Assembly (NCBI RefSeq): GCF_003933745.1
Contig: NZ_RSEB01000001.1
Coordinates: 496,001-560,000, forward strand
Direction of reading: 5' to 3'
DNA from: Glycomyces terrestris
Lineage (GTDB): Bacteria; Actinomycetota; Actinomycetes; Mycobacteriales; Micromonosporaceae
Length of the DNA: 64,000 nucleotides
The notes under the pieces were generated by a model that saw only the letters and a program-made list of their open reading frames with translations, had not been told where the DNA came from and searched no databases. The stretch's first letter is position 1. Every line of letters starts with the position of its first letter. The position numbers and the translations under genes are program-made. Shown here one piece after another: positions 1 to 64,000 of this stretch.

Positions 1-25
1 GCCGCGGATCGGCGGCGGCGGGCGG

Positions 26-44
26 CGGGCGCGGGTCGCGCCCG
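26..44. terminator. Short GC hairpin, possible end of an upstream transcript
   Basis: An 8-bp stem (26-33 with 37-44) closes a three-base loop and is followed by GGAAAA. It may terminate a gene lying left of the window. There is no T-tract on either side, so the call is weak. Confidence 0.3.
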
Positions 45-143
45 GGAAAACCTAGCATCGCGGGGCGACACCGGTCATCTGTGAATCGACTGGGAATCGG
101 GGGCGGGGCCCCGGGCCGGGTGGGGCGGGAGGGCGGCCCCTAC

Positions 144-159
144 GATAGAAACCGCTATC
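144..159. promoter_or_regulatory. Candidate LacI-family operator upstream of the beta-galactosidase gene
   Basis: The dyad GATAG-N6-CTATC lies about 155 bases before the ATG, in the only AT-rich patch of this upstream region. A LacI-family repressor gene follows the enzyme gene, so an operator is expected near here. The arms are only 5 bp and the core lacks a central CG symmetric with them, so this is a guess from position. Confidence 0.25.
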
Positions 160-310
160 TATTCGGGTGGTCCGGATGGTGCGACGCCGCTCCCCGGCGC
201 GCGGATCATGACGGACAATGGGCGGGCCCCTCCCGTCGAACCGAGACGAGGCGGCCGCGCCCCCGCGCGGCAGCTCGACGGGAATGCACGCACACTGAGA
301 GGGAAGCTGA

Positions 311-3226
<2,916 letters not shown>

Positions 3227-3319
3227 GAGCGCGGCGGGTTCGCGCGACAGGGGCGTCCACGGTGTGAACTACCCTGAGTGCGGACCCGCCGCATCCCCAC
3301 CGGTGAGAGAAGGACCCCT

Positions 3320-4384
3320 GTGCCGAAGAAGTCGAACGCCGAGGCCGGCAAGCGCCCGACCATCCGGGACGTGGCCGCGCGCGCGGGCGTGTCGGTGCCG
3401 ACGGTCTCGCGGGTCCTCGCCGGGAACTACCCCGTCGCGCCCGCGACCCGCTCGAAGGTGCTCCGGGCCATGCGCGAACTCGACTACGTGGTGAACGCGC
3501 ACGCCCGGGCCCTGGCGGGGGCGACCACGAAGACCGTGGCGTTCGTCGTGGACGACGTGACCGGGCCCTTCTACGCGCACATCGCGCGCGGCGTCGAGCA
3601 GCAGGCCGCCTCCGAGGGCCGGCTGTGCCTGCTGTGCACGACGCACGGCGACCCCGAGCGCGAGCTCGCGGTCGTCGAGCTCATGCGCGAGCAGCGCGCC
3701 GAGGCCGTCATCGTCGTCGGCGGCGGCTGGGACGACGAGCACTACCAGGAGCGCATGCGGTACTTCGCGACCGCGCTCGACCGGTCCGGGTCGCGCCTGG
3801 TGCTGTGCGGGCGGCCCTCCCCCGGCGACGACGTCCCGGCCACGGTCGTCCACTACGACAACGAGGGCGGGGCGTACGCGATGGCCTCGCACCTGCTGTC
3901 GGCCGGGCACCGGCGCATCGGCTACCTGGGGTTCGGCGCGGGCCTGACCACCACCGACGAGCGCATCCGCGGGTTCAAGCGGGCGCACGCCGACCACGGC
4001 GTCGCGGTGGACGAGTCGCTGATCCTGCCGGGGACCTTCAGCAAGGCCGCCGGGCACGAGCTGACGCGCCGGCTCCTCGCCGAGCGCGACGACGTCACGG
4101 CCGTCTTCGCCGCCACCGACATGGTCGCGGCCGGGGTGCTCAAGGCGCTGCGCGAGGCGGGCGTGCGCGTGCCCGAGGACATGTCGGTCGTCGGCTTCGA
4201 CGACATCCCGCTCGCCTCCGACCTGACGCCGGCGCTGACGACGGTGCACGTCCCGCACGAGCAGCTGGGCCGCGAGGCGGTGCGGCTGGCGCTCCACAGG
4301 GGACTCGAACTGGACGACAGGATCGTCCTGGGAACCCACATCGTGGTCCGGGAGACCGTCGCCCCGCCGCGGCGCCGGGGCTAG
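3320..4384 (+). CDS. LacI-family transcriptional regulator
   Basis: This 354-residue repressor-type protein has an N-terminal LacI helix-turn-helix (PTIRDVAARAGVSVPTVSRV, about residues 14-33) with the hinge helix after it. A periplasmic-binding-protein-like effector domain fills about 65-350. I start it at GTG 3320, which follows GAGAGAAGGA; an in-frame start at 3278 would add 14 residues with no homology. A TACCCT box at 3270-3275 could be its own -10 element, so it may have a promoter separate from lacZ. Its position 93 bases after the beta-galactosidase gene suggests it controls that gene in response to a galactoside. The effector is not predictable. Confidence 0.9.
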   Translation: MPKKSNAEAGKRPTIRDVAARAGVSVPTVSRVLAGNYPVAPATRSKVLRAMRELDYVVNAHARALAGATTKTVAFVVDDVTGPFYAHIARGVEQQAASEGRLCLLCTTHGDPERELAVVELMREQRAEAVIVVGGGWDDEHYQERMRYFATALDRSGSRLVLCGRPSPGDDVPATVVHYDNEGGAYAMASHLLSAGHRRIGYLGFGAGLTTTDERIRGFKRAHADHGVAVDESLILPGTFSKAAGHELTRRLLAERDDVTAVFAATDMVAAGVLKALREAGVRVPEDMSVVGFDDIPLASDLTPALTTVHVPHEQLGREAVRLALHRGLELDDRIVLGTHIVVRETVAPPRRRG

Positions 4385-4394
4385 ACGCGCGCGA

Positions 4395-4423
4395 GGGCCG
4401 GGACGCTGGAGGCGTCCCGGCCC
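4395..4423. terminator. Bidirectional hairpin between convergent genes
   Basis: A perfect 12-bp GC stem (4395-4406 with 4412-4423) with a five-base loop lies between the stop of the LacI-family gene and the stop of the CsbD-like gene. It has no T-tract, as is common in actinomycetes. Confidence 0.7.
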
Positions 4424-4438
4424 GGAGCGCTCTGGGCT

Positions 4439-4663
4439 CTACCGGTTCTCGTCGCGGTTGCCGGTCATCCGCTCCTTGGCTTCGTGGAGCTTGTCGCCGG
4501 CGCCCTCCTGGACGTCGTGCCACTTCTCCTTCGCCTTGCCCTTGAGCTCGTCGGCGCGGCCCTCGTTCTCGAGACTCTCGTTGTCGGTGGCGTCGCCCCA
4601 CTTCTCCTTGGCGCGCCCCTTCATCTGCTCGGCCTTGTCCTTTGCCTGGTCGAATGCACCCAT
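4439..4663 (-). CDS. CsbD-family stress protein
   Basis: This 74-residue hydrophilic protein has two CsbD-like repeats, QMKGRAKEKWGDATDN (about 13-28) and ELKGKAKEKWHDVQEG (about 39-54). The family is named for B. subtilis CsbD, a general-stress (sigma-B) protein of unknown biochemical role that is largely helical or disordered. The ATG at 4663 follows GGAGGAG with good spacing. The gene stands alone between a terminator hairpin and the divergent acetyltransferase gene. Upstream there is a GGGTAC element inside a longer palindrome (CCGGGGTACCCC), which could be read as a SigB/SigF-like -10 box, but the symmetry makes that ambiguous. Confidence 0.85.
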   Translation of the reverse strand: MGAFDQAKDKAEQMKGRAKEKWGDATDNESLENEGRADELKGKAKEKWHDVQEGAGDKLHEAKERMTGNRDENR

Positions 4664-4839
4664 TGCTGGCTCCTCCTTCGGTGCGGTTCGACCCCGGGGT
4701 ACCCCTTCGCCCGCCGATCATGCACCGGCCCCCTCCAATGGACCCGTGACGTCGGGCGCGACCTGCGGAAACGACCCGGTCATGGGCGGGCTGGAAAACC
4801 CCGTCGGATTCCCGATGGCGGGGAGCCGGGCGCGCGGGG

Positions 4840-4845
4840 CAGAAT
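4840..4845 (+). promoter_or_regulatory. Candidate -10 box of a leaderless transcript
   Basis: CAGAAT lies exactly six bases before the GTG start of the acetyltransferase gene, which lacks a ribosome binding site. That spacing puts the transcription start at the first codon. Other genes in this window show the same arrangement. Confidence 0.4.
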
Positions 4846-4851
4846 CCGGGG

Positions 4852-5370
4852 GTGACCAGTGACAGTGCGAGCGGGACCTTCGAGGTCCGCGCAGTGCGCC
4901 CGGCCGAGTACGCGGGGCTCGGGGAGTTGACCGTCGGCTCGTACGAGGCGGGCGGGTTCCTCATCGGAGGGCTCGAGGACGGGTACGTGCCGCACCTGCG
5001 GGACGTGGCGCACCGGGCGGCGTCGGCGACGGTGCTCGTGGCCGTGGACGGCGACCGGGTGCTCGGCGGCGTGACCATCGCGTTCCCGGGGAGCCCGCTC
5101 ATGGAGCTCGGCGGGGACGGGGACGCCGAGATCAGGATGCTCGCGGTCGACCCGGCCGCGGGCGGGCGCGGCGTCGGGTCGGCGCTCGCGGCGGCGTGCG
5201 TGGAGCGCGCCAGGGCCGAACCCGGCACGAAGCGGATCGTCCTGTGCTCGCAGCAGACGATGACGACCGCGCACCGGATCTACCGCCGGCTCGGGTTCGA
5301 GCGGGAGCCGTCCCTGGACTGGGAGCCGGTCCCGGGCGTGCTGCTGTGGGCGTTCTCCCTGTCGCTGTGA
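4852..5370 (+). CDS. GNAT-family N-acetyltransferase
   Basis: This 172-residue protein has the GNAT fold. The acetyl-CoA motif A is visible as LAVDPAAGGRGVGSALAAAC (about 98-117), followed by the helix and strand leading to YRRLGFE (about 143-149). The substrate could be a small amine or a protein N-terminus; nothing in the sequence decides this. The start is a GTG with no Shine-Dalgarno sequence, and a -10-like box sits six bases upstream, so translation is probably leaderless. The next gene converges with only four bases between the stops. Confidence 0.88.
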   Translation: MTSDSASGTFEVRAVRPAEYAGLGELTVGSYEAGGFLIGGLEDGYVPHLRDVAHRAASATVLVAVDGDRVLGGVTIAFPGSPLMELGGDGDAEIRMLAVDPAAGGRGVGSALAAACVERARAEPGTKRIVLCSQQTMTTAHRIYRRLGFEREPSLDWEPVPGVLLWAFSLSL

Positions 5371-5374
5371 GGAC

Positions 5375-6559
5375 CTAGAGGAAGCCCCCGTAGATGCGCT
5401 TGTAGTCGGCGAACGCGTGGTCGACCTCGGCGGGGCCGAGGCCGTAGCGCGCCAGGTCGTACCGGTGGTCGAAGGGCCGGGCGGCGACGGCGGCGTCGAG
5501 CGCCTCCTGCTCGGTCCTCCCCCATTGGACGCCGAGGCGCTCGAAGAGCCCCGGGAGCCGGTCGGTCTGGCCGGTGAGGTGCCGGTAGGGGACGTCGACC
5601 ACCGTGTACGCGGGCAGGCGGGCCCGCTCGGCGCGGGCGCGGTCGACCCCGGTGGCGAGCAGGCCGAGCCACAGGCGGCCGATGTCGCGCGGGTCGTGCT
5701 CGGTGGTGCTGACGGCGGTGGCCGTCTCGGTCATCGAGCACAGCGAGGCGAGCGCGGTGGCGGGGTCGCGGTGGGTCCACACGACCTGGGCGTCCGGGAA
5801 GGTCTTCATGAGCGCGCCGAGGTTCCACAGGTGCGCGGGGGCGCGCAGGACCCAGCGGCGGCGCGGGAGGCCGTGCTGGAGGACCTGGAGGGTCTGCTTG
5901 AGGTAGCGGTAGTCGGCGGTGTAGTCGCGGTCGAGCATCCACTGGACGTAGCCGGGCGGGTGGACGCGCACGAGGTGCCCGATGCCGTGCGGGAGGACCC
6001 ACACGCACGAGTCGGGCCGGTCGGGGTGCATGTCGTAGATGCCGCCGAACGTGGGGATGGCGCGGCGCTGGGCCTCGACGGTCTTCTCGGCGCGGCGGCG
6101 GGCGTCGTCGGCCGGCGCGGAGGGCAGGTCGGGGTGCATGAGCTGGTGGAGCAGCGGCGCGCGGTGGCCCTCGGCGGCCGCGAGGAGGCGCTGGAGGACG
6201 GCGGTGCCGGTGCGGGGCGCGCCGGTGACGACGATCGGCCGGTCGACGCGCTCGTCGGCGAGCTCGGGGTTGAGGGCGTGGAGCTTGCGGATGCGCAGGT
6301 GGTTCTCGATGCGGTCGGTGATCTCCTGGAAGATCCCGATCCAGCCCATCGGGGTGAGGCCGGGGACGTCGGCGTAGGCGCGCAGGAGGACCCGCATGTC
6401 CTCTACGAAGTCCTCGTCGCCGCGCGCGGTCGAGGCGGTGCGGCCCTCGGCTTCGCGCACCGCGCGCTCGATGAGGCGGTCGACCTTCTTGCGCCGGCCC
6501 GCGATCGCGGGGGTGAGGACCGTGTTGACGGCCCTGAGCCAGGGCGCGACGCGCTCCAT
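5375..6559 (-). CDS. Sulfotransferase-family protein
   Basis: This 394-residue protein resembles the bacterial sulfotransferase_3 family. The 5' phosphosulfate loop that binds PAPS is visible as TGAPRTGTAVLQRLL (about 110-124), and TWTHRDPATALASLCSM (about 265-282, written WTHRDPATALASL in the sequence) matches the 3' phosphate-binding region. Members transfer sulfate from PAPS to lipids, sugars or small molecules, and some are not catalytic. The ATG at 6559 is well supported by AAGGAG nine bases upstream. No sulfate-activation genes lie nearby, so the acceptor is unknown. It is transcribed in the same direction as the acyltransferase gene upstream, but a hairpin separates them. Confidence 0.78.
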   Translation of the reverse strand: MERVAPWLRAVNTVLTPAIAGRRKKVDRLIERAVREAEGRTASTARGDEDFVEDMRVLLRAYADVPGLTPMGWIGIFQEITDRIENHLRIRKLHALNPELADERVDRPIVVTGAPRTGTAVLQRLLAAAEGHRAPLLHQLMHPDLPSAPADDARRRAEKTVEAQRRAIPTFGGIYDMHPDRPDSCVWVLPHGIGHLVRVHPPGYVQWMLDRDYTADYRYLKQTLQVLQHGLPRRRWVLRAPAHLWNLGALMKTFPDAQVVWTHRDPATALASLCSMTETATAVSTTEHDPRDIGRLWLGLLATGVDRARAERARLPAYTVVDVPYRHLTGQTDRLPGLFERLGVQWGRTEQEALDAAVAARPFDHRYDLARYGLGPAEVDHAFADYKRIYGGFL

Positions 6560-6591
6560 GAGCTGTGACTCCTTTGTGCCGCATACGAAAA

Positions 6592-6632
6592 CGAGGTGAG
6601 CCTACCGCCCGGTAGGACGGGGGCCCACCTCG
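6592..6632. terminator. Branched hairpin downstream of the acyltransferase gene
   Basis: An outer 7-bp stem (6592-6598 with 6626-6632) encloses an inner 7-bp stem (6601-6607 with 6610-6616). It lies just after the stop of the acyltransferase gene and before the sulfotransferase gene start, so it probably ends the upstream transcript. The inner palindrome, CCTACCG-CC-CGGTAGG, could instead be an operator for the downstream gene. Confidence 0.5.
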
Positions 6633-6654
6633 CTCCGCCTGTATGTGCAGTCTG

Positions 6655-8832
6655 CTACTGCGCCTCCGGGTCGAGCGGGATCGCGGCCGCGAGCTGCGGC
6701 GCGAGCTCGGCGACGAAGCGCGCCGACAGGTGGTTGGCGTCCCGGTAGACCAGCAGGTCGCCGACGATGACGGGGCAGGCGCCGCCGTCCGTGTCGCAGA
6801 TCCACGGGATCGGGTCGACCGCGGTCGCGCCGGCGGCGGTGACGGCCTCGACGGTCGCCTCCCGGCGGGCGGGGTCCACGACCGCCTCGTCGAGGTCGCC
6901 GACGCACTCGCTCGCGTCCCGCGGATTGGAGGCGAGGCACTCGGGGACGTTGAAGCCCGCGTCGGGCGTGTCGGCGAGGTAGTAGACGTCCGCGCCGGTC
7001 TCCCCGAGCCGCTCGACCGACTCGGCCCAGCCCTCGACCCACGCCCGCTGGGGGTCGTCGGCGAGGATCTCCTTGCGGTCGTAGGCGGCCGCGACGACCG
7101 CGTCCGGCCGGACCTCGTCGAGGAGCTCGTAGACGCCGTCCTTCCACACCGCGCACTCGGTGTACTCGCGCTTGAGGTACGGGTCGTACGTGGCGACCTG
7201 CGGGACCGAGCAGTTCGACTTGGTCATCACCAGCAGCCGCCACCCCGCCGCCTCGGCGTTCTGGTTGAGCGCCGGGAACCACTGAGCCGCATGGGAGTCG
7301 CCGAAGAGGACGACGGTGCGCTCACCGTCGGGGTCGCCGTACCAGCAGTCCTCGTTGACCTCGGAGTCGTCGCGGCCGACCTGGCAGCCGTCGTCGTAGG
7401 ACGCGGGCGTGTCCAGTTCGGCGTCCTCCAGGGACGGCGTCAGGTTCGCCGGAACGGTGTCGACGTCAGAGGAGTCGTCCAGCAGCTCCCACACGGTCGC
7501 GTCGTTCCCCGTGACCTCGGCGGCCTCCTCCTGCGTGGCCGCCGGCATCGGCTGGAGCGAGGCGAGGATCGACATCGCCAGCGCGGCCGTGATGAGCCCG
7601 CCGCCCATGGCGAGCGCCCGGGAGGGCACCCGCACGAGGGCGCGGCGGGTGCGGATGGGGTGCTCCACCAGGTGGAAGGTGGCGACCGAGAGGAGGAACG
7701 CGGCGGCCATGAGCATGAGGCGGTCGCGCAGGCGCGGGTGGTCGATGCCGAGGGCGGCGGGGCCGATCATGAGCAGCGGCCAGTGCCACAGGTAGAGGCC
7801 GTAGGAGAGCTTGCCGATGTACTGGGCGGGCGCGATGCCGAGGAGCGCCGTGGCGCCGAAGCGGTGCGGGGCGCAGCCGGCGGCGATGACGAGGGCGGTG
7901 CCGGCGACGGGGAGGGCCGCGGCGGCGCCGGGGAACGTCGTGCGCTCGTCGATGACGGCGAGGGAGGCGGCGATGAGGCCGAGGCCGGCCCACGAGAGGG
8001 GCGCGGCGGCCCGGGCGGGGAGGCGCCTGAGGCGCCCGGCGGCGAGGGCGACACCCGCGCCCGCGGCGAGTTCCCATGCGCGCGTGTGGATGCCGAAGTA
8101 GGACCAGGTGGGGTCGGGGCCGGAGCGGGTGACGCTACACCAGAAGGAGGCGATCCCGATGGCGGCCAGGACGACCGCGATCGCGGCGGTGCGGCGGCGG
8201 CGCAGGTGGCCGGCGCGCGCGAAGCGCCCGCCCCAGATGCGGCGGGCGGCCAGCGCGATCGCGAGCAGCAGGAGGGGCCAGGCGAGGTAGAACTGCTCCT
8301 CGACCGCGAGGGACCAGAAGTGCTGGAGCGGCGAGGGGGTGGCGTCGGCGTTGAGGTAGTCGGTGTCCTCGCGGGCGAGGCGGATGTTGAGGACGTTGAG
8401 CGCGGCGGCCGCGGCGTCGGTGGCGATGTCGGGCAGGCGGGTGCGGGGGAGCCAGGCCCAGGCGGCGGCGAGGGTCGCGGCCAGCACGACGGTGGCGGCG
8501 GGCAGGAGGCGCACGGCGCGGCGGGCGTAGAAGCCGGCGATGGAGACGCGGCCGGTCCTGTCGATCTCGCGCAGCAGGAGGGAGGTGATGAGGAAGCCGG
8601 AGATGACGAAGAAGACGTCGACGCCGATGAAGCCGCCTTCGGAGTGGAAGAAGCCGATGTGGGCCGCGATGACGGCGCCGACGGCCAGGGCCCGGAGGCC
8701 TTCGATGTCCGGTCGCCAGTGGCTGGGGCGCGCACTGGGGGCCTGGTCGCGGGGGGCCGGGGCTCCGGCCGGTTCTCGTATGGGGGCGCCGCCCGAGGGC
8801 GTCGCCGTGGGTTCCGCGTTGGTCAGACGCAT
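6655..8832 (-). CDS. Membrane O-acyltransferase with C-terminal SGNH domain (OafA/YrhL type)
   Basis: This 725-residue protein acylates an extracytoplasmic glycan or lipid. The N-terminal acyltransferase_3 domain (about 50-420) begins at HWRPDIEGLRALAVG and has about ten membrane helices with the expected FFVISGFLITSLLLREI segment. The C-terminal part (about 490-720) is an SGNH hydrolase-like domain, with the serine in VLFGDSHAAQWFP and the D-x-x-H pair in YRDANHLSARF. I prefer the ATG at 8832, which follows GGAGA; a longer frame from 8940 lacks a ribosome site. The first 45 residues are a Pro/Ala-rich cytoplasmic tail. Proteins of this architecture O-acetylate peptidoglycan, teichoic acid or exopolysaccharide; the acceptor here is not known. 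Confidence 0.88.
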   Translation of the reverse strand: MRLTNAEPTATPSGGAPIREPAGAPAPRDQAPSARPSHWRPDIEGLRALAVGAVIAAHIGFFHSEGGFIGVDVFFVISGFLITSLLLREIDRTGRVSIAGFYARRAVRLLPAATVVLAATLAAAWAWLPRTRLPDIATDAAAAALNVLNIRLAREDTDYLNADATPSPLQHFWSLAVEEQFYLAWPLLLLAIALAARRIWGGRFARAGHLRRRRTAAIAVVLAAIGIASFWCSVTRSGPDPTWSYFGIHTRAWELAAGAGVALAAGRLRRLPARAAAPLSWAGLGLIAASLAVIDERTTFPGAAAALPVAGTALVIAAGCAPHRFGATALLGIAPAQYIGKLSYGLYLWHWPLLMIGPAALGIDHPRLRDRLMLMAAAFLLSVATFHLVEHPIRTRRALVRVPSRALAMGGGLITAALAMSILASLQPMPAATQEEAAEVTGNDATVWELLDDSSDVDTVPANLTPSLEDAELDTPASYDDGCQVGRDDSEVNEDCWYGDPDGERTVVLFGDSHAAQWFPALNQNAEAAGWRLLVMTKSNCSVPQVATYDPYLKREYTECAVWKDGVYELLDEVRPDAVVAAAYDRKEILADDPQRAWVEGWAESVERLGETGADVYYLADTPDAGFNVPECLASNPRDASECVGDLDEAVVDPARREATVEAVTAAGATAVDPIPWICDTDGGACPVIVGDLLVYRDANHLSARFVAELAPQLAAAIPLDPEAQ

Positions 8833-9024
8833 GTGTTCGGTCTCCGCTGGGTTCACCGGGCAGGACGTCGCCGGTCGGGCTGGACCGGCCTTGATGGGGA
8901 TGGGGGGGTCGGTCTCGGGGACGAACGCCGACCATAGCATTCGTCCGATTCCGGGACCGGCCCCCTCGAATCCGGTGAAATCCGTCTCGATCGGCCGATC
9001 ACGGCCGGTGCGCGGCGTCCCGGT

Positions 9025-9918
9025 CTACGGGACGCCGGGCGCTTCGGGGGTCTGCCGGAGCAGGCCCTCCTGGGTCGCCGAGGCGAGGTGGTTGCCGGCG
9101 GCGTCGAAGAACCGGCCCTGGGCCAGGCCGCGGCCGTCGGCCGCGGTCGGGGAGACCGAGTCGTACAGGATCCAGTCGTCGAAGCGGAACGGGCGGTGGA
9201 ACCACAGGGCGTGGTCCAGGCTCGTGCCGAGGTAGCCGCCGGGGCCCCACACGGCGCCGTGGCGCGACAGGACCGAGTCCAGGAGCGTCAGGTCCGAGGC
9301 GTAGGTGAGGACGCACACGTGGATGAGCGGGTCGTCGGGGAGCTTCCCGTCGGCCTTCATCCACACCCGCTGGTGCTCCTGGGCCGGGCGCTCGCCGGAG
9401 GCGGAGAAGCCCGAGCCGCCGATGTAGCGCACGTCGATGGGGCGCGGCACGCGCGCCCACATGCCGAGCCGGTCCGGGTGCGACTTCAGCTGCTCGGGGA
9501 GCGGCGGGATCGACTCGGGGGCGGGCAGGTCGGCCGGGGCCGCGTCGGCGTGCTCCAGGCCCGGCTCGCCGGTGTGGAACGAGGCGGACATGAAGAAGAT
9601 CGTCTGCCCGTTCTGGAGGGCGACCGTGCGGCGCACCGAGAAGGAGCGGCCGTCGCGGATGTTCTCGACCTGGTAGATGATCGGCTTGGTCGAGTCGCCG
9701 GGGCGCACGAAGTAGCCGTGCAGGGAGTGCACGCGCCGGTCGCCGGGCACGGTGCGCCCGGCGGCGACGAGCGCCTGGCCGGCGACCTGGCCGCCGAAGA
9801 CCCGCTGGAGGCCGACCTCGGCGCGCGGGCCGCGGAACAGCCCGGCGTCGACGCGCTCCAGGTCGAGGACGCCGAGGAGCGAGTCCACGGCGTCCTGTCC
9901 TACGAGGACCTCGACCAT
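9025..9918 (-). CDS. tesB: Acyl-CoA thioesterase II
   Basis: This 297-residue cytoplasmic enzyme should hydrolyse acyl-CoA to free fatty acid and CoA. It shows the double hot-dog fold of TesB: the first half carries VFGGQVAGQALVAAGRTV and HSLHGYFVRPGDSTKPIIY, the second YLGTSLDHALWFHRPFRFDDW and the typical QGRFFDAAGNHLAS end. Its ATG immediately follows the TAG stop of pyk with no base between, so the two are translationally coupled in one operon. Mycobacteria keep a tesB copy beside pdxT; here it sits behind pyk instead. Confidence 0.92.
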   Translation of the reverse strand: MVEVLVGQDAVDSLLGVLDLERVDAGLFRGPRAEVGLQRVFGGQVAGQALVAAGRTVPGDRRVHSLHGYFVRPGDSTKPIIYQVENIRDGRSFSVRRTVALQNGQTIFFMSASFHTGEPGLEHADAAPADLPAPESIPPLPEQLKSHPDRLGMWARVPRPIDVRYIGGSGFSASGERPAQEHQRVWMKADGKLPDDPLIHVCVLTYASDLTLLDSVLSRHGAVWGPGGYLGTSLDHALWFHRPFRFDDWILYDSVSPTAADGRGLAQGRFFDAAGNHLASATQEGLLRQTPEAPGVP

Positions 9919-11328
9919 CTAGGAGCCGATCTGGTGGACCCGGACCGTGTTGGTCGAGCCCGGGGTGCCCGCCGGGGTGCCGGCCACGATCACGACGAGG
10001 TCGCCGGGGGCGGCCAGGTGGTGCTCCTGGAGGGTCTTGTCGACCAGCTGGAACATCTGGTCGGTGTGGTCGACGTGCTCCACGAGGTAGGAGTCGGTGC
10101 CCCAGGAGAGGGCCATCTGGTTGCGGACCGACTCGATCGGGGTGAGGCCGTAGATCGGGCGGTTCGGCTTGAGGCGGGCGAGGCGCTTGACGGTGTCGCC
10201 GGTCTGGGTGAAGGCGACGAGGGCCTTCGCGCCGATCGCGTCGGCGATGTCGGCGGCGGCGTGGGTGACGGCGCCGGACTTGGTGCGCGGGTCGTGCTTG
10301 AGCTCGGCCAGCGGGATCGGGCCGCACTCGGTGGTCTCGACGATCTTCGCCATGGTGCGGACGGTGCCGATCGGGTACTTGCCGACCGAGGTCTCGCCCG
10401 AGAGCATCACGGCGTCGGTGCCGTCGAGGACGGCGTTGGCGACGTCGGAGACCTCGGCGCGGGTCGGGCGGGCGTTCTCGATCATCGAGTCGAGCATCTG
10501 GGTGGCGACGATGACCGGCTTGGCGTTCTCGCGGCAGAGGCGCACGATCTCCTTCTGCACGATCGGGACCTCGTCGAGGGGCATCTCGACGCCCAGGTCG
10601 CCGCGGGCGACCATGACGCCGTCGAAGGCCAGGACGATTTCCTCGAGGCGCGCGACGGCCTCGGGCTTCTCGATCTTGGCGACGATCGGGCGGCGCACGC
10701 CGACCTCGTCCATGACCTTGTGGCCCAGGCGGACGTCGTCGGGGGTGCGCACGAACGACATCGCGATGAGGTCGACGCCGAGGTTCAGGGCGAACTTCAT
10801 GTCCGAGATGTCCTTCTCGGACAGCGCCGGGACGGAGATCGCCACGTTCGGCAGCGACAGGCCCTTGTTGTTCGAGACCGGGCCGCCCTCGACGACCAGG
10901 CACTCGACGTCGGTGTCGTCGGCGCCGAGCACTTCGAGCGCCAGCTTGCCGTCGTCGACCAGGAGGCGGTCGCCCTTGGAGACCTCGGCCGGGAGCTTCT
11001 TGTACGTGCAGGAGACGCGGTCGTGGGTGCCCTCGACGTCGTCGGAGGTGATCTTGATGCGGTCGCCGGCGTTCCACTGCTCGGAGCCGTTCGCGAAGGT
11101 GCCCAGGCGGATCTTGGGGCCCTGCATGTCGGCGAGGATCGCGACGGGCTTCCCGGCGGCCGCGGCGGCTTCGCGCACCATCTGGTACACGGCCTCGTGG
11201 TCGGCCTGGGCGCCGTGGGAGAAGTTCATGCGGGCGACGTTCATTCCGGCGTCGATCAGGCCGGCCATGCGCTCGGGCGTGGCGGTCGCAGGCCCGATGG
11301 TGCAGACGATTTTTGCTCTACGAGTCAC
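9919..11328 (-). CDS. pyk: Pyruvate kinase
   Basis: This 469-residue glycolytic enzyme converts phosphoenolpyruvate and ADP to pyruvate and ATP. Visible motifs are RAKIVCTIGPAT at the N-terminus, ARMNFSHGAQ, the catalytic lysine region VAKIEKPEAV (about 216-225), the metal-binding ARGDLGVEM (about 238-246) and the C-terminal allosteric domain with PIYGLTP. The start is GTG. A TATAAC box eight bases upstream (11337-11342 on the minus strand) suggests a nearly leaderless transcript. It is the first gene of a pyk-tesB operon. Confidence 0.95.
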   Translation of the reverse strand: MTRRAKIVCTIGPATATPERMAGLIDAGMNVARMNFSHGAQADHEAVYQMVREAAAAAGKPVAILADMQGPKIRLGTFANGSEQWNAGDRIKITSDDVEGTHDRVSCTYKKLPAEVSKGDRLLVDDGKLALEVLGADDTDVECLVVEGGPVSNNKGLSLPNVAISVPALSEKDISDMKFALNLGVDLIAMSFVRTPDDVRLGHKVMDEVGVRRPIVAKIEKPEAVARLEEIVLAFDGVMVARGDLGVEMPLDEVPIVQKEIVRLCRENAKPVIVATQMLDSMIENARPTRAEVSDVANAVLDGTDAVMLSGETSVGKYPIGTVRTMAKIVETTECGPIPLAELKHDPRTKSGAVTHAAADIADAIGAKALVAFTQTGDTVKRLARLKPNRPIYGLTPIESVRNQMALSWGTDSYLVEHVDHTDQMFQLVDKTLQEHHLAAPGDLVVIVAGTPAGTPGSTNTVRVHQIGS

Positions 11329-11419
11329 CCTGCGATGTTATATCGGACGCTCACTCGCACTCAGGGGGTCACCGCAGTTGAGAGCTGGAATTCACCGCCC
11401 CGGAATTGCGAAAAGAGCG

Positions 11420-11490
11420 TAGGCGGAATTGAGCGCAGTGCGTCCGGGGCGCTTGCGTTCGGACGTATTTACTGCGCTCAATTCCGCCTA
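11420..11490. terminator. Large nested hairpin with perfect 20-bp arms between gltD and pyk
   Basis: The arms 11420-11439 and 11471-11490 are perfect reverse complements over 20 bp. The 31-base interior contains a second stem, CGTCCG (11441-11446) with CGGACG (11460-11465). The structure begins eight bases after the gltD stop and lies about 90 bases before the pyk start. It most likely terminates the gltBD transcript. It is longer and less GC-pure than the other terminators in this window, and has no T-tract, so a palindromic repeat element is an alternative. Confidence 0.55.
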
Positions 11491-11497
11491 TTGCACG

Positions 11498-12959
11498 TTA
11501 TGCGGCGAGCGGTTGTGCGGTCGAGGCGACCGGCGACGGCAGGGCCGTCTGGCCGCCGAGGTAGCGGTGCGCCGCGGCGGCCGCGGCGCGGCCCTCGGCG
11601 ATCGCCCACACGATGAGCGAGGCGCCCCGGTGGGCGTCCCCGGCGACGAACACGCCGGGCGCGTCCGTCTGCCAGTCCTCGCCGCAGTCGATCACGTTGC
11701 GGCGCGTGCGCTCGATGCCGAGCTGGCGCAGCAGCGGCTGGTCCTCGGTCCCGGCGAAGCCGATCGCGAGCAGCACCAGGTCCGCGGGCACGATCTGCTC
11801 GGTGCCGGGCACCGGGATCACGTCGCGGCGGCCCTGGGACTTGTCCACGGTGACCTCCGAGAGGCGCATCTGGCGGACGTGCCCGTGCTCGTCGCCGATG
11901 AACTCCGCGGCGGCCGAGCCGTAGTTGCGCTCGCCGCCCTCCTCGTGGGCCGGGTAGTTGCGGACGATGACCGGCCAGGTCGGCCACGGGTCCCTGCCGC
12001 CGTCGCGCTCGGCCGGCGGCATCGGGTACAGGTCGAGCTGGCGGACCGAGGCCGCGCCCTGCCGGTGGGCCACGCCCAGGCAGTCCGCGCCGGTGTCGCC
12101 GCCGCCGATGATGACCACGTGCTTGCCCTTGGCGTCGATCGGCGCGAACGGGGCCTTGCCGGCCACGACCTGGTTGGCGCCCACCAGGTGCTCCATCGCC
12201 TGGTGGATGCCGGCGAGCTCGCGGCCGGGCTGGTCGGTCTCGCGGCCCTCGAGCGCGCCCACGGCGAGCACCACCGCGTCGTGGCGCTCGCGCAGGTCCG
12301 CGGCGGTGATGTCGACGCCGACGTTCACGTCGCACAGGAACTCGACGCCCTCGGCCTCCATCTGGGCCACGCGGCGGTCGATGTGGTGCTTCTCCAGCTT
12401 GAAGTCGGGGATGCCGTAGCGCAGGAGCCCGCCGGGGGCGTCGTCGCGCTCGTACACCGTCACCGAGTGGCCCGCGCGGGCCAGCTGCTGGGCCGCGGCC
12501 AGGCCGGCCGGGCCGGAGCCGACGACCGCCACCGACTTGCCGGTCGCGAACGCGGCCGGGCGCGGCTCGACGTTGCCGTCGTCGAAGGCCCGGTCGATGA
12601 TCTCGACCTCGATGTTCTTGATCGTCACCGGGTCGTCGCCGATGCCGAGGACGCACGCGGCCTCGCACGGGGCCGGGCACAGCCGCCCGGTGAACTCCGG
12701 GAAGTTGTTCGTCGCGTGCAGCTGCTCGATCGCGGCGCCCCACCGGTCGGTGCGGGCCAGGTCGTTCCACTCGGGGATGCGGTTCCCGAGCGGGCACCCG
12801 TTGTGGCAGAACGGGATGCCGCAGTCCATGCAGCGCGACGCCTGGGCCGTCACGAGCTCCTTGGTGGTGCGGGTGTACACCTCGCGGTTGTCGAGGATGC
12901 GCACCGGGATCGGGCGCTTCTTCGGCACCTCGCGCTGGTGTTCGAGGAATCCGCTGGGG

Positions 12960-12967
<8 letters not shown>
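11498..12967 (-). CDS. gltD: Glutamate synthase small subunit
   Basis: This 489-residue subunit passes electrons from NADPH to the large subunit. The N-terminal iron-sulfur cysteines are in [17 protein letters not shown] (about 41-57). FAD binding is at [15 protein letters not shown] (about 150-164), NADPH binding at [15 protein letters not shown] (about 290-304), and the C-terminal [18 protein letters not shown] completes the family signature. The ATG overlaps the gltB stop by eight bases (ATGCCTGA), which couples the two subunits. A large hairpin follows the stop. Confidence 0.95.
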
Positions 12968-17438
<4,471 letters not shown>

Positions 17439-17791
17439 CCGTGGCCTCCTTCGTCGTCGAGCGCTCGCAGCAGGTGGGGGCGCTGGAGCACAGCGGTGTT
17501 TCATACGGGACGACGTCGGCCCGAGAGAATGCAAAGTGTCAGCCGAGTGTAATGCATCGCTCATCTGGCGGACACCATCGTCCTACGATCCGAGCAGGTC
17601 GCGCGGTTTTTCTGAACGGACGCTCAGGAAGCGCGCAACCGGCGTGTAATGGTCGTGTAACAGCCGCTCGGGCGGGGGGCGGGCCGTGAATGCCGGTGGA
17701 TACGGGTGGTTAGAGTGATCCCATATCGCACGGCGTCCGTCCCGTGCAAGCACCCCTCGACCAGAGTACGTTCGCAAGGAGCCATTCACCA
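17439..17791. other. Divergent intergenic region of gltB and a membrane-protein gene
   Basis: No gene is visible in these 353 bases. For gltB on the minus strand, TACACT at 17546-17551 is a plausible -10 box and implies a leader of about 100 bases. For the plus-strand gene, TAGAGT at 17711-17716 is a plausible -10 box. Between them, at 17646-17661, lies GTAAT-N6-GTAAC, which loosely resembles the actinobacterial nitrogen regulator GlnR site (gTnAc-n6-GaAAc). Confidence 0.45.
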
Positions 17792-18727
17792 ATGACCTAT
17801 CCCCCGCCCCCTGGCTACGGACAGCAGCCGCAGCAGCCGGGCTACCCGCCGCAGCAGCCGGGCGGGTACGCCCCTCAGCCGCAGCAGCCCTACGGGCAGC
17901 CGTCGCAGCCCGGCTACGGCCAGCAGCCCGGTTACCCGCCGCCTCCCGGAACGCCCGGCGGCCCCTACGGCGCTCCCCCGCCGATCCCGCCCTCGGGCGG
18001 CGGCGGTGGCGGCGGCCTGGTGTGGAAGATCGTCCCCGCCATCCTCGTCGTCCTCGGCCTCGGCATCTGGTTCGTCATCCGCCTGGTGGCGAACGACGGC
18101 GACGCCGGCAACGCCCTCGACGACCTCACCGACTCCGACACCTCGGCCTCCGTCGCGGAGGGCGACTGCCTCATCGAGGACCTGACCTCGACCACGACCT
18201 CCAGCGACACGGACCCGACCGCCGGCCTGACGGCCGAGTGCGAGGCGGCCGAGGCGTTCTGGACGGTCAACAAGGTCGTCGACAACCCCGACCTGCGGGC
18301 CGACTCCCTCGGCGAGCTCGAGGAGTACACCGGCATCGAGACCGAGTGCGGGGCCGTGGCCCTGCGCGGCGCGTTCGGCGAGCTGTGGCAGTCGTACTTC
18401 TACGTGTACGACTGGGACGGCGGCGCGGTGGACTACCTGCTGTGCCTGACCGCGATCGAGAAGGAGGACGCCAACGGCGCCCTCCCGATCACCCCGAACA
18501 CCGGCGACTGCACCGACGGCGAGGGCCGCAAGCTCGACTGCTCCGCCGCGGGCGCGCTCTACATCGTCCAGGAGGTCGAGACCTACGACCCGCCGGTCGA
18601 GGAGGCGTCGTGGGACCAGACCACGGCCGTCGGGGGCTGCCCGAACTCCCCGGCCTACTACGCGACGCCGCTGTACGGCGGCGACAACCTCATCTGGGGC
18701 GCGTACTGCTCCGACGACAACGCGTAA
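17792..18727 (+). CDS. Proline/glutamine-rich single-pass membrane protein with extracytoplasmic domain
   Basis: I do not recognise a named function. The 311-residue protein starts with about 75 residues of disordered repeats (YPPPPGYGQQPQQPGYPPQQ and similar). A glycine run and one membrane helix follow (VWKIVPAILVVLGLGIWFVI, about 78-97), and then an extracytoplasmic part of about 210 residues. That part has two similar halves, each opening with a G-D-C motif (EGDCLIED and TGDCTDGE) and rich in paired cysteines and aromatic residues. The layout resembles actinobacterial DUF4190 or septum-formation-like proteins. The ATG at 17792 follows AAGGAG with ten bases between. A paralogue lies directly downstream. 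Confidence 0.8.
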   Translation: MTYPPPPGYGQQPQQPGYPPQQPGGYAPQPQQPYGQPSQPGYGQQPGYPPPPGTPGGPYGAPPPIPPSGGGGGGGLVWKIVPAILVVLGLGIWFVIRLVANDGDAGNALDDLTDSDTSASVAEGDCLIEDLTSTTTSSDTDPTAGLTAECEAAEAFWTVNKVVDNPDLRADSLGELEEYTGIETECGAVALRGAFGELWQSYFYVYDWDGGAVDYLLCLTAIEKEDANGALPITPNTGDCTDGEGRKLDCSAAGALYIVQEVETYDPPVEEASWDQTTAVGGCPNSPAYYATPLYGGDNLIWGAYCSDDNA

Positions 18728-18739
18728 CCGCTGATCGTC

Positions 18740-18776
18740 CGCAGGCCGCTCCCGCCGCGCGCGGGGGCGGCCTGCG
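18740..18776. terminator. Hairpin terminator
   Basis: A 16-bp GC stem with one G-T pair lies 13 bases after the stop of the first proline-rich protein gene and before its paralogue. It suggests that the two genes are transcribed at least partly separately. Confidence 0.65.
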
Positions 18777-18861
18777 CCGTCTCGGCGGAGGGCCTCCTCG
18801 CGGCGGCCGAATATGATGGCGGGGAACCGCCCCGTGCACGGCCACCCGACGGAGAGCCGCC

Positions 18862-19701
18862 ATGACCTACCCGCCCCCGAACCCCTACGACCCCTCGCAG
18901 CAGCAGCCGGGCTACGGCCAGCCCTCGGCGCCCCAGCACTACACGACCGACGCCGACCCGTACTCGCGCCCCGACACGTACGGGCCCGGCACCGGCTACG
19001 GCAACCCGCCGGTGCACGTCCACCCCGGCAGCGCCCCGCCCGGCACCCCCTACTCCCCCGGCGCGCCCGGCTACGTGCCCGGCCAGGCCCCGGCCCAGCC
19101 CACCGGGTCCTTCCAGCCGCCCGGCGGCGGCTTCCAGCCCCCGGGCGGCGCGTTCCAGCCCGGCCAGGCCGCGCCCCCGCCCCCGCGCAGCGGCGGCAAC
19201 GCCACGCTCATCGTCAGCCTCGTCGCCGTCGTCCTCGTGGTCGCGATCGGCGGCACCGTCCTCGCCATGAACCTCGGCGGCGACGACGGGAAGGACGACG
19301 CCGCGCAGGAGACCACCCAGGAGGCCGAGGAGACGACCGCCGCCGAAGAGGAGGACGAGCCGACCACCGCGGCCGAGCCGACCGAGGAGGAGGCCACGAG
19401 CGCGGCCGAGTCCGAGTACCGCGTCCCGGTCGAGGGCGAGTGCATCGAGAACGTCACCACCGGGTTCTACGTCGTCGACTGCGCCTCCGAGGACGCGTAC
19501 TGGTACGTCGTCCACATCGTCCAGAGCCCCGAGGACTCCGACCCGTCCGACCCGACGCACGCCGTGGCCGCCGCCGACGCGTGCGACGGCTACGAGTGGA
19601 CCCAGTACTACTACACCGACACGGCGATCGCGGCCGGCCGCGACTGGGACCCCGAGATCGACTCGATCACCGCGATCTACTGCGTGCGCGAGAACGGATA
19701 G
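18862..19701 (+). CDS. Second proline-rich single-pass membrane protein (tandem paralogue)
   Basis: This 279-residue protein shares the layout of the gene upstream: MTYPPPNPYDPSQQQPGYGQ, a disordered cytoplasmic tail of about 110 residues, and one membrane helix (LIVSLVAVVLVVAIGGTVLA, about 115-134). A Glu/Thr/Ala-rich acidic linker (about 140-185) and a compact extracytoplasmic domain of about 90 residues follow. That domain opens with VEGECIENVTTGFYVVDCAS, like one half of the two-part domain of the upstream protein. Shared starts and organisation point to tandem duplication, with one half-domain lost or gained. The ATG follows GGAGAG. No function is assigned. Confidence 0.8.
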   Translation: MTYPPPNPYDPSQQQPGYGQPSAPQHYTTDADPYSRPDTYGPGTGYGNPPVHVHPGSAPPGTPYSPGAPGYVPGQAPAQPTGSFQPPGGGFQPPGGAFQPGQAAPPPPRSGGNATLIVSLVAVVLVVAIGGTVLAMNLGGDDGKDDAAQETTQEAEETTAAEEEDEPTTAAEPTEEEATSAAESEYRVPVEGECIENVTTGFYVVDCASEDAYWYVVHIVQSPEDSDPSDPTHAVAAADACDGYEWTQYYYTDTAIAAGRDWDPEIDSITAIYCVRENG

Positions 19702-19742
19702 CCCAGGGCCCCAAGGAAGCCGCCGCCCTCCGCCGGGCGGGC

Positions 19743-19748
19743 TAGGAT
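19743..19748 (+). promoter_or_regulatory. -10 box (TAGGAT) of a leaderless sigma-factor transcript
   Basis: TAGGAT lies exactly six bases before the ATG of the sigma-factor gene, and there is no ribosome binding site. This is the arrangement expected for leaderless actinobacterial mRNAs. Confidence 0.55.
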
Positions 19749-19754
19749 CGGGCC

Positions 19755-20702
19755 ATGGCCCTCACCGCCCTTGACGTCGACCGGTTCGAGGCCGCCAGGC
19801 CGCGCCTGGCGGCCATCGCCTACCGCATGCTCGGCTCCGCGGGCGAGGCGGAGGACGCCGTCCAGGAGGTGTTCCTGCGCTGGCAGGCCGCCGACGTGGA
19901 GCGGATCGAGGTCCCCGAGGCGTGGCTGACGAAGGTCCTCACGAACCTGTGCCTGAACCAGCTGACGTCGGCGCGGGCGCGGCGCGAGACGTACGTCGGC
20001 GAGTGGCTGCCCGAACCGCTCCTGGGCGGCGACCCGATGCTCGGCCCGGCCGACACGGCCGAGCAGCGCGAGTCGGTCTCGTACGCGGTGCTGACGCTCA
20101 TGGAGCGGCTGACGCCGAACGAGCGCGCCGTGTACGTGCTGCGCGAGGCGTTCGACTACCCGCACCGCGAGATCGCCGGCATCCTCGACATCACGCCCGC
20201 GGCGAGCCAGCAGATCCACCACCGCGCGAAGAAGCACCTCGCCGCCGGCCGCGCCCGCACCGAGATCGACGCGGCCGCGGCCCGCCGCATCGTCGAGGAG
20301 TTCCTCGCGGCCGCCACCGGCGGCTCCGTGGCGCCGCTGGTCGAGCTGCTCACGGGCGACGCGGTCGCGTACGGCGACGGCGGCGGCAAGATCCCGGCGA
20401 AGGCCAGCCCGTACACCGGCGCGAAGGCGGTCGCCAAGTTCCTGTGGGGCCTGTTCCGGCCCGCCCCGGCCAAGCGACGGATCGCCGGCGGCTCGCCCGA
20501 GGTGTACGCGTGGACGGCGAACGGCGGGCCCGCGGCCGTCGCGGTCCTCGACGGGCGCGTCATCGGCGTCATGTGCCTGGAGGTCGGCCCGGACGGCATC
20601 GCCGCGCTCCGCAGCCAGGTCAACCCCGACAAGCTCGAACGCGCCACGGCCGTGTGGGCGACGCTCGACCACGGGAAGCCGCTGGTCGTGCAGGCGTTCT
20701 GA
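19755..20702 (+). CDS. sigJ: ECF41-family RNA polymerase sigma factor (SigJ-like)
   Basis: This 315-residue sigma factor has region 2 (YRMLGSAGEAEDAVQEVFLR, about 25-44) and region 4 (LTPNERAVYVLREAFDYPHR, about 118-137). It then has a C-terminal SnoaL-like extension of about 120 residues. Two hallmarks of group ECF41 are present: WLPEPL in the linker (about 83-88) and DGGGK in the extension (about 208-212). In this group the fused extension, rather than a separate anti-sigma factor, controls activity. ECF41 genes are typically next to carboxymuconolactone decarboxylase, oxidoreductase or epimerase (COE) genes. The FAD oxidoreductase gene immediately downstream fits that rule, so it is the likely target. 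Confidence 0.92.
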   Translation: MALTALDVDRFEAARPRLAAIAYRMLGSAGEAEDAVQEVFLRWQAADVERIEVPEAWLTKVLTNLCLNQLTSARARRETYVGEWLPEPLLGGDPMLGPADTAEQRESVSYAVLTLMERLTPNERAVYVLREAFDYPHREIAGILDITPAASQQIHHRAKKHLAAGRARTEIDAAAARRIVEEFLAAATGGSVAPLVELLTGDAVAYGDGGGKIPAKASPYTGAKAVAKFLWGLFRPAPAKRRIAGGSPEVYAWTANGGPAAVAVLDGRVIGVMCLEVGPDGIAALRSQVNPDKLERATAVWATLDHGKPLVVQAF

Positions 20703-20804
20703 CCTCGCTCATCGTCGTGTGACGTGCTTCACTGCGGGTTCCTGTCAGTTTTCGCGGGCCCGCCCGGTTCAAGGGGCGAACCCGAACCAGACAGGAGCAC
20801 GACC

Positions 20805-21998
20805 ATGCAGCACCGCATCCTCGTCCTCGGCGCCGGCTACACCGGCGCCTTCGCCGCCGGCCGCCTCGCGCGGCGGCTGCACCCCGAGGACGTCGCCGTC
20901 ACCCTCGTCAACGCCGAGCCCGACTTCGTCGAACGCGTCCGCATGCACCAGGTCGCCGCCGGCCAGGACCTCAAGCCGCGGCCCTTCGCGGACATGTTCG
21001 CCGGGACCGGCGTCGAACTCAAGCTCGCGAAGGTCACCGCGGTCGACGCCGACGCCAAGACCGTCGCGGTCACGACCGCGAACGGGACCGAGACCCTCCG
21101 GTACGACACGCTCGTGTACGCGCTCGGCAGCGGCTGGAACGCGCAGGGCGTCCCCGGCGCCGCCGAGCACGCCTTCGAGATCGCGAGCCGGCCCGGGGCC
21201 CTGAAGCTGCGGGACCGCTTGGCGCGCATGGACGCCGGCCAGACCATCACGGTCGTCGGCGGCGGCCTCACCGGCGTGGAGGCGGCCACCGAGTTCGCCG
21301 AGGCGCGCCCGGACCTGAAGGTCGCGCTCGTCGCCCGCGGCGGCCTCGGCGACTGGGTCTCGCCGAAGGGGCAGCGGCACCTGCGGAAGGTCTTCGCGAA
21401 GCTCGGCATCACCGTCCACGAGCACACCGAGGTGGCCGAGGTCCGCCCCGACGCCGTCGTCACCGCCGGCGGCGCCGAGATCCCCAGCGCGGCCACGGTG
21501 TGGACCGCCGGCTTCGCCGTCCACCCGATCGCGGCCGCCACCACGATGGACACCACCGACCGCGGCCAGATCGTCGTCGACCGCGACATGGCCTCGGTCT
21601 CGCACCCGGACGTGTTCGCCGTGGGCGACGCCGGCTACGCGATCGGCGACGCGGGCAAGCCGCTGCGCATGTCGTGCGCCTCGGGCATACCGATGGCCCA
21701 GGTCGCCGCCGACGCCATCACCGCCCGCCTCACCGGCGCCAAGGCCGGCCGCGCGCCGCTCGCCTACTTCCAGCAGTGCGTCAGCCTGGGCCGCAAGGAG
21801 GGCCTCATCCAGTTCGTCACCGCCGACGACCGGGCCCGCTCGGCCTCGATCCGCGGCCGCTTCGCCGCCGGCTACAAGGAGCTCATCTGCAAGGGAGCCG
21901 CCTGGGGCGCCGCCAACCCGACCTACGGCGCCCCAACCCGCCGCCGCCGCACCGCGACCCCCGCCCCGAACCGCACGACGACGAAGGCCCTCGCCTAG
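20805..21998 (+). CDS. NAD(P)/FAD-dependent oxidoreductase, partner of the ECF41 sigma factor
   Basis: This 397-residue flavoprotein has the two-dinucleotide-binding layout of type II NADH dehydrogenases and related reductases: FAD motif ILVLGAGYTGAFAAGRLARR (about 4-23), NAD(P) motif ITVVGGGLTGVEAATEFAEA (about 147-166) and FAVGDAGYA near residue 275. I use the ATG at 20805, preceded by GACAGGAG; an upstream frame from 20724 has no homology. It has a basic, proline-rich tail. It is the expected COE-type partner of the adjacent sigma factor. The nearest match to the ECF41 promoter consensus (TGTCACA...CGTC) upstream is only partial. The natural electron acceptor is unknown. Confidence 0.88.
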   Translation: MQHRILVLGAGYTGAFAAGRLARRLHPEDVAVTLVNAEPDFVERVRMHQVAAGQDLKPRPFADMFAGTGVELKLAKVTAVDADAKTVAVTTANGTETLRYDTLVYALGSGWNAQGVPGAAEHAFEIASRPGALKLRDRLARMDAGQTITVVGGGLTGVEAATEFAEARPDLKVALVARGGLGDWVSPKGQRHLRKVFAKLGITVHEHTEVAEVRPDAVVTAGGAEIPSAATVWTAGFAVHPIAAATTMDTTDRGQIVVDRDMASVSHPDVFAVGDAGYAIGDAGKPLRMSCASGIPMAQVAADAITARLTGAKAGRAPLAYFQQCVSLGRKEGLIQFVTADDRARSASIRGRFAAGYKELICKGAAWGAANPTYGAPTRRRRTATPAPNRTTTKALA

Positions 21999-22008
21999 CA
22001 GGACAACC

Positions 22009-22046
22009 GACTTCACCTCCGCTGAGCGTCAGGCGGAGGTGAAGTC
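22009..22046. terminator. Hairpin terminator after the FAD oxidoreductase gene
   Basis: A perfect 14-bp stem (22009-22022 with 22033-22046) closes a ten-base loop, starting ten bases after the oxidoreductase stop. Confidence 0.7.
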
Positions 22047-22116
22047 CGTCGCTAACGAGAAAATCTCGAAGGTTACGCATTTCGTCACTGGACGAGTGGT
22101 TCGTAGCCTCGTCTGG

Positions 22117-22974
22117 GTGACGACTCAAGCACACGACAACCCGATCAAACTCTGCCGAGAGGAACCCGCTTTCGCCGTCCGCCTCGCCAGAGACCTCCTC
22201 GGTGTCCCGATCCCCGCACACAGCGAAGTCCATGCCTACTCCGAGTCCGGGACGGACAGCGAGGTCCGGGACCTCAACGCCGACAACGTCGTCCTCTGCC
22301 GCGAAGGCGAGGAGAACCGCTTCGGCATCATCGTCGAAGTCCAGCGGGGCAAGGACGAGCGCAAGCGGTTCTCCTGGCCCGCTTATCAAGTCAACATCCG
22401 CCACCGGCTCACCGCCCCGGTCGCGCTGATCGTCGTCTGCCAGCAGCCGGCCGTCGCGGCCTGGGCCGCCGAGGCGATCGAGCTCGGCCACCCCGGCTTC
22501 ACCTTCCGGCCGCTCGTGCTCGGTCCGCGCAACTATCCGAAGCTCACCGAGCCTTCGGGATCAGGCGAGCTTGCGGAGGAGATGGTGCTCGGCACCCTCA
22601 TCCACGAGCACGCGGAGGAGATCGAGCAGCTGTTCGCCGCCGTGAACGCGGAGCTCGCGCTGGTCCCGCCGGAGAAGGCCAAACGATACACTGAGTACAT
22701 GTTGGGGCAGCTCAGCGAGCAGCCCCGCAGAATCCTGGAGGCCCTGATGGAGCAAGACACCTATCCGTACCAGAGCGAACTCCTCGCCGAGCGAGAAGCC
22801 CGCGGCAGGGCCGAGGGGGAAGCCAACGCGCTCCTGATCATCATCGAGTCGCGCGGCCTGTCGCTCTCCGACGACGAACGTCGCAGGATCGAGACCTGCC
22901 AGGACCTCAACGAGCTGAACTCCTGGCTCAAGCTCGCCGCGACCGCACCCTCGGTCAAGGCCATCATCGGCTGA
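22117..22974 (+). CDS. PD-(D/E)XK-like (Rpn/transposase_31-type) hypothetical protein
   Basis: This 285-residue protein belongs to a large, poorly characterised actinobacterial family related to Rpn/PD-(D/E)XK nuclease-like proteins. The putative nuclease core is residues 30-80: an acidic strand ADNVVLC followed by GIIVEVQRGKDERKRFSWPAYQ, which gives a D...ExQ active-site pattern. The middle AAEAIELGHPGFTFRPLVLG and the charged C-terminal segment ending in EARGRAEGEANALL are typical of the family. I choose GTG 22117; an upstream frame from 22039 overlaps a terminator. A TAGCCT box lies eight bases before the GTG. The gene stands alone between two terminators, in DNA less GC-rich than its neighbours, which is compatible with transfer. 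Nuclease activity is unproven. Confidence 0.75.
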   Translation: MTTQAHDNPIKLCREEPAFAVRLARDLLGVPIPAHSEVHAYSESGTDSEVRDLNADNVVLCREGEENRFGIIVEVQRGKDERKRFSWPAYQVNIRHRLTAPVALIVVCQQPAVAAWAAEAIELGHPGFTFRPLVLGPRNYPKLTEPSGSGELAEEMVLGTLIHEHAEEIEQLFAAVNAELALVPPEKAKRYTEYMLGQLSEQPRRILEALMEQDTYPYQSELLAEREARGRAEGEANALLIIIESRGLSLSDDERRRIETCQDLNELNSWLKLAATAPSVKAIIG

Positions 22975-22990
22975 TCACCACCGCATGACA

Positions 22991-23022
22991 CGAAGCGGGC
23001 GGCCCTCGGGCCGCCCGCTTCG
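22991..23022. terminator. Bidirectional terminator between convergent genes
   Basis: A perfect 15-bp stem (22991-23005 with 23008-23022) lies between the stops of the PD-(D/E)XK-like gene and hisS. Confidence 0.8.
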
Positions 23023-23026
23023 TTCG

Positions 23027-24352
23027 CTATTCGGTGATGATCCGCGGGTGGAGGTCTTCCGCGGGAGGGTTCCAGGTGTCGACGTCGACCGTGAGCTGGT
23101 CGCCGGAGCGGATGTCCTTCATCTGGGTCCCTTCATCGGTGGTGAAGAGGACGAAGGGGATGCCGCGCTTGTCGGCGAACTTGATCTGCTTGCCGAACTT
23201 CGCGGCCGAGGGCGAGAGCTGGGTCGGGATGCCGCGGGCGCGCAGGCGCTGGGCGAGGGCGGTCGCGGCGGGGCGGTCCTCCTCGTTCGCCAGCGCGACC
23301 AGGACGCAGGTGGGGACCTCGCGGGTGGCGTCGAGGCGGCCGGCCTGGAGCAGGGGCACCAGGAGGCGGGAGACGCCGATCGAGAGGCCCACGCCGGGAT
23401 AGGCGTTCTTGCCGTCGGAGGCGAGCCTGTCGTAGCGGCCGCCCGAGCAGACCGAGCCGAGGTGCTCCTCGCCTTCGATGAAGACCTCGTAGACGGTCCC
23501 GGTGTAGTAGTCGAGGCCGCGGGCGATCTTCATGTCGGCCACGACGAAGCCGGGAGCGGCGGTCGCGACCGCGTCGACGACGGCCGCGAGTTCGGTCAGG
23601 CCCTCCTCCAGGAGCGGGTCGCTGACGCCGAGCGCGCGGATCCGGGCGACGAACGAGGTGTCCTCGCTGCTGATCGCGGCGAGCTGGAGGCACGCCTCGG
23701 CCTGCTCGGGGGTCGCGTCCACGCCGTCGACGAGGAGCTTCGCAGTGGCGTCGGGCCCGATCTTGTCGAGCTTGTCGATGATCCGCAGCGCCTCCTCGGT
23801 GTCGGCGATGCCGAGGCCCTGGTAGAAGCCCTGGGAGAGCTTGCGGTTGTTGACGTGCATGCGCACCTTGGGGATCGGCAGGTCCTTGAGCGCGTCGGCG
23901 ACGACGAGCGCGACCTCGGCCTCGTAGTGCGCGGGCAGCTCGCCCTGGTCGACGATGTCGATGTCGGCCTGCCAGAACTCGCGGTAGCGCCCGCCCTGGG
24001 GCCGCTCGCCGCGCCACACCGGCTGGATCTGGTAGCGGCGGAACGGGAAGTTGAGCTTCCCGGCGTTCTCGAGCACGTAGCGCGCGAACGGCACGGTCAG
24101 ATCGAAGTGCAGGCCCAGCTCGGCGTCGCTGGTGTCGCGCGCGTCGGCCTGGAGGCGGCGCAGCACGTACACCTCCTTGGACGTCTCGCCCTTGCGCAGC
24201 AGCTGGTCCATGGGCTCGACGGCGCGCGTCTGGAGGTTCGCGAAGCCGTGGAGTTCGAAGGCGCGGCGGAGATGGTCGACGACCTGCTGCTCGACGATCC
24301 GCTGCCGGGGCAGCAGTTCGGGGAAGCCCGAGAGCGGCTGAGGTCGTGACAT
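23027..24352 (-). CDS. hisS: Histidyl-tRNA synthetase
   Basis: This 441-residue class II synthetase charges tRNA-His. Motif 2 is visible as YQIQPVWRGERPQGGRYREF (about 108-127). The histidine loop is seen as ARGLDYYTGTVYE (about 276-288), with CSGGRYDRL after it. A C-terminal anticodon-binding domain fills about 340-435. The N-terminus SRPQPLSGFPELLPRQRIVE marks the longer HisS form known from Streptomyces. The ATG follows AGGAG with good spacing. The metallo-hydrolase gene lies 50 bases upstream on the same strand, as in other actinobacteria. Confidence 0.95.
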   Translation of the reverse strand: MSRPQPLSGFPELLPRQRIVEQQVVDHLRRAFELHGFANLQTRAVEPMDQLLRKGETSKEVYVLRRLQADARDTSDAELGLHFDLTVPFARYVLENAGKLNFPFRRYQIQPVWRGERPQGGRYREFWQADIDIVDQGELPAHYEAEVALVVADALKDLPIPKVRMHVNNRKLSQGFYQGLGIADTEEALRIIDKLDKIGPDATAKLLVDGVDATPEQAEACLQLAAISSEDTSFVARIRALGVSDPLLEEGLTELAAVVDAVATAAPGFVVADMKIARGLDYYTGTVYEVFIEGEEHLGSVCSGGRYDRLASDGKNAYPGVGLSIGVSRLLVPLLQAGRLDATREVPTCVLVALANEEDRPAATALAQRLRARGIPTQLSPSAAKFGKQIKFADKRGIPFVLFTTDEGTQMKDIRSGDQLTVDVDTWNPPAEDLHPRIITE

Positions 24353-24403
24353 GGGTGTCTCCTAAAGGAATTCGGTGTGTCGACTGAGCGGGAGCGCGGC
24401 GGC

Positions 24404-25075
24404 CTAATGGGCGCCCGCGGCCCGCTTCAGGTACGGGTTGCGGGCGCGTTCGGCCGCGATCGTGGTGGCCGGGCCGTGCCCGGGGAGGACGACGACGGCG
24501 TCGTCGAGCGGGAGGACCTTCGTGCGCAGCGTCTCCTGCATGGCCGCGTCGGATCCGCCGGGCAGGTCGGTGCGGCCGATCGCGCCGCGGAACAGCACGT
24601 CGCCGGTGAGCGTGTACAGGCCCTCGGCGTCGCCGGTGTGGAACATGGCCGAGCCGGCGGTGTGCCCGGGCGCGTGGTCGACGGTGAAGCGCATCCCGGC
24701 GAGCTCGACGATCCCGCCGTCGGCGAGCGTCTGCACGTCGTCGGGCTCGGTCCAGTCCAGGCCGGTGCCGACGAGCGACATCATGTTCGCGCTGAAGCCC
24801 TTGGCGGGGTCGGCGAGCAGGTGGGCGTCGTCGGTGTGGATGTAGGCGGGCACGTCGTTCGCGCCGCACACCGGGGTCACCGAGAACGTGTGGTCGAGGT
24901 GCCCGTGGGTGAGGACCACGGCGACGGGCTTGAGCCCGCGGTCGGTGAGCAGGTCGTCCAGGCGCGGGGCGATGCCGATGCCCGGGTCCACGACCACGCA
25001 CTCGGCGCCGGGACCGGACGACAGCACATAGCAGTTCGTGCCGAACGCATCCGCCACCAGCGTCTCGATGAGCAC
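24404..25075 (-). CDS. MBL-fold metallo-hydrolase (glyoxalase II-like)
   Basis: This 223-residue protein has the metallo-beta-lactamase fold. The metal-binding signature THGHLDH sits at about 56-62, another histidine is in VDHAPGHTAGSAMF (about 132-145), and GDVLFRGAIGRTD and LPGHGPATTI complete the site. Such proteins hydrolyse thioesters such as hydroxyacylglutathione or its mycothiol equivalent; the substrate is not certain. It starts at GTG 25075 after GGAGGGGTGAG. It precedes hisS on the same strand, the neighbour pair also found in Mycobacterium, where the divergent gene is a cyclophilin, as here. Confidence 0.9.
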   Translation of the reverse strand: MLIETLVADAFGTNCYVLSSGPGAECVVVDPGIGIAPRLDDLLTDRGLKPVAVVLTHGHLDHTFSVTPVCGANDVPAYIHTDDAHLLADPAKGFSANMMSLVGTGLDWTEPDDVQTLADGGIVELAGMRFTVDHAPGHTAGSAMFHTGDAEGLYTLTGDVLFRGAIGRTDLPGGSDAAMQETLRTKVLPLDDAVVVLPGHGPATTIAAERARNPYLKRAAGAH

Positions 25076-25200
25076 CCGCTCTCACCCCTCCTCCGCGCGT
25101 CAGGATACACCGGGCATCCTGCGGTGACGCGCCTGACTTGACCCGGTTAGACTGCGGAACTCGTAACCCCCAACACAAGCGAACGTCATGAGGAGTCCAG

Positions 25201-25539
25201 GTGCCCGCGAAGTCCAAGCACATGGAGCAGCGCAAGCAGCGCATCGCGAACGCGAAGAAGAACGCGCGCCTCGCGGGCAAGCTGCGCCGGCGCCGCCAGC
25301 TCCAGGCGCTGGGCGGACTCCTCGCCGTCGCGGCCGTGCTCACGCTGGTCTACCTGTGGCAGGACGGGTTCTTCAAGGACGAGGAGCCCGCCGGCGAAGA
25401 GGTGCCGACCTCGGAGGTCAGCGAGTCGGTGGACCCGCTGGCGACCGATCCGGCCGGTGAGGGCGCCACGGACGCCGCGACCGACGGCGCGACCCCCACC
25501 ACGGAGTCGTCCGCGTCTCCGACCGAAACGACCGAGTAA
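25201..25539 (+). CDS. Small single-pass membrane protein with basic N-terminus
   Basis: This 112-residue protein has a strongly basic N-terminus (about 14 Lys/Arg in the first 40 residues) and one membrane helix (about 42-60, LLAVAAVLTLVYLW). An acidic Thr/Ser/Ala-rich extracytoplasmic tail ends at ETTE. I do not recognise a family. The GTG start follows GAGGAG. It lies 27 bases before the cyclophilin gene, whose N-terminus has a similar basic-then-membrane layout, so the pair probably forms an operon and may act together at the membrane. Confidence 0.75.
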   Translation: MPAKSKHMEQRKQRIANAKKNARLAGKLRRRRQLQALGGLLAVAAVLTLVYLWQDGFFKDEEPAGEEVPTSEVSESVDPLATDPAGEGATDAATDGATPTTESSASPTETTE

Positions 25540-25566
25540 CCCCTACCGCGCGAAGGAGATCCGACG

Positions 25567-26460
25567 GTGGCGTCGAAACAAGCCCAGCGACTGGCGGCCC
25601 GGCAGCAGTTGCAGCAGCGCATGGCCGTCAAGGCCGAGGAGGAGCGCCGCCGGCGCACCGTCGCGTGGAGCATCGGGGGCGTGGCCGCCCTCGTGGCCCT
25701 CGGACTCCTGGCGTGGGGGGCCTTCGTGTGGCTCGCCCCCGACGACTCCGGCTCCTCCGCCGATCCCGACGTGCAGCAGCTCGTGAACGACGCCGAGGCG
25801 GCCTCGACCCGCTGCGACGGCGTCGAGCCCAGCGGCGAGGGCGCCACCGGCGCGCCGACCGAGGGCCTCACCGACGGCCGCCCCGCGCAGGACGTCTACC
25901 TCGAGTGCCTCCAGATGAGCGCCCCGGACGCCTCGGAGACCGCGGCGTGCATGTACACCTCGATGGACGGCACCAGCCCGGTCCCGCTCGCGACCCAGCC
26001 CGCCGCCGGGACGCAGGTCATGACGATCGTGACGAACCTCGGCGTCATCACCGCCGACATCGACACCGCCGGCGCCCCGTGCACCGCCGGCTCCTACACG
26101 TTCCTCGCCCAGGACGGGTACTTCGACGGCCAGCAGTGCCACCGCCTGACCACGGACGGCATCTGGGTCCTCCAGTGCGGCGACCCCGACGCGCGCGCCG
26201 CGATCGAGGCCGGCACCCCGGAGATGGCCGGCGCGGGCTCCCCCGGCTACCAGTACGGCGAGGAGAACACCCCGGTCGAGGCCGAGGCGAACTACCCGGC
26301 CGGGACCATCGCCATGGCGAACGCCGGCGCCGGCACCACCGGCAGCCAGTTCTTCATCGTCTACGAGGACACCACGCTCCCCGCGGACTACACGATCCTC
26401 GGCCAGATCACCTCCGGCCTGGACATCGTCGAGCAGGTGGCCGCCGCAGGCGTCATGTGA
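25567..26460 (+). CDS. ppiB: Membrane-anchored cyclophilin-type peptidyl-prolyl isomerase
   Basis: This 297-residue protein has a basic cytoplasmic start, one membrane helix (about 39-60) and an extracytoplasmic cyclophilin domain (about 145-297). Recognisable elements are TIVTNLGVITADIDTAGAPC, QCHRLTTDGIWVLQCGD and GTIAMANAGAGTTGSQFFIV. It should catalyse proline isomerisation in exported proteins. The usual RV[I/V] after the FHR position is changed (CHRLTTDGIWVLQCGDP), so activity may be altered. The GTG start follows GAAGGAG. M. tuberculosis has a ppiB next to rel in the same neighbourhood. Confidence 0.88.
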   Translation: MASKQAQRLAARQQLQQRMAVKAEEERRRRTVAWSIGGVAALVALGLLAWGAFVWLAPDDSGSSADPDVQQLVNDAEAASTRCDGVEPSGEGATGAPTEGLTDGRPAQDVYLECLQMSAPDASETAACMYTSMDGTSPVPLATQPAAGTQVMTIVTNLGVITADIDTAGAPCTAGSYTFLAQDGYFDGQQCHRLTTDGIWVLQCGDPDARAAIEAGTPEMAGAGSPGYQYGEENTPVEAEANYPAGTIAMANAGAGTTGSQFFIVYEDTTLPADYTILGQITSGLDIVEQVAAAGVM

Positions 26461-26515
26461 TCCAATCGCGGGCGCGGTCCGGGCAGCGGTGGCGGCCCGG
26501 GCTGCGCCGCGCGGC

Positions 26516-26521
26516 TAGGAT
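26516..26521 (+). promoter_or_regulatory. Candidate -10 box upstream of rel
   Basis: TAGGAT lies about 70 bases before the rel start. It is the same hexamer used, with different spacing, before the sigma-factor and inhibitor genes. It implies a leader of roughly 65 bases with its own ribosome binding site. Confidence 0.4.
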
Positions 26522-26591
26522 TGATGCGTAGCGCGGCCTTGTCGAGGCTGCACATACCCGAAGTGCCGTGCGATACGAGGAGGCGTGCGTG

Positions 26592-28937
<2,346 letters not shown>

Positions 28938-29002
28938 CCGGCTTTCGCATTCCCGGGTTACAGTGTGCCGGTCGGTACCCAGCGCACCCAGAAAGCACGG
29001 TC

Positions 29003-29476
29003 ATGACGCAGCTGTCCCAGTTCGACGACGACGAGCGCGACCTCCTCCTCGACACCCCCGGCGTGGTCCTCAAGGGCGCCATCGTCGCCGACGGCTCCAC
29101 GAGCCCGCTCGTGTTCCTCAAGGAGGTCACCGCGGGCGCCCGGGTCTTCAAGCAGGCCCAGCGGCACGAGAACGCCTTCGTCAAATCGGTGGCGCTGGCG
29201 CTGAAGCACCGGGGCCTCGACGAGGACTCGGAGCTGCCGGTGACCGAGGAGGCCATGCCGCAGGCGCTCAAGCTCGCCCGCGAGGCGAGCGCCCTCCTGC
29301 GCGAAAAGGCCGACCCCGAGGACGCCGCCGTCTACACCGGCTGGCTCCTCCACCTCGCCACCGAGGTCGCGAGCGCCGTCAAGTCCCGCGAGGGCGGCCT
29401 GCTCAGCCGGAAGGTCGCCATCAGCGAAGGCGAGCGCCTCTTCCTCGAAGACCTGGAACGGGCCCTGAACGGCTGA
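29003..29476 (+). CDS. Conserved small helical hypothetical protein
   Basis: This 157-residue soluble protein, MTQLSQFDDDERDLLLDTPG at its start, has no signal peptide or membrane segment. It is predicted from composition to be mainly alpha-helical, with conserved-looking VVLKGAIVADGSTSPLVFLK (about 21-40). I do not recognise a family with a known role. It begins 65 bases after rel on the same strand. A TACAGT box at about 28962 could give it its own promoter. Confidence 0.75.
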   Translation: MTQLSQFDDDERDLLLDTPGVVLKGAIVADGSTSPLVFLKEVTAGARVFKQAQRHENAFVKSVALALKHRGLDEDSELPVTEEAMPQALKLAREASALLREKADPEDAAVYTGWLLHLATEVASAVKSREGGLLSRKVAISEGERLFLEDLERALNG

Positions 29477-29490
29477 CCGCGGCGACAGAC

Positions 29491-29526
29491 CCGCAGGCCC
29501 GCGCCCGATGGGGCGCGGGCCTGCGG
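29491..29526. terminator. Bidirectional terminator between convergent genes
   Basis: A perfect 16-bp GC stem (29491-29506 with 29511-29526) with a GATG loop lies between two converging stops. Confidence 0.8.
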
Positions 29527-29530
29527 CGTG

Positions 29531-30040
29531 TCAGGAGGCCCTGGTGAAGGTCATGTTGACGCCGTCGTCGGGATGGTAGTTCCACGTCACCGTGATCCCG
29601 TCGAACTCGGCCTCCTGGTATCCGTCGAGCGCGCGGGTGTTGTCCATCCGGTCCCTGACCGAGTCGGGGACCTCGAGCTCGTCGAGGATGCAGTAGTACT
29701 GGGTGAGGGTCGCGCCAGGCATCTCCTCCGCCCCGGCGCGGTCGATGCTCAAGGTGTCCCCGCCGTCGCCGACGCGGACGTCGGAGGAACCGACGGCGCA
29801 GGCCTCCTTGACGGCCTCGAAGTGGTCGTCGTCCGCGGCCGCGCCGCCGCCGGACCCGTTCCCGGTGAGGCCGACGGTCAGGCCGATGAAGAACGCGGCG
29901 GCCGGTCCGACGATCACCCACACCAGGAGCGGGTTGCGCCGACGCGGCGGTGCGGCGGGCAGGAATTCGGCCGGTCGGGACTCGGGGGCGTCGGGCGGCA
30001 CGGGGGTACCGGCTTCCGTGGGGGTCTCAGGGGTCGTCAT
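29531..30040 (-). CDS. Single-pass membrane protein of unknown function
   Basis: This 169-residue protein has a proline-rich cytoplasmic tail, an Arg-Arg-Arg stop, one membrane helix (about 38-58, LVWVIVGPAAAFFIGLTVGL) and an extracytoplasmic domain of about 100 residues with two cysteines (EACAVGSS and QYYCILDE), likely a disulfide. I do not recognise the domain. Its ATG directly follows the TAG stop of the FAD monooxygenase gene with no gap, so the two are translationally coupled although no functional link is obvious. Confidence 0.75.
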   Translation of the reverse strand: MTTPETPTEAGTPVPPDAPESRPAEFLPAAPPRRRNPLLVWVIVGPAAAFFIGLTVGLTGNGSGGGAAADDDHFEAVKEACAVGSSDVRVGDGGDTLSIDRAGAEEMPGATLTQYYCILDELEVPDSVRDRMDNTRALDGYQEAEFDGITVTWNYHPDDGVNMTFTRAS

Positions 30041-31267
30041 CTATGGAGCGTCGCACCGAATCCCCGGTTGCCGCACCGGTAACCACTCGATCGTGTGGGC
30101 GTACTGCCAGGCGGTCTTCTCCGGGGTGGTGAAGCGGGACATGAAGAACGGCATGAATGCGTCGCGGAAGCGGGCGGCGATGGGGCCGGCGGCCTTGGAC
30201 TGGTTGGTGCGGGCGGCCTCGGCGATGACGCGTTCGACGCGGGCGCGCCGGCGGGACTCGAAGGTCGCGAACGCGTCGGCGACGGGCAGGTCGCGGAGGC
30301 ACTTGGCGAGTTCGACGGCGGACTCGGCGGCGAGGCTGGCGCCCTGGCCGGAGGACGGTGAAGTGGCGTGGGCGGCGTCGCCGAGGAGGACGATGCGGCC
30401 CTTGCACCAGACCGGGACGTGCGGGAGGTCCTCGAGGGGCGAGGGCGGAATGAACCCGTCGGGCGTGACGTGGTCGAGGATCTGGAGCGCGGGGCCGGCG
30501 TCGTCGGCGAAGGCGGCCCTCATGCGGGCCATCCATTCGGCGAAGGTGGTGTTCCGGAGGTCGGCGTCCTCGATGCGCTTGTAGGGCAGGTTCGCGAACC
30601 AGCCGGTCCGCTCGCCGTCGGAGAGGTGTCCGAAGAAGGCGCGGCGGCCGAAGACCATGCGGAAGTCGCCGCCGGTGGGCGGGACGCCCGCGGGGCCGTC
30701 GATGTAGCCGCCGAGGCCGATCAGGCCGGTGTAGCGGGGCCTGACGGAGGGGTCGATGAGGCCGCGCACGGCGGAGCGGATGCCGTCGGCGCCGATGAGG
30801 ATGTCGGCCTCGGCGGTGGTGCGGTCGTCGAACTGGGCGATGACGCTGCGGCCGGTGTCCACGGCGCCCTCGAAGCGCTTGCCGTAGGTGATCGGGACGC
30901 CCTCGGCCTCGGCGCGGGCTTGCAGGAGCGCCGAGATGCGGCCGCGCGGGAGCGTGACGCGCACAGGCAGGGACGGGTCGGTGTCGATCGTGCCGAGGAC
31001 CTTGCCGGACCCGGAGGAGATGACCATGCGGGGCGTGGGCATGCCCTCGGCGGCCACGTCGGCGTCGGCGCCGACCACACTCAGGGCGTTCAGGCCGTTC
31101 GAGGCGAGGCCGAGGGGCCCGCCCTGGGAGCCGGTGCCGGGCCGGTAGGCCTCGAAGACCTGCGCGTCGATGCCGGCCTTGCGCAGGGCGAGGGCGGCGA
31201 CGGGGCCGGCGACGCCGCCGCCGATGACCAGGGCGGTCCGGGCCTTGCGGAGCTGGGAGTTCGTCAT
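30041..31267 (-). CDS. FAD-dependent monooxygenase (aromatic hydroxylase type)
   Basis: This 408-residue flavoprotein belongs to the p-hydroxybenzoate hydroxylase-like group. The FAD dinucleotide motif is VIGGGVAGPVAALALRKAG (about 14-32) and the second FAD motif is GRIVLLGDAAHATSPSSGQG (about 290-309). Members hydroxylate aromatic or polyketide substrates with NAD(P)H and oxygen; the substrate is unknown. I use ATG 31267; a TTG at 31288 would add seven residues. It is divergent from the small helical protein gene and lies upstream of a coupled membrane-protein gene. No biosynthetic cluster surrounds it. Confidence 0.87.
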   Translation of the reverse strand: MTNSQLRKARTALVIGGGVAGPVAALALRKAGIDAQVFEAYRPGTGSQGGPLGLASNGLNALSVVGADADVAAEGMPTPRMVISSGSGKVLGTIDTDPSLPVRVTLPRGRISALLQARAEAEGVPITYGKRFEGAVDTGRSVIAQFDDRTTAEADILIGADGIRSAVRGLIDPSVRPRYTGLIGLGGYIDGPAGVPPTGGDFRMVFGRRAFFGHLSDGERTGWFANLPYKRIEDADLRNTTFAEWMARMRAAFADDAGPALQILDHVTPDGFIPPSPLEDLPHVPVWCKGRIVLLGDAAHATSPSSGQGASLAAESAVELAKCLRDLPVADAFATFESRRRARVERVIAEAARTNQSKAAGPIAARFRDAFMPFFMSRFTTPEKTAWQYAHTIEWLPVRQPGIRCDAP

Positions 31268-31411
31268 GGAAGGCACGGTATGGCGCAACCGGCCCGCCTG
31301 GCGTCACCCTGCGGTAGCGTTCGGGATTCGACCGGGGTTGTACGGGGAAACCTCTTCGAGAACCCGAATCCGCTCATATAGTGATACCGACTCACGTAGG
31401 GAGGGGTTCAC

Positions 31412-31603
31412 GTGGACAAGTTCAACGAGTTCAAGGACAAGGCCGGCGACATGGCCGACGACGCCCGGGACAAGGCCGAAGACCTGTACAACAAGGCCAA
31501 GGAGTCGCCGATCGGCGACAAACTGGACGACGTCTCGGACCAGGTCAAGGAAAAGGCCCAGGGCCTGCTCTCCAAGCTCAAGGGAGACAGGGGTCCCGAG
31601 TAG
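31412..31603 (+). CDS. Small hydrophilic helical protein (CsbD/MT0933-like)
   Basis: This 63-residue protein is rich in Lys, Asp and Ala with an 11-residue-like helical periodicity (KFNEFKDKAGDMADDARDKA). It resembles small stress or LEA-like proteins and the MT0933-like antitoxin family. No toxin gene is adjacent, so an antitoxin role is not supported. The GTG start follows GGGAGG. A TATAGT -10 box lies at 31377-31382, an unusually good match for this GC-rich DNA, which suggests strong expression. It is a functional parallel to the CsbD protein at 4439-4663. Confidence 0.75.
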   Translation: MDKFNEFKDKAGDMADDARDKAEDLYNKAKESPIGDKLDDVSDQVKEKAQGLLSKLKGDRGPE

Positions 31604-31632
31604 TCCGGCTCCCGTTGAGCCAGCCAGCTGCG

Positions 31633-31668
31633 AAGCGGCGGGCGGACCGATCGGTCCGCCCGCCGCTT
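31633..31668. terminator. Perfect 36-base palindromic terminator
   Basis: The 18-base halves (31633-31650 and 31651-31668) are exact reverse complements, followed by TT. It separates the small helical protein gene from secF, which converge on it, so it should act in both directions. Confidence 0.8.
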
Positions 31669-31682
31669 TCACGTGTGCGCGC

Positions 31683-32876
31683 CTAGCGCCGCTTGCGCTT
31701 CTTCGCGCCGCTCGGACGCGAGGAGGAGGGCCGCGAGGGGCCCGAGCGGGCGCCGCTGCCGGACTTGACGGGCTCCTCCAGCAGTTCGAGCGGGATCTCG
31801 TCGGTCTTGGCGAGTTCGAGGCGGTCGTCGTCCTCGTCGTCCTCGGCCCGGGCCGCGGGCTTCTCGGACTTGTCCTCGCCGCCCGCGGCGCGGGCGTTGG
31901 CAACCTTCTTGTTGTGGCGCTGGAAGGCGGCGCTGCGCTCGGCCAGGTCCACGACCCAGGGGGCGGCCAGGAAGATCGAGGAGTACGCGCCGACGACCAT
32001 GCCGACGAACAGCACGAGCGCCAGGTCCTTTAGGGTGCCGACGCCGAGGGCGCCCACGCCGACGAACAGCAGCGCGGCCACCGGCAGGACGCCGATGATC
32101 GAGGTGTTGATCGAGCGCATGAGCGTCTGGTTGACCGCGTCGTTGACCGCCTCGGCGAAGGTCTGGTGCCGCGAGCGCAGCAGCTGCGCCGTGTTCTCCT
32201 GGACCTTGTCGAACACGACGACGGTGTCGTAGATCGAGTAGCCGAGGATGGTCAGCATGCCGACGATCGTCGAGGGCGTGATCTCGAAGCCGACGAGCGC
32301 GTAGATGCCCGCGGTGATGATGATGTCGTGCGCGAGCGCGCCGAGCGAGGCGATCGCCATGCGCCGCTCGTACCGGATCCAGATGAAGGCCGAGACCAGC
32401 ACCAGGAACACGATGAGGGCGATGAGGGCCTGCTTGGACACGGCCGCGCCCCAGGTCGCGGAGACCTCGGAGACGGAGATCGAGTCGGCCCCGATGCCGG
32501 CCGCGGCGGCCATGGAGTCGCGGACCTCGGCGGCCGCGTCGGTGTCCATGGTGCCGACGCGGACGATGTAGGACCGGCCGTCGCCGGTGCCGGCGACCTG
32601 GCCGGAGGCGACCTCGGCTCCGGCGTCCTCGGCGGCGTTCTCGACGTCCTCGAGGGACGCCTCGGTGCCCGAGGCGGGGACGCTGTACTGGATGCCGCCG
32701 GCGAAGTCGATGCCGAGGACGAAGCCCTTGACGATCATGACGGCGATGAGGGCGGCGATGACGATGCCGGAGGCGATGTAGAACTTCCGGCGGTTGGGGA
32801 TGAACTGGAAGTTCGTCTCGCCGCGGTAGAGCTGGCTGAGGACGTTCGGCCGCTTCTCGGTCTGCTTGGTGCTCAT
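31683..32876 (-). CDS. secF: Protein translocase subunit SecF
   Basis: This 397-residue membrane protein works with SecD to complete Sec-dependent export using the proton gradient. It has six membrane helices. The first is at about 28-48, then a large periplasmic domain with VLGIDFAGGIQYSVPASG (about 52-69), then a helix bundle with TPSTIVGMLTILGYSIYDTVVVFDKVQEN (about 207-235 in the sequence). A long, charged C-terminal tail (about 300-397) ending in a Ser/Arg/Lys-rich stretch is typical of actinobacterial SecF. The gene starts six bases after the secD stop. Confidence 0.95.
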   Translation of the reverse strand: MSTKQTEKRPNVLSQLYRGETNFQFIPNRRKFYIASGIVIAALIAVMIVKGFVLGIDFAGGIQYSVPASGTEASLEDVENAAEDAGAEVASGQVAGTGDGRSYIVRVGTMDTDAAAEVRDSMAAAAGIGADSISVSEVSATWGAAVSKQALIALIVFLVLVSAFIWIRYERRMAIASLGALAHDIIITAGIYALVGFEITPSTIVGMLTILGYSIYDTVVVFDKVQENTAQLLRSRHQTFAEAVNDAVNQTLMRSINTSIIGVLPVAALLFVGVGALGVGTLKDLALVLFVGMVVGAYSSIFLAAPWVVDLAERSAAFQRHNKKVANARAAGGEDKSEKPAARAEDDEDDDRLELAKTDEIPLELLEEPVKSGSGARSGPSRPSSSRPSGAKKRKRR

Positions 32877-32882
32877 CGGTCC

Positions 32883-34718
32883 TTAGCCTTTCGCGGCCGC
32901 GTCGCCGGTGGCCGGGGCGGTCTTGGTGTGCAGGCCGGAGAGGGCCCGGCTGTTGAGGACCCTCCCGCGGGCGAGCCATTCGGCGATCGGGTGGGTGAAC
33001 AGGAAGACGATCATGACGTCGACGATCGTGGAGATGCCGAGCGAGAACGCGAACGCGCGCACCGGGCCGATGGCCAGGATGTACAGGACGATCGCGGAGA
33101 TCATCGAGATGGCGTTCGCCGACAGGATCGTGCGCCGCGCGCGCACCCAGGCGCGGGGGATGGCGGAGCGGGCCGAGCGGCCCCCGGCCATCTCCTCCTT
33201 GATGCGTTCGAAGTAGACGATGAACGAGTCGGCCGTGATGCCGATCGAGACCACGAAGCCCGCGACGCCGGCGAGGGTCAGCGTCAGGCCGACCTGGGAG
33301 CCCAGGAGCGCGATCGCCGGGTAGAGCACGGCGGTGGCGACGATGAGCGATCCGAGGACGACGAAGCCCATGAGCCGGTAGTAGACCATCGAGTACAGGA
33401 ACACCAGGATCAGGCCGAGCATCATCGCGTACATGCCGGCCTCGAGCTGGTCCACGCCGAGGGTCGCGGTGACCTCGTTGACGGTCTCGACCACGAACGT
33501 GGTCGGCAGCGAGCCGAAGTTGAGCTGGTCGGCGAGCTGGTTGGCCTCGTCGGCGGTGAAGTCGCCGGAGATCTGCGTCGAGTTCGTCGACGCCTCCTGG
33601 ATCGTGGGCGCGGAGACGACCTCGTTGTCGAGGACGATCGCGACCTGCGAGCCGGTGTTCTCGGCGGTGAGCGCGCCCCAGTTCTCGGCCCCGGAGGAGG
33701 AGAACTGGACGTTCACGACGAACATGTTCGGGTTCGCCTGGTCGGTGCCGACGTCGGCGGAGGTGACGTCCGAGCCGAGCACGGTCGCCGGCTGGAGCAG
33801 GTACTTGTACGAGACCGTCAGGGAGGGGTCGTCGGCGGAGTACGGCTCGGGGGCCGAGCACGCCACGACCTCGATGTCGGCCTGCTGCACGGCGCCGGGC
33901 GGGCGGTTGTCGAGCTGCTCGCAGGTGATCTGCGGGACGAAGAACTGGACGTTCGCCGGCAGGAGCGAGACCTCTGCGGGGGTGAGCTCGCCGAAGGGCT
34001 CCAGGAGGGCCATGGTGGCCTCGTCCGCGGGGGCCGCGGTGAGGGCCTGCGCGGCCGCGGCGGCCTCGGGGCCGACCTTCTCCCACACGCCGTCGAGGGT
34101 GACGTCCTCGTCCTCGGTGGTCGGGGCCTGGCCGGAGCCGGTGTCCTCCTCGGTCGCCTCCTCGGTCGGGGTGGCCGAGCCGTCCTCGGCCGGGGTCTCG
34201 GTGGTCTCCTCGGCTGGGGTCTCGGAGGCGCCGTCGGTCGGCTCGTCGGTGGGGGTCTCCTCGGCGAGGGCGTCCTCCAGCGCGGAGGTGTCCATGGTCG
34301 AGTTGGTGACGATGCGGAACCGCAGCTCGGCCGGGGCGCCGACGTCGCGCAGCGCCTCCTCGTCGATGTCGTCGCCGGCGACGTTCACGACGATGTTCTC
34401 GTTGCCCTCGACGTAGACCTCGGGCTCGGAGACGCCGGTCGAGTTGACGCGGTTCTCGATGATCTGGCGCGCCTGCTCCATCGTCTCCGGCGTGGGCGGC
34501 TCGTCGCTGCCCTGCTGGTAGGCCGTGAGCGTCATCGACAGGCCGCCCTGGAGGTCGAGCCCGAGCTTCGGCGTGGGGAACTTCCATCCGGAGCCCGCCA
34601 GCGCGGACACCCACAGGACCGCGAGCACGGCGAGCAGTGCCACGAAGTACGGGGCGACTGCCAGGCGCTTGCGCTGGATCTTCTTCCGTGGGCGGTCAGC
34701 GCCCGTTACTGAAGCCAA
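32883..34718 (-). CDS. secD: Protein translocase subunit SecD
   Basis: This 611-residue partner of SecF has an N-terminal helix, the motif LGLDLQGGLSMTL (about 52-64), a large extracytoplasmic P1 domain and five C-terminal helices with GVAGFVVSIGITADSFIVYF (about 488-507). A conspicuous feature is an acidic low-complexity insert of about 65 residues in the extracytoplasmic part (about 150-215), made of repeated T-P-A/T-E-E units such as ETPAEETTETPAEDG. SecD proteins of actinobacteria often carry inserts here, but this one is long. It lies 165 bases downstream of yajC on the same strand. Confidence 0.95.
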   Translation of the reverse strand: MASVTGADRPRKKIQRKRLAVAPYFVALLAVLAVLWVSALAGSGWKFPTPKLGLDLQGGLSMTLTAYQQGSDEPPTPETMEQARQIIENRVNSTGVSEPEVYVEGNENIVVNVAGDDIDEEALRDVGAPAELRFRIVTNSTMDTSALEDALAEETPTDEPTDGASETPAEETTETPAEDGSATPTEEATEEDTGSGQAPTTEDEDVTLDGVWEKVGPEAAAAAQALTAAPADEATMALLEPFGELTPAEVSLLPANVQFFVPQITCEQLDNRPPGAVQQADIEVVACSAPEPYSADDPSLTVSYKYLLQPATVLGSDVTSADVGTDQANPNMFVVNVQFSSSGAENWGALTAENTGSQVAIVLDNEVVSAPTIQEASTNSTQISGDFTADEANQLADQLNFGSLPTTFVVETVNEVTATLGVDQLEAGMYAMMLGLILVFLYSMVYYRLMGFVVLGSLIVATAVLYPAIALLGSQVGLTLTLAGVAGFVVSIGITADSFIVYFERIKEEMAGGRSARSAIPRAWVRARRTILSANAISMISAIVLYILAIGPVRAFAFSLGISTIVDVMIVFLFTHPIAEWLARGRVLNSRALSGLHTKTAPATGDAAAKG

Positions 34719-34883
34719 TGGTCGGTCTCTTCCTCAGAACTCGGACAGGGGCGGGCGCAGTGCGACCGCGCAGACGGTAGCGGGCGCCGGCTCGCCGTTA
34801 CGGCGGGCCGGAGGGGGTGGGCTCGCACACGTACCCTCGGCGGGGCTCATTCTAGGACGGGTGCCGCAAAGGGCGAGCAGGGC

Positions 34884-35324
34884 CTAGTACTCCTTGCGGT
34901 CGGGGTTCCCGGAGTGCTTGTCGCCCTCGGTCTGCTCGTCACCGTTCGCGAGCTTCTCGAGGTCCTCGTCGGAGAGGGTGGCCTCGGTCTCGGCGGCGGG
35001 CTCCTCGGCGGTCTCCTCGGCCTCGGCCGGGGTGACGACCTTGGCGATGGCCTGGCGGGCGAAGACGAGGAAGGTGTCGTCGCTGGCCTCGAGGGTGATG
35101 GTCTCGTCGTCGGAGTCCACGACGGTGCCGTAGAGGCCGCCGATGGTCATGACGCGGGCACCCGGCTGGACGTTGTTCTGCATGTCCTGCTGCTCGCGCT
35201 GCCGCTTGCGCTGCGGGCGGATCATCACGAAGTACATGAGCGCGATGAAGCCGACGATCATGAGCAGGAACGTCAGGTTGGAGCCGCCGGCTGACTGCGC
35301 GAGGACGTCTGCGGTTGCGAGCAC
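34884..35324 (-). CDS. yajC: Preprotein translocase subunit YajC
   Basis: This 146-residue accessory subunit of the Sec holotranslocon has one N-terminal membrane helix (about 15-34, LTFLLMIVGFIALMYFVMIR). The family signature RPQRKRQREQQDMQNNVQPG and VMTIGGLYGTVV follow, then an acidic tail. I prefer GTG 35324, which follows GAAAGG; another GTG at 35351 lacks a ribosome site. The order yajC-secD-secF is the standard one. Confidence 0.93.
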   Translation of the reverse strand: MLATADVLAQSAGGSNLTFLLMIVGFIALMYFVMIRPQRKRQREQQDMQNNVQPGARVMTIGGLYGTVVDSDDETITLEASDDTFLVFARQAIAKVVTPAEAEETAEEPAAETEATLSDEDLEKLANGDEQTEGDKHSGNPDRKEY

Positions 35325-35418
35325 AGTAGTGCCTTTCGTCGTGGTGGTCACGGTCTGGGAGGGTGACGTGCGCGGAGTCTATCCGGTACGCGGTGGGACC
35401 CCTCCCCCACGGCCCACC

Positions 35419-36477
35419 CTACGCGTCCCCGCGGAAGAGCCCCTCGGCGCTCGGCGGGCGCAGGCCCAGGTGGTGCCAGGCGGCGTCGGTGGCGACGCGG
35501 CCGCGGGGGGTGCGGGCGACGAGGCCGGCGCGCACGAGGAAGGGCTCGCAGACCTCCTCGACGGTGTCGGGCTGCTCGCCGACGGCGACGGCGAGGGTCT
35601 TGGGCCCGACGGGGCCGCCGTTGAAGGTCTTGACGAGGGCGGCGAGGACGGCGCGGTCGAGGCGGTCGAGGCCGAGGGAGTCGACGTCGTAGAGGCGCAG
35701 GGCCTCGACGGCGACGGCCTCGGTGATGGTGCCTCCGGCGCGGACCTGCGCGAAGTCGCGGACGCGGCGCAGGAGGCGGTTGGCGATGCGGGGCGTGCCG
35801 CGGGAGCGGCCGGCGATCTGGGCGGCGCCCTCGGGGGTGATGCCGACGTCGAGGATGGCGGCGGAGCGGTTGACGATGGCCTCCAGCTCGCCCTCGGTGT
35901 AGAACTCGAGTTGGCCGAGGAAGCCGAAGCGGTCGCGCAGGGGCCCGGTGAGCAGGCCGGCGCGGGTGGTGGCGCCGACGAGGGTGAACGGCTCGAGTTC
36001 GAGCGGGATGGCGGTGGCGCCGGGGCCCTTGCCGACGACGACGTCGACGCGGTAGTCCTCCATGGCGGTGTAGAGGAGCTCCTCGGCGGGGCGGGCCATG
36101 CGGTGGATCTCGTCGATGAAGAGGACTTCGCGCGGTTCGAGGCTGGTGAGGATGGCGGCGAGGTCGCCGGAGCGCTCGAGGGCGGGGCCGGAGGTCTGGC
36201 GCAGGCTCACGCCGAGCTCGGCGGCGATGATCATGGAGAGGGTGGTCTTGCCGAGGCCGGGCGGGCCCGACAGGAGGATGTGGTCGGGCGGGGTGCCGCG
36301 GTGGCGGGCGCCTTCGAGGATGAGGCCGATCTGCTCGCGGACGCGGCCCTGGCCGATGATCTCGTCGAGCTTGCCGGGGCGGATGCCGGCCTCGGCCTTG
36401 CGTTCGAGCTCGGTGGCCTCGGCGGCGGTGAGGGCCCGGTCCCACTCCTCCGCGGTGTACTCGATGTCGTCGTCCAT
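35419..36477 (-). CDS. ruvB: Holliday junction branch-migration ATPase RuvB
   Basis: This 352-residue AAA+ motor drives branch migration with RuvA. The Walker A motif is [13 protein letters not shown] (about 68-80), Walker B is [10 protein letters not shown] (about 119-128), the sensor region is [20 protein letters not shown] (about 166-185) and the C-terminus is a winged-helix DNA-binding domain. It is the last gene of ruvC-ruvA-ruvB and begins three bases after the ruvA stop. Confidence 0.96.
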
Positions 36478-36480
36478 GCG

Positions 36481-37080
36481 CTACCGCTTCCCGAGGAGTC
36501 GGATGGCCTGCTTGAGGAGGGTGGGCACGTCCTGGCCGTCGGCGCCTTCGGCGTCGAGCTTCTCGATGGCGGTCTCGGCCTCCTTCGCGGTCCAGCCGAG
36601 GGCCTGGAGGCCCTGGCTGACCTGGGTGCGCCAGCCGCCGGGGCGGCCGCCGGCCTGCTTGGGGACGCCGTGGAGGTCGACGGGGCCGATCTTGTCGGCG
36701 AGGTCGAGCACGATGCGCTCGGCGCTCTTCTTGCCGACGCCGGGGATGCGCGAGAGCGTGGTGGTGTCGGCGGTGGCGATCGCGTGGCGGATGACGTCGG
36801 GGCGCAGGGCCTCGATGGCGTCGCGGGCGATGCGCGGACCGATCTTTTGGGCGCCCTGGAGCAGTTCGAACAGGTCGCGCTCCTCGGCGGTGTTGAAGCC
36901 GTGCAGGGTGATCGAGTCCTCGCGGACGATGGTGGAGATCGCCAGGACCGCTTCGGAGCCGACCTTGAGGTTGGCGAGGGTGTGGGCGCCGGCGTGGACG
37001 GCGTAGCCGACGCCGTTGACGTTGACCACGGCGTACGCTTCGCCGACGGCGGCGACGGTTCCGGTGAGCTGGGCGATCAT
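36481..37080 (-). CDS. ruvA: Holliday junction DNA-binding protein RuvA
   Basis: This 199-residue protein binds four-way junctions. The N-terminal OB fold starts MIAQLTGTVAAVGEAYAVVN, the helix-hairpin-helix domain contains LSRIPGVGKKSAERIVLDL (about 106-124), and domain III (about 150-199) contacts RuvB. The ATG overlaps the ruvC stop by four bases (ATGA). A longer open frame to 37260 is only the shadow of ruvC. Confidence 0.96.
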   Translation of the reverse strand: MIAQLTGTVAAVGEAYAVVNVNGVGYAVHAGAHTLANLKVGSEAVLAISTIVREDSITLHGFNTAEERDLFELLQGAQKIGPRIARDAIEALRPDVIRHAIATADTTTLSRIPGVGKKSAERIVLDLADKIGPVDLHGVPKQAGGRPGGWRTQVSQGLQALGWTAKEAETAIEKLDAEGADGQDVPTLLKQAIRLLGKR

Positions 37081-37595
37081 CGGATGCGCTCCTTCGCTGC
37101 GGCCTGTGCGATGCGGGCTTGGACGCCGCCCCTCCACAAGTGGCAGACGGCGATGGCGAGCGCGTCGGCCGCGTCGGCGGGCTTGGGGGGCTCGGTGAGG
37201 CGGAGGATGCGCGTGATCATGGTGGTGACCTGGCGCTTGTCGGCGGTGCCGTTGCCGCACACGGCGTTCTTGACCTCGGAGGGCGTGTACGTGGCGGAGG
37301 GCAGGCCGCTCCGGGCGGCGGCGAGGAGCGCGATGCCGGAGGCCTGGGCGGTGCCGATGACGCTGGCGACGTTGTGCTGGCTGAAGACGCGTTCGACGGC
37401 GACGGCCTCGGGGCGGTGGGCGTCGATGAGGGCGCGGAGCCCTTCGTCGAGGGCGAGGAGCCGGTCGGCAAGGCCCGCTTCGGGATCGGTGCGCACGACG
37501 TCGACGGCGACCATGGTGCCGGGCGCGCCGGGGCGCCCTTCGACGACCCCGACGCCGCAGCGGGTCAGGCCCGGGTCGATCCCCATGACGCGCAC
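37077..37595 (-). CDS. ruvC: Holliday junction resolvase RuvC
   Basis: This 172-residue endonuclease cuts Holliday junctions. The first catalytic aspartate is in MGIDPGLTRCGVGVV, the catalytic glutamate in AVERVFSQHN (about 66-75), and the final acidic pair lies in the DAADALAIAVCHL region near the C-terminus. GTG 37595 follows GGAGGA; an internal ATG three codons later is also possible. It is the first gene of ruvCAB. I see no LexA-type box (GAAC-N4-GTTC) in the 285 bases upstream. Confidence 0.95.
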   Translation of the reverse strand: MRVMGIDPGLTRCGVGVVEGRPGAPGTMVAVDVVRTDPEAGLADRLLALDEGLRALIDAHRPEAVAVERVFSQHNVASVIGTAQASGIALLAAARSGLPSATYTPSEVKNAVCGNGTADKRQVTTMITRILRLTEPPKPADAADALAIAVCHLWRGGVQARIAQAAAKERIR

Positions 37596-37739
37596 GCGCT
37601 CCTCCAGTCGCTCGGTTCGCGTCAGCTTATCCGGCCGGTCCGACGTTCGGTCCGCAAGCGCCGCCGCCGGTGCGTTCGAACGCGGCCGGCGACCGACCGG
37701 ACGTGGTCGGGAATCGGACTGGTGGCCTTGCCCATAAAC

Positions 37740-37759
37740 CACTTGCCGGTCGGCAAGTG
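37740..37759. promoter_or_regulatory. Operator-like 20-bp palindrome before the exporter gene
   Basis: CACTTGCCG-GT-CGGCAAGTG has perfect 9-bp arms and lies about 120 bases before the exporter start. The form (ACTTnCCG...CGGnAAGT) is typical of TetR-family operators. No TetR gene lies in the window. A related but imperfect site lies at 59811-59828. Confidence 0.6.
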
Positions 37760-37879
37760 ACGTGATTTCGTTGGAGTCGGCCGATCGCACCGCACGCGCT
37801 CCCCATCGGCGCAATGAGGCGACCTGCGGGCGCGGCCCCGCCCTGCACTCCGCTCGCGAACCACTGCTTGGGAACAACT

Positions 37880-39130
37880 GTGTCTGCTGCCGCCTTTATG
37901 CCGCCCGTCGCCGCCGACGGCCACTCACGACGCTTCATAGCCACGATGGTGTTCGTCCTCGGCGCGCTCTCCGCGACCGCGCCGATCGCGATCGACCTCT
38001 ACCTCCCCGCGTTCCCGGCGATGGCCGACGCCTTCGGCACGCCGGAGAGCCGCATCCAGCTCACGCTCACGTCGATGATGATCGGCATGGGCCTGGGCCA
38101 GGCGGTCGTCGGGCCGCTCTCGGACCGCTACGGCCGCCGCAAGCCGCTGCTCATCGGCATGTCGGTCTTCACGGTCGCCTCGCTGCTCTGCGCGGTGGCG
38201 ACCAGCGCCGACCTGCTCATCGGCCTGCGCTTCCTCCAGGGCCTGTCCGGCGCGGCCGGCGTGGTCGTGGCCCGCGCGGTCATCCGGGACCACTTCGCCG
38301 GGGACGACATGACCCGGTTCACGGCCAAGATGATGTTCGTCACGATGCTCGCGCCGATGCTCGGCCCGGTCGTCGGCGCCCAGCTGATCCGCTTCGGGCC
38401 GTGGCAGACCGTGTTCGTGTTCATGGCGGTCCTGTCGGCGCTGTCGACGTTCCTGGTGTGGCGCTTCCTGCCGGAGAGCCTGCCGGCGGAGGACCGCCGC
38501 ACGATGACGGCCCGCGAGTTCGGCGCCGCGGTGGCGACGCTGGTGCGCGACGCGCACTTCATCGCGCCCACGATCGCGGTCCTGATGAACTTCTCGATGC
38601 TGTTCACGTACGTCTCGACGTTCAGCTTCATCTCACAGGAGGAGCTCGGAGCCTCCCCCGGGTTCTTCTCGCTGCTGTTCGCGATCGGCACGCTCGCGCT
38701 GCTGGCCGGGAACCAGGCGAACATGATGGCGATCGACCGCAGCCGGTCGAGCAGCCGCATGGTCGTCGGCATGGCCGTCTCGCTGGCGGGCGTCGCCTGG
38801 ATCGCCGCGACGCAGCTGTTCGACGTGGTGAACCTGTGGACGGTCCCGATCGGCATCGCGGTCATGATGTTCGGCTGCGGCGTGGTGTTCCCGAACGCGG
38901 GCGCCGCGGCGATGTCCTCGCAGCCGCCGCAGATCGCGGGCACGGCCTCGGCGTTCATGGGCGCGACCCAGATGGCCGCGGGCGGCGTCATGCCGGCGCT
39001 GGCGACGATCGGCGGCGTGACGCTCGCGAACATGACGCTCGGCGTGGGCGTGTACGCGGTCGCGACGGCGGCCGCGGTCGCGTGGACGATCGCGGTGTAC
39101 CGCCGCGACCCGGTCCCCGGGATCGCCTAG
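37880..39130 (+). CDS. Bcr/CflA-type MFS drug exporter
   Basis: This protein of about 416 residues is a 12-helix major-facilitator proton antiporter of the drug-resistance (DHA1, Bcr/CflA) group. The group signature APIAIDLYLPAFPAMADAFG is near the start. The loop 2-3 motif GPLSDRYGRRKPLLIGMSVF (about 82-101) and RFLQGLSGAAGVVVARAVIRD follow. The start is uncertain: GTG 37880 has a weak GGGA upstream, ATG 37898 has none. A TetR-operator-like palindrome upstream suggests induction by a small molecule. The transported compound is unknown. Confidence 0.88.
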   Translation: MSAAAFMPPVAADGHSRRFIATMVFVLGALSATAPIAIDLYLPAFPAMADAFGTPESRIQLTLTSMMIGMGLGQAVVGPLSDRYGRRKPLLIGMSVFTVASLLCAVATSADLLIGLRFLQGLSGAAGVVVARAVIRDHFAGDDMTRFTAKMMFVTMLAPMLGPVVGAQLIRFGPWQTVFVFMAVLSALSTFLVWRFLPESLPAEDRRTMTAREFGAAVATLVRDAHFIAPTIAVLMNFSMLFTYVSTFSFISQEELGASPGFFSLLFAIGTLALLAGNQANMMAIDRSRSSSRMVVGMAVSLAGVAWIAATQLFDVVNLWTVPIGIAVMMFGCGVVFPNAGAAAMSSQPPQIAGTASAFMGATQMAAGGVMPALATIGGVTLANMTLGVGVYAVATAAAVAWTIAVYRRDPVPGIA

Positions 39131-39142
39131 GAGGCATGCGAC

Positions 39143-39173
39143 AGGGGCCCGGAGCGAGTCGCTCCGGGCCCCT
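39143..39173. terminator. Bidirectional terminator between the exporter gene and yebC
   Basis: A 14-bp stem (39143-39156 with 39160-39173) with a three-base loop lies between two converging stops. Confidence 0.8.
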
Positions 39174-39184
39174 TCACGTTTCGT

Positions 39185-39946
39185 CTACTCCTCGTCGAGC
39201 TTCGCGAGCACCGAGTCCGGAATGTCGGCGTTGGTCCACACGTTCTGGACCTCGTCGGAGTCTTCGAGGGCGTCGACCACGCGCATGACTTTGCGTGCTC
39301 CTTCGACGTCGACCTCGATCTGCACCGACGGCTGGAAGCCGGCCTCGGCGGAGTCGTAGTCGATCCCGGCCTCCTGGAGGGCGGTGCGGACCGCGACCAG
39401 GTCGGTCGGCTCGCACAGGACCTCGAAGCCGTCCTCGCCCAGGGCGTTGACCTCTTCGGCGCCGGCGTCCAGGACCGCCATGAGCAGGTCGTCCTCGGTC
39501 AGGCCGTCAGCGGCCGGGACCATGATGACGCCCTTGCGGGAGAACATGTAGGCGACCGAGCCGGCCTCGCCCAGGGAGCCGCCGTTGCGCGTCAGCGCCA
39601 CGCGGACCTCGGCCGCGGCGCGGTTGCGGTTGTCGGTGAGGCACTCGATGAGGACCGCGACGCCGCCCGGCGCGTAGCCCTCGTACATGAGGGTCTCGTA
39701 GTCGACGCCGCCGCCGTCGAGGCCGCCGCCGCGCTTGACGGCGCGGTCGATGTTGTCGTTGGGGACCGAGCTCTTCTTGGCCTTCTGGATCGCGTCGTAG
39801 AGCGTGGGGTTGCCCGCGGGGTCAGGACCGCCGGTACGCGCCGCGACCTCGATGTTCTTGATCAGCTTCGCGAAGATCTTGCCCCGCTTGGCGTCGATCG
39901 CGGCCTTCTTGTGCTTGGTCGTCGCCCACTTGGAGTGACCACTCAT
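39185..39946 (-). CDS. yebC: YebC/PmpR-family protein (translation or transcription factor)
   Basis: This 253-residue protein starts with the family signature [20 protein letters not shown] and continues [21 protein letters not shown] second hallmark is the [20 protein letters not shown] segment (about 91-110). YebC2-type proteins rescue ribosomes stalled at proline stretches, while PmpR-type members bind DNA; the sequence alone does not decide. The ATG follows GAGGAACG. It follows pdxT on the same strand at a distance of about 40 bases, the standard actinobacterial order. Confidence 0.95.
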
Positions 39947-39986
39947 CCCGGCGTTCCTCGTTCCTCTTGCTCGTCCGGTCCGGCTC

Positions 39987-40601
39987 TCAGCCTCGGACCA
40001 TGTCCACGAAGTACTGGTGCACCCGCGCGTCGGGGGTCACCTCCGGGTGGAAGGAGGTGGCCAGGCAGGCGCCCGCACGTACCGCGACGATCCTACCGCC
40101 CGGTGCCCCGGCGCCCTCTGCGCCGCTGTCGACCCGGGCCAGCACTTCGACCCCGTCGCCGACCCGCTCGACCCACGGCGCGCGGATGAACACGGCCTTG
40201 AACGGGCCGCCGCCGACGCCTTCGATGCCGATCTCGGTCTCGAAGGAGTCCACCTGGCGTCCGAACGCGTTGCGGCGCACGGTCATGGGGATCGCGCCGA
40301 AGGAGCGCTGGTCGGGGCGGCCGTCGAGGACCTCCTCGGCGAGCATGATCATGCCCGCGCAGGAGCCGAACGCCGGCATGCCCTCGTCGAGGCGCTTCTT
40401 GACCGGGTCGAACAGGTCGAAGATGTCCAGGAGCTTGCTCATCGTGGTGGACTCCCCGCCGGGGATCACCAGGCCCTCGACCGCGTCGAGCTCGGCGGCG
40501 CGGCGCACCGGCGCGGCCTCGGCCCCCGCGGCCTCCAGGGCGCGCATGTGGTCCACCACGTCGCCCTGCAGGGCGAGCACGCCGATCCGGGGCACGGTCA
40601 T
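39987..40601 (-). CDS. pdxT: Pyridoxal 5'-phosphate synthase glutaminase subunit PdxT
   Basis: This 204-residue class I glutaminase supplies ammonia to PdxS for vitamin B6 synthesis. Visible motifs are [20 protein letters not shown] at the start, [14 protein letters not shown] (about 45-58), the nucleophile cysteine in [10 protein letters not shown] (about 77-86) and the His-Glu pair in [10 protein letters not shown] near the C-terminus. The ATG follows GGAG. It is separated from pdxS by four unrelated small genes, which is unusual. Confidence 0.95.
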
Positions 40602-40779
40602 GAGAGAACTCCAAAGGTAGGCGGCAGCGGGCGCCTCAAGGGTAGTCGCGTCCGGCGGGCGCGTCTGCCTGCGCGATTGCCACTGTGACCGAAACCGGCC
40701 TGATCACGGGGGATGGGTGACGATCCGTTAAAGTCACCGATCGAACATGACGCACCCCTTGACGCCCGGGAGTAAGCAA

Positions 40780-41190
40780 ATGGCCAAGACCTCGAAGCGC
40801 AACCCGATGCCCCGCTCGGTGCGCGCCGCGCGCAACACGATGTGGCTGGAGGCGGGCGTCGCCCTCGTCACCGGCGGCCTGATCGTGCTGCTCCACCGCA
40901 CCGCGCAGGACTTCGTGCCGCCCGCCGCCGAGCACGACGTCTACCGCGGCGCGGCCGGCCTCGGGGCCCTCGCGGTGTTCCTGCTGCTCTCGACCCTGCT
41001 CATGCGCTTCCAGTGGCGGATCCTGTGGCTGCTCAACCTGCTCGTCCAGACCGCCGCCCTCGTCGGCCTCGGCTGGCTGCTGTTCACCGGCGGCCTGTAC
41101 TGGGCGCTGTGCATCGGCCTGGCGATCATCCCGATTACGATTCTGGGAACGCTTACCGAGCGCTTCGCCCGCCGCTGGTTCAACCACTAG
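40780..41190 (+). CDS. Small polytopic membrane protein
   Basis: This 136-residue protein has a basic start (AKTSKRNPMPRSVRAARN) and about four membrane helices between residues 22 and 128, ending in a basic ERFARRWFNH tail. I do not recognise a family. I use ATG 40780, which follows GGGAG; an ATG at 40747 has no ribosome site. It is followed after 34 bases by another membrane-protein gene, so the two probably form an operon lying between pdxT and pdxS. Confidence 0.75.
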   Translation: MAKTSKRNPMPRSVRAARNTMWLEAGVALVTGGLIVLLHRTAQDFVPPAAEHDVYRGAAGLGALAVFLLLSTLLMRFQWRILWLLNLLVQTAALVGLGWLLFTGGLYWALCIGLAIIPITILGTLTERFARRWFNH

Positions 41191-41224
41191 GGCGGCGACC
41201 GATCCCCGTCTGAGAGGCACGCAG

Positions 41225-41824
41225 ATGCTCCCCCAACCGAACTTCGGCCGCGACCGCGATCCAGGCAAGGGCGCGCCCGAGCCAGAGGGGGACGACCCGA
41301 ACGCCAAGCCCAAGAAGGTCCTGCGCCTCCAGATCGCCCTGTGGATCCAGGTCGTCAGCGCCGTCGTCGCCGGGAACATCCTCGCGTTCTACGCGTTCTC
41401 GCTGCGCTCGGCCACCGTCGAGGAGCTCACCGGCATCTACGAAGACGCCGAGATCGACGACCCGGCCGGCACCGCCCAGCAGGCCCACGACCTCTACCAG
41501 AGCACGAACTTCCTGGTCTCGAACCTCGCCATCGCCGGCTTCGCGCTCGTCGCCGCGATCATCGCCGCCATGTGCGCGATCCGGTTCAAGACCCGCCAGA
41601 AGGCCGTGCGCTGGTGGGCCGTGGGCGCCACCGCGGTCCTGTTCATCGTCGGCATGTTCATGTCGACCGTCTTCGGCCTGTACGTCGGCCCGTGGGTGTT
41701 CGCCTCGGTGCTGGCGCTGTGGTGGCTGTTCTCCTCCGACGTGCGCTGGTGGATGGACGGCGGCCCGGCCCCGGCCGCCGCAAGAGAGCCGCGGAAGACC
41801 GAGGGCGCGAAGGACGAGGACTAG
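41225..41824 (+). CDS. Four-helix membrane protein of unknown function
   Basis: This 199-residue protein has a proline-rich cytoplasmic start, a first helix at about 38-60, an extracytoplasmic loop of about 35 residues, and three further helices (about 92-115, 123-142 and 147-167). It ends in a charged tail. No family is recognised. The ATG follows GAGAGG. Its stop overlaps the stop of the convergent gene within CTAG (41821-41824). Confidence 0.75.
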   Translation: MLPQPNFGRDRDPGKGAPEPEGDDPNAKPKKVLRLQIALWIQVVSAVVAGNILAFYAFSLRSATVEELTGIYEDAEIDDPAGTAQQAHDLYQSTNFLVSNLAIAGFALVAAIIAAMCAIRFKTRQKAVRWWAVGATAVLFIVGMFMSTVFGLYVGPWVFASVLALWWLFSSDVRWWMDGGPAPAAAREPRKTEGAKDED

Positions 41825-42120
41825 TCGCTGCCGTCGTCGGCGCCGCCGTGCGTCGCGATGTAGTCGATGAAGGCCGCCCGCGCGAGCGGCTCCGAGGCAC
41901 CCCAGTCCCCCTTGGTGGCCTCCCGCCAGATCCCGACCAGGTCGTCGATGGCGACGCCGATCTCGGCGACGTCGGGGTCGAGGTCCTCGGCTTCGAGGGC
42001 GGTCGGGGTGTGCCGGAACAGGTCGATGAAGAACCGCCAGTCGCGGCGGTCGCGCGCGAGCGCGAAGGCGCGCTTCTGGAGCTCGGGAGTCGAGTACTGG
42101 TCCAGTTCGGTTGCGTTCAT
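41821..42120 (-). CDS. Small acidic cytoplasmic protein of unknown function
   Basis: This 99-residue acidic protein (MNATELDQYSTPELQKRAFA at its start) has no membrane segment or signal. It contains RDRRDWRFFIDLFRHTP (about 23-39) and looks helical. I do not recognise it. It has no ribosome binding site, and TAGTCT lies exactly six bases upstream of the ATG, so it is probably leaderless. It is divergent from the secreted inhibitor gene, with 60 bases between the starts. Confidence 0.7.
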   Translation of the reverse strand: MNATELDQYSTPELQKRAFALARDRRDWRFFIDLFRHTPTALEAEDLDPDVAEIGVAIDDLVGIWREATKGDWGASEPLARAAFIDYIATHGGADDGSD

Positions 42121-42126
42121 GGCCCA

Positions 42127-42132
42127 AGACTA
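42127..42132 (-). promoter_or_regulatory. -10 box (TAGTCT) of a leaderless transcript
   Basis: On the minus strand TAGTCT is followed by six bases and the ATG of the small acidic protein gene. Confidence 0.5.
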
Positions 42133-42168
42133 GGCGTGTCGGAGCCGGATCGGAGCCCGTCGGGTCCT

Positions 42169-42174
42169 TAGGAT
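42169..42174 (+). promoter_or_regulatory. -10 box (TAGGAT) of a leaderless transcript
   Basis: TAGGAT is followed by six bases and the ATG of the secreted inhibitor gene. The box and spacing are the same as before the sigma-factor gene at 19755. Confidence 0.55.
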
Positions 42175-42180
42175 CTGCCC

Positions 42181-42600
42181 ATGCGCAAACTCGCAGCAGC
42201 CGCCTTGGGCGCCGCCGCTCTCGCGGCGATGACTCCCGCTCCCGCCCATGCCGAACCGATCCCCGTCGACCCGGGCATCGGCAGCGGCGTCGGGGCCGGG
42301 TTCCTGTACCTGGAGGTCGACCGCGAGCAGGGTGCGACCGAACGCGCCGTCCTCGCGTGCCCGAGCGGGCAGGGCCACGCGCGCGGCGAGGAGGCCTGCA
42401 TCCAGCTGACCGCCGTCGACGGCGAGATCGGGGCCCTCGAGGCGGCCGACGGGATGTGCACCAAGGAGCACGACCCGGTGACCCTCAAGGGTTTCGGGAT
42501 CTGGGAGGGCCGGTTCGTGTACTACGAGGGCGACTTCGGCAACCACTGCGAGGGCACGCTCGCGACCGGCGGGACGCTCTTCGACATCGCCGCGGACTGA
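42181..42600 (+). CDS. Secreted subtilisin-inhibitor-like protein (SSI family)
   Basis: This 139-residue protein has a clean signal peptide cut after AHA (about residue 24). The mature part matches the Streptomyces subtilisin inhibitor family (MEROPS I16): a first disulfide loop CPSGQGHARGEEACIQL, close to the family signature C-x-P-x2-G-x-H-P-x4-A-C-x-L but one residue shorter and with Ala in place of Pro. The reactive-site loop is MCTKEHDPV and the final cysteine is in GNHCEG. By alignment the P1 residue is Lys, which predicts inhibition of trypsin-like rather than subtilisin-like proteases. Transcription appears leaderless. It may protect the cell from, or modulate, its own secreted proteases. 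Confidence 0.88.
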   Translation: MRKLAAAALGAAALAAMTPAPAHAEPIPVDPGIGSGVGAGFLYLEVDREQGATERAVLACPSGQGHARGEEACIQLTAVDGEIGALEAADGMCTKEHDPVTLKGFGIWEGRFVYYEGDFGNHCEGTLATGGTLFDIAAD

Positions 42601-42614
42601 CGCGGTAGGACACG

Positions 42615-42649
42615 GGAAGGGCCCGGGGCGTCGCGCCCCGGGCCCTTCC
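42615..42649. terminator. Bidirectional terminator between the inhibitor gene and pdxS
   Basis: A perfect 16-bp stem (42615-42630 with 42634-42649) with a TCG loop lies between two converging stops. Confidence 0.82.
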
Positions 42650-42658
42650 GCGTGCGTG

Positions 42659-43564
42659 CTACCAGCCGCGCTTGGCGAGCTTCTGCTCCTCGGGGAGCGT
42701 GTCGACGTTGATGCCGACCATGGCCTCGCCGAGGCCGCGGGAGACCTCGGCGATGATCTTCGGGTCGTCGTGGAAGGCCGTGGCCTTGACGATCGCGGCG
42801 GCGCGCTTGGCCGGGTCGCCGGACTTGAAGATGCCGGAGCCGACGAAGACGCCCTCGGCGCCCAGCTGCATCATCATGGCCGCGTCGGCGGGGGTGGCGA
42901 TGCCGCCCGCGGTGAAGAGCACGACCGGGAGCTTCCCGAGCTTCGCGACCTCGGCGACGAGCTCGTAGGGGGCGCGCAGCTCCTTGGCGGCCGCGTACAG
43001 CTCGGCCTCGTCGAGGGTGGTGAGGCGGCCGATGTCCTGGCGGATCTGGCGCATGTGGCGGGTCGCCTCGACGACGTTGCCGGTGCCGGCCTCGCCCTTG
43101 GAGCGGATCATGGCCGCGCCCTCGGCGATGCGGCGCAGGGCCTCGCCCAGGTTCGTCGCGCCGCACACGAACGGCACGTTGTACTTCCACTTGTCGATGT
43201 GGTTCGCCTCGTCGGCGGGGGTGAGGACCTCGGACTCGTCCACGTAGTCGACGCCGAGGGACTCCAGGACCTGGGCCTCGACGAAGTGGCCGATGCGGGC
43301 CTTGGCCATGACGGGGATCGAGACGGCCTCGATGATGCCGTCGATCATGTCGGGGTCGGACATGCGGGAGACCCCGCCCTCGGCGCGGATGTCCGCGGGC
43401 ACGCGCTCGAGCGCCATGACCGCGACGGCCCCGGCGTCCTCGGCGATCCTGGCCTGCTCGGGGGTGACGACGTCCATGATGACGCCGCCTTTCAGCATGT
43501 CGGCCATGCCGCGCTTGACGCGGGCGGTCCCGACCTCGGCCTCGGTCTTCTGGGTCTCTGACAC
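42659..43564 (-). CDS. pdxS: Pyridoxal 5'-phosphate synthase subunit PdxS
   Basis: This subunit of about 301 residues condenses ribose 5-phosphate, glyceraldehyde 3-phosphate and PdxT-derived ammonia to PLP. It is highly conserved: [20 protein letters not shown], the lysine in [20 protein letters not shown], and a C-terminal [23 protein letters not shown] 43564 follows GGAG with nine bases between; an ATG at 43579 would add five residues without a ribosome site. Its partner PdxT is encoded 2 kb downstream, beyond four unrelated small genes. Confidence 0.95.
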
Positions 43565-43710
43565 GGTCACCGGCTCCATCTGGGTACTTCGGGCTACTCG
43601 GCGGGTTCGCGGCTCGCAAGCGTCGCCGAGGCGGGGTGCTGACCTGGCCGATTCTACGCCGCGACGGACCTCACAAGCCCGGTGATACAAACCGGCCGGC
43701 GGGTGAGCGA

Positions 43711-44199
43711 TCACTGCACGGGGTCGTCGATGTCCCAGTACTGCGGGCGCGGGAGCCGGTTGTGGAGGCGCAGCAGGACCGCGATGCGCAGCGACCGGGA
43801 GGCGACGGCGTCGCGCACGAAGTCGGTGTGGATCTGGCGGGCCAGGGCCACCCGGCGGTTCGCGGACTCGAGCTCGTCGGTCCAGACCGGATCGCGGGAC
43901 AGCTCCCGCAGGGCGTGCGTGAGGTCGTTCTCGGCGTACTCGCGCAGCTCGCGCTGGCGCCGCGTCGCGGCGGGGACGGCGACCACGGAGAGGGCGAGGG
44001 CCACGACCTCCTCGAAGCCGGGGTTGCCGACGAACTTGAGGACGGTCTCGGCGCGGTCGTCGAGCTTCGCGATGAGGGCGGTCTCGGCGGCGCGGGCGCG
44101 GCGGTGCAGGCGCTCGACCCGCGCGACCGTCCATGTCGCGTACGCGCCCACGACGGCCACGATCGCCACGAGCACGGCCAGCCACCACACGGTGATCAT
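43711..44199 (-). CDS. Conserved membrane-anchored protein at the end of the PIM operon
   Basis: This 162-residue protein has one N-terminal membrane helix (about 4-24, [20 protein letters not shown]). A cytoplasmic helical domain follows, with [18 protein letters not shown] (about 29-46) and [20 protein letters not shown] near the C-terminus. Homologues of unknown function occur at this place, after pimA, in several actinomycetes, and they look LemA-like in organisation. The start is ATG 44199; the longer open frame upstream is a shadow of pimA. It lies about 120 bases after pimA on the same strand. Confidence 0.75.
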
Positions 44200-44321
44200 C
44201 GTACGGGCACGCGCGCGCCGCCGCTCTCCCGGCGGCGGGCGCTCGGCGCGCGTGCGGCCGCACGGAACTGCGCGGACCGCCGCCCTCAACACGGACCCGA
44301 AAGCCCAGTGAAGACGGACGC

Positions 44322-45449
44322 TCAGCGTCGCCGCTCCGCGCCGGCCTCGATCGCGGCCCGGTAGACCTCCAGCAGCCGGGCGGCGACCTCGGGCCAGTCG
44401 TAGCGGCGGACCCACTCGTTCGCCCGCTCGACGTAGGCCGTGCGCAGCGCCGTGTCGTCGAGGAGCCGCCCGGCCTTCGCGGCGAGGTCGGCGGCGTCGC
44501 CGACGGCGAACAGCTCCCCCGCGCGGCCGTCGTCCAGGACCGAGCGGAACGCCTCGATGTCGCTGGCGAGCACGCAGGTGCCGGCGGCCATGGCCTCGGT
44601 GAGGATCATGCCGAAGGACTCGCCGCCGGTGTTCGGGGCGACGTACAGGTCGACGCCGGCGAGCATCGACGCCTTCTCCTCGTCCGAGACCGCGCCGAGG
44701 AAGCGCACCCGGGAGGCGGTCCCGGGGTCGAGCCCGGCGGTGGCGGCCTCGGGGTCGCCGCGGCCGACGACGAGGAGGTGCAGGTCGGGGCGGTCGGCGG
44801 CCAGGCGCGCGAAGGCGTCCCGCAGGATCGGGAAGCCCTTGCGGGGCTCGGAGAAGCGGCCCATGAACCCGATCGTGGGGCCCTCGGGCCGGTCGGCGAG
44901 CGGCGCGGCCTTGCGGTAGAACGCGACCGGGACGCCGTTGGGGATCTCGACGGCGCCGCCGCCGAGGTGCTCGACCTGGACCTTGCGCGCGTACGCGCTC
45001 ACCGCGATCCGCGCCGAGAGGTTCTCCAGGACCAGCTGCGCCATGTGCTTGCCGGCCGCGAGCATCCGCGAGCGCGTCATCGCGGTGTGGAAGGTCGCCA
45101 CGACCGGGCAGCGAGCGTTGAGCACCGCCAGGCACGACAGGCTCGGCGTGAGCGGCTCGTGGACGTGGATGACGTCGAAGCCGCCCTCGTTGCACCACTT
45201 GCGGACCCGCGCGGCCGAGAGCGGCCCGAACGCCAGGCGCGCGATCGACCCGTTGTAGGGCACGGCGACGGCCTTGCCGCCGGAGACGACGAAGTCGGGC
45301 AGGTGCTCGGTGTCGGTGGCCGGGGCCAGGACCGAGACGTCGTGGCCGGCGTCGATGAGGGTCTCGGCCAGGTCGCGGATGTGGAGCTGGACGCCGCCGG
45401 GGACGTCGAAGGAGTACGGGCTGACGATCCCGATCCGCAGGTCGCCCAT
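44322..45449 (-). CDS. pimA: Phosphatidylinositol mannosyltransferase PimA
   Basis: This 375-residue GT4 enzyme adds the first mannose from GDP-mannose to phosphatidylinositol at the inner face of the membrane. The N-terminus [20 protein letters not shown] and the segment [23 protein letters not shown] are close to mycobacterial PimA. The GDP-mannose site shows [13 protein letters not shown] (about 195-207), and the E-x7-E motif is in [17 protein letters not shown] (about 273-289). It starts one base after the patA stop. Confidence 0.94.
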
Positions 45450-45450
45450 G

Positions 45451-46335
45451 TCAGGGCCGCACCGCGAAGTCGGCGGTCCAGAACCGCTGGAGCATGTGCC
45501 AGTCCGCCGGGTGGGCGCGGATGCCCTCCTCGAACGCGTCGGCCACGCGCTGGGTGGTGGACGCCAGGCGCTCGCGCAGCGGCCCGGCGCCGGTGTCGAC
45601 CGGACCCGAGATCCGGCAGACGGCCCGGTCCGGCTCGTAGTGGATGGCGGCGGTGAACAGCTCGACCCGGTTGCGGATCGCGAGCAGCGCCGGGCCGGAG
45701 GGGAAGGTCGTGGCCTCCCCGAAGAACTTCACCTCGGTGCCCGAGCGGGCCAGGTCGCGGTCGGCGACGAGCGCGACCACGTGCCCGGCGTTCAGCGCTT
45801 CGCTCAGGGCCGCTTGGGGGTTGCGGTCGCCGCCGGAGGTCGGGACGATGCGCAGCCCCAGCGACTCGCGGTAGGCGAGGAAGCGCCGGTAGACGCCTTC
45901 GGGCTTGAGCCGCTCGGCGACGGTGGTGACCGGGTCGCCGGAGACGCGCGAGACCCAGGCGCCGGCGAGGTCCCAGTTCCCGCAGTGCGGCAGGGCCACG
46001 ATGGAGCCGAGGCCGCGCTTCGCGCGGGCGCTGACCGGCTCGAAGCCGATCATCTCGAAGCGGCGCCGGAGGTGCGCGTCGTCCATCGAGGGGAGCCGGA
46101 ACGCCTCGATCCAATACCGGGCGTAGGAGCGCATGGCGTCGCGCACGAGCGCCTCGTCCGGCTCGCCGCCGACGACGCGGGCGAGGTTGCGGCGCAGCTG
46201 CTGCACGCCCCGGCCGTTCCTGCGGGCGGCCCGGTCGGCGAAGCGCCTGCTCAGGGCGTATGCCGCGGACTCGGGGAGGAGCCGCACGCCGCGCCAGGCG
46301 GCCAGGTAGGCCAGCTCGGTGAGGCGCTCAGGCAT
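45451..46335 (-). CDS. patA: Phosphatidylinositol mannoside acyltransferase
   Basis: This 294-residue enzyme of the lysophospholipid/lipid A acyltransferase family acylates the mannose of PIM. The H-x4-D-like catalytic motif is in VALPHCGNWDLAGAW (about 112-126). GHVVALVADRDLARSGTEVK (about 178-197) and the acceptor-region FPSGPALLAIRNRVEL follow. ATG 46335 overlaps the pgsA stop by eight bases (ATGCCTGA), the same overlap as in gltBD. The order pgsA-patA-pimA is as in M. tuberculosis. Confidence 0.92.
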   Translation of the reverse strand: MPERLTELAYLAAWRGVRLLPESAAYALSRRFADRAARRNGRGVQQLRRNLARVVGGEPDEALVRDAMRSYARYWIEAFRLPSMDDAHLRRRFEMIGFEPVSARAKRGLGSIVALPHCGNWDLAGAWVSRVSGDPVTTVAERLKPEGVYRRFLAYRESLGLRIVPTSGGDRNPQAALSEALNAGHVVALVADRDLARSGTEVKFFGEATTFPSGPALLAIRNRVELFTAAIHYEPDRAVCRISGPVDTGAGPLRERLASTTQRVADAFEEGIRAHPADWHMLQRFWTADFAVRP

Positions 46336-46957
46336 CGACGTGCTCCTCACTCGCGGCGAACGCGGCGCGGGCGTGGACGACGCGCTGGACCACGGTGATC
46401 GAGGAGAGGACCGCGAGCAGGCCCATGCCGGCCTCGAGCGCGAACGGCACGCCGAGGACCTCGGCGAGGACCGCGAGGCCGCCGAGGATGAGGCGCTCGG
46501 GGCGCTCGGCGATGCCGACGTTGCACTCGATGCCCAGGCTCTCGGCGCGGGCCTTCACATAGGACACGACCTGGCCGGAGACCAGGGCGGTGAGCGCGAG
46601 CGCGGCGCCGGCGAACCGGTCCTCGGTGAGCAGGAAGTACGCGAGGCTGGCGAAGATCGCGCCGTCGGCGAGGCGGTCGCAGACGGAGTCGAGGAGCGCG
46701 CCGAAGCGGCTGGTGGTGCCCTTGACGCGGGCGATCGCGCCGTCGAACATGTCGGTGAGCACGGACAGGGAGACGACGACGAGCCCGGCGAGCAGGCGGC
46801 CCTGCGAGAGCAGGGTGAGGGAGGCGGCGGCCACGATCGCGGTGCCGGTGATGGTGACGGCGTTGGCGGACACGCCCGCGCGGATGAGGAGTCTCGCGGC
46901 GGCGTCGACGTAGCGGCGTACGCCCGCTCGGCCGGAGGTCCGAAGGAACTTCGCCAT
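46328..46957 (-). CDS. pgsA: Phosphatidylinositol phosphate synthase (CDP-alcohol phosphotransferase)
   Basis: This 209-residue membrane enzyme joins CDP-diacylglycerol to inositol phosphate. The family motif D-x2-D-G-x2-A-R-x8-G-x3-D-x3-D is read as DMFDGAIARVKGTTSRFGALLDSVCD (about 68-93). It has about six membrane helices. ATG 46957 follows AGGAG at short spacing (three bases). In this setting the product feeds PimA and PatA. Confidence 0.93.
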   Translation of the reverse strand: MAKFLRTSGRAGVRRYVDAAARLLIRAGVSANAVTITGTAIVAAASLTLLSQGRLLAGLVVVSLSVLTDMFDGAIARVKGTTSRFGALLDSVCDRLADGAIFASLAYFLLTEDRFAGAALALTALVSGQVVSYVKARAESLGIECNVGIAERPERLILGGLAVLAEVLGVPFALEAGMGLLAVLSSITVVQRVVHARAAFAASEEHVDA

Positions 46958-47070
46958 GGTCTCCTGGTTTCTCGGCAGCGCCCAAGTGGGTGTTCGGGCG
47001 GATGGGTGCGGCGCCCGCTCCGGCCGACCGGAACGGGTCCATAGCACTGACTCTAACCGTGCCCGGGCGG

Positions 47071-47616
47071 TCACACCCGCTCCCATGCGGTCGCGAGTCG
47101 GTCGCGGGTGTCCGAGAGGTATTGCGGGAGGGTCTTGGTGCGCCCGATGATCGGCATGAAGTTCGCGTCCCCGCCCCAGCGCGGGACGACGTGCTGGTGC
47201 AGGTGCCCGGCGATGCCGGCCCCGGCGACCTGGCCCTGGTTCATGCCGATGTTGAACCCGTGGGCGCCCAGGGCCGAGCGCAGGACGGTCATGGTGCGCT
47301 GGATGAGCGCGCCCATCTCGGCGACCTCGTCGACGTCGAGGTCGGTGTAGTCGGGGACGTGCCGGAAGGGCACGACCATGAGGTGCCCGGAGTTGTACGG
47401 GTACTTGTTCAGCACCACGAACATCGACTGGCCGCGGGCGACGATGTTGCCCTCGCGGTCGTCGAGCTTGGGGATCTCGCAGAAGGGGCAGCCCTCGATG
47501 TCCGCGTCGTCGCCGGTGGGCTTGCCCTCCCCCTGGATGTAGGCCATGCGGTGCGGCGTCCACAGCCGCTCGTACCCGTCGGGGACGCCGACGCCTTCGC
47601 CTTCGCGCTCTTCCAC
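47071..47616 (-). CDS. HIT-family nucleotide hydrolase or phosphorylase
   Basis: This 181-residue protein has the histidine triad HLHQHVVPRW (about 139-148) and NIGMNQGQVAGAGIAGHLHQ before it, plus two cysteines in CPFCEIP (about 43-49) that could bind zinc. The M. tuberculosis counterpart in the same position (Rv2613c) is an AP4A phosphorylase, so that activity is likely. It is the first gene of the PIM operon, about 110 bases before pgsA. Confidence 0.9.
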   Translation of the reverse strand: MEEREGEGVGVPDGYERLWTPHRMAYIQGEGKPTGDDADIEGCPFCEIPKLDDREGNIVARGQSMFVVLNKYPYNSGHLMVVPFRHVPDYTDLDVDEVAEMGALIQRTMTVLRSALGAHGFNIGMNQGQVAGAGIAGHLHQHVVPRWGGDANFMPIIGRTKTLPQYLSDTRDRLATAWERV

Positions 47617-47685
47617 GGGACGATCCTAGGCCACCGGGTCGGAAACCGGTAACCCGACGAAATCCCCAGGACACGCCTCCTCGGT

Positions 47686-47691
47686 TAAGCT
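47686..47691 (+). promoter_or_regulatory. -10 box (TAAGCT) of a leaderless antiporter transcript
   Basis: TAAGCT, preceded by T, lies exactly six bases before the GTG of the antiporter gene, and there is no ribosome binding site. Confidence 0.5.
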
Positions 47692-47697
47692 CCGGAC

Positions 47698-49191
47698 GTG
47701 ACGTTGCCCCAGCTGTACCTCGTAGTGCTCATCGGCTGCGTCACCGTGCTCGTCTCCATCGCCGCGATCCGGGCGACCCACCGGCTCGGGCTCCCCGCGC
47801 TGCTGGTGTTCCTCGCGGCCGGCATGGTCCTGGGCGAGGACGGCGTCGGCATCCCCTTCGAGGACTTCGAGCTGGCGCAGGTGCTGGGGACGTTCGCGCT
47901 CGCGCTCATCCTCATCGAGGGCGGCCTGTCGACGCGCTGGCGGGCGATCTCGGGGCAGCTGGCGCCGGCGTCGATGCTCGCGACGGCCGGCGTCGGCGTC
48001 TCGGTGACGGTGACGGCGCTGGGCGCGCACTACCTGCTCGGCTTCGAGTGGCAGACGGCCCTGGTCATGGGCGCGGTCCTGGCGTCGACGGACGCGGCGG
48101 CGGTGTTCTCGGAGCTGCGCGGGGTGGGGCTGCCGAAGCGGCTGAGCGGGACGCTGGAGGCCGAGTCGGGCTTCAACGACGCGCCCGCGGTGATCCTGGT
48201 GCTGGCGTTCTCGGCGGCCGAGGGGCTGCCGAACACGTTCGAGCTGCTCGGGCTGCTGGTGTGGGAGCTGGCCGTCGGCTCGCTCCTCGGCCTGGCGGTG
48301 GGCGCGGGCGGGGCGTGGCTGCTGCGGCGGCTGGCGTTGCCGGTGTCGGGCCTGTACCCGCTCGCGGTGTTCAGCCTGGGCATGGCCGCGTTCGCGGCGG
48401 CCGGGACGCTGCACGCGTCGGGGTTCATCGCCGCGTACCTGGCGGCGCTGGTGCTGGGGAACTCGCGGCTGCCGCACCGGGCCGCGACGCAGTCGTTCGC
48501 GAGCGGCCTGGGCTGGGTGGCGCAGCTGGGCATGTTCGTGATGCTCGGGCTCCTCGCGTCCCCGGACAACCTGCTGCGGATGCTGGTGCCGGCGCTGGTC
48601 CTCGGCGCGGTCCTGACGCTGGTGGCGCGGCCGGTGTCGGCGTGGCTCAGCCTGGTCCCGTTCCGGTTCTCCGCCAAGGAGAAGGCGCTGCTGTCGTGGG
48701 CGGGCCTGCGCGGGGCGGTGCCGATCGTCCTGGCGACGATCCCCCGCTCCGAGCACCTGCCGGGCGCGCAGTCGCTGTGGGACCTGGTGTTCATCCTCGT
48801 CGTGGTGTTCACGCTGCTCCAGAGCCCGACCCTGCCCTGGGTCGCGAAGCGGCTCGGGCTGGCGCAGTCGGGCGTGGTGCAGGAGGTCGACATCGAGACG
48901 GCCCCGCTGGACGCCGTGGACGGCGAGGTCCTCACCATCACCGTCCCCAAGGGGTCGGGCCTGGCGGGCATCCGGATCTTCGAGCTGCGCCTGCCCGAGG
49001 GCAGCGCCATCGCGGGCGTGGTCCGCGTCGACCGGCTCTTCGTGCCCGCCAAGGCCGACCGGCTGCGCTCGGGCGACCAGCTCATCGTCGTCACCACGCC
49101 GCGCCTGCGCGAGGCCACCGAGCAGCGCCTCACGGCCCTGGCGCGGGCGGGGCGGCTCGCTCGCTGGCTCGGCGAGACCGGCAAGGACTGA
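47698..49191 (+). CDS. Potassium/proton antiporter with C-terminal TrkA-C domain
   Basis: This 497-residue protein has 12 to 13 membrane helices of the CPA (NhaP2/CvrA-like) cation-proton antiporter fold. Key transport residues are visible in GAVLASTDAAAVFSELRGVG (about 123-142) and LEAESGFNDAPAVILVLAF (about 153-171). A cytoplasmic TrkA-C/RCK-C domain (about 410-480, LTITVPKGSGLAGIRIFELR) should sense nucleotides or ions. It begins an accessory block lying between the HIT gene and thrS, which are adjacent in M. tuberculosis. The stop overlaps an ATG in frame with the lipoprotein gene downstream. Confidence 0.9.
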   Translation: MTLPQLYLVVLIGCVTVLVSIAAIRATHRLGLPALLVFLAAGMVLGEDGVGIPFEDFELAQVLGTFALALILIEGGLSTRWRAISGQLAPASMLATAGVGVSVTVTALGAHYLLGFEWQTALVMGAVLASTDAAAVFSELRGVGLPKRLSGTLEAESGFNDAPAVILVLAFSAAEGLPNTFELLGLLVWELAVGSLLGLAVGAGGAWLLRRLALPVSGLYPLAVFSLGMAAFAAAGTLHASGFIAAYLAALVLGNSRLPHRAATQSFASGLGWVAQLGMFVMLGLLASPDNLLRMLVPALVLGAVLTLVARPVSAWLSLVPFRFSAKEKALLSWAGLRGAVPIVLATIPRSEHLPGAQSLWDLVFILVVVFTLLQSPTLPWVAKRLGLAQSGVVQEVDIETAPLDAVDGEVLTITVPKGSGLAGIRIFELRLPEGSAIAGVVRVDRLFVPAKADRLRSGDQLIVVTTPRLREATEQRLTALARAGRLARWLGETGKD

Positions 49192-49226
49192 TGCAACCGA
49201 TCCGGCGGCGGGGGCGTCCTACCGCC

Positions 49227-49643
49227 ATGCGCATGAAGCTCCTCGGTGCCCTGGCACTCCTGGCCCTCGTCCCCGCGGCCGCGGCGTGCGGGGTCGCCAC
49301 ACCGACCCTGGCCCCCGCCGACCCGGCGACCGACGCGGCCGAGGTGGGTCCCGCCGCCCCGGCGGAGTCCGAGCAGGAGACCGGCACGCTCGTCGTCGCG
49401 GTGACCGACGACGCCGGCACGCCCCTGGAGGGCGTCCCGCTCGAACTCACCGCGCTCGACATCGACAACACCGTCCCCGACTGGGAGTCCGCGCCGCTGA
49501 CCGGCCCCGACGGCACGATCGAGATCACCGGCCTCCTCGGCGAGTACCAGGTCGCGACCGTCCGCGACGGCACGAACGACCTCGGCACGGTCGTCGTCGA
49601 ACCGGGCGCGGCCGCCCGCCTCGACCTCGTCCTCGCGTCCTAG
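49227..49643 (+). CDS. Lipoprotein with a beta-sandwich domain
   Basis: This protein of about 138 residues has a lipoprotein signal peptide (KLLGALALLALVPAAAACG) with the lipid-accepting cysteine at about residue 21. After an Ala/Pro-rich linker, residues 50-138 form a carboxypeptidase-regulatory or SpaA-like beta-sandwich (GTLVVAVTDDAGTPLEGVPL). The start is uncertain: ATG 49227, ATG 49233, or ATG 49191, which overlaps the antiporter stop. It probably sits on the outer face of the membrane. No specific role can be assigned. Confidence 0.78.
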   Translation: MRMKLLGALALLALVPAAAACGVATPTLAPADPATDAAEVGPAAPAESEQETGTLVVAVTDDAGTPLEGVPLELTALDIDNTVPDWESAPLTGPDGTIEITGLLGEYQVATVRDGTNDLGTVVVEPGAAARLDLVLAS

Positions 49644-49728
49644 ACGCCCGCGCCCGCGGGGGAACCGCGACGTGCGGCGGTGGGCCATACTGGAGTCACG
49701 GCCGTTCCCTTCCCGCGTGGAGGCGCGT

Positions 49729-51318
49729 GTGTCCGGACACCCCCCGAGCCAGTCTGAATCCCAGAATCCGTCCCGCAGCCAGACCGTCTTCGACGAGTGC
49801 CTGAACCTGACGCGCGGGCTGCCGCATCTCGCCGGTCTGCACGGCGAGCTGGCCGCCGCGCGCGAACGGCTCGGCCGGCCCCTGCGCGTCGCCATCGCCG
49901 GCCAGGCCAGCCGCGGCAAGTCCACCCTGGTCAACGCCATGATCGGCCGCGACGAGCTCGCGGTGGGTCGGGCCGAGACCACCGCGGTCGTCACCGAGCT
50001 GTCCTACGCCGACCGCCCCGCCGTCACCGTCAGGTACGAGGACGGGAGCGTCGCCCGCGGCCGCCCCGAGGACCTGCACCGGCTGACCGTCCGCGGCGGC
50101 GACGGCGAGCGCCCCGCACCGGGGGTCGCGCGGGTCGAGTACGGCGTCCCGAGCGAGTTCCTGAAGTCCTTCCGGCTGCTCGACACGCCCGGACTGGCGA
50201 GCGTGTACGAAGAGGACGGCTCGGCGACCGAGGAGGCCCTCGGGCTCCGGTCCCACCGCGACAGCGAGTCGGCCCTGCGCGCCGCCGACGCGCTCGTCTT
50301 CCTCATCGACAGCGAAGTCCACGAGGAGGACTTCGCGCTCGTCGAGCGGTTCGCGGAGAAGACCCCCGGGAAGGTCACCCCGGTCTACGCGATCGGCGTC
50401 TACGCCAAATGCGACCTCCATTGGCGCGCGAGCGATCCCGAGGCCGACCCGCTCGAGCGGATGATGCGGGCCTCCGGCGGCCGGCAGCCGGGGCCGCAGC
50501 TCTCGCGGTACTTCTTCGTCACCCTCCCGGTCGCGGCCGTCGCCGCCCACGGCGCGGCCCGGCTCACCCCCGGGATGCTCGCGACCCTGCGGGCCCTGTC
50601 GCGGACGGACCCGGCCGAGCTGGCGTCGCGGCTGCGATCAGGACGCCGGTTCGTCGACGGCGCCGACGGCGCGGGCGAGACCACCGCCGAGGACCGGCTG
50701 GCGCTGTTCGAGGCACTCCAGGCGTGGGGCGTGTACCGGGCCTGCCGCCACCTCGCGAAGCACCCCGAGGCCGGAGGGGACGAGCTGCGGGCGCACCTGC
50801 GGTCGATCAGCGGCGTCGACACGCTCAACGAGCGGCTGTCGCAGCACTTCGGGAACCGCGCGGCGTTCATCAAGCTCCACTCCGGCCTCCACCGGGTGCG
50901 GCGCAGCGCCGCCGCGGCCAAGCCGGGCGCGGACCGGGCCGAGCTGGCGGTCCTCGCGCTCGTCGAACGCAAGCTCAACTCGCTCGAATACGAGGACTCC
51001 AGCCTCGACGAGCTGAACGCCCTGGCCGCGTTCTACGCCGGCGTCACCGGGTTCACCGACGAGGAGCGCGAGGAGATCCTGCGCGTCACCGGCGAGCACG
51101 GCACCCGCTGCGAGCAGCGGCTCGGCCAGGAGGAGGGGACGCCGCTGCGGGCGCTGGAGGCGCACGCCGTGGCGCGGGTCGCGCACTGGGCGCGCCGCTC
51201 CGAGGGCGGCTCGCTGCCCGGCCGCAGCCGCTACGTCGCGCGGATCATCCGCGACAGCTACGAACGGATCCTCAACCGCGTCAGGCAGGCCCATGCGCTG
51301 CTGGACATCAGGGAGTGA
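49729..51318 (+). CDS. Dynamin-like GTPase (first of two)
   Basis: This 529-residue protein is a bacterial dynamin-family GTPase, IniA/IniC-like in general form. The P-loop is GQASRGKST (58-66), the switch 2 motif is DTPG (152-155), and the G4 position reads AKCD (in YAKCDLHW) in place of the usual NKxD or TKxD. The C-terminal half is helical, with KLNSLEYEDSSLDELNALAA. I see no strong membrane helix, so membrane contact would be peripheral. GTG 49729 follows GGAGG. It opens a four-gene operon with a GrpE-like protein two bases downstream, a second dynamin and an Hsp70. Confidence 0.85.
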   Translation: MSGHPPSQSESQNPSRSQTVFDECLNLTRGLPHLAGLHGELAAARERLGRPLRVAIAGQASRGKSTLVNAMIGRDELAVGRAETTAVVTELSYADRPAVTVRYEDGSVARGRPEDLHRLTVRGGDGERPAPGVARVEYGVPSEFLKSFRLLDTPGLASVYEEDGSATEEALGLRSHRDSESALRAADALVFLIDSEVHEEDFALVERFAEKTPGKVTPVYAIGVYAKCDLHWRASDPEADPLERMMRASGGRQPGPQLSRYFFVTLPVAAVAAHGAARLTPGMLATLRALSRTDPAELASRLRSGRRFVDGADGAGETTAEDRLALFEALQAWGVYRACRHLAKHPEAGGDELRAHLRSISGVDTLNERLSQHFGNRAAFIKLHSGLHRVRRSAAAAKPGADRAELAVLALVERKLNSLEYEDSSLDELNALAAFYAGVTGFTDEEREEILRVTGEHGTRCEQRLGQEEGTPLRALEAHAVARVAHWARRSEGGSLPGRSRYVARIIRDSYERILNRVRQAHALLDIRE

Positions 51319-51320
51319 CG

Positions 51321-51878
51321 ATGATGAGAGACCTCCTGCGGCTCCCGGGGCGCGGCGGGCGGCGCTCGCGGCGGCGCCGGGAGCTGACCGCGCAGATCGC
51401 CTACCGCGTCGCCGAGCTGTACGGGGTGGGCGACGGGCGGGAGGACCTGTCGGCCCGGCGGATCGACGAGGTCGCGGAGCTCGAGTTCGCGCTCGCGGTC
51501 CTCGACGGCCTCGCCCCGGTCGAGGCCGAGGCCGAGCGCGCCGCGCCGCCGCCCGGCCAGGGGCCCCCGGAGATCGTGCTCAAGCTCGTGCGCGTCCACG
51601 ACCGGCTCGACATGGCGGCCGACCGGGACGCCGAGTCGGCGCCGCTCGTCAAGCGGTTCCGGAACGACGTCCTCGAGCTGCTCGCCGTTTCCGGAGCGGA
51701 CCTGGTCGAGCGGGACGGGCCCCTCCAGCCCCCGCTGCACGAGGTCCTCTCGACCGTCCCGACCGCCGACCCCGCCCTGGTCCACCACGTGGCCCGCACC
51801 GTGCGGCCCGGCGTCCGCTGGAACGGCCGGCTCATCCGGCCCCAGCAGGTCGTCGCGTACGTGGAGGAGGGCCGGTGA
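51321..51878 (+). CDS. GrpE-like protein (putative nucleotide exchange factor)
   Basis: This protein of 185 residues has a very basic start (GRGGRRSRRRRELTAQIAYR). Its C-terminal part resembles the GrpE beta-domain: VKRFRNDVLELLAVSGADLV, then PPLHEVLSTVPTADPALVHH and VRPGVRWNGRLIRPQQVVAY. The pattern D/E-P-x-x-H-E, then a GT/RT, then G-x-x-x-x-x-x-L-R-P-x-x-V is that of GrpE, although the long N-terminal dimer helix is short or missing. I infer that it exchanges ADP on the Hsp70 encoded downstream. The gene lies two bases after the first dynamin gene, and its stop overlaps the GTG of the second dynamin gene (GTGA). Confidence 0.68.
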   Translation: MMRDLLRLPGRGGRRSRRRRELTAQIAYRVAELYGVGDGREDLSARRIDEVAELEFALAVLDGLAPVEAEAERAAPPPGQGPPEIVLKLVRVHDRLDMAADRDAESAPLVKRFRNDVLELLAVSGADLVERDGPLQPPLHEVLSTVPTADPALVHHVARTVRPGVRWNGRLIRPQQVVAYVEEGR

Positions 51879-53743
51879 CGGGCGTGCACGACGCGGTCGC
51901 GGCACTGCGGCGCGAGGTCCTCGACCTGTACCGGGAGGTCGTCCGCGTCACCGGGGCGGACCTCTCGGAGGCGTCGCGGGTGCGCCTGCGCGAGAGCCGC
52001 TCCCGGCTCGCCTCCGACAGGTACACGGTCACGGTGTGCGGCGAGTACAGCCGCGGCAAGTCGAGCCTGATCAACGCGCTCGTCGGCCGCCCCGACCTGC
52101 TGCCGGTCGGCATCCGCGCGACGACCTCGACGATCGCCACGATCCACTGGGGCGCCGAGGCGAAGGCGGCGGTCCGCACCGACGGCGAGGACGGGCGCCC
52201 CGTCCAGCGGGAGGTCCCGGTCGGCCTCCTCGCCCGGTACGGCTCCCAGGCCGGCAACCCGCGCAACCGCGAGCGCGTCCGCTCCATCGACGTCACCGTG
52301 CCGTCCCCGGTGCTGCGCCGCGGCCTGGTCCTGGTCGACACGCCCGGGATCGGCACGCTCTACCCCGAGCACACCGCCGTGACGAACGCGCTCCTCCCGC
52401 GCACCGACGGCATCCTGTTCGTGTGCAACGTGATCGACCCGATGTCGAAGCCGGAGCTGGAGTTCCTGCGGCGCGCCAACCGGTGCTGCCCGACGGTGCT
52501 GGTCGCCGCGACCAAGGCCGACCGGATCTACGACGCCGCGGGCGCCGTCGCCGACATCGCCGAGCGGATCGGCGGGGCGCTCGACCTCCCGCCGGAGCAG
52601 GTCCGGGTCGTTGCCGTCTCGGCGACCGAGCGCGAGGCCGAGCTCGCCGAGGGCCGAGAGGACGGCGACTCCGGCTTCGCCGAGCTGGAACGGCAGCTGT
52701 GGGAGGGCCTGGCGGCGACCTGCGTCGCGCCGCGCGTCGAGCGGGCGCTCGGCGAGATCACCGCGGTCGTGCGCGAGTCGGCCGCGCCGGTCGTCAACGA
52801 GTTCGCGAGCATGGGTCCGGGCACCGACCTCGGCGAGACCCTGGAGCAGCTCGCGAAGGAGCGGGCGCGCGCCACCGAGCTGCGCGGCCCGACCGCCCCG
52901 TGGCGGATGGAGCTGCGGCGCCGCGTCGGCGAGATCGAGCGGGAGCTGCGCGTCGAACTCGACCGGCGCTGCCAGGAGGCCAAGCGGGAGTTCAGGTTCC
53001 AGGCCGAGAACCCCACCGGCGGGGCCGACGCCCGGCAGCTCGCCGGCCAGGTGATCGCCGAGATCGGCGCGATCGTCGACGAGGTCGAGGCCGCGATGAT
53101 CGAGCGGACCAGCCTCGCCGCCGCGTCGATCGCCGAGCGCATCGCGGTGCCGCTGACGGTGGAAGGCACCGGGCACGAGCGGTACCTGCCGGTGATCGCC
53201 GTGCCGGCGGGCAAGGAGCCCGGCCGCAAGCGCGACCTGAGCTGGCTCCGCACCGGATTCGACTCCTCATGGGCCGCAGGGGCGTTCGGCGCCACGCTCG
53301 GCGGCGCGGTGGCGTCGGTCTTCGCGCCGGGGGCCGGCATGGTCATCGGCGGGATCGTCGGCGGGCTCCTGTTCAACATCATCGGGTTCATCAGCGGCGC
53401 CAGCGGGGAGTTCCAGCAGCAGCGCGGCGAGCAGCGCATCCACCAGGCCAAGCGCATGGCCCGCCTCATGGTGCCGGCCCTGGACCGGGAGATCCTCGAG
53501 ATCGGGCGACGGTTCGACGCCGTGGTCCGGCGGCAGCGGAGCGATCTGGAGCACCGCGTCGAGGACGAGGTGGAGCGGTCGCTGACCAGCCTCGAAGCCT
53601 CGGTGCAGCGGCTGGAGGCGTCCGCCGACCGCGACGCGCGGGGCCTGGAGGACCGCCTCGCCGAGCTGCGCCGCCGGAACGAGGAGTACGAGGTCCTCAC
53701 CGGGCGGCTGAACGCCCTCCACGACCGGCTGACACGGCTCTGA
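51875..53743 (+). CDS. Dynamin-like GTPase (second, with membrane-insertion segment)
   Basis: This 622-residue GTPase has P-loop GEYSRGKSS (56-64), a switch region TTSTIATIHWG, DTPGIGTLYPEHT (about 154-166) and G4 TKADRIYDA (about 213-221). A long helical stalk follows. At about 466-510 there is a glycine-rich hydrophobic stretch (GGAVASVFAPGAGMVIGGIV) that should insert into or tether to the membrane. A C-terminal coiled coil ends the protein. This layout fits bacterial dynamins that remodel membranes. GTG 51875 follows GGAGGAGG and overlaps the upstream stop. It differs strongly from the first dynamin, so the pair may form a heteromeric complex. Confidence 0.87.
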   Translation: MTGVHDAVAALRREVLDLYREVVRVTGADLSEASRVRLRESRSRLASDRYTVTVCGEYSRGKSSLINALVGRPDLLPVGIRATTSTIATIHWGAEAKAAVRTDGEDGRPVQREVPVGLLARYGSQAGNPRNRERVRSIDVTVPSPVLRRGLVLVDTPGIGTLYPEHTAVTNALLPRTDGILFVCNVIDPMSKPELEFLRRANRCCPTVLVAATKADRIYDAAGAVADIAERIGGALDLPPEQVRVVAVSATEREAELAEGREDGDSGFAELERQLWEGLAATCVAPRVERALGEITAVVRESAAPVVNEFASMGPGTDLGETLEQLAKERARATELRGPTAPWRMELRRRVGEIERELRVELDRRCQEAKREFRFQAENPTGGADARQLAGQVIAEIGAIVDEVEAAMIERTSLAAASIAERIAVPLTVEGTGHERYLPVIAVPAGKEPGRKRDLSWLRTGFDSSWAAGAFGATLGGAVASVFAPGAGMVIGGIVGGLLFNIIGFISGASGEFQQQRGEQRIHQAKRMARLMVPALDREILEIGRRFDAVVRRQRSDLEHRVEDEVERSLTSLEASVQRLEASADRDARGLEDRLAELRRRNEEYEVLTGRLNALHDRLTRL

Positions 53744-53768
53744 CCGTCCAGACAGGAGCGACCCCCGC

Positions 53769-55823
53769 ATGGCCATCGGATACGGCATCGACTTCGGCAC
53801 CTCGACCTCGGCGATCATCGTCGTCGACGACCGGGGCAAGACCACGCTGGTCTCCGATCCGGAGTCCGCGCACACCTCGTACACGTTCCCGTCGAGCGCG
53901 TTCGTGAACGACGCCGGCCGCCTCATCGTCGGCACGGCGGCCGAACGGCAGAAGCAGCTGAACCTGGGCGCCTTCCGGACCCAGTTCAAACGCGAGTTCC
54001 GGTCCACGGTCCCGAGCGTGCTCGGCGGCCGCACCCTGCGCACCGACGAGCTCGTGTCGGCACTGCTCGCGCGCCTGCGCGAGTGCGCCATGGACCGCGT
54101 CCCCACCCCGCCGAGCCAGGTCGTCATCACCGTGCCGGCCTCGTGGGACGAGGCGCAGTGCGAGCGGATGAAGGACGCGGCCGAGCGGGCCGGCTTCGAC
54201 CCCGCGACCGTGACCCTCCTGCCCGAGCCCGTGGCGGCCCTCCGGTACGCCTTCGAAGGCGACCTGCTCATCGCCGAGAGCACCGTCCTGGTGTACGACC
54301 TCGGCGGCGGCACGTTCGACTGCGCGCTCGCGCGCGGGAACACCGCCGGGGGCTACACGGTCGTGGGCCTCCCCGGCGGCCGCCCCCACATCGGCGGGAT
54401 CGACTTCACCACCGCGCTCATGACGACGGTGGCGCAGGGGTTCGAACCGCCGCGCGAGGACTGGCTGCACCTCGACCCCGACGACGACGCCGCTTCCCGC
54501 ATGCACCTGAGCTTCCGCGAGGAGTGCGAGAACACCAAGCGCGTGCTGTCCACCCAGCCGTCGGCGTGGCTGAACCTGCCCGAGGGCGGACCGATCGAGA
54601 TCGACCTGGAGGTCTTGGAGGAGGCGATCGGCGAGATGCTGGAGGAGACCGTCGCCGCCTGCAACGAGCTGCTGTACGCGGCCGACCTGGGCTGGGGCGA
54701 GGGCGACCAGGTCGTCCCGGTCGGCGGCAGCACCCGGCTGCCGCTCATCGCGAAGCTGCTGCGGGACCACGCCCGCACCGTCGTGAAGATCGACGAGCCG
54801 GAGCTCGCGGTGGCGCGCGGCGCGGCCCTCCACGCCAAGGACCTCCTCAACGGCGTCGAGGACCGCGTCACGGAAGCGGAGGCCGCACCCGAAGAGGCCG
54901 CGGCGCCCGAGGAGGCCGCGACCCACACGACGGTGCCGCTGCCGAGCACCGACGAGAAGCCCGCCCCGGCGCGGCCGACGGCCTCGGACTATCTGGACTA
55001 CTACGGCGACTATCCGTCGGCGACGCGCAAGGCCGACACGGCGAAGCTCGCCTGGACGATGCTCGGCGCCTGTGTCGCCCTGGCCGGGCTCGTGAAGCTC
55101 GGGCTCATGGCCTACACGGGACTCGCCGCATTCGTGGAGGAGACGGGCCCGGACTGGCTGCCGCCGGGCTGGAGCGCGGGCATCGCGGGCACCGCCTGCA
55201 TGCTGGCCGCCCTGATCGTCGTGGTCCGGACCGAAAGCCACGTCGAGGACAGCCGGCCCGGCACCATGGCGACTATGTGGATCACCTTGTCCTACATGGC
55301 GATCTGCGGTGCCACGATCTGGTGGCACTTCTCGGGCTGGGACGGCGCCGCGATTCCGATCGTGGTCCTGCTCAACCTGGCGCTCATCACCTATCTCGTC
55401 GCGGTCGAGCACGTCTCGCACCTCTACCTCGGCATCGGTGAGGCGCTTCCCGACACCTGGCCGACCCTCCTGGCCGCCGGCGGCACCGCCCTCTTCACCT
55501 GGTGGTCCGCGCTCGCCTTCGGCAAGCTCGCCGCCTGGGCGGAACCGCGGCTGCCCGAAGTCTTCACGACCGGATGGATGGGCGGGATCGCCGGAACGGC
55601 CGCGGCGCTCGTGGCCGTCGTCATCACCCTCGCTCTGCTCGTCTTCCTGGACGATGAGATGGCCGTCGACGGATTCCAGATCCTGTTCGCGTTCCTGTGC
55701 CTGGTGTTGACTGCCGCGGCCGTCATCGTGGACTACAACCTGGCCGGCACTGCGGGGACGGTCGCGGCGTTCGCGCTCGGGAACCTCGCGGCCGTGTCGT
55801 TCCTCGTCGCCTCCACAGACTGA
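53769..55823 (+). CDS. Hsp70-family ATPase fused to a polytopic membrane domain
   Basis: This 684-residue protein has an N-terminal Hsp70/actin-fold ATPase (about 1-355): phosphate-1 motif GYGIDFGTSTSAIIVVD, catalytic-domain VITVPASWDEAQCERMKDAA, phosphate-2 motif VYDLGGGTFDCAL (about 175-187) and adenosine motif VPVGGSTRLPLIAKLL (about 317-332). No substrate-binding domain follows. Instead there is an Ala/Glu/Pro-rich linker (about 360-410) and about eight membrane helices (about 427-684), a part that I do not recognise. The ATG follows AGGAG. It starts 25 bases after the second dynamin gene and shares an operon with a GrpE-like protein. I infer an ATP-driven membrane partner of the two dynamins. 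Confidence 0.85.
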   Translation: MAIGYGIDFGTSTSAIIVVDDRGKTTLVSDPESAHTSYTFPSSAFVNDAGRLIVGTAAERQKQLNLGAFRTQFKREFRSTVPSVLGGRTLRTDELVSALLARLRECAMDRVPTPPSQVVITVPASWDEAQCERMKDAAERAGFDPATVTLLPEPVAALRYAFEGDLLIAESTVLVYDLGGGTFDCALARGNTAGGYTVVGLPGGRPHIGGIDFTTALMTTVAQGFEPPREDWLHLDPDDDAASRMHLSFREECENTKRVLSTQPSAWLNLPEGGPIEIDLEVLEEAIGEMLEETVAACNELLYAADLGWGEGDQVVPVGGSTRLPLIAKLLRDHARTVVKIDEPELAVARGAALHAKDLLNGVEDRVTEAEAAPEEAAAPEEAATHTTVPLPSTDEKPAPARPTASDYLDYYGDYPSATRKADTAKLAWTMLGACVALAGLVKLGLMAYTGLAAFVEETGPDWLPPGWSAGIAGTACMLAALIVVVRTESHVEDSRPGTMATMWITLSYMAICGATIWWHFSGWDGAAIPIVVLLNLALITYLVAVEHVSHLYLGIGEALPDTWPTLLAAGGTALFTWWSALAFGKLAAWAEPRLPEVFTTGWMGGIAGTAAALVAVVITLALLVFLDDEMAVDGFQILFAFLCLVLTAAAVIVDYNLAGTAGTVAAFALGNLAAVSFLVASTD

Positions 55824-55861
55824 CGCGGGCGCCTCCGGCCGAGCGGCCGGGGGCGCCCGCG
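55824..55861. terminator. Bidirectional terminator between the Hsp70 gene and thrS
   Basis: A 17-bp stem with one T-G pair and a GAGC loop starts immediately after the Hsp70 stop. Confidence 0.8.
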
Positions 55862-55871
55862 TGCGCACTTG

Positions 55872-57878
55872 CTATGCGGCCGAAGGCCCCTCGTTCACGC
55901 GGGAGCGGACGACCTCGGCCACGTGGGCGATCGCCTCGTCGGCGGGGACGCCGTTGCGCTGGGAGCCGTCGCGGTAGCGGAAGGAGACGGTCCCGGCGTT
56001 CTGGTCGTCGTCGCCGGCGATGATCATGAACGGGATCTTCTGGAGCTGGGCGTTGCGGACCTTCTTCTGCATGCGGTCGTCGGAGTGGTCGACCTCGGCG
56101 CGCAGGCCCTCGGCGCGCAGGCGCGAGAAGAACGCCTCCAGGTAGTCGGCGTTCTCATCCCGGACCGGGATGCCCACGGCCTGGACCGGCGCGAGCCAGG
56201 CCGGGAACGCGCCCGCGTAGTGCTCGGTGAGGACGCCGAAGAAGCGCTCGATCGAGCCGAAGAGGGCGCGGTGGATCATGACCGGCTGCTTGCGGGTGCC
56301 GTCCGACGCCGAGTACTCCAGGCCGAAGCGGACCGGCTGGTTGAAGTCGAGCTGGATGGTCGACATCTGCCAGGTGCGGCCGATCGCGTCGCGGGCCTGC
56401 ACGGAGATCTTGGGGCCGTAGAAGGCCGCCCCGCCCGGGTCGGGCACGAGTTCGAGCCCGGACTCCTCGGCGACCTGGCGCAGGGTCTCGGTGGCCGACT
56501 CCCACAGCTCATCGGAGCCGATGAACTTCTCGGAGTCGCCCTTGGTGGAGAGCTCCAGGTAGAAGTCGTTGAGCCCGTAGTCGCGCAGCAGCCGGAGCAC
56601 GAACTCGAGCAGGCTCTTGATCTCGCCGGGCGCCTGCTCCTCGGTGCAGTAGATGTGCGCGTCGTCCTGGGTCAGGCCGCGGACGCGGGTGAGGCCGTGC
56701 ACGACGCCCGACTTCTCGTACCGGTACACGGTCCCGAACTCCGACAGGCGCAGCGGCAGCTCCCGGTAGGAGCGCCCCCGCGACTGGAAGATCAGGTTGT
56801 GCATCGGGCAGTTCATGGCCTTGAGGTAGTAGTTCGCGCCCTCGAGCTCCATCGGCGGGTACATGGTGTCCGCGTAGTACGGCAGGTGCCCGGAGGTGTG
56901 GAACAGGTTGTCCTTGGTGATGTGCGGGGTGTTCACCACCTCGTACCCGGCCTCGCGCTGGCGTTCGCGCAGGTAGGACTCCATCTCGTGCCGGATGATG
57001 CCGCCCTTGGGGTGGAACACCGGGAGCCCGGAGCCGAGCTCGTCGGGGAACGAGAAGAGGTCGAGCTGCTGCCCGAGCTTGCGGTGGTCGCGCTTCTCGG
57101 CCTCGGCGAGGCGCGCGAGGTAGTCCTTCTGCTCCTGGACGGTCGGCCACGCGGTGCCGTAGATGCGCTGGAGCTGCGGGTTCTTCTCCGAGCCCATCCA
57201 GTACGCGGCGGCCGAGCGCATGATCTTGACGGCGCCGATGAGCTTGGTCGAGGGCAGGTGCGGGCCGCGGCAGAGGTCGGACCAGACCTTCTCGCCGGTG
57301 CGGTCGCGGTTGTCGTACGCGGTGAGTTCGCCGCCGCCGACCTCCATGACCTCGTCGGCGTCGGTGCCCTCGCCCTTGGTCTCGATGAGTTCGAGCTTGT
57401 ACGGCTCGTTCGCGAGCTCGGTGCGGGCCTCGTCGAGCGAGGAGAACTTGCGGCGGTGGAAGGTCTGCCCCTGCTTGATGATCTGGAGCATGCGCTTCTC
57501 GACGGCCTTGAGGTCGTCGGGGTTGAACGGCTCGGCGACGTCGAAGTCGTAGTAGAAGCCGTCGGTGATGGGCGGGCCGATGCCGAGCTTGGCCTCGTGG
57601 AGCTCCTGGACGGCCTGGGCCATGACGTGCGCGGCCGAGTGGCGCAGCACGTTGAGCCCGTCGGGGCTGTTCAGCGGGACGGGCTCGACCTTCTGGTCGG
57701 TCTCGGGGGCCCACGAGAGGTCGCGCAGCCGCCCTTCGGCGTCGCGGAGGACGACGATCGCGTGCGGCCCTGAGACGGGGAGGCCGGCCTCGGCCACCGC
57801 GTCGGCACCGGTAGTGCCAGCCGTCACCCAGAGGGGTTCGACGACGCCTGGACTCTGATTCGGTGCTGCGGAAGCCAC
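55872..57878 (-). CDS. thrS: Threonyl-tRNA synthetase
   Basis: This 668-residue class II synthetase charges tRNA-Thr. It has a short TGS-like N-terminal part, the editing domain with [20 protein letters not shown] and [10 protein letters not shown], motif 2 around FRYEKSGV-type residues (read here as [20 protein letters not shown]), zinc ligands including the cysteine in [15 protein letters not shown], and a C-terminal anticodon domain. GTG 57878 follows GAGGAG; ATG 57890 is in frame but has no ribosome site. In M. tuberculosis thrS lies directly before the HIT gene; here 8 kb separates them. Confidence 0.95.
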
Positions 57879-58011
57879 GGTTCTCCTCATGGAATGGGCC
57901 GGCCTGCGGGCCGGCGCTCGACGTTCGGGTCCATGGTAGTCGCCGCCCGGGCCGGCGTTCGAGCCCATTACCGGCGGGTGAGGCGTGTTCGCGGAAACTT
58001 CCGGCTCGGAC

Positions 58012-58042
58012 TTGACCTTGGTCCCGGCACCGGGGTTTACCG
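58012..58042 (+). promoter_or_regulatory. MerR-type promoter with 19-bp spacer
   Basis: TTGACC (58012-58017) and TTACCG (58037-58042) are separated by exactly 19 bases, the extended spacing characteristic of promoters activated by MerR-family metal sensors. The predicted transcription start coincides with the ATG at 58050, so the transcript is probably leaderless and the regulator autoregulated. Confidence 0.6.
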
Positions 58043-58049
58043 TCGATGC

Positions 58050-58484
58050 ATGACCACCGCGACAGCACCGTTGACCGTGGGCCGGCTCGCCGAGGCGGCG
58101 GGCGTGACCACCGACGCCATCCGCCACTGGGAGCGCGAGGGCCTGTTCCCGGCCGCCGAGCGCTCGGCCGCCGGGTACCGGCGCTACGGGCCCGCCGAAC
58201 TCGACCGCGCCCGGTTCATCCGGGCGTGCCAGCGCGCGGGGCTGCGCCTGTCCGACATCGGGGACCTGCTGGCGGTGCGGGACACGGGCACGTGCCCGTG
58301 CGAGCCGGCGGAGTCGCATCTGGAGCGGCGGATCGCGGAGGTGTCGGCGGAGATCGCGCGGCTGGAGGGCCTGCGGTCGCAGCTGACGTCGATGCTCGGC
58401 GCGGTGGAGGCGGGCACGTGCGACGCGCCGCTGCCGGAGAACTGGTGTCCCCCGAGAATCGCCGATGGAGGTGAGTGCAAGTGA
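58050..58484 (+). CDS. MerR-family regulator, probable metal sensor
   Basis: This 144-residue regulator has a MerR winged helix-turn-helix ([20 protein letters not shown], about 8-27, with [16 protein letters not shown] after it) and a dimerisation helix (about 90-120). The effector region contains C-P-C in [17 protein letters not shown] (C81 and C83), and more cysteines lie near the C-terminus (GTCDAP, ENWCPP, GGECK). This points to a thiophilic metal such as zinc, copper or cadmium. It starts at ATG 58050 with no ribosome site. Its stop overlaps the start of a tiny cysteine-rich peptide gene (TGATG), its probable regulatory target. Confidence 0.9.
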
Positions 58485-58570
58485 TGAGCGACGAGTGCTG
58501 CAACTGCTGCAACGACGACGCGTGCCAGTGTGCGGGCGAGGACTGCTGCCACGGCTGCTGCGAGAAGTAG
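58484..58570 (+). CDS. 28-residue cysteine-rich peptide, metallothionein-like
   Basis: This very short gene encodes 28 residues, ten of them cysteine (positions 5, 6, 8, 9, 14, 16, 21, 22, 25 and 26), plus one histidine (23) and several acidic residues. The paired C-C and C-x-C spacings suit binding of a metal cluster. Its ATG overlaps the stop of the MerR gene (TGATG), and GGAGGTGA, a full match to the 16S rRNA 3' end, lies nine bases upstream. A GC hairpin follows 13 bases after the stop. I infer a metal-buffering peptide or metallochaperone under MerR control. No known family is recognised, and the open frame is short enough that expression needs proof. Confidence 0.72.
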
Positions 58571-58583
58571 CGCGAACCTGACC

Positions 58584-58610
58584 GCGGCCGGCTCCGAAGG
58601 GGCCGGCCGC
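58584..58610 (+). terminator. Terminator of the merR / cysteine-rich peptide operon
   Basis: A perfect 9-bp stem (58584-58592 with 58602-58610) with a nine-base loop lies 13 bases after the peptide stop. Confidence 0.65.
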
Positions 58611-58614
58611 GGGC

Positions 58615-58686
58615 GTGTCTCGGCGGTTCGGTGCGAATCGGGCATCCGCCGGCACCCCGGATTCAAGGGTGCCGCACGGGTCCGAC
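58615..58686. repeat. Imperfect tandem repeat, copy 1 (about 72 bp)
   Basis: This copy begins GTGTCTCGGCGGTTCG and ends GGGTCCGAC. It matches the copy at 58717-58787 over most of its length, with GGGCATCC and CAAGGGTGC blocks conserved between them. Together the two copies fill the intergenic space between the cysteine-rich peptide gene and the quinone oxidoreductase gene. Confidence 0.75.
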
Positions 58687-58716
58687 GCGTCAGCCGGGGC
58701 GCGGGTGCGTGTCGGT

Positions 58717-58787
58717 GTGTCTCGGCGGTTCGCCGCATTTCGGGCATCCTTTGCGCCCCTTGATCAAGGGTGCCCCCGGGGTCCGAC
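58717..58787. repeat. Imperfect tandem repeat, copy 2 (about 71 bp)
   Basis: This is the second copy of the unit at 58615-58686, separated from it by about 30 bases. It contains a perfect 14-base palindrome, CCCTTGATCAAGGG (58757-58770), that copy 1 lacks. No convincing gene runs through it. Confidence 0.75.
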
Positions 58788-58808
58788 ACGCGGCGGGCCG
58801 CGGGCCCG

Positions 58809-59765
58809 CTATTTCGCGGTGAGGACGATCTTGCCGAAGTGGCCGCCGGCGTTCATGAGGCGGTGGGCCTCGGCGGCCTCGCCGAGGGGCAGGCGGGTGG
58901 TGACGACCGGTTTGACCTCGCCGGTGTCGAGGGCGGGCCAGACGCGTTCGAAGACCTCGGCGAGGATCTGGCGGCGCTGCTCCAGGGGGCGGGCGCGGAG
59001 CGTGGTGCCGGTGATGGTGGCGCGCTTGGCGAGGAGGCCGCCGAGGTGGATCTGGGCGGCGTTGCCCTTCTGGAGGCCGATGATGGCGAGGCGGCCGTCC
59101 TGGGCGAGGGCCTTGAGGTTGGGCTCGAAGTAGGCCGCGCCGATGACGTCGAGGATGGCGTCGGCGCCGCCGGCCTCCTGGGCGAGGGCGGCGAAGTCCT
59201 CGCTGCGGTAGTCGATCACCCGGTCGGCGCCGAGGGCTTCGAGCTGCTTGGTGAAGTCGGCGCGGGCGGTGGTCCAGGTCTCGGCGTCGGCGAGCTTGCG
59301 GGCGAACTGGACCGCGAAGGTGCCGATGCCGCCGGAGCCGCCGTGGACGAGGACGCGGCGCTTGCGGGACGCGTCCTCGCCGAGGAGGTAGCCGAGGTTG
59401 GAGTAGACGGTCGCGGCGGCCTCGGGCAGGCCGGCGGCGTCGACGGGGTCGACGTGTTCGGGGACGGGGAGCACGAGTCCGGCGTCCACGGCGGCGTACT
59501 GGGCATAGCCGCCGCCGGGGAGGAGGGCGCAGACCTCGGCGCCGAGGAGGGTGGCGTTGTCGGCGCTGCCGACGTCGACGATGGTGCCGGAGACTTCGAG
59601 GCCGGGCCAGGCGGGGGCGCCCTGCGGGGGCGGGTAGTGGCCGGCGGCCTGGAGGAGGTCGGCGCGGTTGACGCCGGCGGCGGCGACCTCGATGAGGACT
59701 TCGTCGGGGCCGGGCGCGGGTTCGGGCACCTGGGCGGCGGTGAGGCTCCCGCCGGACACGGTCAT
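58809..59765 (-). CDS. NAD(P)H:quinone oxidoreductase, medium-chain dehydrogenase family
   Basis: This 318-residue enzyme belongs to the zinc-free quinone oxidoreductase group. The N-terminal GroES-like domain has VAAAGVNRADLLQAAGHYPP (about 28-47), and the NADPH-binding Rossmann motif is VLVHGGSGGIGTFAVQFARK (about 138-157). I choose ATG 59765, with GGGA about nine bases upstream; ATG 59774 and a frame from 59852 are less likely. A CATACT -10 box and an operator-like palindrome lie just upstream, so expression is probably repressed by a TetR-type protein and induced by quinones or a drug-like compound. Confidence 0.9.
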   Translation of the reverse strand: MTVSGGSLTAAQVPEPAPGPDEVLIEVAAAGVNRADLLQAAGHYPPPQGAPAWPGLEVSGTIVDVGSADNATLLGAEVCALLPGGGYAQYAAVDAGLVLPVPEHVDPVDAAGLPEAAATVYSNLGYLLGEDASRKRRVLVHGGSGGIGTFAVQFARKLADAETWTTARADFTKQLEALGADRVIDYRSEDFAALAQEAGGADAILDVIGAAYFEPNLKALAQDGRLAIIGLQKGNAAQIHLGGLLAKRATITGTTLRARPLEQRRQILAEVFERVWPALDTGEVKPVVTTRLPLGEAAEAHRLMNAGGHFGKIVLTAK

Positions 59766-59810
59766 GGCAAGCATTCCCGCATAGTATGACTGCGTCTGGA
59801 GCCCAAGGCG

Positions 59811-59828
59811 ACATACCCGTCGGTAAGT
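59811..59828. promoter_or_regulatory. TetR-operator-like palindrome before the quinone oxidoreductase gene
   Basis: On the minus strand this reads ACTTACCGACGGGTATGT, an imperfect 18-base dyad about 46 bases before the ATG and just upstream of a CATACT -10 box. It matches the palindrome at 37740-37759 at about 12 of 18 positions. Confidence 0.5.
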
Positions 59829-59876
59829 CATATCAGGACCGCGCTCTTTCATCGATTCCGTTGTGCCGCAACGCTT

Positions 59877-60860
59877 CTAGGGGTTCTCGCTGGAGTGCCC
59901 CGGGAAGAGGTGGGCGGCGGGGTCGATCGCGACGGCGGCGTTGTTGACGGCGGTGGCGGCCTCGCCGAACCCGGTGGCGATGAGCTTGACCTTGCCGGGG
60001 TAGGAGGCGATGTCGCCGGCGGCGTAGGTGCGCGGGAGGCTGGCGGCCATGGTCGAGTCGACGGTGATCGTGCGGTGGTCGAGGTCCAGGCCCCACTCCC
60101 CCAGCGGCCCGAGGTCGGCGGTGAAGCCGAGGGCGGCCACGATCGCGTCGGCGGGGAGCTCGCGCGGGCCCTCGTCCTTGACGTCGACGGCGATGCCTTC
60201 GACGTGCGCGGTGCCGCGGACGGCGGTGACCTGGGCGTTCACGATGATCGGGACGCCGAGGGCGCGCACCCGGTCGACGGTGGCCTGGTGGGCGCGGAAC
60301 TTCTCGCGGCGGTGGACGATGACGGTGCTGCGGGCGACGCCGTGGAGCGCGAGGGCCCAGTCGAAGGCGGAGTCGCCGCCGCCGACGATGACGACGTCCT
60401 GGCCGGCGTGGGCGGCGAGCTCGGGGACGAAGTAGACGATCCCGGCGCCGCGGAAGCCGGCGGCGGCCGGGAGGGGCCGGGGCGAGAAGCTGCCGAGGCC
60501 GCCGGTGATGAGCAGGGCCTTCGCCGCGACGGTGACGCCGCCGGAGAGGCCGAGGACGGGCAGGCCGTCGACGTGGTCGAGGGTCCGGGCCTGGTGGCCG
60601 AGGAGGTAGACCGGCTCGAAGGGGGCGGCCTGGCGCAGGAGGTTCTCGACGAGGTCGCGGCCTTTGATCGCAGGGAAGCCGGCGACGTCGTAGATCTGCT
60701 TCTCGGGGTACATGGCGGTGATCTGGCCGCCGGCCTCGGGGAGGGCGTCGACGACGGCGGTGCGCAGGCCGCGGAAGCCGGCGTAGTACGCGGCGAACAG
60801 GCCCGTCGGGCCCGCGCCGACGATCGCGAGGTCCACTGTGATGGGAGGCAAGGGCGTCAC
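59877..60860 (-). CDS. Ferredoxin/flavodoxin-NADP+ reductase-like flavoprotein (YumC type)
   Basis: This protein of about 327 residues resembles thioredoxin-reductase-like ferredoxin-NADP+ reductases. The FAD motif is LAIVGAGPTGLFAAYYAGFR (about 11-30), with PEAGGQITAMYPEKQIYDVA after it. The NADPH motif is VVIVGGGDSAFDWALAL (about 153-169), and YAAGDIASYPGKVKLIATGF lies near the end. It lacks the redox cysteine pair of thioredoxin reductase, which supports the FNR assignment. The start is uncertain (GTG 60860 or GTG 60836). It lies upstream of the quinone oxidoreductase gene on the same strand, 111 bases away. Confidence 0.87.
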   Translation of the reverse strand: MTPLPPITVDLAIVGAGPTGLFAAYYAGFRGLRTAVVDALPEAGGQITAMYPEKQIYDVAGFPAIKGRDLVENLLRQAAPFEPVYLLGHQARTLDHVDGLPVLGLSGGVTVAAKALLITGGLGSFSPRPLPAAAGFRGAGIVYFVPELAAHAGQDVVIVGGGDSAFDWALALHGVARSTVIVHRREKFRAHQATVDRVRALGVPIIVNAQVTAVRGTAHVEGIAVDVKDEGPRELPADAIVAALGFTADLGPLGEWGLDLDHRTITVDSTMAASLPRTYAAGDIASYPGKVKLIATGFGEAATAVNNAAVAIDPAAHLFPGHSSENP

Positions 60861-60912
60861 CGACTCCGTTGTCGCGGCAGTTCCCCCGATCGTAGCGGTG
60901 GACGGGGCCCGG

Positions 60913-60939
60913 CGGGGCCGCACGTTTCGTGCGGCCCCG
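60913..60939. terminator. Strong GC hairpin terminator after the PhoX-like gene
   Basis: A perfect 12-bp stem (60913-60924 with 60928-60939) with a TTT loop lies six bases after the PhoX-like stop. Confidence 0.8.
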
Positions 60940-60945
60940 GGGCGG

Positions 60946-62091
60946 TCAGACCCCGCGGAAGGGTCCGGTGACCTCGTAGGTGATGCCGCCGCTGCTGGAG
61001 CCGCTGGTGCCGCGCTGGGACGAGAAGTAGAGGCGATTCCCGGCCGGGTTGAACGCGGGGCCGCAGATCTCGGAGCCGCTCTGGCCGGTGACGCGCAGGA
61101 ACGGCGCGACGACGTCGTCGGGAGTGATCACGCAGATCTCCATGTTGCCGCCGTCCTCGGCCACGAACAGGTCGCCGCTGCCGCTCGCGCCGGTGATGTT
61201 GTCGACGCCGGTGAGCGGGGCGCCGGAGACGTTGTCGTCGTAGACGGTGGCGAGGGTGTTCGCGTCGGCGTCGTAGGCCCAGACCCGGTTGTCGCCCTTG
61301 GTGGTGAAGAAGCAGATGCCGTCGGTGTAGTAGCAGCCCTCGCCGCCGTTGAAGCGCTTGGTGTTCGCGACCTGGTTGCGGGTGGCGGTCGGGGAGCCGT
61401 CGGGGTCGGGCACCCGGGCCCAGGCAAGGGTCGAGCCGGTCTGGGTGAGGACCTCGAGGGCGCCGGAGGCCAGGTTGCCCCAGGTGGTGGGGCGGAAGCG
61501 GTAGAAGGCGCCGTCGCTGACGTCCTCGGTGAGGTAGATGACGCCGTGGTCGGCGTCGGCCGCGGCGGCCTCGTGCTTGAAGCGGCCCATGGCGGGGCGC
61601 TGGACGGCGGCGTTCGCGCCGAACGGGTCGGTCTCGTAGACGTAGCCGCGGTCGACCTCCTCGCAGGAGAGCCAGGTGTTCCACGGGGTCGCGCCGCCCG
61701 CGCAGTTGGTGCGGGTGCCGCTGAGGATGCGGTAGGCGTCCACGACGTTCCCGGAGGCGTCGAAGCGGAGCGCGCCCGCGCCGCCGCCGGTGGAGAGCTC
61801 GGCGTTGGAGACGTAGATCCAGCCGTCGCCGTCGGCGAAGCACGCGCCGCCGTCGGGGGCGCCGTGCCAGGTGTAGGAGGTGCCGGGCACGGTCTGGGAG
61901 GAGCGGGCGACGATCCGGGAGGAGAACCCGGCGGGCAGCTGGATGCCGCGGGCGTCGGCGGCCTGGAGGGCGCCGTAGGGGCTGGGGCCGGGGAGCGCGG
62001 GGTAGGCGAAGGAGGGGCGGGTCATCGTGAAGCCGAGGGCGACCGATCCGGCGCCGGCGACCGCGGCGCGCATGACGTTCCGTCGTTTCAT
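60946..62091 (-). CDS. Tat-exported PhoX-like (DUF839) protein
   Basis: This 381-residue protein starts with a twin-arginine signal peptide (MKRRNVMRAAVAGAGSVALG) cut at about residue 30 after SFA. The mature part is a beta-propeller of the PhoX/DUF839 family, with TPWNTWLSCEEVDRGYVYET, HGVIYLTEDVSDGAFYRFRP and GGNMEICVITPDDVVAPFLR. PhoX enzymes are calcium/iron alkaline phosphatases, but many family members lack full catalytic sets, so activity is not certain. ATG 62091 follows AAGGA. Tat export fits cofactor loading in the cytoplasm. I see no obvious Pho box upstream. Confidence 0.87.
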   Translation of the reverse strand: MKRRNVMRAAVAGAGSVALGFTMTRPSFAYPALPGPSPYGALQAADARGIQLPAGFSSRIVARSSQTVPGTSYTWHGAPDGGACFADGDGWIYVSNAELSTGGGAGALRFDASGNVVDAYRILSGTRTNCAGGATPWNTWLSCEEVDRGYVYETDPFGANAAVQRPAMGRFKHEAAAADADHGVIYLTEDVSDGAFYRFRPTTWGNLASGALEVLTQTGSTLAWARVPDPDGSPTATRNQVANTKRFNGGEGCYYTDGICFFTTKGDNRVWAYDADANTLATVYDDNVSGAPLTGVDNITGASGSGDLFVAEDGGNMEICVITPDDVVAPFLRVTGQSGSEICGPAFNPAGNRLYFSSQRGTSGSSSGGITYEVTGPFRGV

Positions 62092-62260
62092 CGAGGCAGT
62101 CCTTTTTGAGGGAGGATGGGACGCAGCGGAATCGCTGCCGCAGGCCAGCGTAGGCAATTCGCGGCTTTTGCGAGTAGATCTCACGAGACGTTCCAGTGAC
62201 GGACTGTAGTCGTTCCCTTGAACGTCAGGGGTCGTCCACTCGGCGGCGGCGCTTCAGGCG

Positions 62261-62308
62261 GGGCGTCGTTCAGAAAGGGCGTCGTTCAGGAGGGGCGTCG
62301 TTCAGGAG
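62261..62308. repeat. Three tandem 16-bp repeats at the 3' end of the urea carboxylase gene
   Basis: GGGCGTCGTTCAGGAG occurs at 62277-62292 and 62293-62308, with a variant copy at 62261-62276. The third copy contains the stop codon of the urea carboxylase gene, so the array is a stop-codon-spanning duplication that extends into the intergenic region. Confidence 0.85.
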
Positions 62309-64000
62309 GGACAGTCGAGCACCACCAGGGGCGCGCCCGCGCCGACCTGCCCGCCGGGCTCGGCGAGGACCTTCAGGACCCGGCCCGCCTGGGGGGCGGT
62401 CACCGGGGTCTCCATCTTCATCGCCTCCAGGACGACCAGGACCTGCCCGGCCGCGACCTCGTCGCCGGGGCGGACCGCGACCTTCCAGACCGCCGCGGCG
62501 AGCGGGGAGGACGCGACCGCGCCGCCGGGCGGGGCCTCGACCGTCCCGGGTTCGGCCGCGGGCGGCTCGACCTGCTGGCGGTCGAACTCGCCCGAGGCCT
62601 CCCATGCGGCGCGCTCGGCGGCGAAGGCCGCGGTCTGGCGGGCCCGGAATTCGGCGATGCCCTCGGCCTCGGCGTCCAGGAAGGCCCGGTAGTCGCTGTA
62701 GCGGAAGACGCCGTCACTGGTCTCGGGGGTGAAGCGGCCCGCGGCCATCTCCGCGCGCAGCTCGTCGAGTTCGGTGGTGGACACCGGGTACCAGCGGATG
62801 CGGTCGAAGAACCGCAGCAGCCACGGCTTGCCCTCAGCGAAGGGGCCGCGGGCGCGGTGGGTGTTCCAGACCTGGACGGTGCGGCCGACGAACTGGTACC
62901 CGCCGGGTCCCTCCATGCCGTAGACGCACAGGTACGCGCCGCCGATGCCGACGGCGTTCTGCGGCGTCCAGGTGCGCGCCGGGTTGTACTTGGTGGTCAC
63001 GAGCCGGTGCCGCGGGTCGAGCGGGGTGGCCACGGGCGCGCCGAGGTAGACGTCTCCCAGGCCCAGGACCATGTACTCGGCGTCGAACACGGTGCGGCGC
63101 ACCGCCTCCACGTCGTCCAAGCCGTTGACGCGGCGGATGAACTCGATGTTCCAGGGGCACCAGGGCGCGTCGTCGCGGACGCCGTTCATGTACCGGTCGA
63201 TGGCCTCGCGGGTGGCCGGGTCGTCCCACGACAGCGGGAGGCGGACCTCGCGGCTCGGAACGGCGAGCTGCTCGGTCGAGGGCAGCCCGGCGTCGATTTC
63301 GGTCAGTTGATCGACGAGCGAGGCCTGGTCGATGCGGGCGGGGTCGAAGTGGACCTGGAGGCTGCGCACGCCGGGGGTGAGGTCGAGGAGTCCGGAGTCG
63401 GCGCCGCCGAAGCGGTCCGCGACGGCTTCGGCGAGCGCGTGGACGCGCATCCGCAGGCCGAGGTCGAGCACGTTGGGGCCGTATTCGATCAGCACGTTGT
63501 CGTCGCCGGAGCGGCGGTAGGCCGCGGCCGGCCGGTCGGCTGCCGCGGCGGCGCCGCCGAGGACGGCCGGGACCCGGTCGGCGCGGGTGAAGCGGACCGT
63601 GTCGCCGGGGCGGAGTTGGCCCATGCGCCAGCGCTCGCCGGTGACCACCGTTGCGGGGCAGACGAATCCGCCGAGACTGGGCCCGTCGGGTCCGAGGAGG
63701 ACGGGCATGTCGCCGGTGAAGTCGACCGCGCCGATCGCGTAGGCGTTGTCGTGGATGTTGGAGGGGTGGAGCCCGGCCTCGCCGCCGTCGGGGCGGGCCC
63801 AGCGGGGTTTCGGCCCGGTGAGGCGCACGCCGGTGCGGGCGGAGTTGAAGTGGACTTCCCAGGCGGCGCTGTAGAGGTCGTCGATGTCGGCGGGGGTGAA
63901 GAAGTCGGGGGCGGCGTGGGGTCCGGCGGCGACGGGCAGCTCCCAGTGGTTGGAGAAGACGGGCCGGTCGGCTTCGGGGACGGCGCCGGGGGATTCGGTC
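62302..64000 (-). CDS. Urea carboxylase, C-terminal part (5' end outside the window)
   Basis: The open frame runs off the right edge; at least 565 residues are present. It matches the carboxyltransferase part of biotin-dependent urea carboxylase: a CT_A_B (AHS2) segment with [20 protein letters not shown] and [20 protein letters not shown], then a CT_C_D (AHS1) segment (VRFTRAD through [20 protein letters not shown]). A C-terminal biotinyl domain carries the biotin lysine in [10 protein letters not shown]. The enzyme carboxylates urea to allophanate with ATP and bicarbonate. The biotin carboxylase domain and probably allophanate hydrolase should lie to the right of the window. The last 16-bp repeat spans the stop codon. 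Confidence 0.9.

What the first reader, a model, noticed from the sequence alone, without database searches (positions are those of the whole stretch)
49729..55823. Four-gene dynamin / GrpE-like / dynamin / Hsp70-membrane operon
Seen: two divergent dynamin-type GTPases, a reduced GrpE-like protein and an Hsp70 ATPase are encoded within 6.1 kb with gaps of 2, -4 and 25 bases. Known: bacterial dynamins (DynA/DynB, mycobacterial IniA/IniC) remodel or protect membranes and often come in pairs; GrpE recharges Hsp70. Inferred: an ATP- and GTP-driven membrane machine in which the Hsp70 assembles or disassembles dynamin polymers at the membrane, perhaps in response to envelope stress or membrane damage.
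Basis: partly seen in the sequence, partly recalled or inferred. Interest (0 to 1): 0.85.

Follow-up and report, generated by a model that had tools for sequence, protein, structure and literature searches.

The report
Dynamin pair with built-in Hsp70–GrpE machine
Four neighbouring genes in an actinobacterium encode two membrane-bending dynamin proteins together with a cut-down Hsp70 motor and its GrpE reset factor, and related gene sets (sometimes fused into one protein) recur in distant bacteria, which suggests that an Hsp70 engine drives or controls bacterial dynamins.

Summary
The four genes lie as stated (gaps 2, -4, 25). The 185-aa protein is a GrpE relative: five relatives pass Pfam's cut-off though it does not itself, and the 11 best structure matches of its model are GrpE. 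The Hsp70 keeps its ATPase residues, lacks the substrate-binding domain and ends in a duplicated membrane domain.

Of 79 dynamin pairs found through dyn1 alone, 78 have a GrpE between them. The window-type Hsp70 is rare (4 of 394 class genomes; 3 of 22 of the genus), but 4 of 4 sit beside a dynamin pair. Membrane-type Hsp70s lie within 12 kb of cassettes in 19 of 67 genomes, often as separate transcription units. Window-type loci, an Anabaena plasmid included, group alike in dyn1, dyn2 and Hsp70 trees. Hsp70-dynamin fusions exist.

Closest known: mycobacterial iniBAC, and DO-GTPase conflict systems with HSP70/GrpE. The dynamin combination was not in the listings of seven paper searches.

Most likely a GrpE-reset Hsp70 switch controls dynamin assembly at the membrane (0.5); this mechanism is inferred, and stress versus anti-phage role is open.

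The parts
49729..51318 (+). dyn1: dynamin-type GTPase, 529 aa (P-loop GQASRGKST, DTPG motif); the less IniA-like member of the pair; relation to IniC not tested
   Evidence: (Dynamin_N 47.7 bits); no hydrophobic segment by hydropathy
51321..51878 (+). mini-GrpE: 185 aa; residues ~84-182 modelled as two helices plus a beta domain like GrpE, N-terminal ~80 aa poorly modelled
   Evidence: (18.4 bits, below cut-off)
51875..53743 (+). dyn2: IniA-like dynamin GTPase, 622 aa, one hydrophobic segment near residue 488; start overlaps the mini-GrpE stop by 4 bases
   Evidence: 79.6 bits; IniA 6j72 E 1e-25 over 36-599
53769..55823 (+). Hsp70 without substrate-binding domain: ATPase domain ~1-362, linker, then membrane domain (6 hydrophobic segments called; two similar ~115-aa units)
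   Evidence: D8, K74, E153, D177, G179-181, D184 invariant in 35 rows; that these are catalytic positions is recalled; internal repeat 27% identity, E 2.5e-10
49227..49643 (+). possible leading gene: 138-aa lipoprotein-like protein, 85 bases upstream; a 134-aa gene lies at the same place in L008, none was called in L009
   Evidence: only sub-threshold Ig-like matches

Best explanation
The four genes encode one membrane machine: a heterotypic dynamin pair (dyn1+dyn2) whose assembly state at the membrane is set by a membrane-anchored, substrate-domain-less Hsp70 ATPase, which the dedicated mini-GrpE resets by ADP release. Shown here: the identities, the conserved order and the frequent translational overlap, the co-inheritance of dyn1, dyn2 and Hsp70, repeated closeness of membrane-type Hsp70s to dynamin-GrpE-dynamin cassettes, and natural Hsp70-dynamin fusions. 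Inferred: that the Hsp70 ATPase domain contacts a dynamin directly (most likely dyn2, because of fusion P0139 and the GrpE/dyn2 overlap), that ATP hydrolysis and exchange switch dynamin assembly or disassembly, and that the unit reshapes or seals the cytoplasmic membrane after damage.
For: Order: 78 of 79 dynamin pairs found by dyn1 alone carry GrpE between them; GrpE and dyn2 overlap by 4 bases in 68 of 121 pairs as called by my gene caller. Hsp70 first: 4 of 394 class genomes have the window-type Hsp70 and 4 of 4 lie next to dyn1+dyn2 (only the best 2 to 4 candidates per genome were scored). dyn2 first: Nonomuraea gerenzanensis has dyn1-GrpE-dyn2-Hsp70 in the window's order. Order-wide: mini-GrpE in 67 of 249, membrane-type Hsp70 in 91 of 249, both in 65; such an Hsp70 within 12 kb in 19 of the 67. 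Of 15 linked Hsp70s examined, 14 have a hydrophobic segment behind the ATPase domain and 9 stand on the same strand within the gene row. Trees: the same loci fall on the same sides in dyn1 (100/100), dyn2 (100/99) and Hsp70 (94/94). Fusions: P0139 is an Hsp70 ATPase domain (47% to P0004 over 355) joined to a dynamin (32% to P0003 over 398); P0234 and P0239 have the same make-up. ATPase residues kept; GrpE fold.
Against: No interaction, ATPase or localisation data. No complex could be modelled, and the Hsp70 model was never run. In 48 of the 67 order-level genomes one search found no such Hsp70 within 12 kb (a partial list: one search shows a linked Hsp70 in one more of them, L107 of G142, and in L112 of G172 and L117 of G055 outside the 67), though 65 of 67 have one somewhere. 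Of the 15 linked Hsp70s examined 6 are on the other strand, so they are separate transcription units. No GrpE was called in L253 or the Anabaena locus nor between the dynamins of L124, so it is not indispensable. The Hsp70s of L251, L107 and Anabaena and the fusion P0139 have no hydrophobic segment behind the ATPase domain, so anchoring of the Hsp70 is not universal. The co-occurrence figure does not correct for relatedness.
Confidence: 0.5

Rival explanations
1. It is an anti-invader (conflict) system: Hsp70/GrpE act as a threshold switch that keeps the dynamin pair inactive until infection or another insult, then the dynamins attack or seal the membrane.
For: Kaur et al. 2020 (PMC7159879, sections 27 and 29 read) describe GTPase systems with HSP70 and GrpE, and a kinase-PP2C-vWA theme, tied to multicellular bacteria; the L251 locus has a PP2C and a kinase-like gene (below cut-off) upstream; the Anabaena plasmid locus has one DO-GTPase above and one below cut-off, and a CHAT-domain gene beside it. 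dyn2 matches the PADLOC model LeoBC over residues 31-584 (53.3 bits) and LeoA (68.7 bits). Window-type loci are patchy and one is on a plasmid.
Against: None of the four window proteins is a DO-GTPase, GAP1, vWA, nuclease or other known effector by Pfam, NCBIfam or PADLOC, and mini-GrpE and Hsp70 have no PADLOC match. The nine further neighbours searched are metabolic or housekeeping-type genes and a MerR regulator, and the flanks are alike in the three Glycomyces genomes.
Confidence: 0.25
2. It is an iniBAC-like envelope-stress operon in which dynamins do the work and the Hsp70/GrpE pair is a sensor or signalling part rather than a driver of dynamin assembly.
For: dyn2 is IniA-like over its whole length. 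Related cassettes have a LuxR-type regulator beside them: all 7 examined (L013, L043, L062, L074, L107, L112, L254) have a GerE domain, 6 of 7 transcribed divergently, recalling IniR (PMC5760070, passages); L053 has a two-component pair instead. Four Nakamurella-type Hsp70s have ~200 residues behind one membrane segment, possibly outside the cell.
Against: Hsp70-dynamin fusions and the GrpE/dyn2 overlap argue for direct contact. No LuxR-type regulator adjoins the window operon, and no fifth gene lies in it.
Confidence: 0.15
3. The Hsp70 ATPase domain is used as an actin-like, polymerising or scaffolding element (MreB/FtsA-like use of the same fold), with GrpE binding merely inherited.
For: Weak MreB_Mbl match (27.0 bits for P0004, at the cut-off of 27); no substrate-binding domain.
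Against: Sequence is clearly Hsp70 (131.7 bits) and a dedicated GrpE accompanies it.
Confidence: 0.06
4. The genes are neighbours by chance and have separate functions.
For: Only 3 of 22 genomes of the genus carry the window type.
Against: Same order in distant families and congruent trees.
Confidence: 0.02

Closest known systems
Mycobacterial iniBAC operon (IniA/IniC dynamin pair, regulator IniR)
   Same: Two unlike dynamins in one operon; dyn2 matches the solved IniA (6j72) over 36-599, E 1e-25, family profile E 5e-57. Related cassettes have a LuxR-type regulator beside them.
   Different: Order dyn1-GrpE-dyn2, with GrpE and Hsp70 added. PMC5760070 (passages) has no 'GrpE' or 'Hsp70' in its main text; for PMC6715688 the listings show Hsp70 0 and GrpE 0 (passages). 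No iniB-like gene in the window operon and no LuxR-type regulator beside it.
DO-GTPase / GAP1-N2 conflict systems (Kaur et al. 2020, PMC7159879)
   Same: GTPases combined with HSP70 and GrpE, some with a second HSP70 lacking its peptide-binding domain; kinase-PP2C-vWA in another theme; membrane association.
   Different: Those GTPases are a separate TRAFAC family, many with zinc ribbons, and have GAP1 partners; 'dynamin' is counted 0 times in that paper (listing). The window GTPases are dynamins without these partners among the four genes.
Bacterial dynamin pairs (Campylobacter DLP pair; Leo proteins; IniA)
   Same: Heterotypic pairs encoded side by side (PMC6104087, passages); Leo models match dyn1 and dyn2, LeoBC along most of dyn2.
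   Different: No chaperone partner in the passages seen (PMC6104087 names Hsp70 only in a reference, GrpE not at all).
DnaK-GrpE-DnaJ chaperone
   Same: ATPase domain residues and GrpE fold.
   Different: No substrate-binding domain, no DnaJ in the operon, a membrane domain instead. The best Hsp70 match of the same genome, DnaK-like and full length, lies on another contig (C14).

Membership tests
Bacterial dynamin-like proteins | Dynamin_N GTPase domain over the curated cut-off | tested here: met
   47.7 and 79.6 bits, cut-off 27
Bacterial dynamin-like proteins | Whole-length similarity to a solved member | tested here: met
   dyn2 to IniA 6j72 over 36-599; dyn1 only over the GTPase part
Bacterial dynamin-like proteins | Nucleotide-driven oligomerisation and membrane remodelling | not testable with these tools
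   needs biochemistry
GrpE | Pfam GrpE over cut-off | tested here: inconclusive
   window protein 18.4 bits, cut-off 25.8; five relatives 28.3-41.7 bits; NCBIfam GrpE cut-offs not reached by it or by two relatives
GrpE | GrpE fold | tested here: met
   the 11 PDB matches with E <= 1e-3 are all GrpE; TM-scores only 0.35-0.54 with rmsd above 20, so the helices are placed differently
GrpE | Long N-terminal dimer helix | tested here: inconclusive
   N-terminal 80 residues modelled at low confidence; several relatives are only 85-115 aa
GrpE | Nucleotide exchange on an Hsp70 | not testable with these tools
   needs assay
Hsp70 ATPase | Complete ATPase domain with catalytic residues | tested here: met
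   (catalytic role of the positions recalled)
DnaK-type chaperone | Substrate-binding domain | tested here: not met
   Pfam match stops at model position 377 of 599; hydrophobic segments follow
iniBAC operon | IniA-like dynamin paired with a second dynamin | tested here: met
iniBAC operon | iniB gene and adjacent IniR-type (LuxR/AAA) regulator | tested here: not met
   no fifth gene in the operon, and Pfam of nine neighbours shows no LuxR-type gene, only a MerR regulator beyond thrS; no IniB model was searched. A LuxR-type regulator adjoins the second cassette of the same genome (L043)
DO-GTPase / GAP1 system | DO-GTPase domain and GAP1 protein | tested here: not met
   no such Pfam match in the four window proteins or nine neighbours; a DO-GTPase match above cut-off occurs in the Anabaena locus

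The most novel reading that the evidence does not exclude
Bacteria possess a dedicated Hsp70 engine for dynamins: a substrate-domain-less Hsp70, often anchored in the membrane and reset by its own mini-GrpE, recognises dynamin oligomers as its only client and uses ATP to assemble or dismantle them, in logic a prokaryotic counterpart of Hsc70 acting on coats in eukaryotic membrane traffic (comparison recalled). The module is old enough to occur in actinobacteria and cyanobacteria, has been fused into single Hsp70-dynamin proteins, and explains the GrpE gene that sits inside iniA-like dynamin-pair operons.
Probability: 0.35. Interest if true: 0.9.

Novelty: new variant of a known kind. Interest (0 to 1): 0.75.

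Why it matters
How bacterial dynamins are switched on, placed and recycled is poorly understood (own knowledge); IniA's measured fission activity was relatively low and its authors suspected help from IniC (PMC6715688, passage). A conserved GrpE/Hsp70 partner would supply such a factor, give a function to substrate-domain-less membrane Hsp70s of actinobacteria, and make dynamin control testable with four purified proteins. It would also tie envelope-stress dynamins to the HSP70/GrpE-bearing GTPase conflict systems.

Tried and rejected
Single-sequence search with the mini-GrpE suggested that the set is confined to 3 of 22 genomes of the genus; too insensitive, as the profile search showed. Chance neighbourhood was rejected. 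A mobile origin of the window locus found no support: dyn2 finds one distant phage record and 39 plasmid records, none covering 80% of the query; flanks are alike in three Glycomyces genomes. PADLOC matches are to Leo dynamins, plus one negligible match. Of ten Hsp70-GTPase fusions scanned, six (P0168, P0172, P0185, P0188, P0193, P0197) fit other GTPase models better, although three of them (P0168, P0188, P0193) also pass the Dynamin_N cut-off; I do not count them as clear dynamin fusions. Promoter/terminator scan uninformative. Seven paper searches listed no description of the combination; the listings were capped and only open-licence PMC papers are held. Rows dropped: of 86 regions L008-L013 and L043-L122, two (L066, L104) gave no genes with my caller, which is trained on this window's codon use and is weak on AT-richer genomes; 84 were counted, of which 65 hold both dynamins and 19 do not (two of another operon, four with a mini-GrpE match but a dynamin not called, 13 around other GrpE matches). 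Ten loci were left out of the first Hsp70 tree as copies or badly called. An earlier count said that all 22 Glycomyces have the ~450-aa Hsp70; the correct figure is 21 of 22.
Full report
What is there. The window lies in a 5.24-Mb genome whose nearest named protein relative is Glycomyces sambucus; the genus is inferred from that. The four frames and gaps are exactly as reported. dyn1 (529 aa) and dyn2 (622 aa) are dynamin GTPases; dyn2 matches the solved mycobacterial IniA over nearly its whole length (E 1e-25), dyn1 only over the GTPase part. The 684-aa protein has an Hsp70 ATPase domain (131.7 bits), with D8, K74, E153, D177 and the GGG-F-D motif invariant in an alignment of 35 homologues, no substrate-binding domain (Pfam match ends at 377 of 599), and a C-terminal membrane domain of two similar ~115-aa units (27% identity, E 2.5e-10; 39% in the relative P0134).

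Is the small protein a GrpE? Its own Pfam score is below the cut-off (18.4 against 25.8) and NCBIfam's GrpE cut-offs are not reached (two relatives fail them too). Five relatives in equivalent positions pass Pfam's (L013 38.9, L053 35.2; L251 28.3, L252 41.7; L267 38.2), and the profile of five finds E. coli GrpE 1dkg at E 1.9e-5. A model made from 53 sequences is confident for residues ~83-185, and all 11 PDB matches with E <= 1e-3 are GrpE, 1dkg first at 1.3e-7; TM-scores are modest, 0.35-0.54. Several relatives are only 85-115 aa, hence 'mini-GrpE'.

Conservation of the core. With the profile of five mini-GrpEs, 114 of 249 genomes of the order match at E <= 1e-3; 67 of 249 have a match below 1e-10. 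Fourteen weaker matches were examined: ten have an Hsp70 and no dynamin beside them, two (L112, L117) are dynamin cassettes, two are unclear, so 67 is a lower bound. Around the fetched matches 65 of 84 loci with gene calls hold both dynamins and all 65 have GrpE, but these were chosen by GrpE. The fair test is the set chosen by dyn1 alone in named genomes: of 227 relatives the best 80 were kept; 79 of 80 have dyn2, and 78 of those 79 have GrpE between. The exceptions are L162, where the contig ends and no dyn2 was called, and Nakamurella endophytica L124, without GrpE. Most of these 80 are Pseudonocardiaceae by their titles (family recalled), so they are not 80 independent cases. GrpE and dyn2 overlap by 4 bases in 68 of 121 called pairs, as in the window. 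The window's own genome has a second cassette of this commoner kind on another contig (C10:357641; L043).

Where the Hsp70 comes in. G000 alone gives 16 Hsp70 matches, some of them pieces of one gene, and all 22 genomes of the genus have several. Among them is a ~450-aa Hsp70 with a C-terminal hydrophobic segment: 20 genomes have it as one clade in the tree and a 21st (G019) has it cut by a contig end; in G020 it was not found. The Hsp70s linked to cassettes in Nakamurella and its relatives (L011, L050, L051, L123, L124) and in L101, L074 and L100 join that clade; the window Hsp70 is a separate lineage, and L107 and L117 are long branches of uncertain place. Across 249 genomes an Hsp70 similar to the ~450-aa one (E <= 1e-70; at most 6 candidates scored per genome) occurs in 91, and in 65 of the 67 with mini-GrpE against 26 of 182 without; 22 of those 26 are one genus, g4 (not corrected for relatedness). 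In 19 of the 67, from seven families, one lies within 12 kb of the cassette; by rough estimate about one would be expected by chance (inference from genome size and copy number). Of 15 linked Hsp70s examined, 14 have a hydrophobic segment behind the ATPase domain; 9 are on the cassette's strand within the gene row and 6 are on the other strand.

The window type itself. Searching 394 genomes of the class with an Hsp70-dynamin fusion protein, or with the L251 Hsp70, gives the same four genomes (only the best 2 or 4 candidates per genome were scored). All four have a dynamin pair next to the Hsp70: the window; L251 (dyn1, C39 peptidase, GrpE, 187-aa protein, dyn2, Hsp70, with PP2C and kinase-like genes upstream); L252 (dyn1, GrpE, dyn2, an IS605-type transposase, Hsp70); L253 (dyn1, dyn2, Hsp70 with a WD40 propeller, no GrpE called). 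In 200 genomes of the family of L251's host only that one matched, and 3 of 22 genomes of the window's genus have the window type: it is rare and scattered. A survey of L252's family was tried twice and gave no answer. Nonomuraea gerenzanensis, found by dyn2 in the plasmid collection (a record of 11.85 Mb, so probably its chromosome), has dyn1-GrpE-dyn2-Hsp70 in the window's order, with overlaps of 13 and 4 bases and a gap of 27 as called. An Anabaena plasmid has, in a row on one strand, Hsp70, an unknown gene, a DO-GTPase, a second one below cut-off, another unknown gene, a C39 peptidase, a 187-aa protein, dyn2 and dyn1, without a GrpE match; its C39 and 187-aa proteins match those of L251 (46% and 41%).

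Co-inheritance. In trees of dyn1, dyn2 and the Hsp70 ATPase domain the same seven loci (window, L008, L009, L251, L252, L253, Anabaena) fall on one side and the commoner cassettes on the other, with support 100/100, 100/99 and 94/94. The caveats: L251-L253 were found by Hsp70, L008 and L009 are near copies of the window locus, and the Hsp70 tree's other side includes one unlinked Hsp70 (L260) and one about 5 kb or more from its cassette (L151). The dyn1 split is the most independent of the three.

Fusions. Of 120 listed homologues of the window Hsp70 (134 found), ten with a GTPase domain were scanned: P0139, P0234 and P0239 are an Hsp70 ATPase domain followed by a full-size dynamin, P0149 is probably another, and six fit other GTPase models better. 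P0139 matches the window Hsp70 at 47% over 355 residues and window dyn2 at 32% over 398. In the dyn2 tree P0139's dynamin falls with the window side.

Mechanism. Linkage, co-inheritance and fusion point to a functional unit. From established knowledge: GrpE releases ADP from Hsp70; dynamins act as GTP-driven oligomers at membranes. An Hsp70 without substrate domain cannot hold peptides in the usual way, so its likely client is a fixed partner, and the fusion points to dyn2. I therefore infer an ATP switch, reset by mini-GrpE, that controls dynamin assembly or disassembly at the membrane. Direct contact, direction of control and physiological trigger are not shown.

Role. All 7 cassette-side regulators examined have a LuxR-type domain, 6 of them divergent, which recalls the iniBAC regulator IniR; the window operon has none. 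On the other side stand the PP2C and kinase-like genes of L251, the DO-GTPase and CHAT genes of the Anabaena plasmid, and the likeness of dyn2 along most of its length to the LeoBC model of a defence database. I leave stress against defence open.

Against what is known. iniBAC shares the dynamin pair, but what I saw of the IniR and IniA papers mentions neither GrpE nor Hsp70. Kaur et al. 2020 report GTPases with HSP70 and GrpE, including HSP70 without its peptide-binding domain, but with another GTPase family and GAP1 (sections 27 and 29). The listings of seven searches held no description of the dynamin combination. I call it a new variant of a known kind: a dynamin-pair operon with its own Hsp70/GrpE cycle.

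Noticed in passing
window 44322-49191 and 55872-57797: The operon and an antiporter lie between thrS and a row of HIT, CDP-alcohol phosphatidyltransferase, acyltransferase and glycosyltransferase genes (Pfam). Recalled: in mycobacteria thrS adjoins such a phosphatidylinositol-mannoside row, so the operon may be an insertion into a membrane-lipid cluster.
   Followed up: partly
L043 (G000 contig C10, around 357641): The same genome has a second dynamin-GrpE-dynamin cassette whose GrpE has N-terminal hydrophobic segments, with an acidic 161-aa protein and a divergent LuxR-type regulator, but no Hsp70 beside it.
   Followed up: partly
L010 9473-12593 and L012 6748-12779: A different operon in two Glycomyces genomes: a protein with a J-like start, an Hsp70 (~500 aa), a GrpE-like match and a 921-aa protein.
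   Followed up: no
Hsp70 matches of G000 and of the genus: Many Hsp70 ATPase domains without substrate domain per genome, several with hydrophobic segments and long further parts.
   Followed up: partly
L053 10101-10793; L107 13350-14594; L268 9194-10015: Proteins with repeated D-x-D-x-DG motifs (DUF6802 in L053) recur next to the cassettes; in the Anabaena plasmid such repeats precede a C39 peptidase domain, and C39 genes also lie in L251 and L107.
   Followed up: partly
L251 5998-6561 and L268 8562-9125: A 187-aa protein family without Pfam match is shared by the L251 and the Anabaena dynamin-Hsp70 loci (41% identity).
   Followed up: partly
L267 1491-3980 and 12342-14810: The Nonomuraea gerenzanensis operon is flanked by two large proteins with similar starts that look caspase-like by eye; not searched.
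   Followed up: no
L171: A contig labelled Rhodococcus rhodnii carries a cassette whose gene lengths resemble those of Kibdelosporangium (L155); the label may be wrong.
   Followed up: no
G123, G129, G145, G182 mini-GrpE places: Some mini-GrpE matches contain in-frame TGA within the matched stretch; alignment overrun, pseudogene or sequencing error not distinguished.
   Followed up: no
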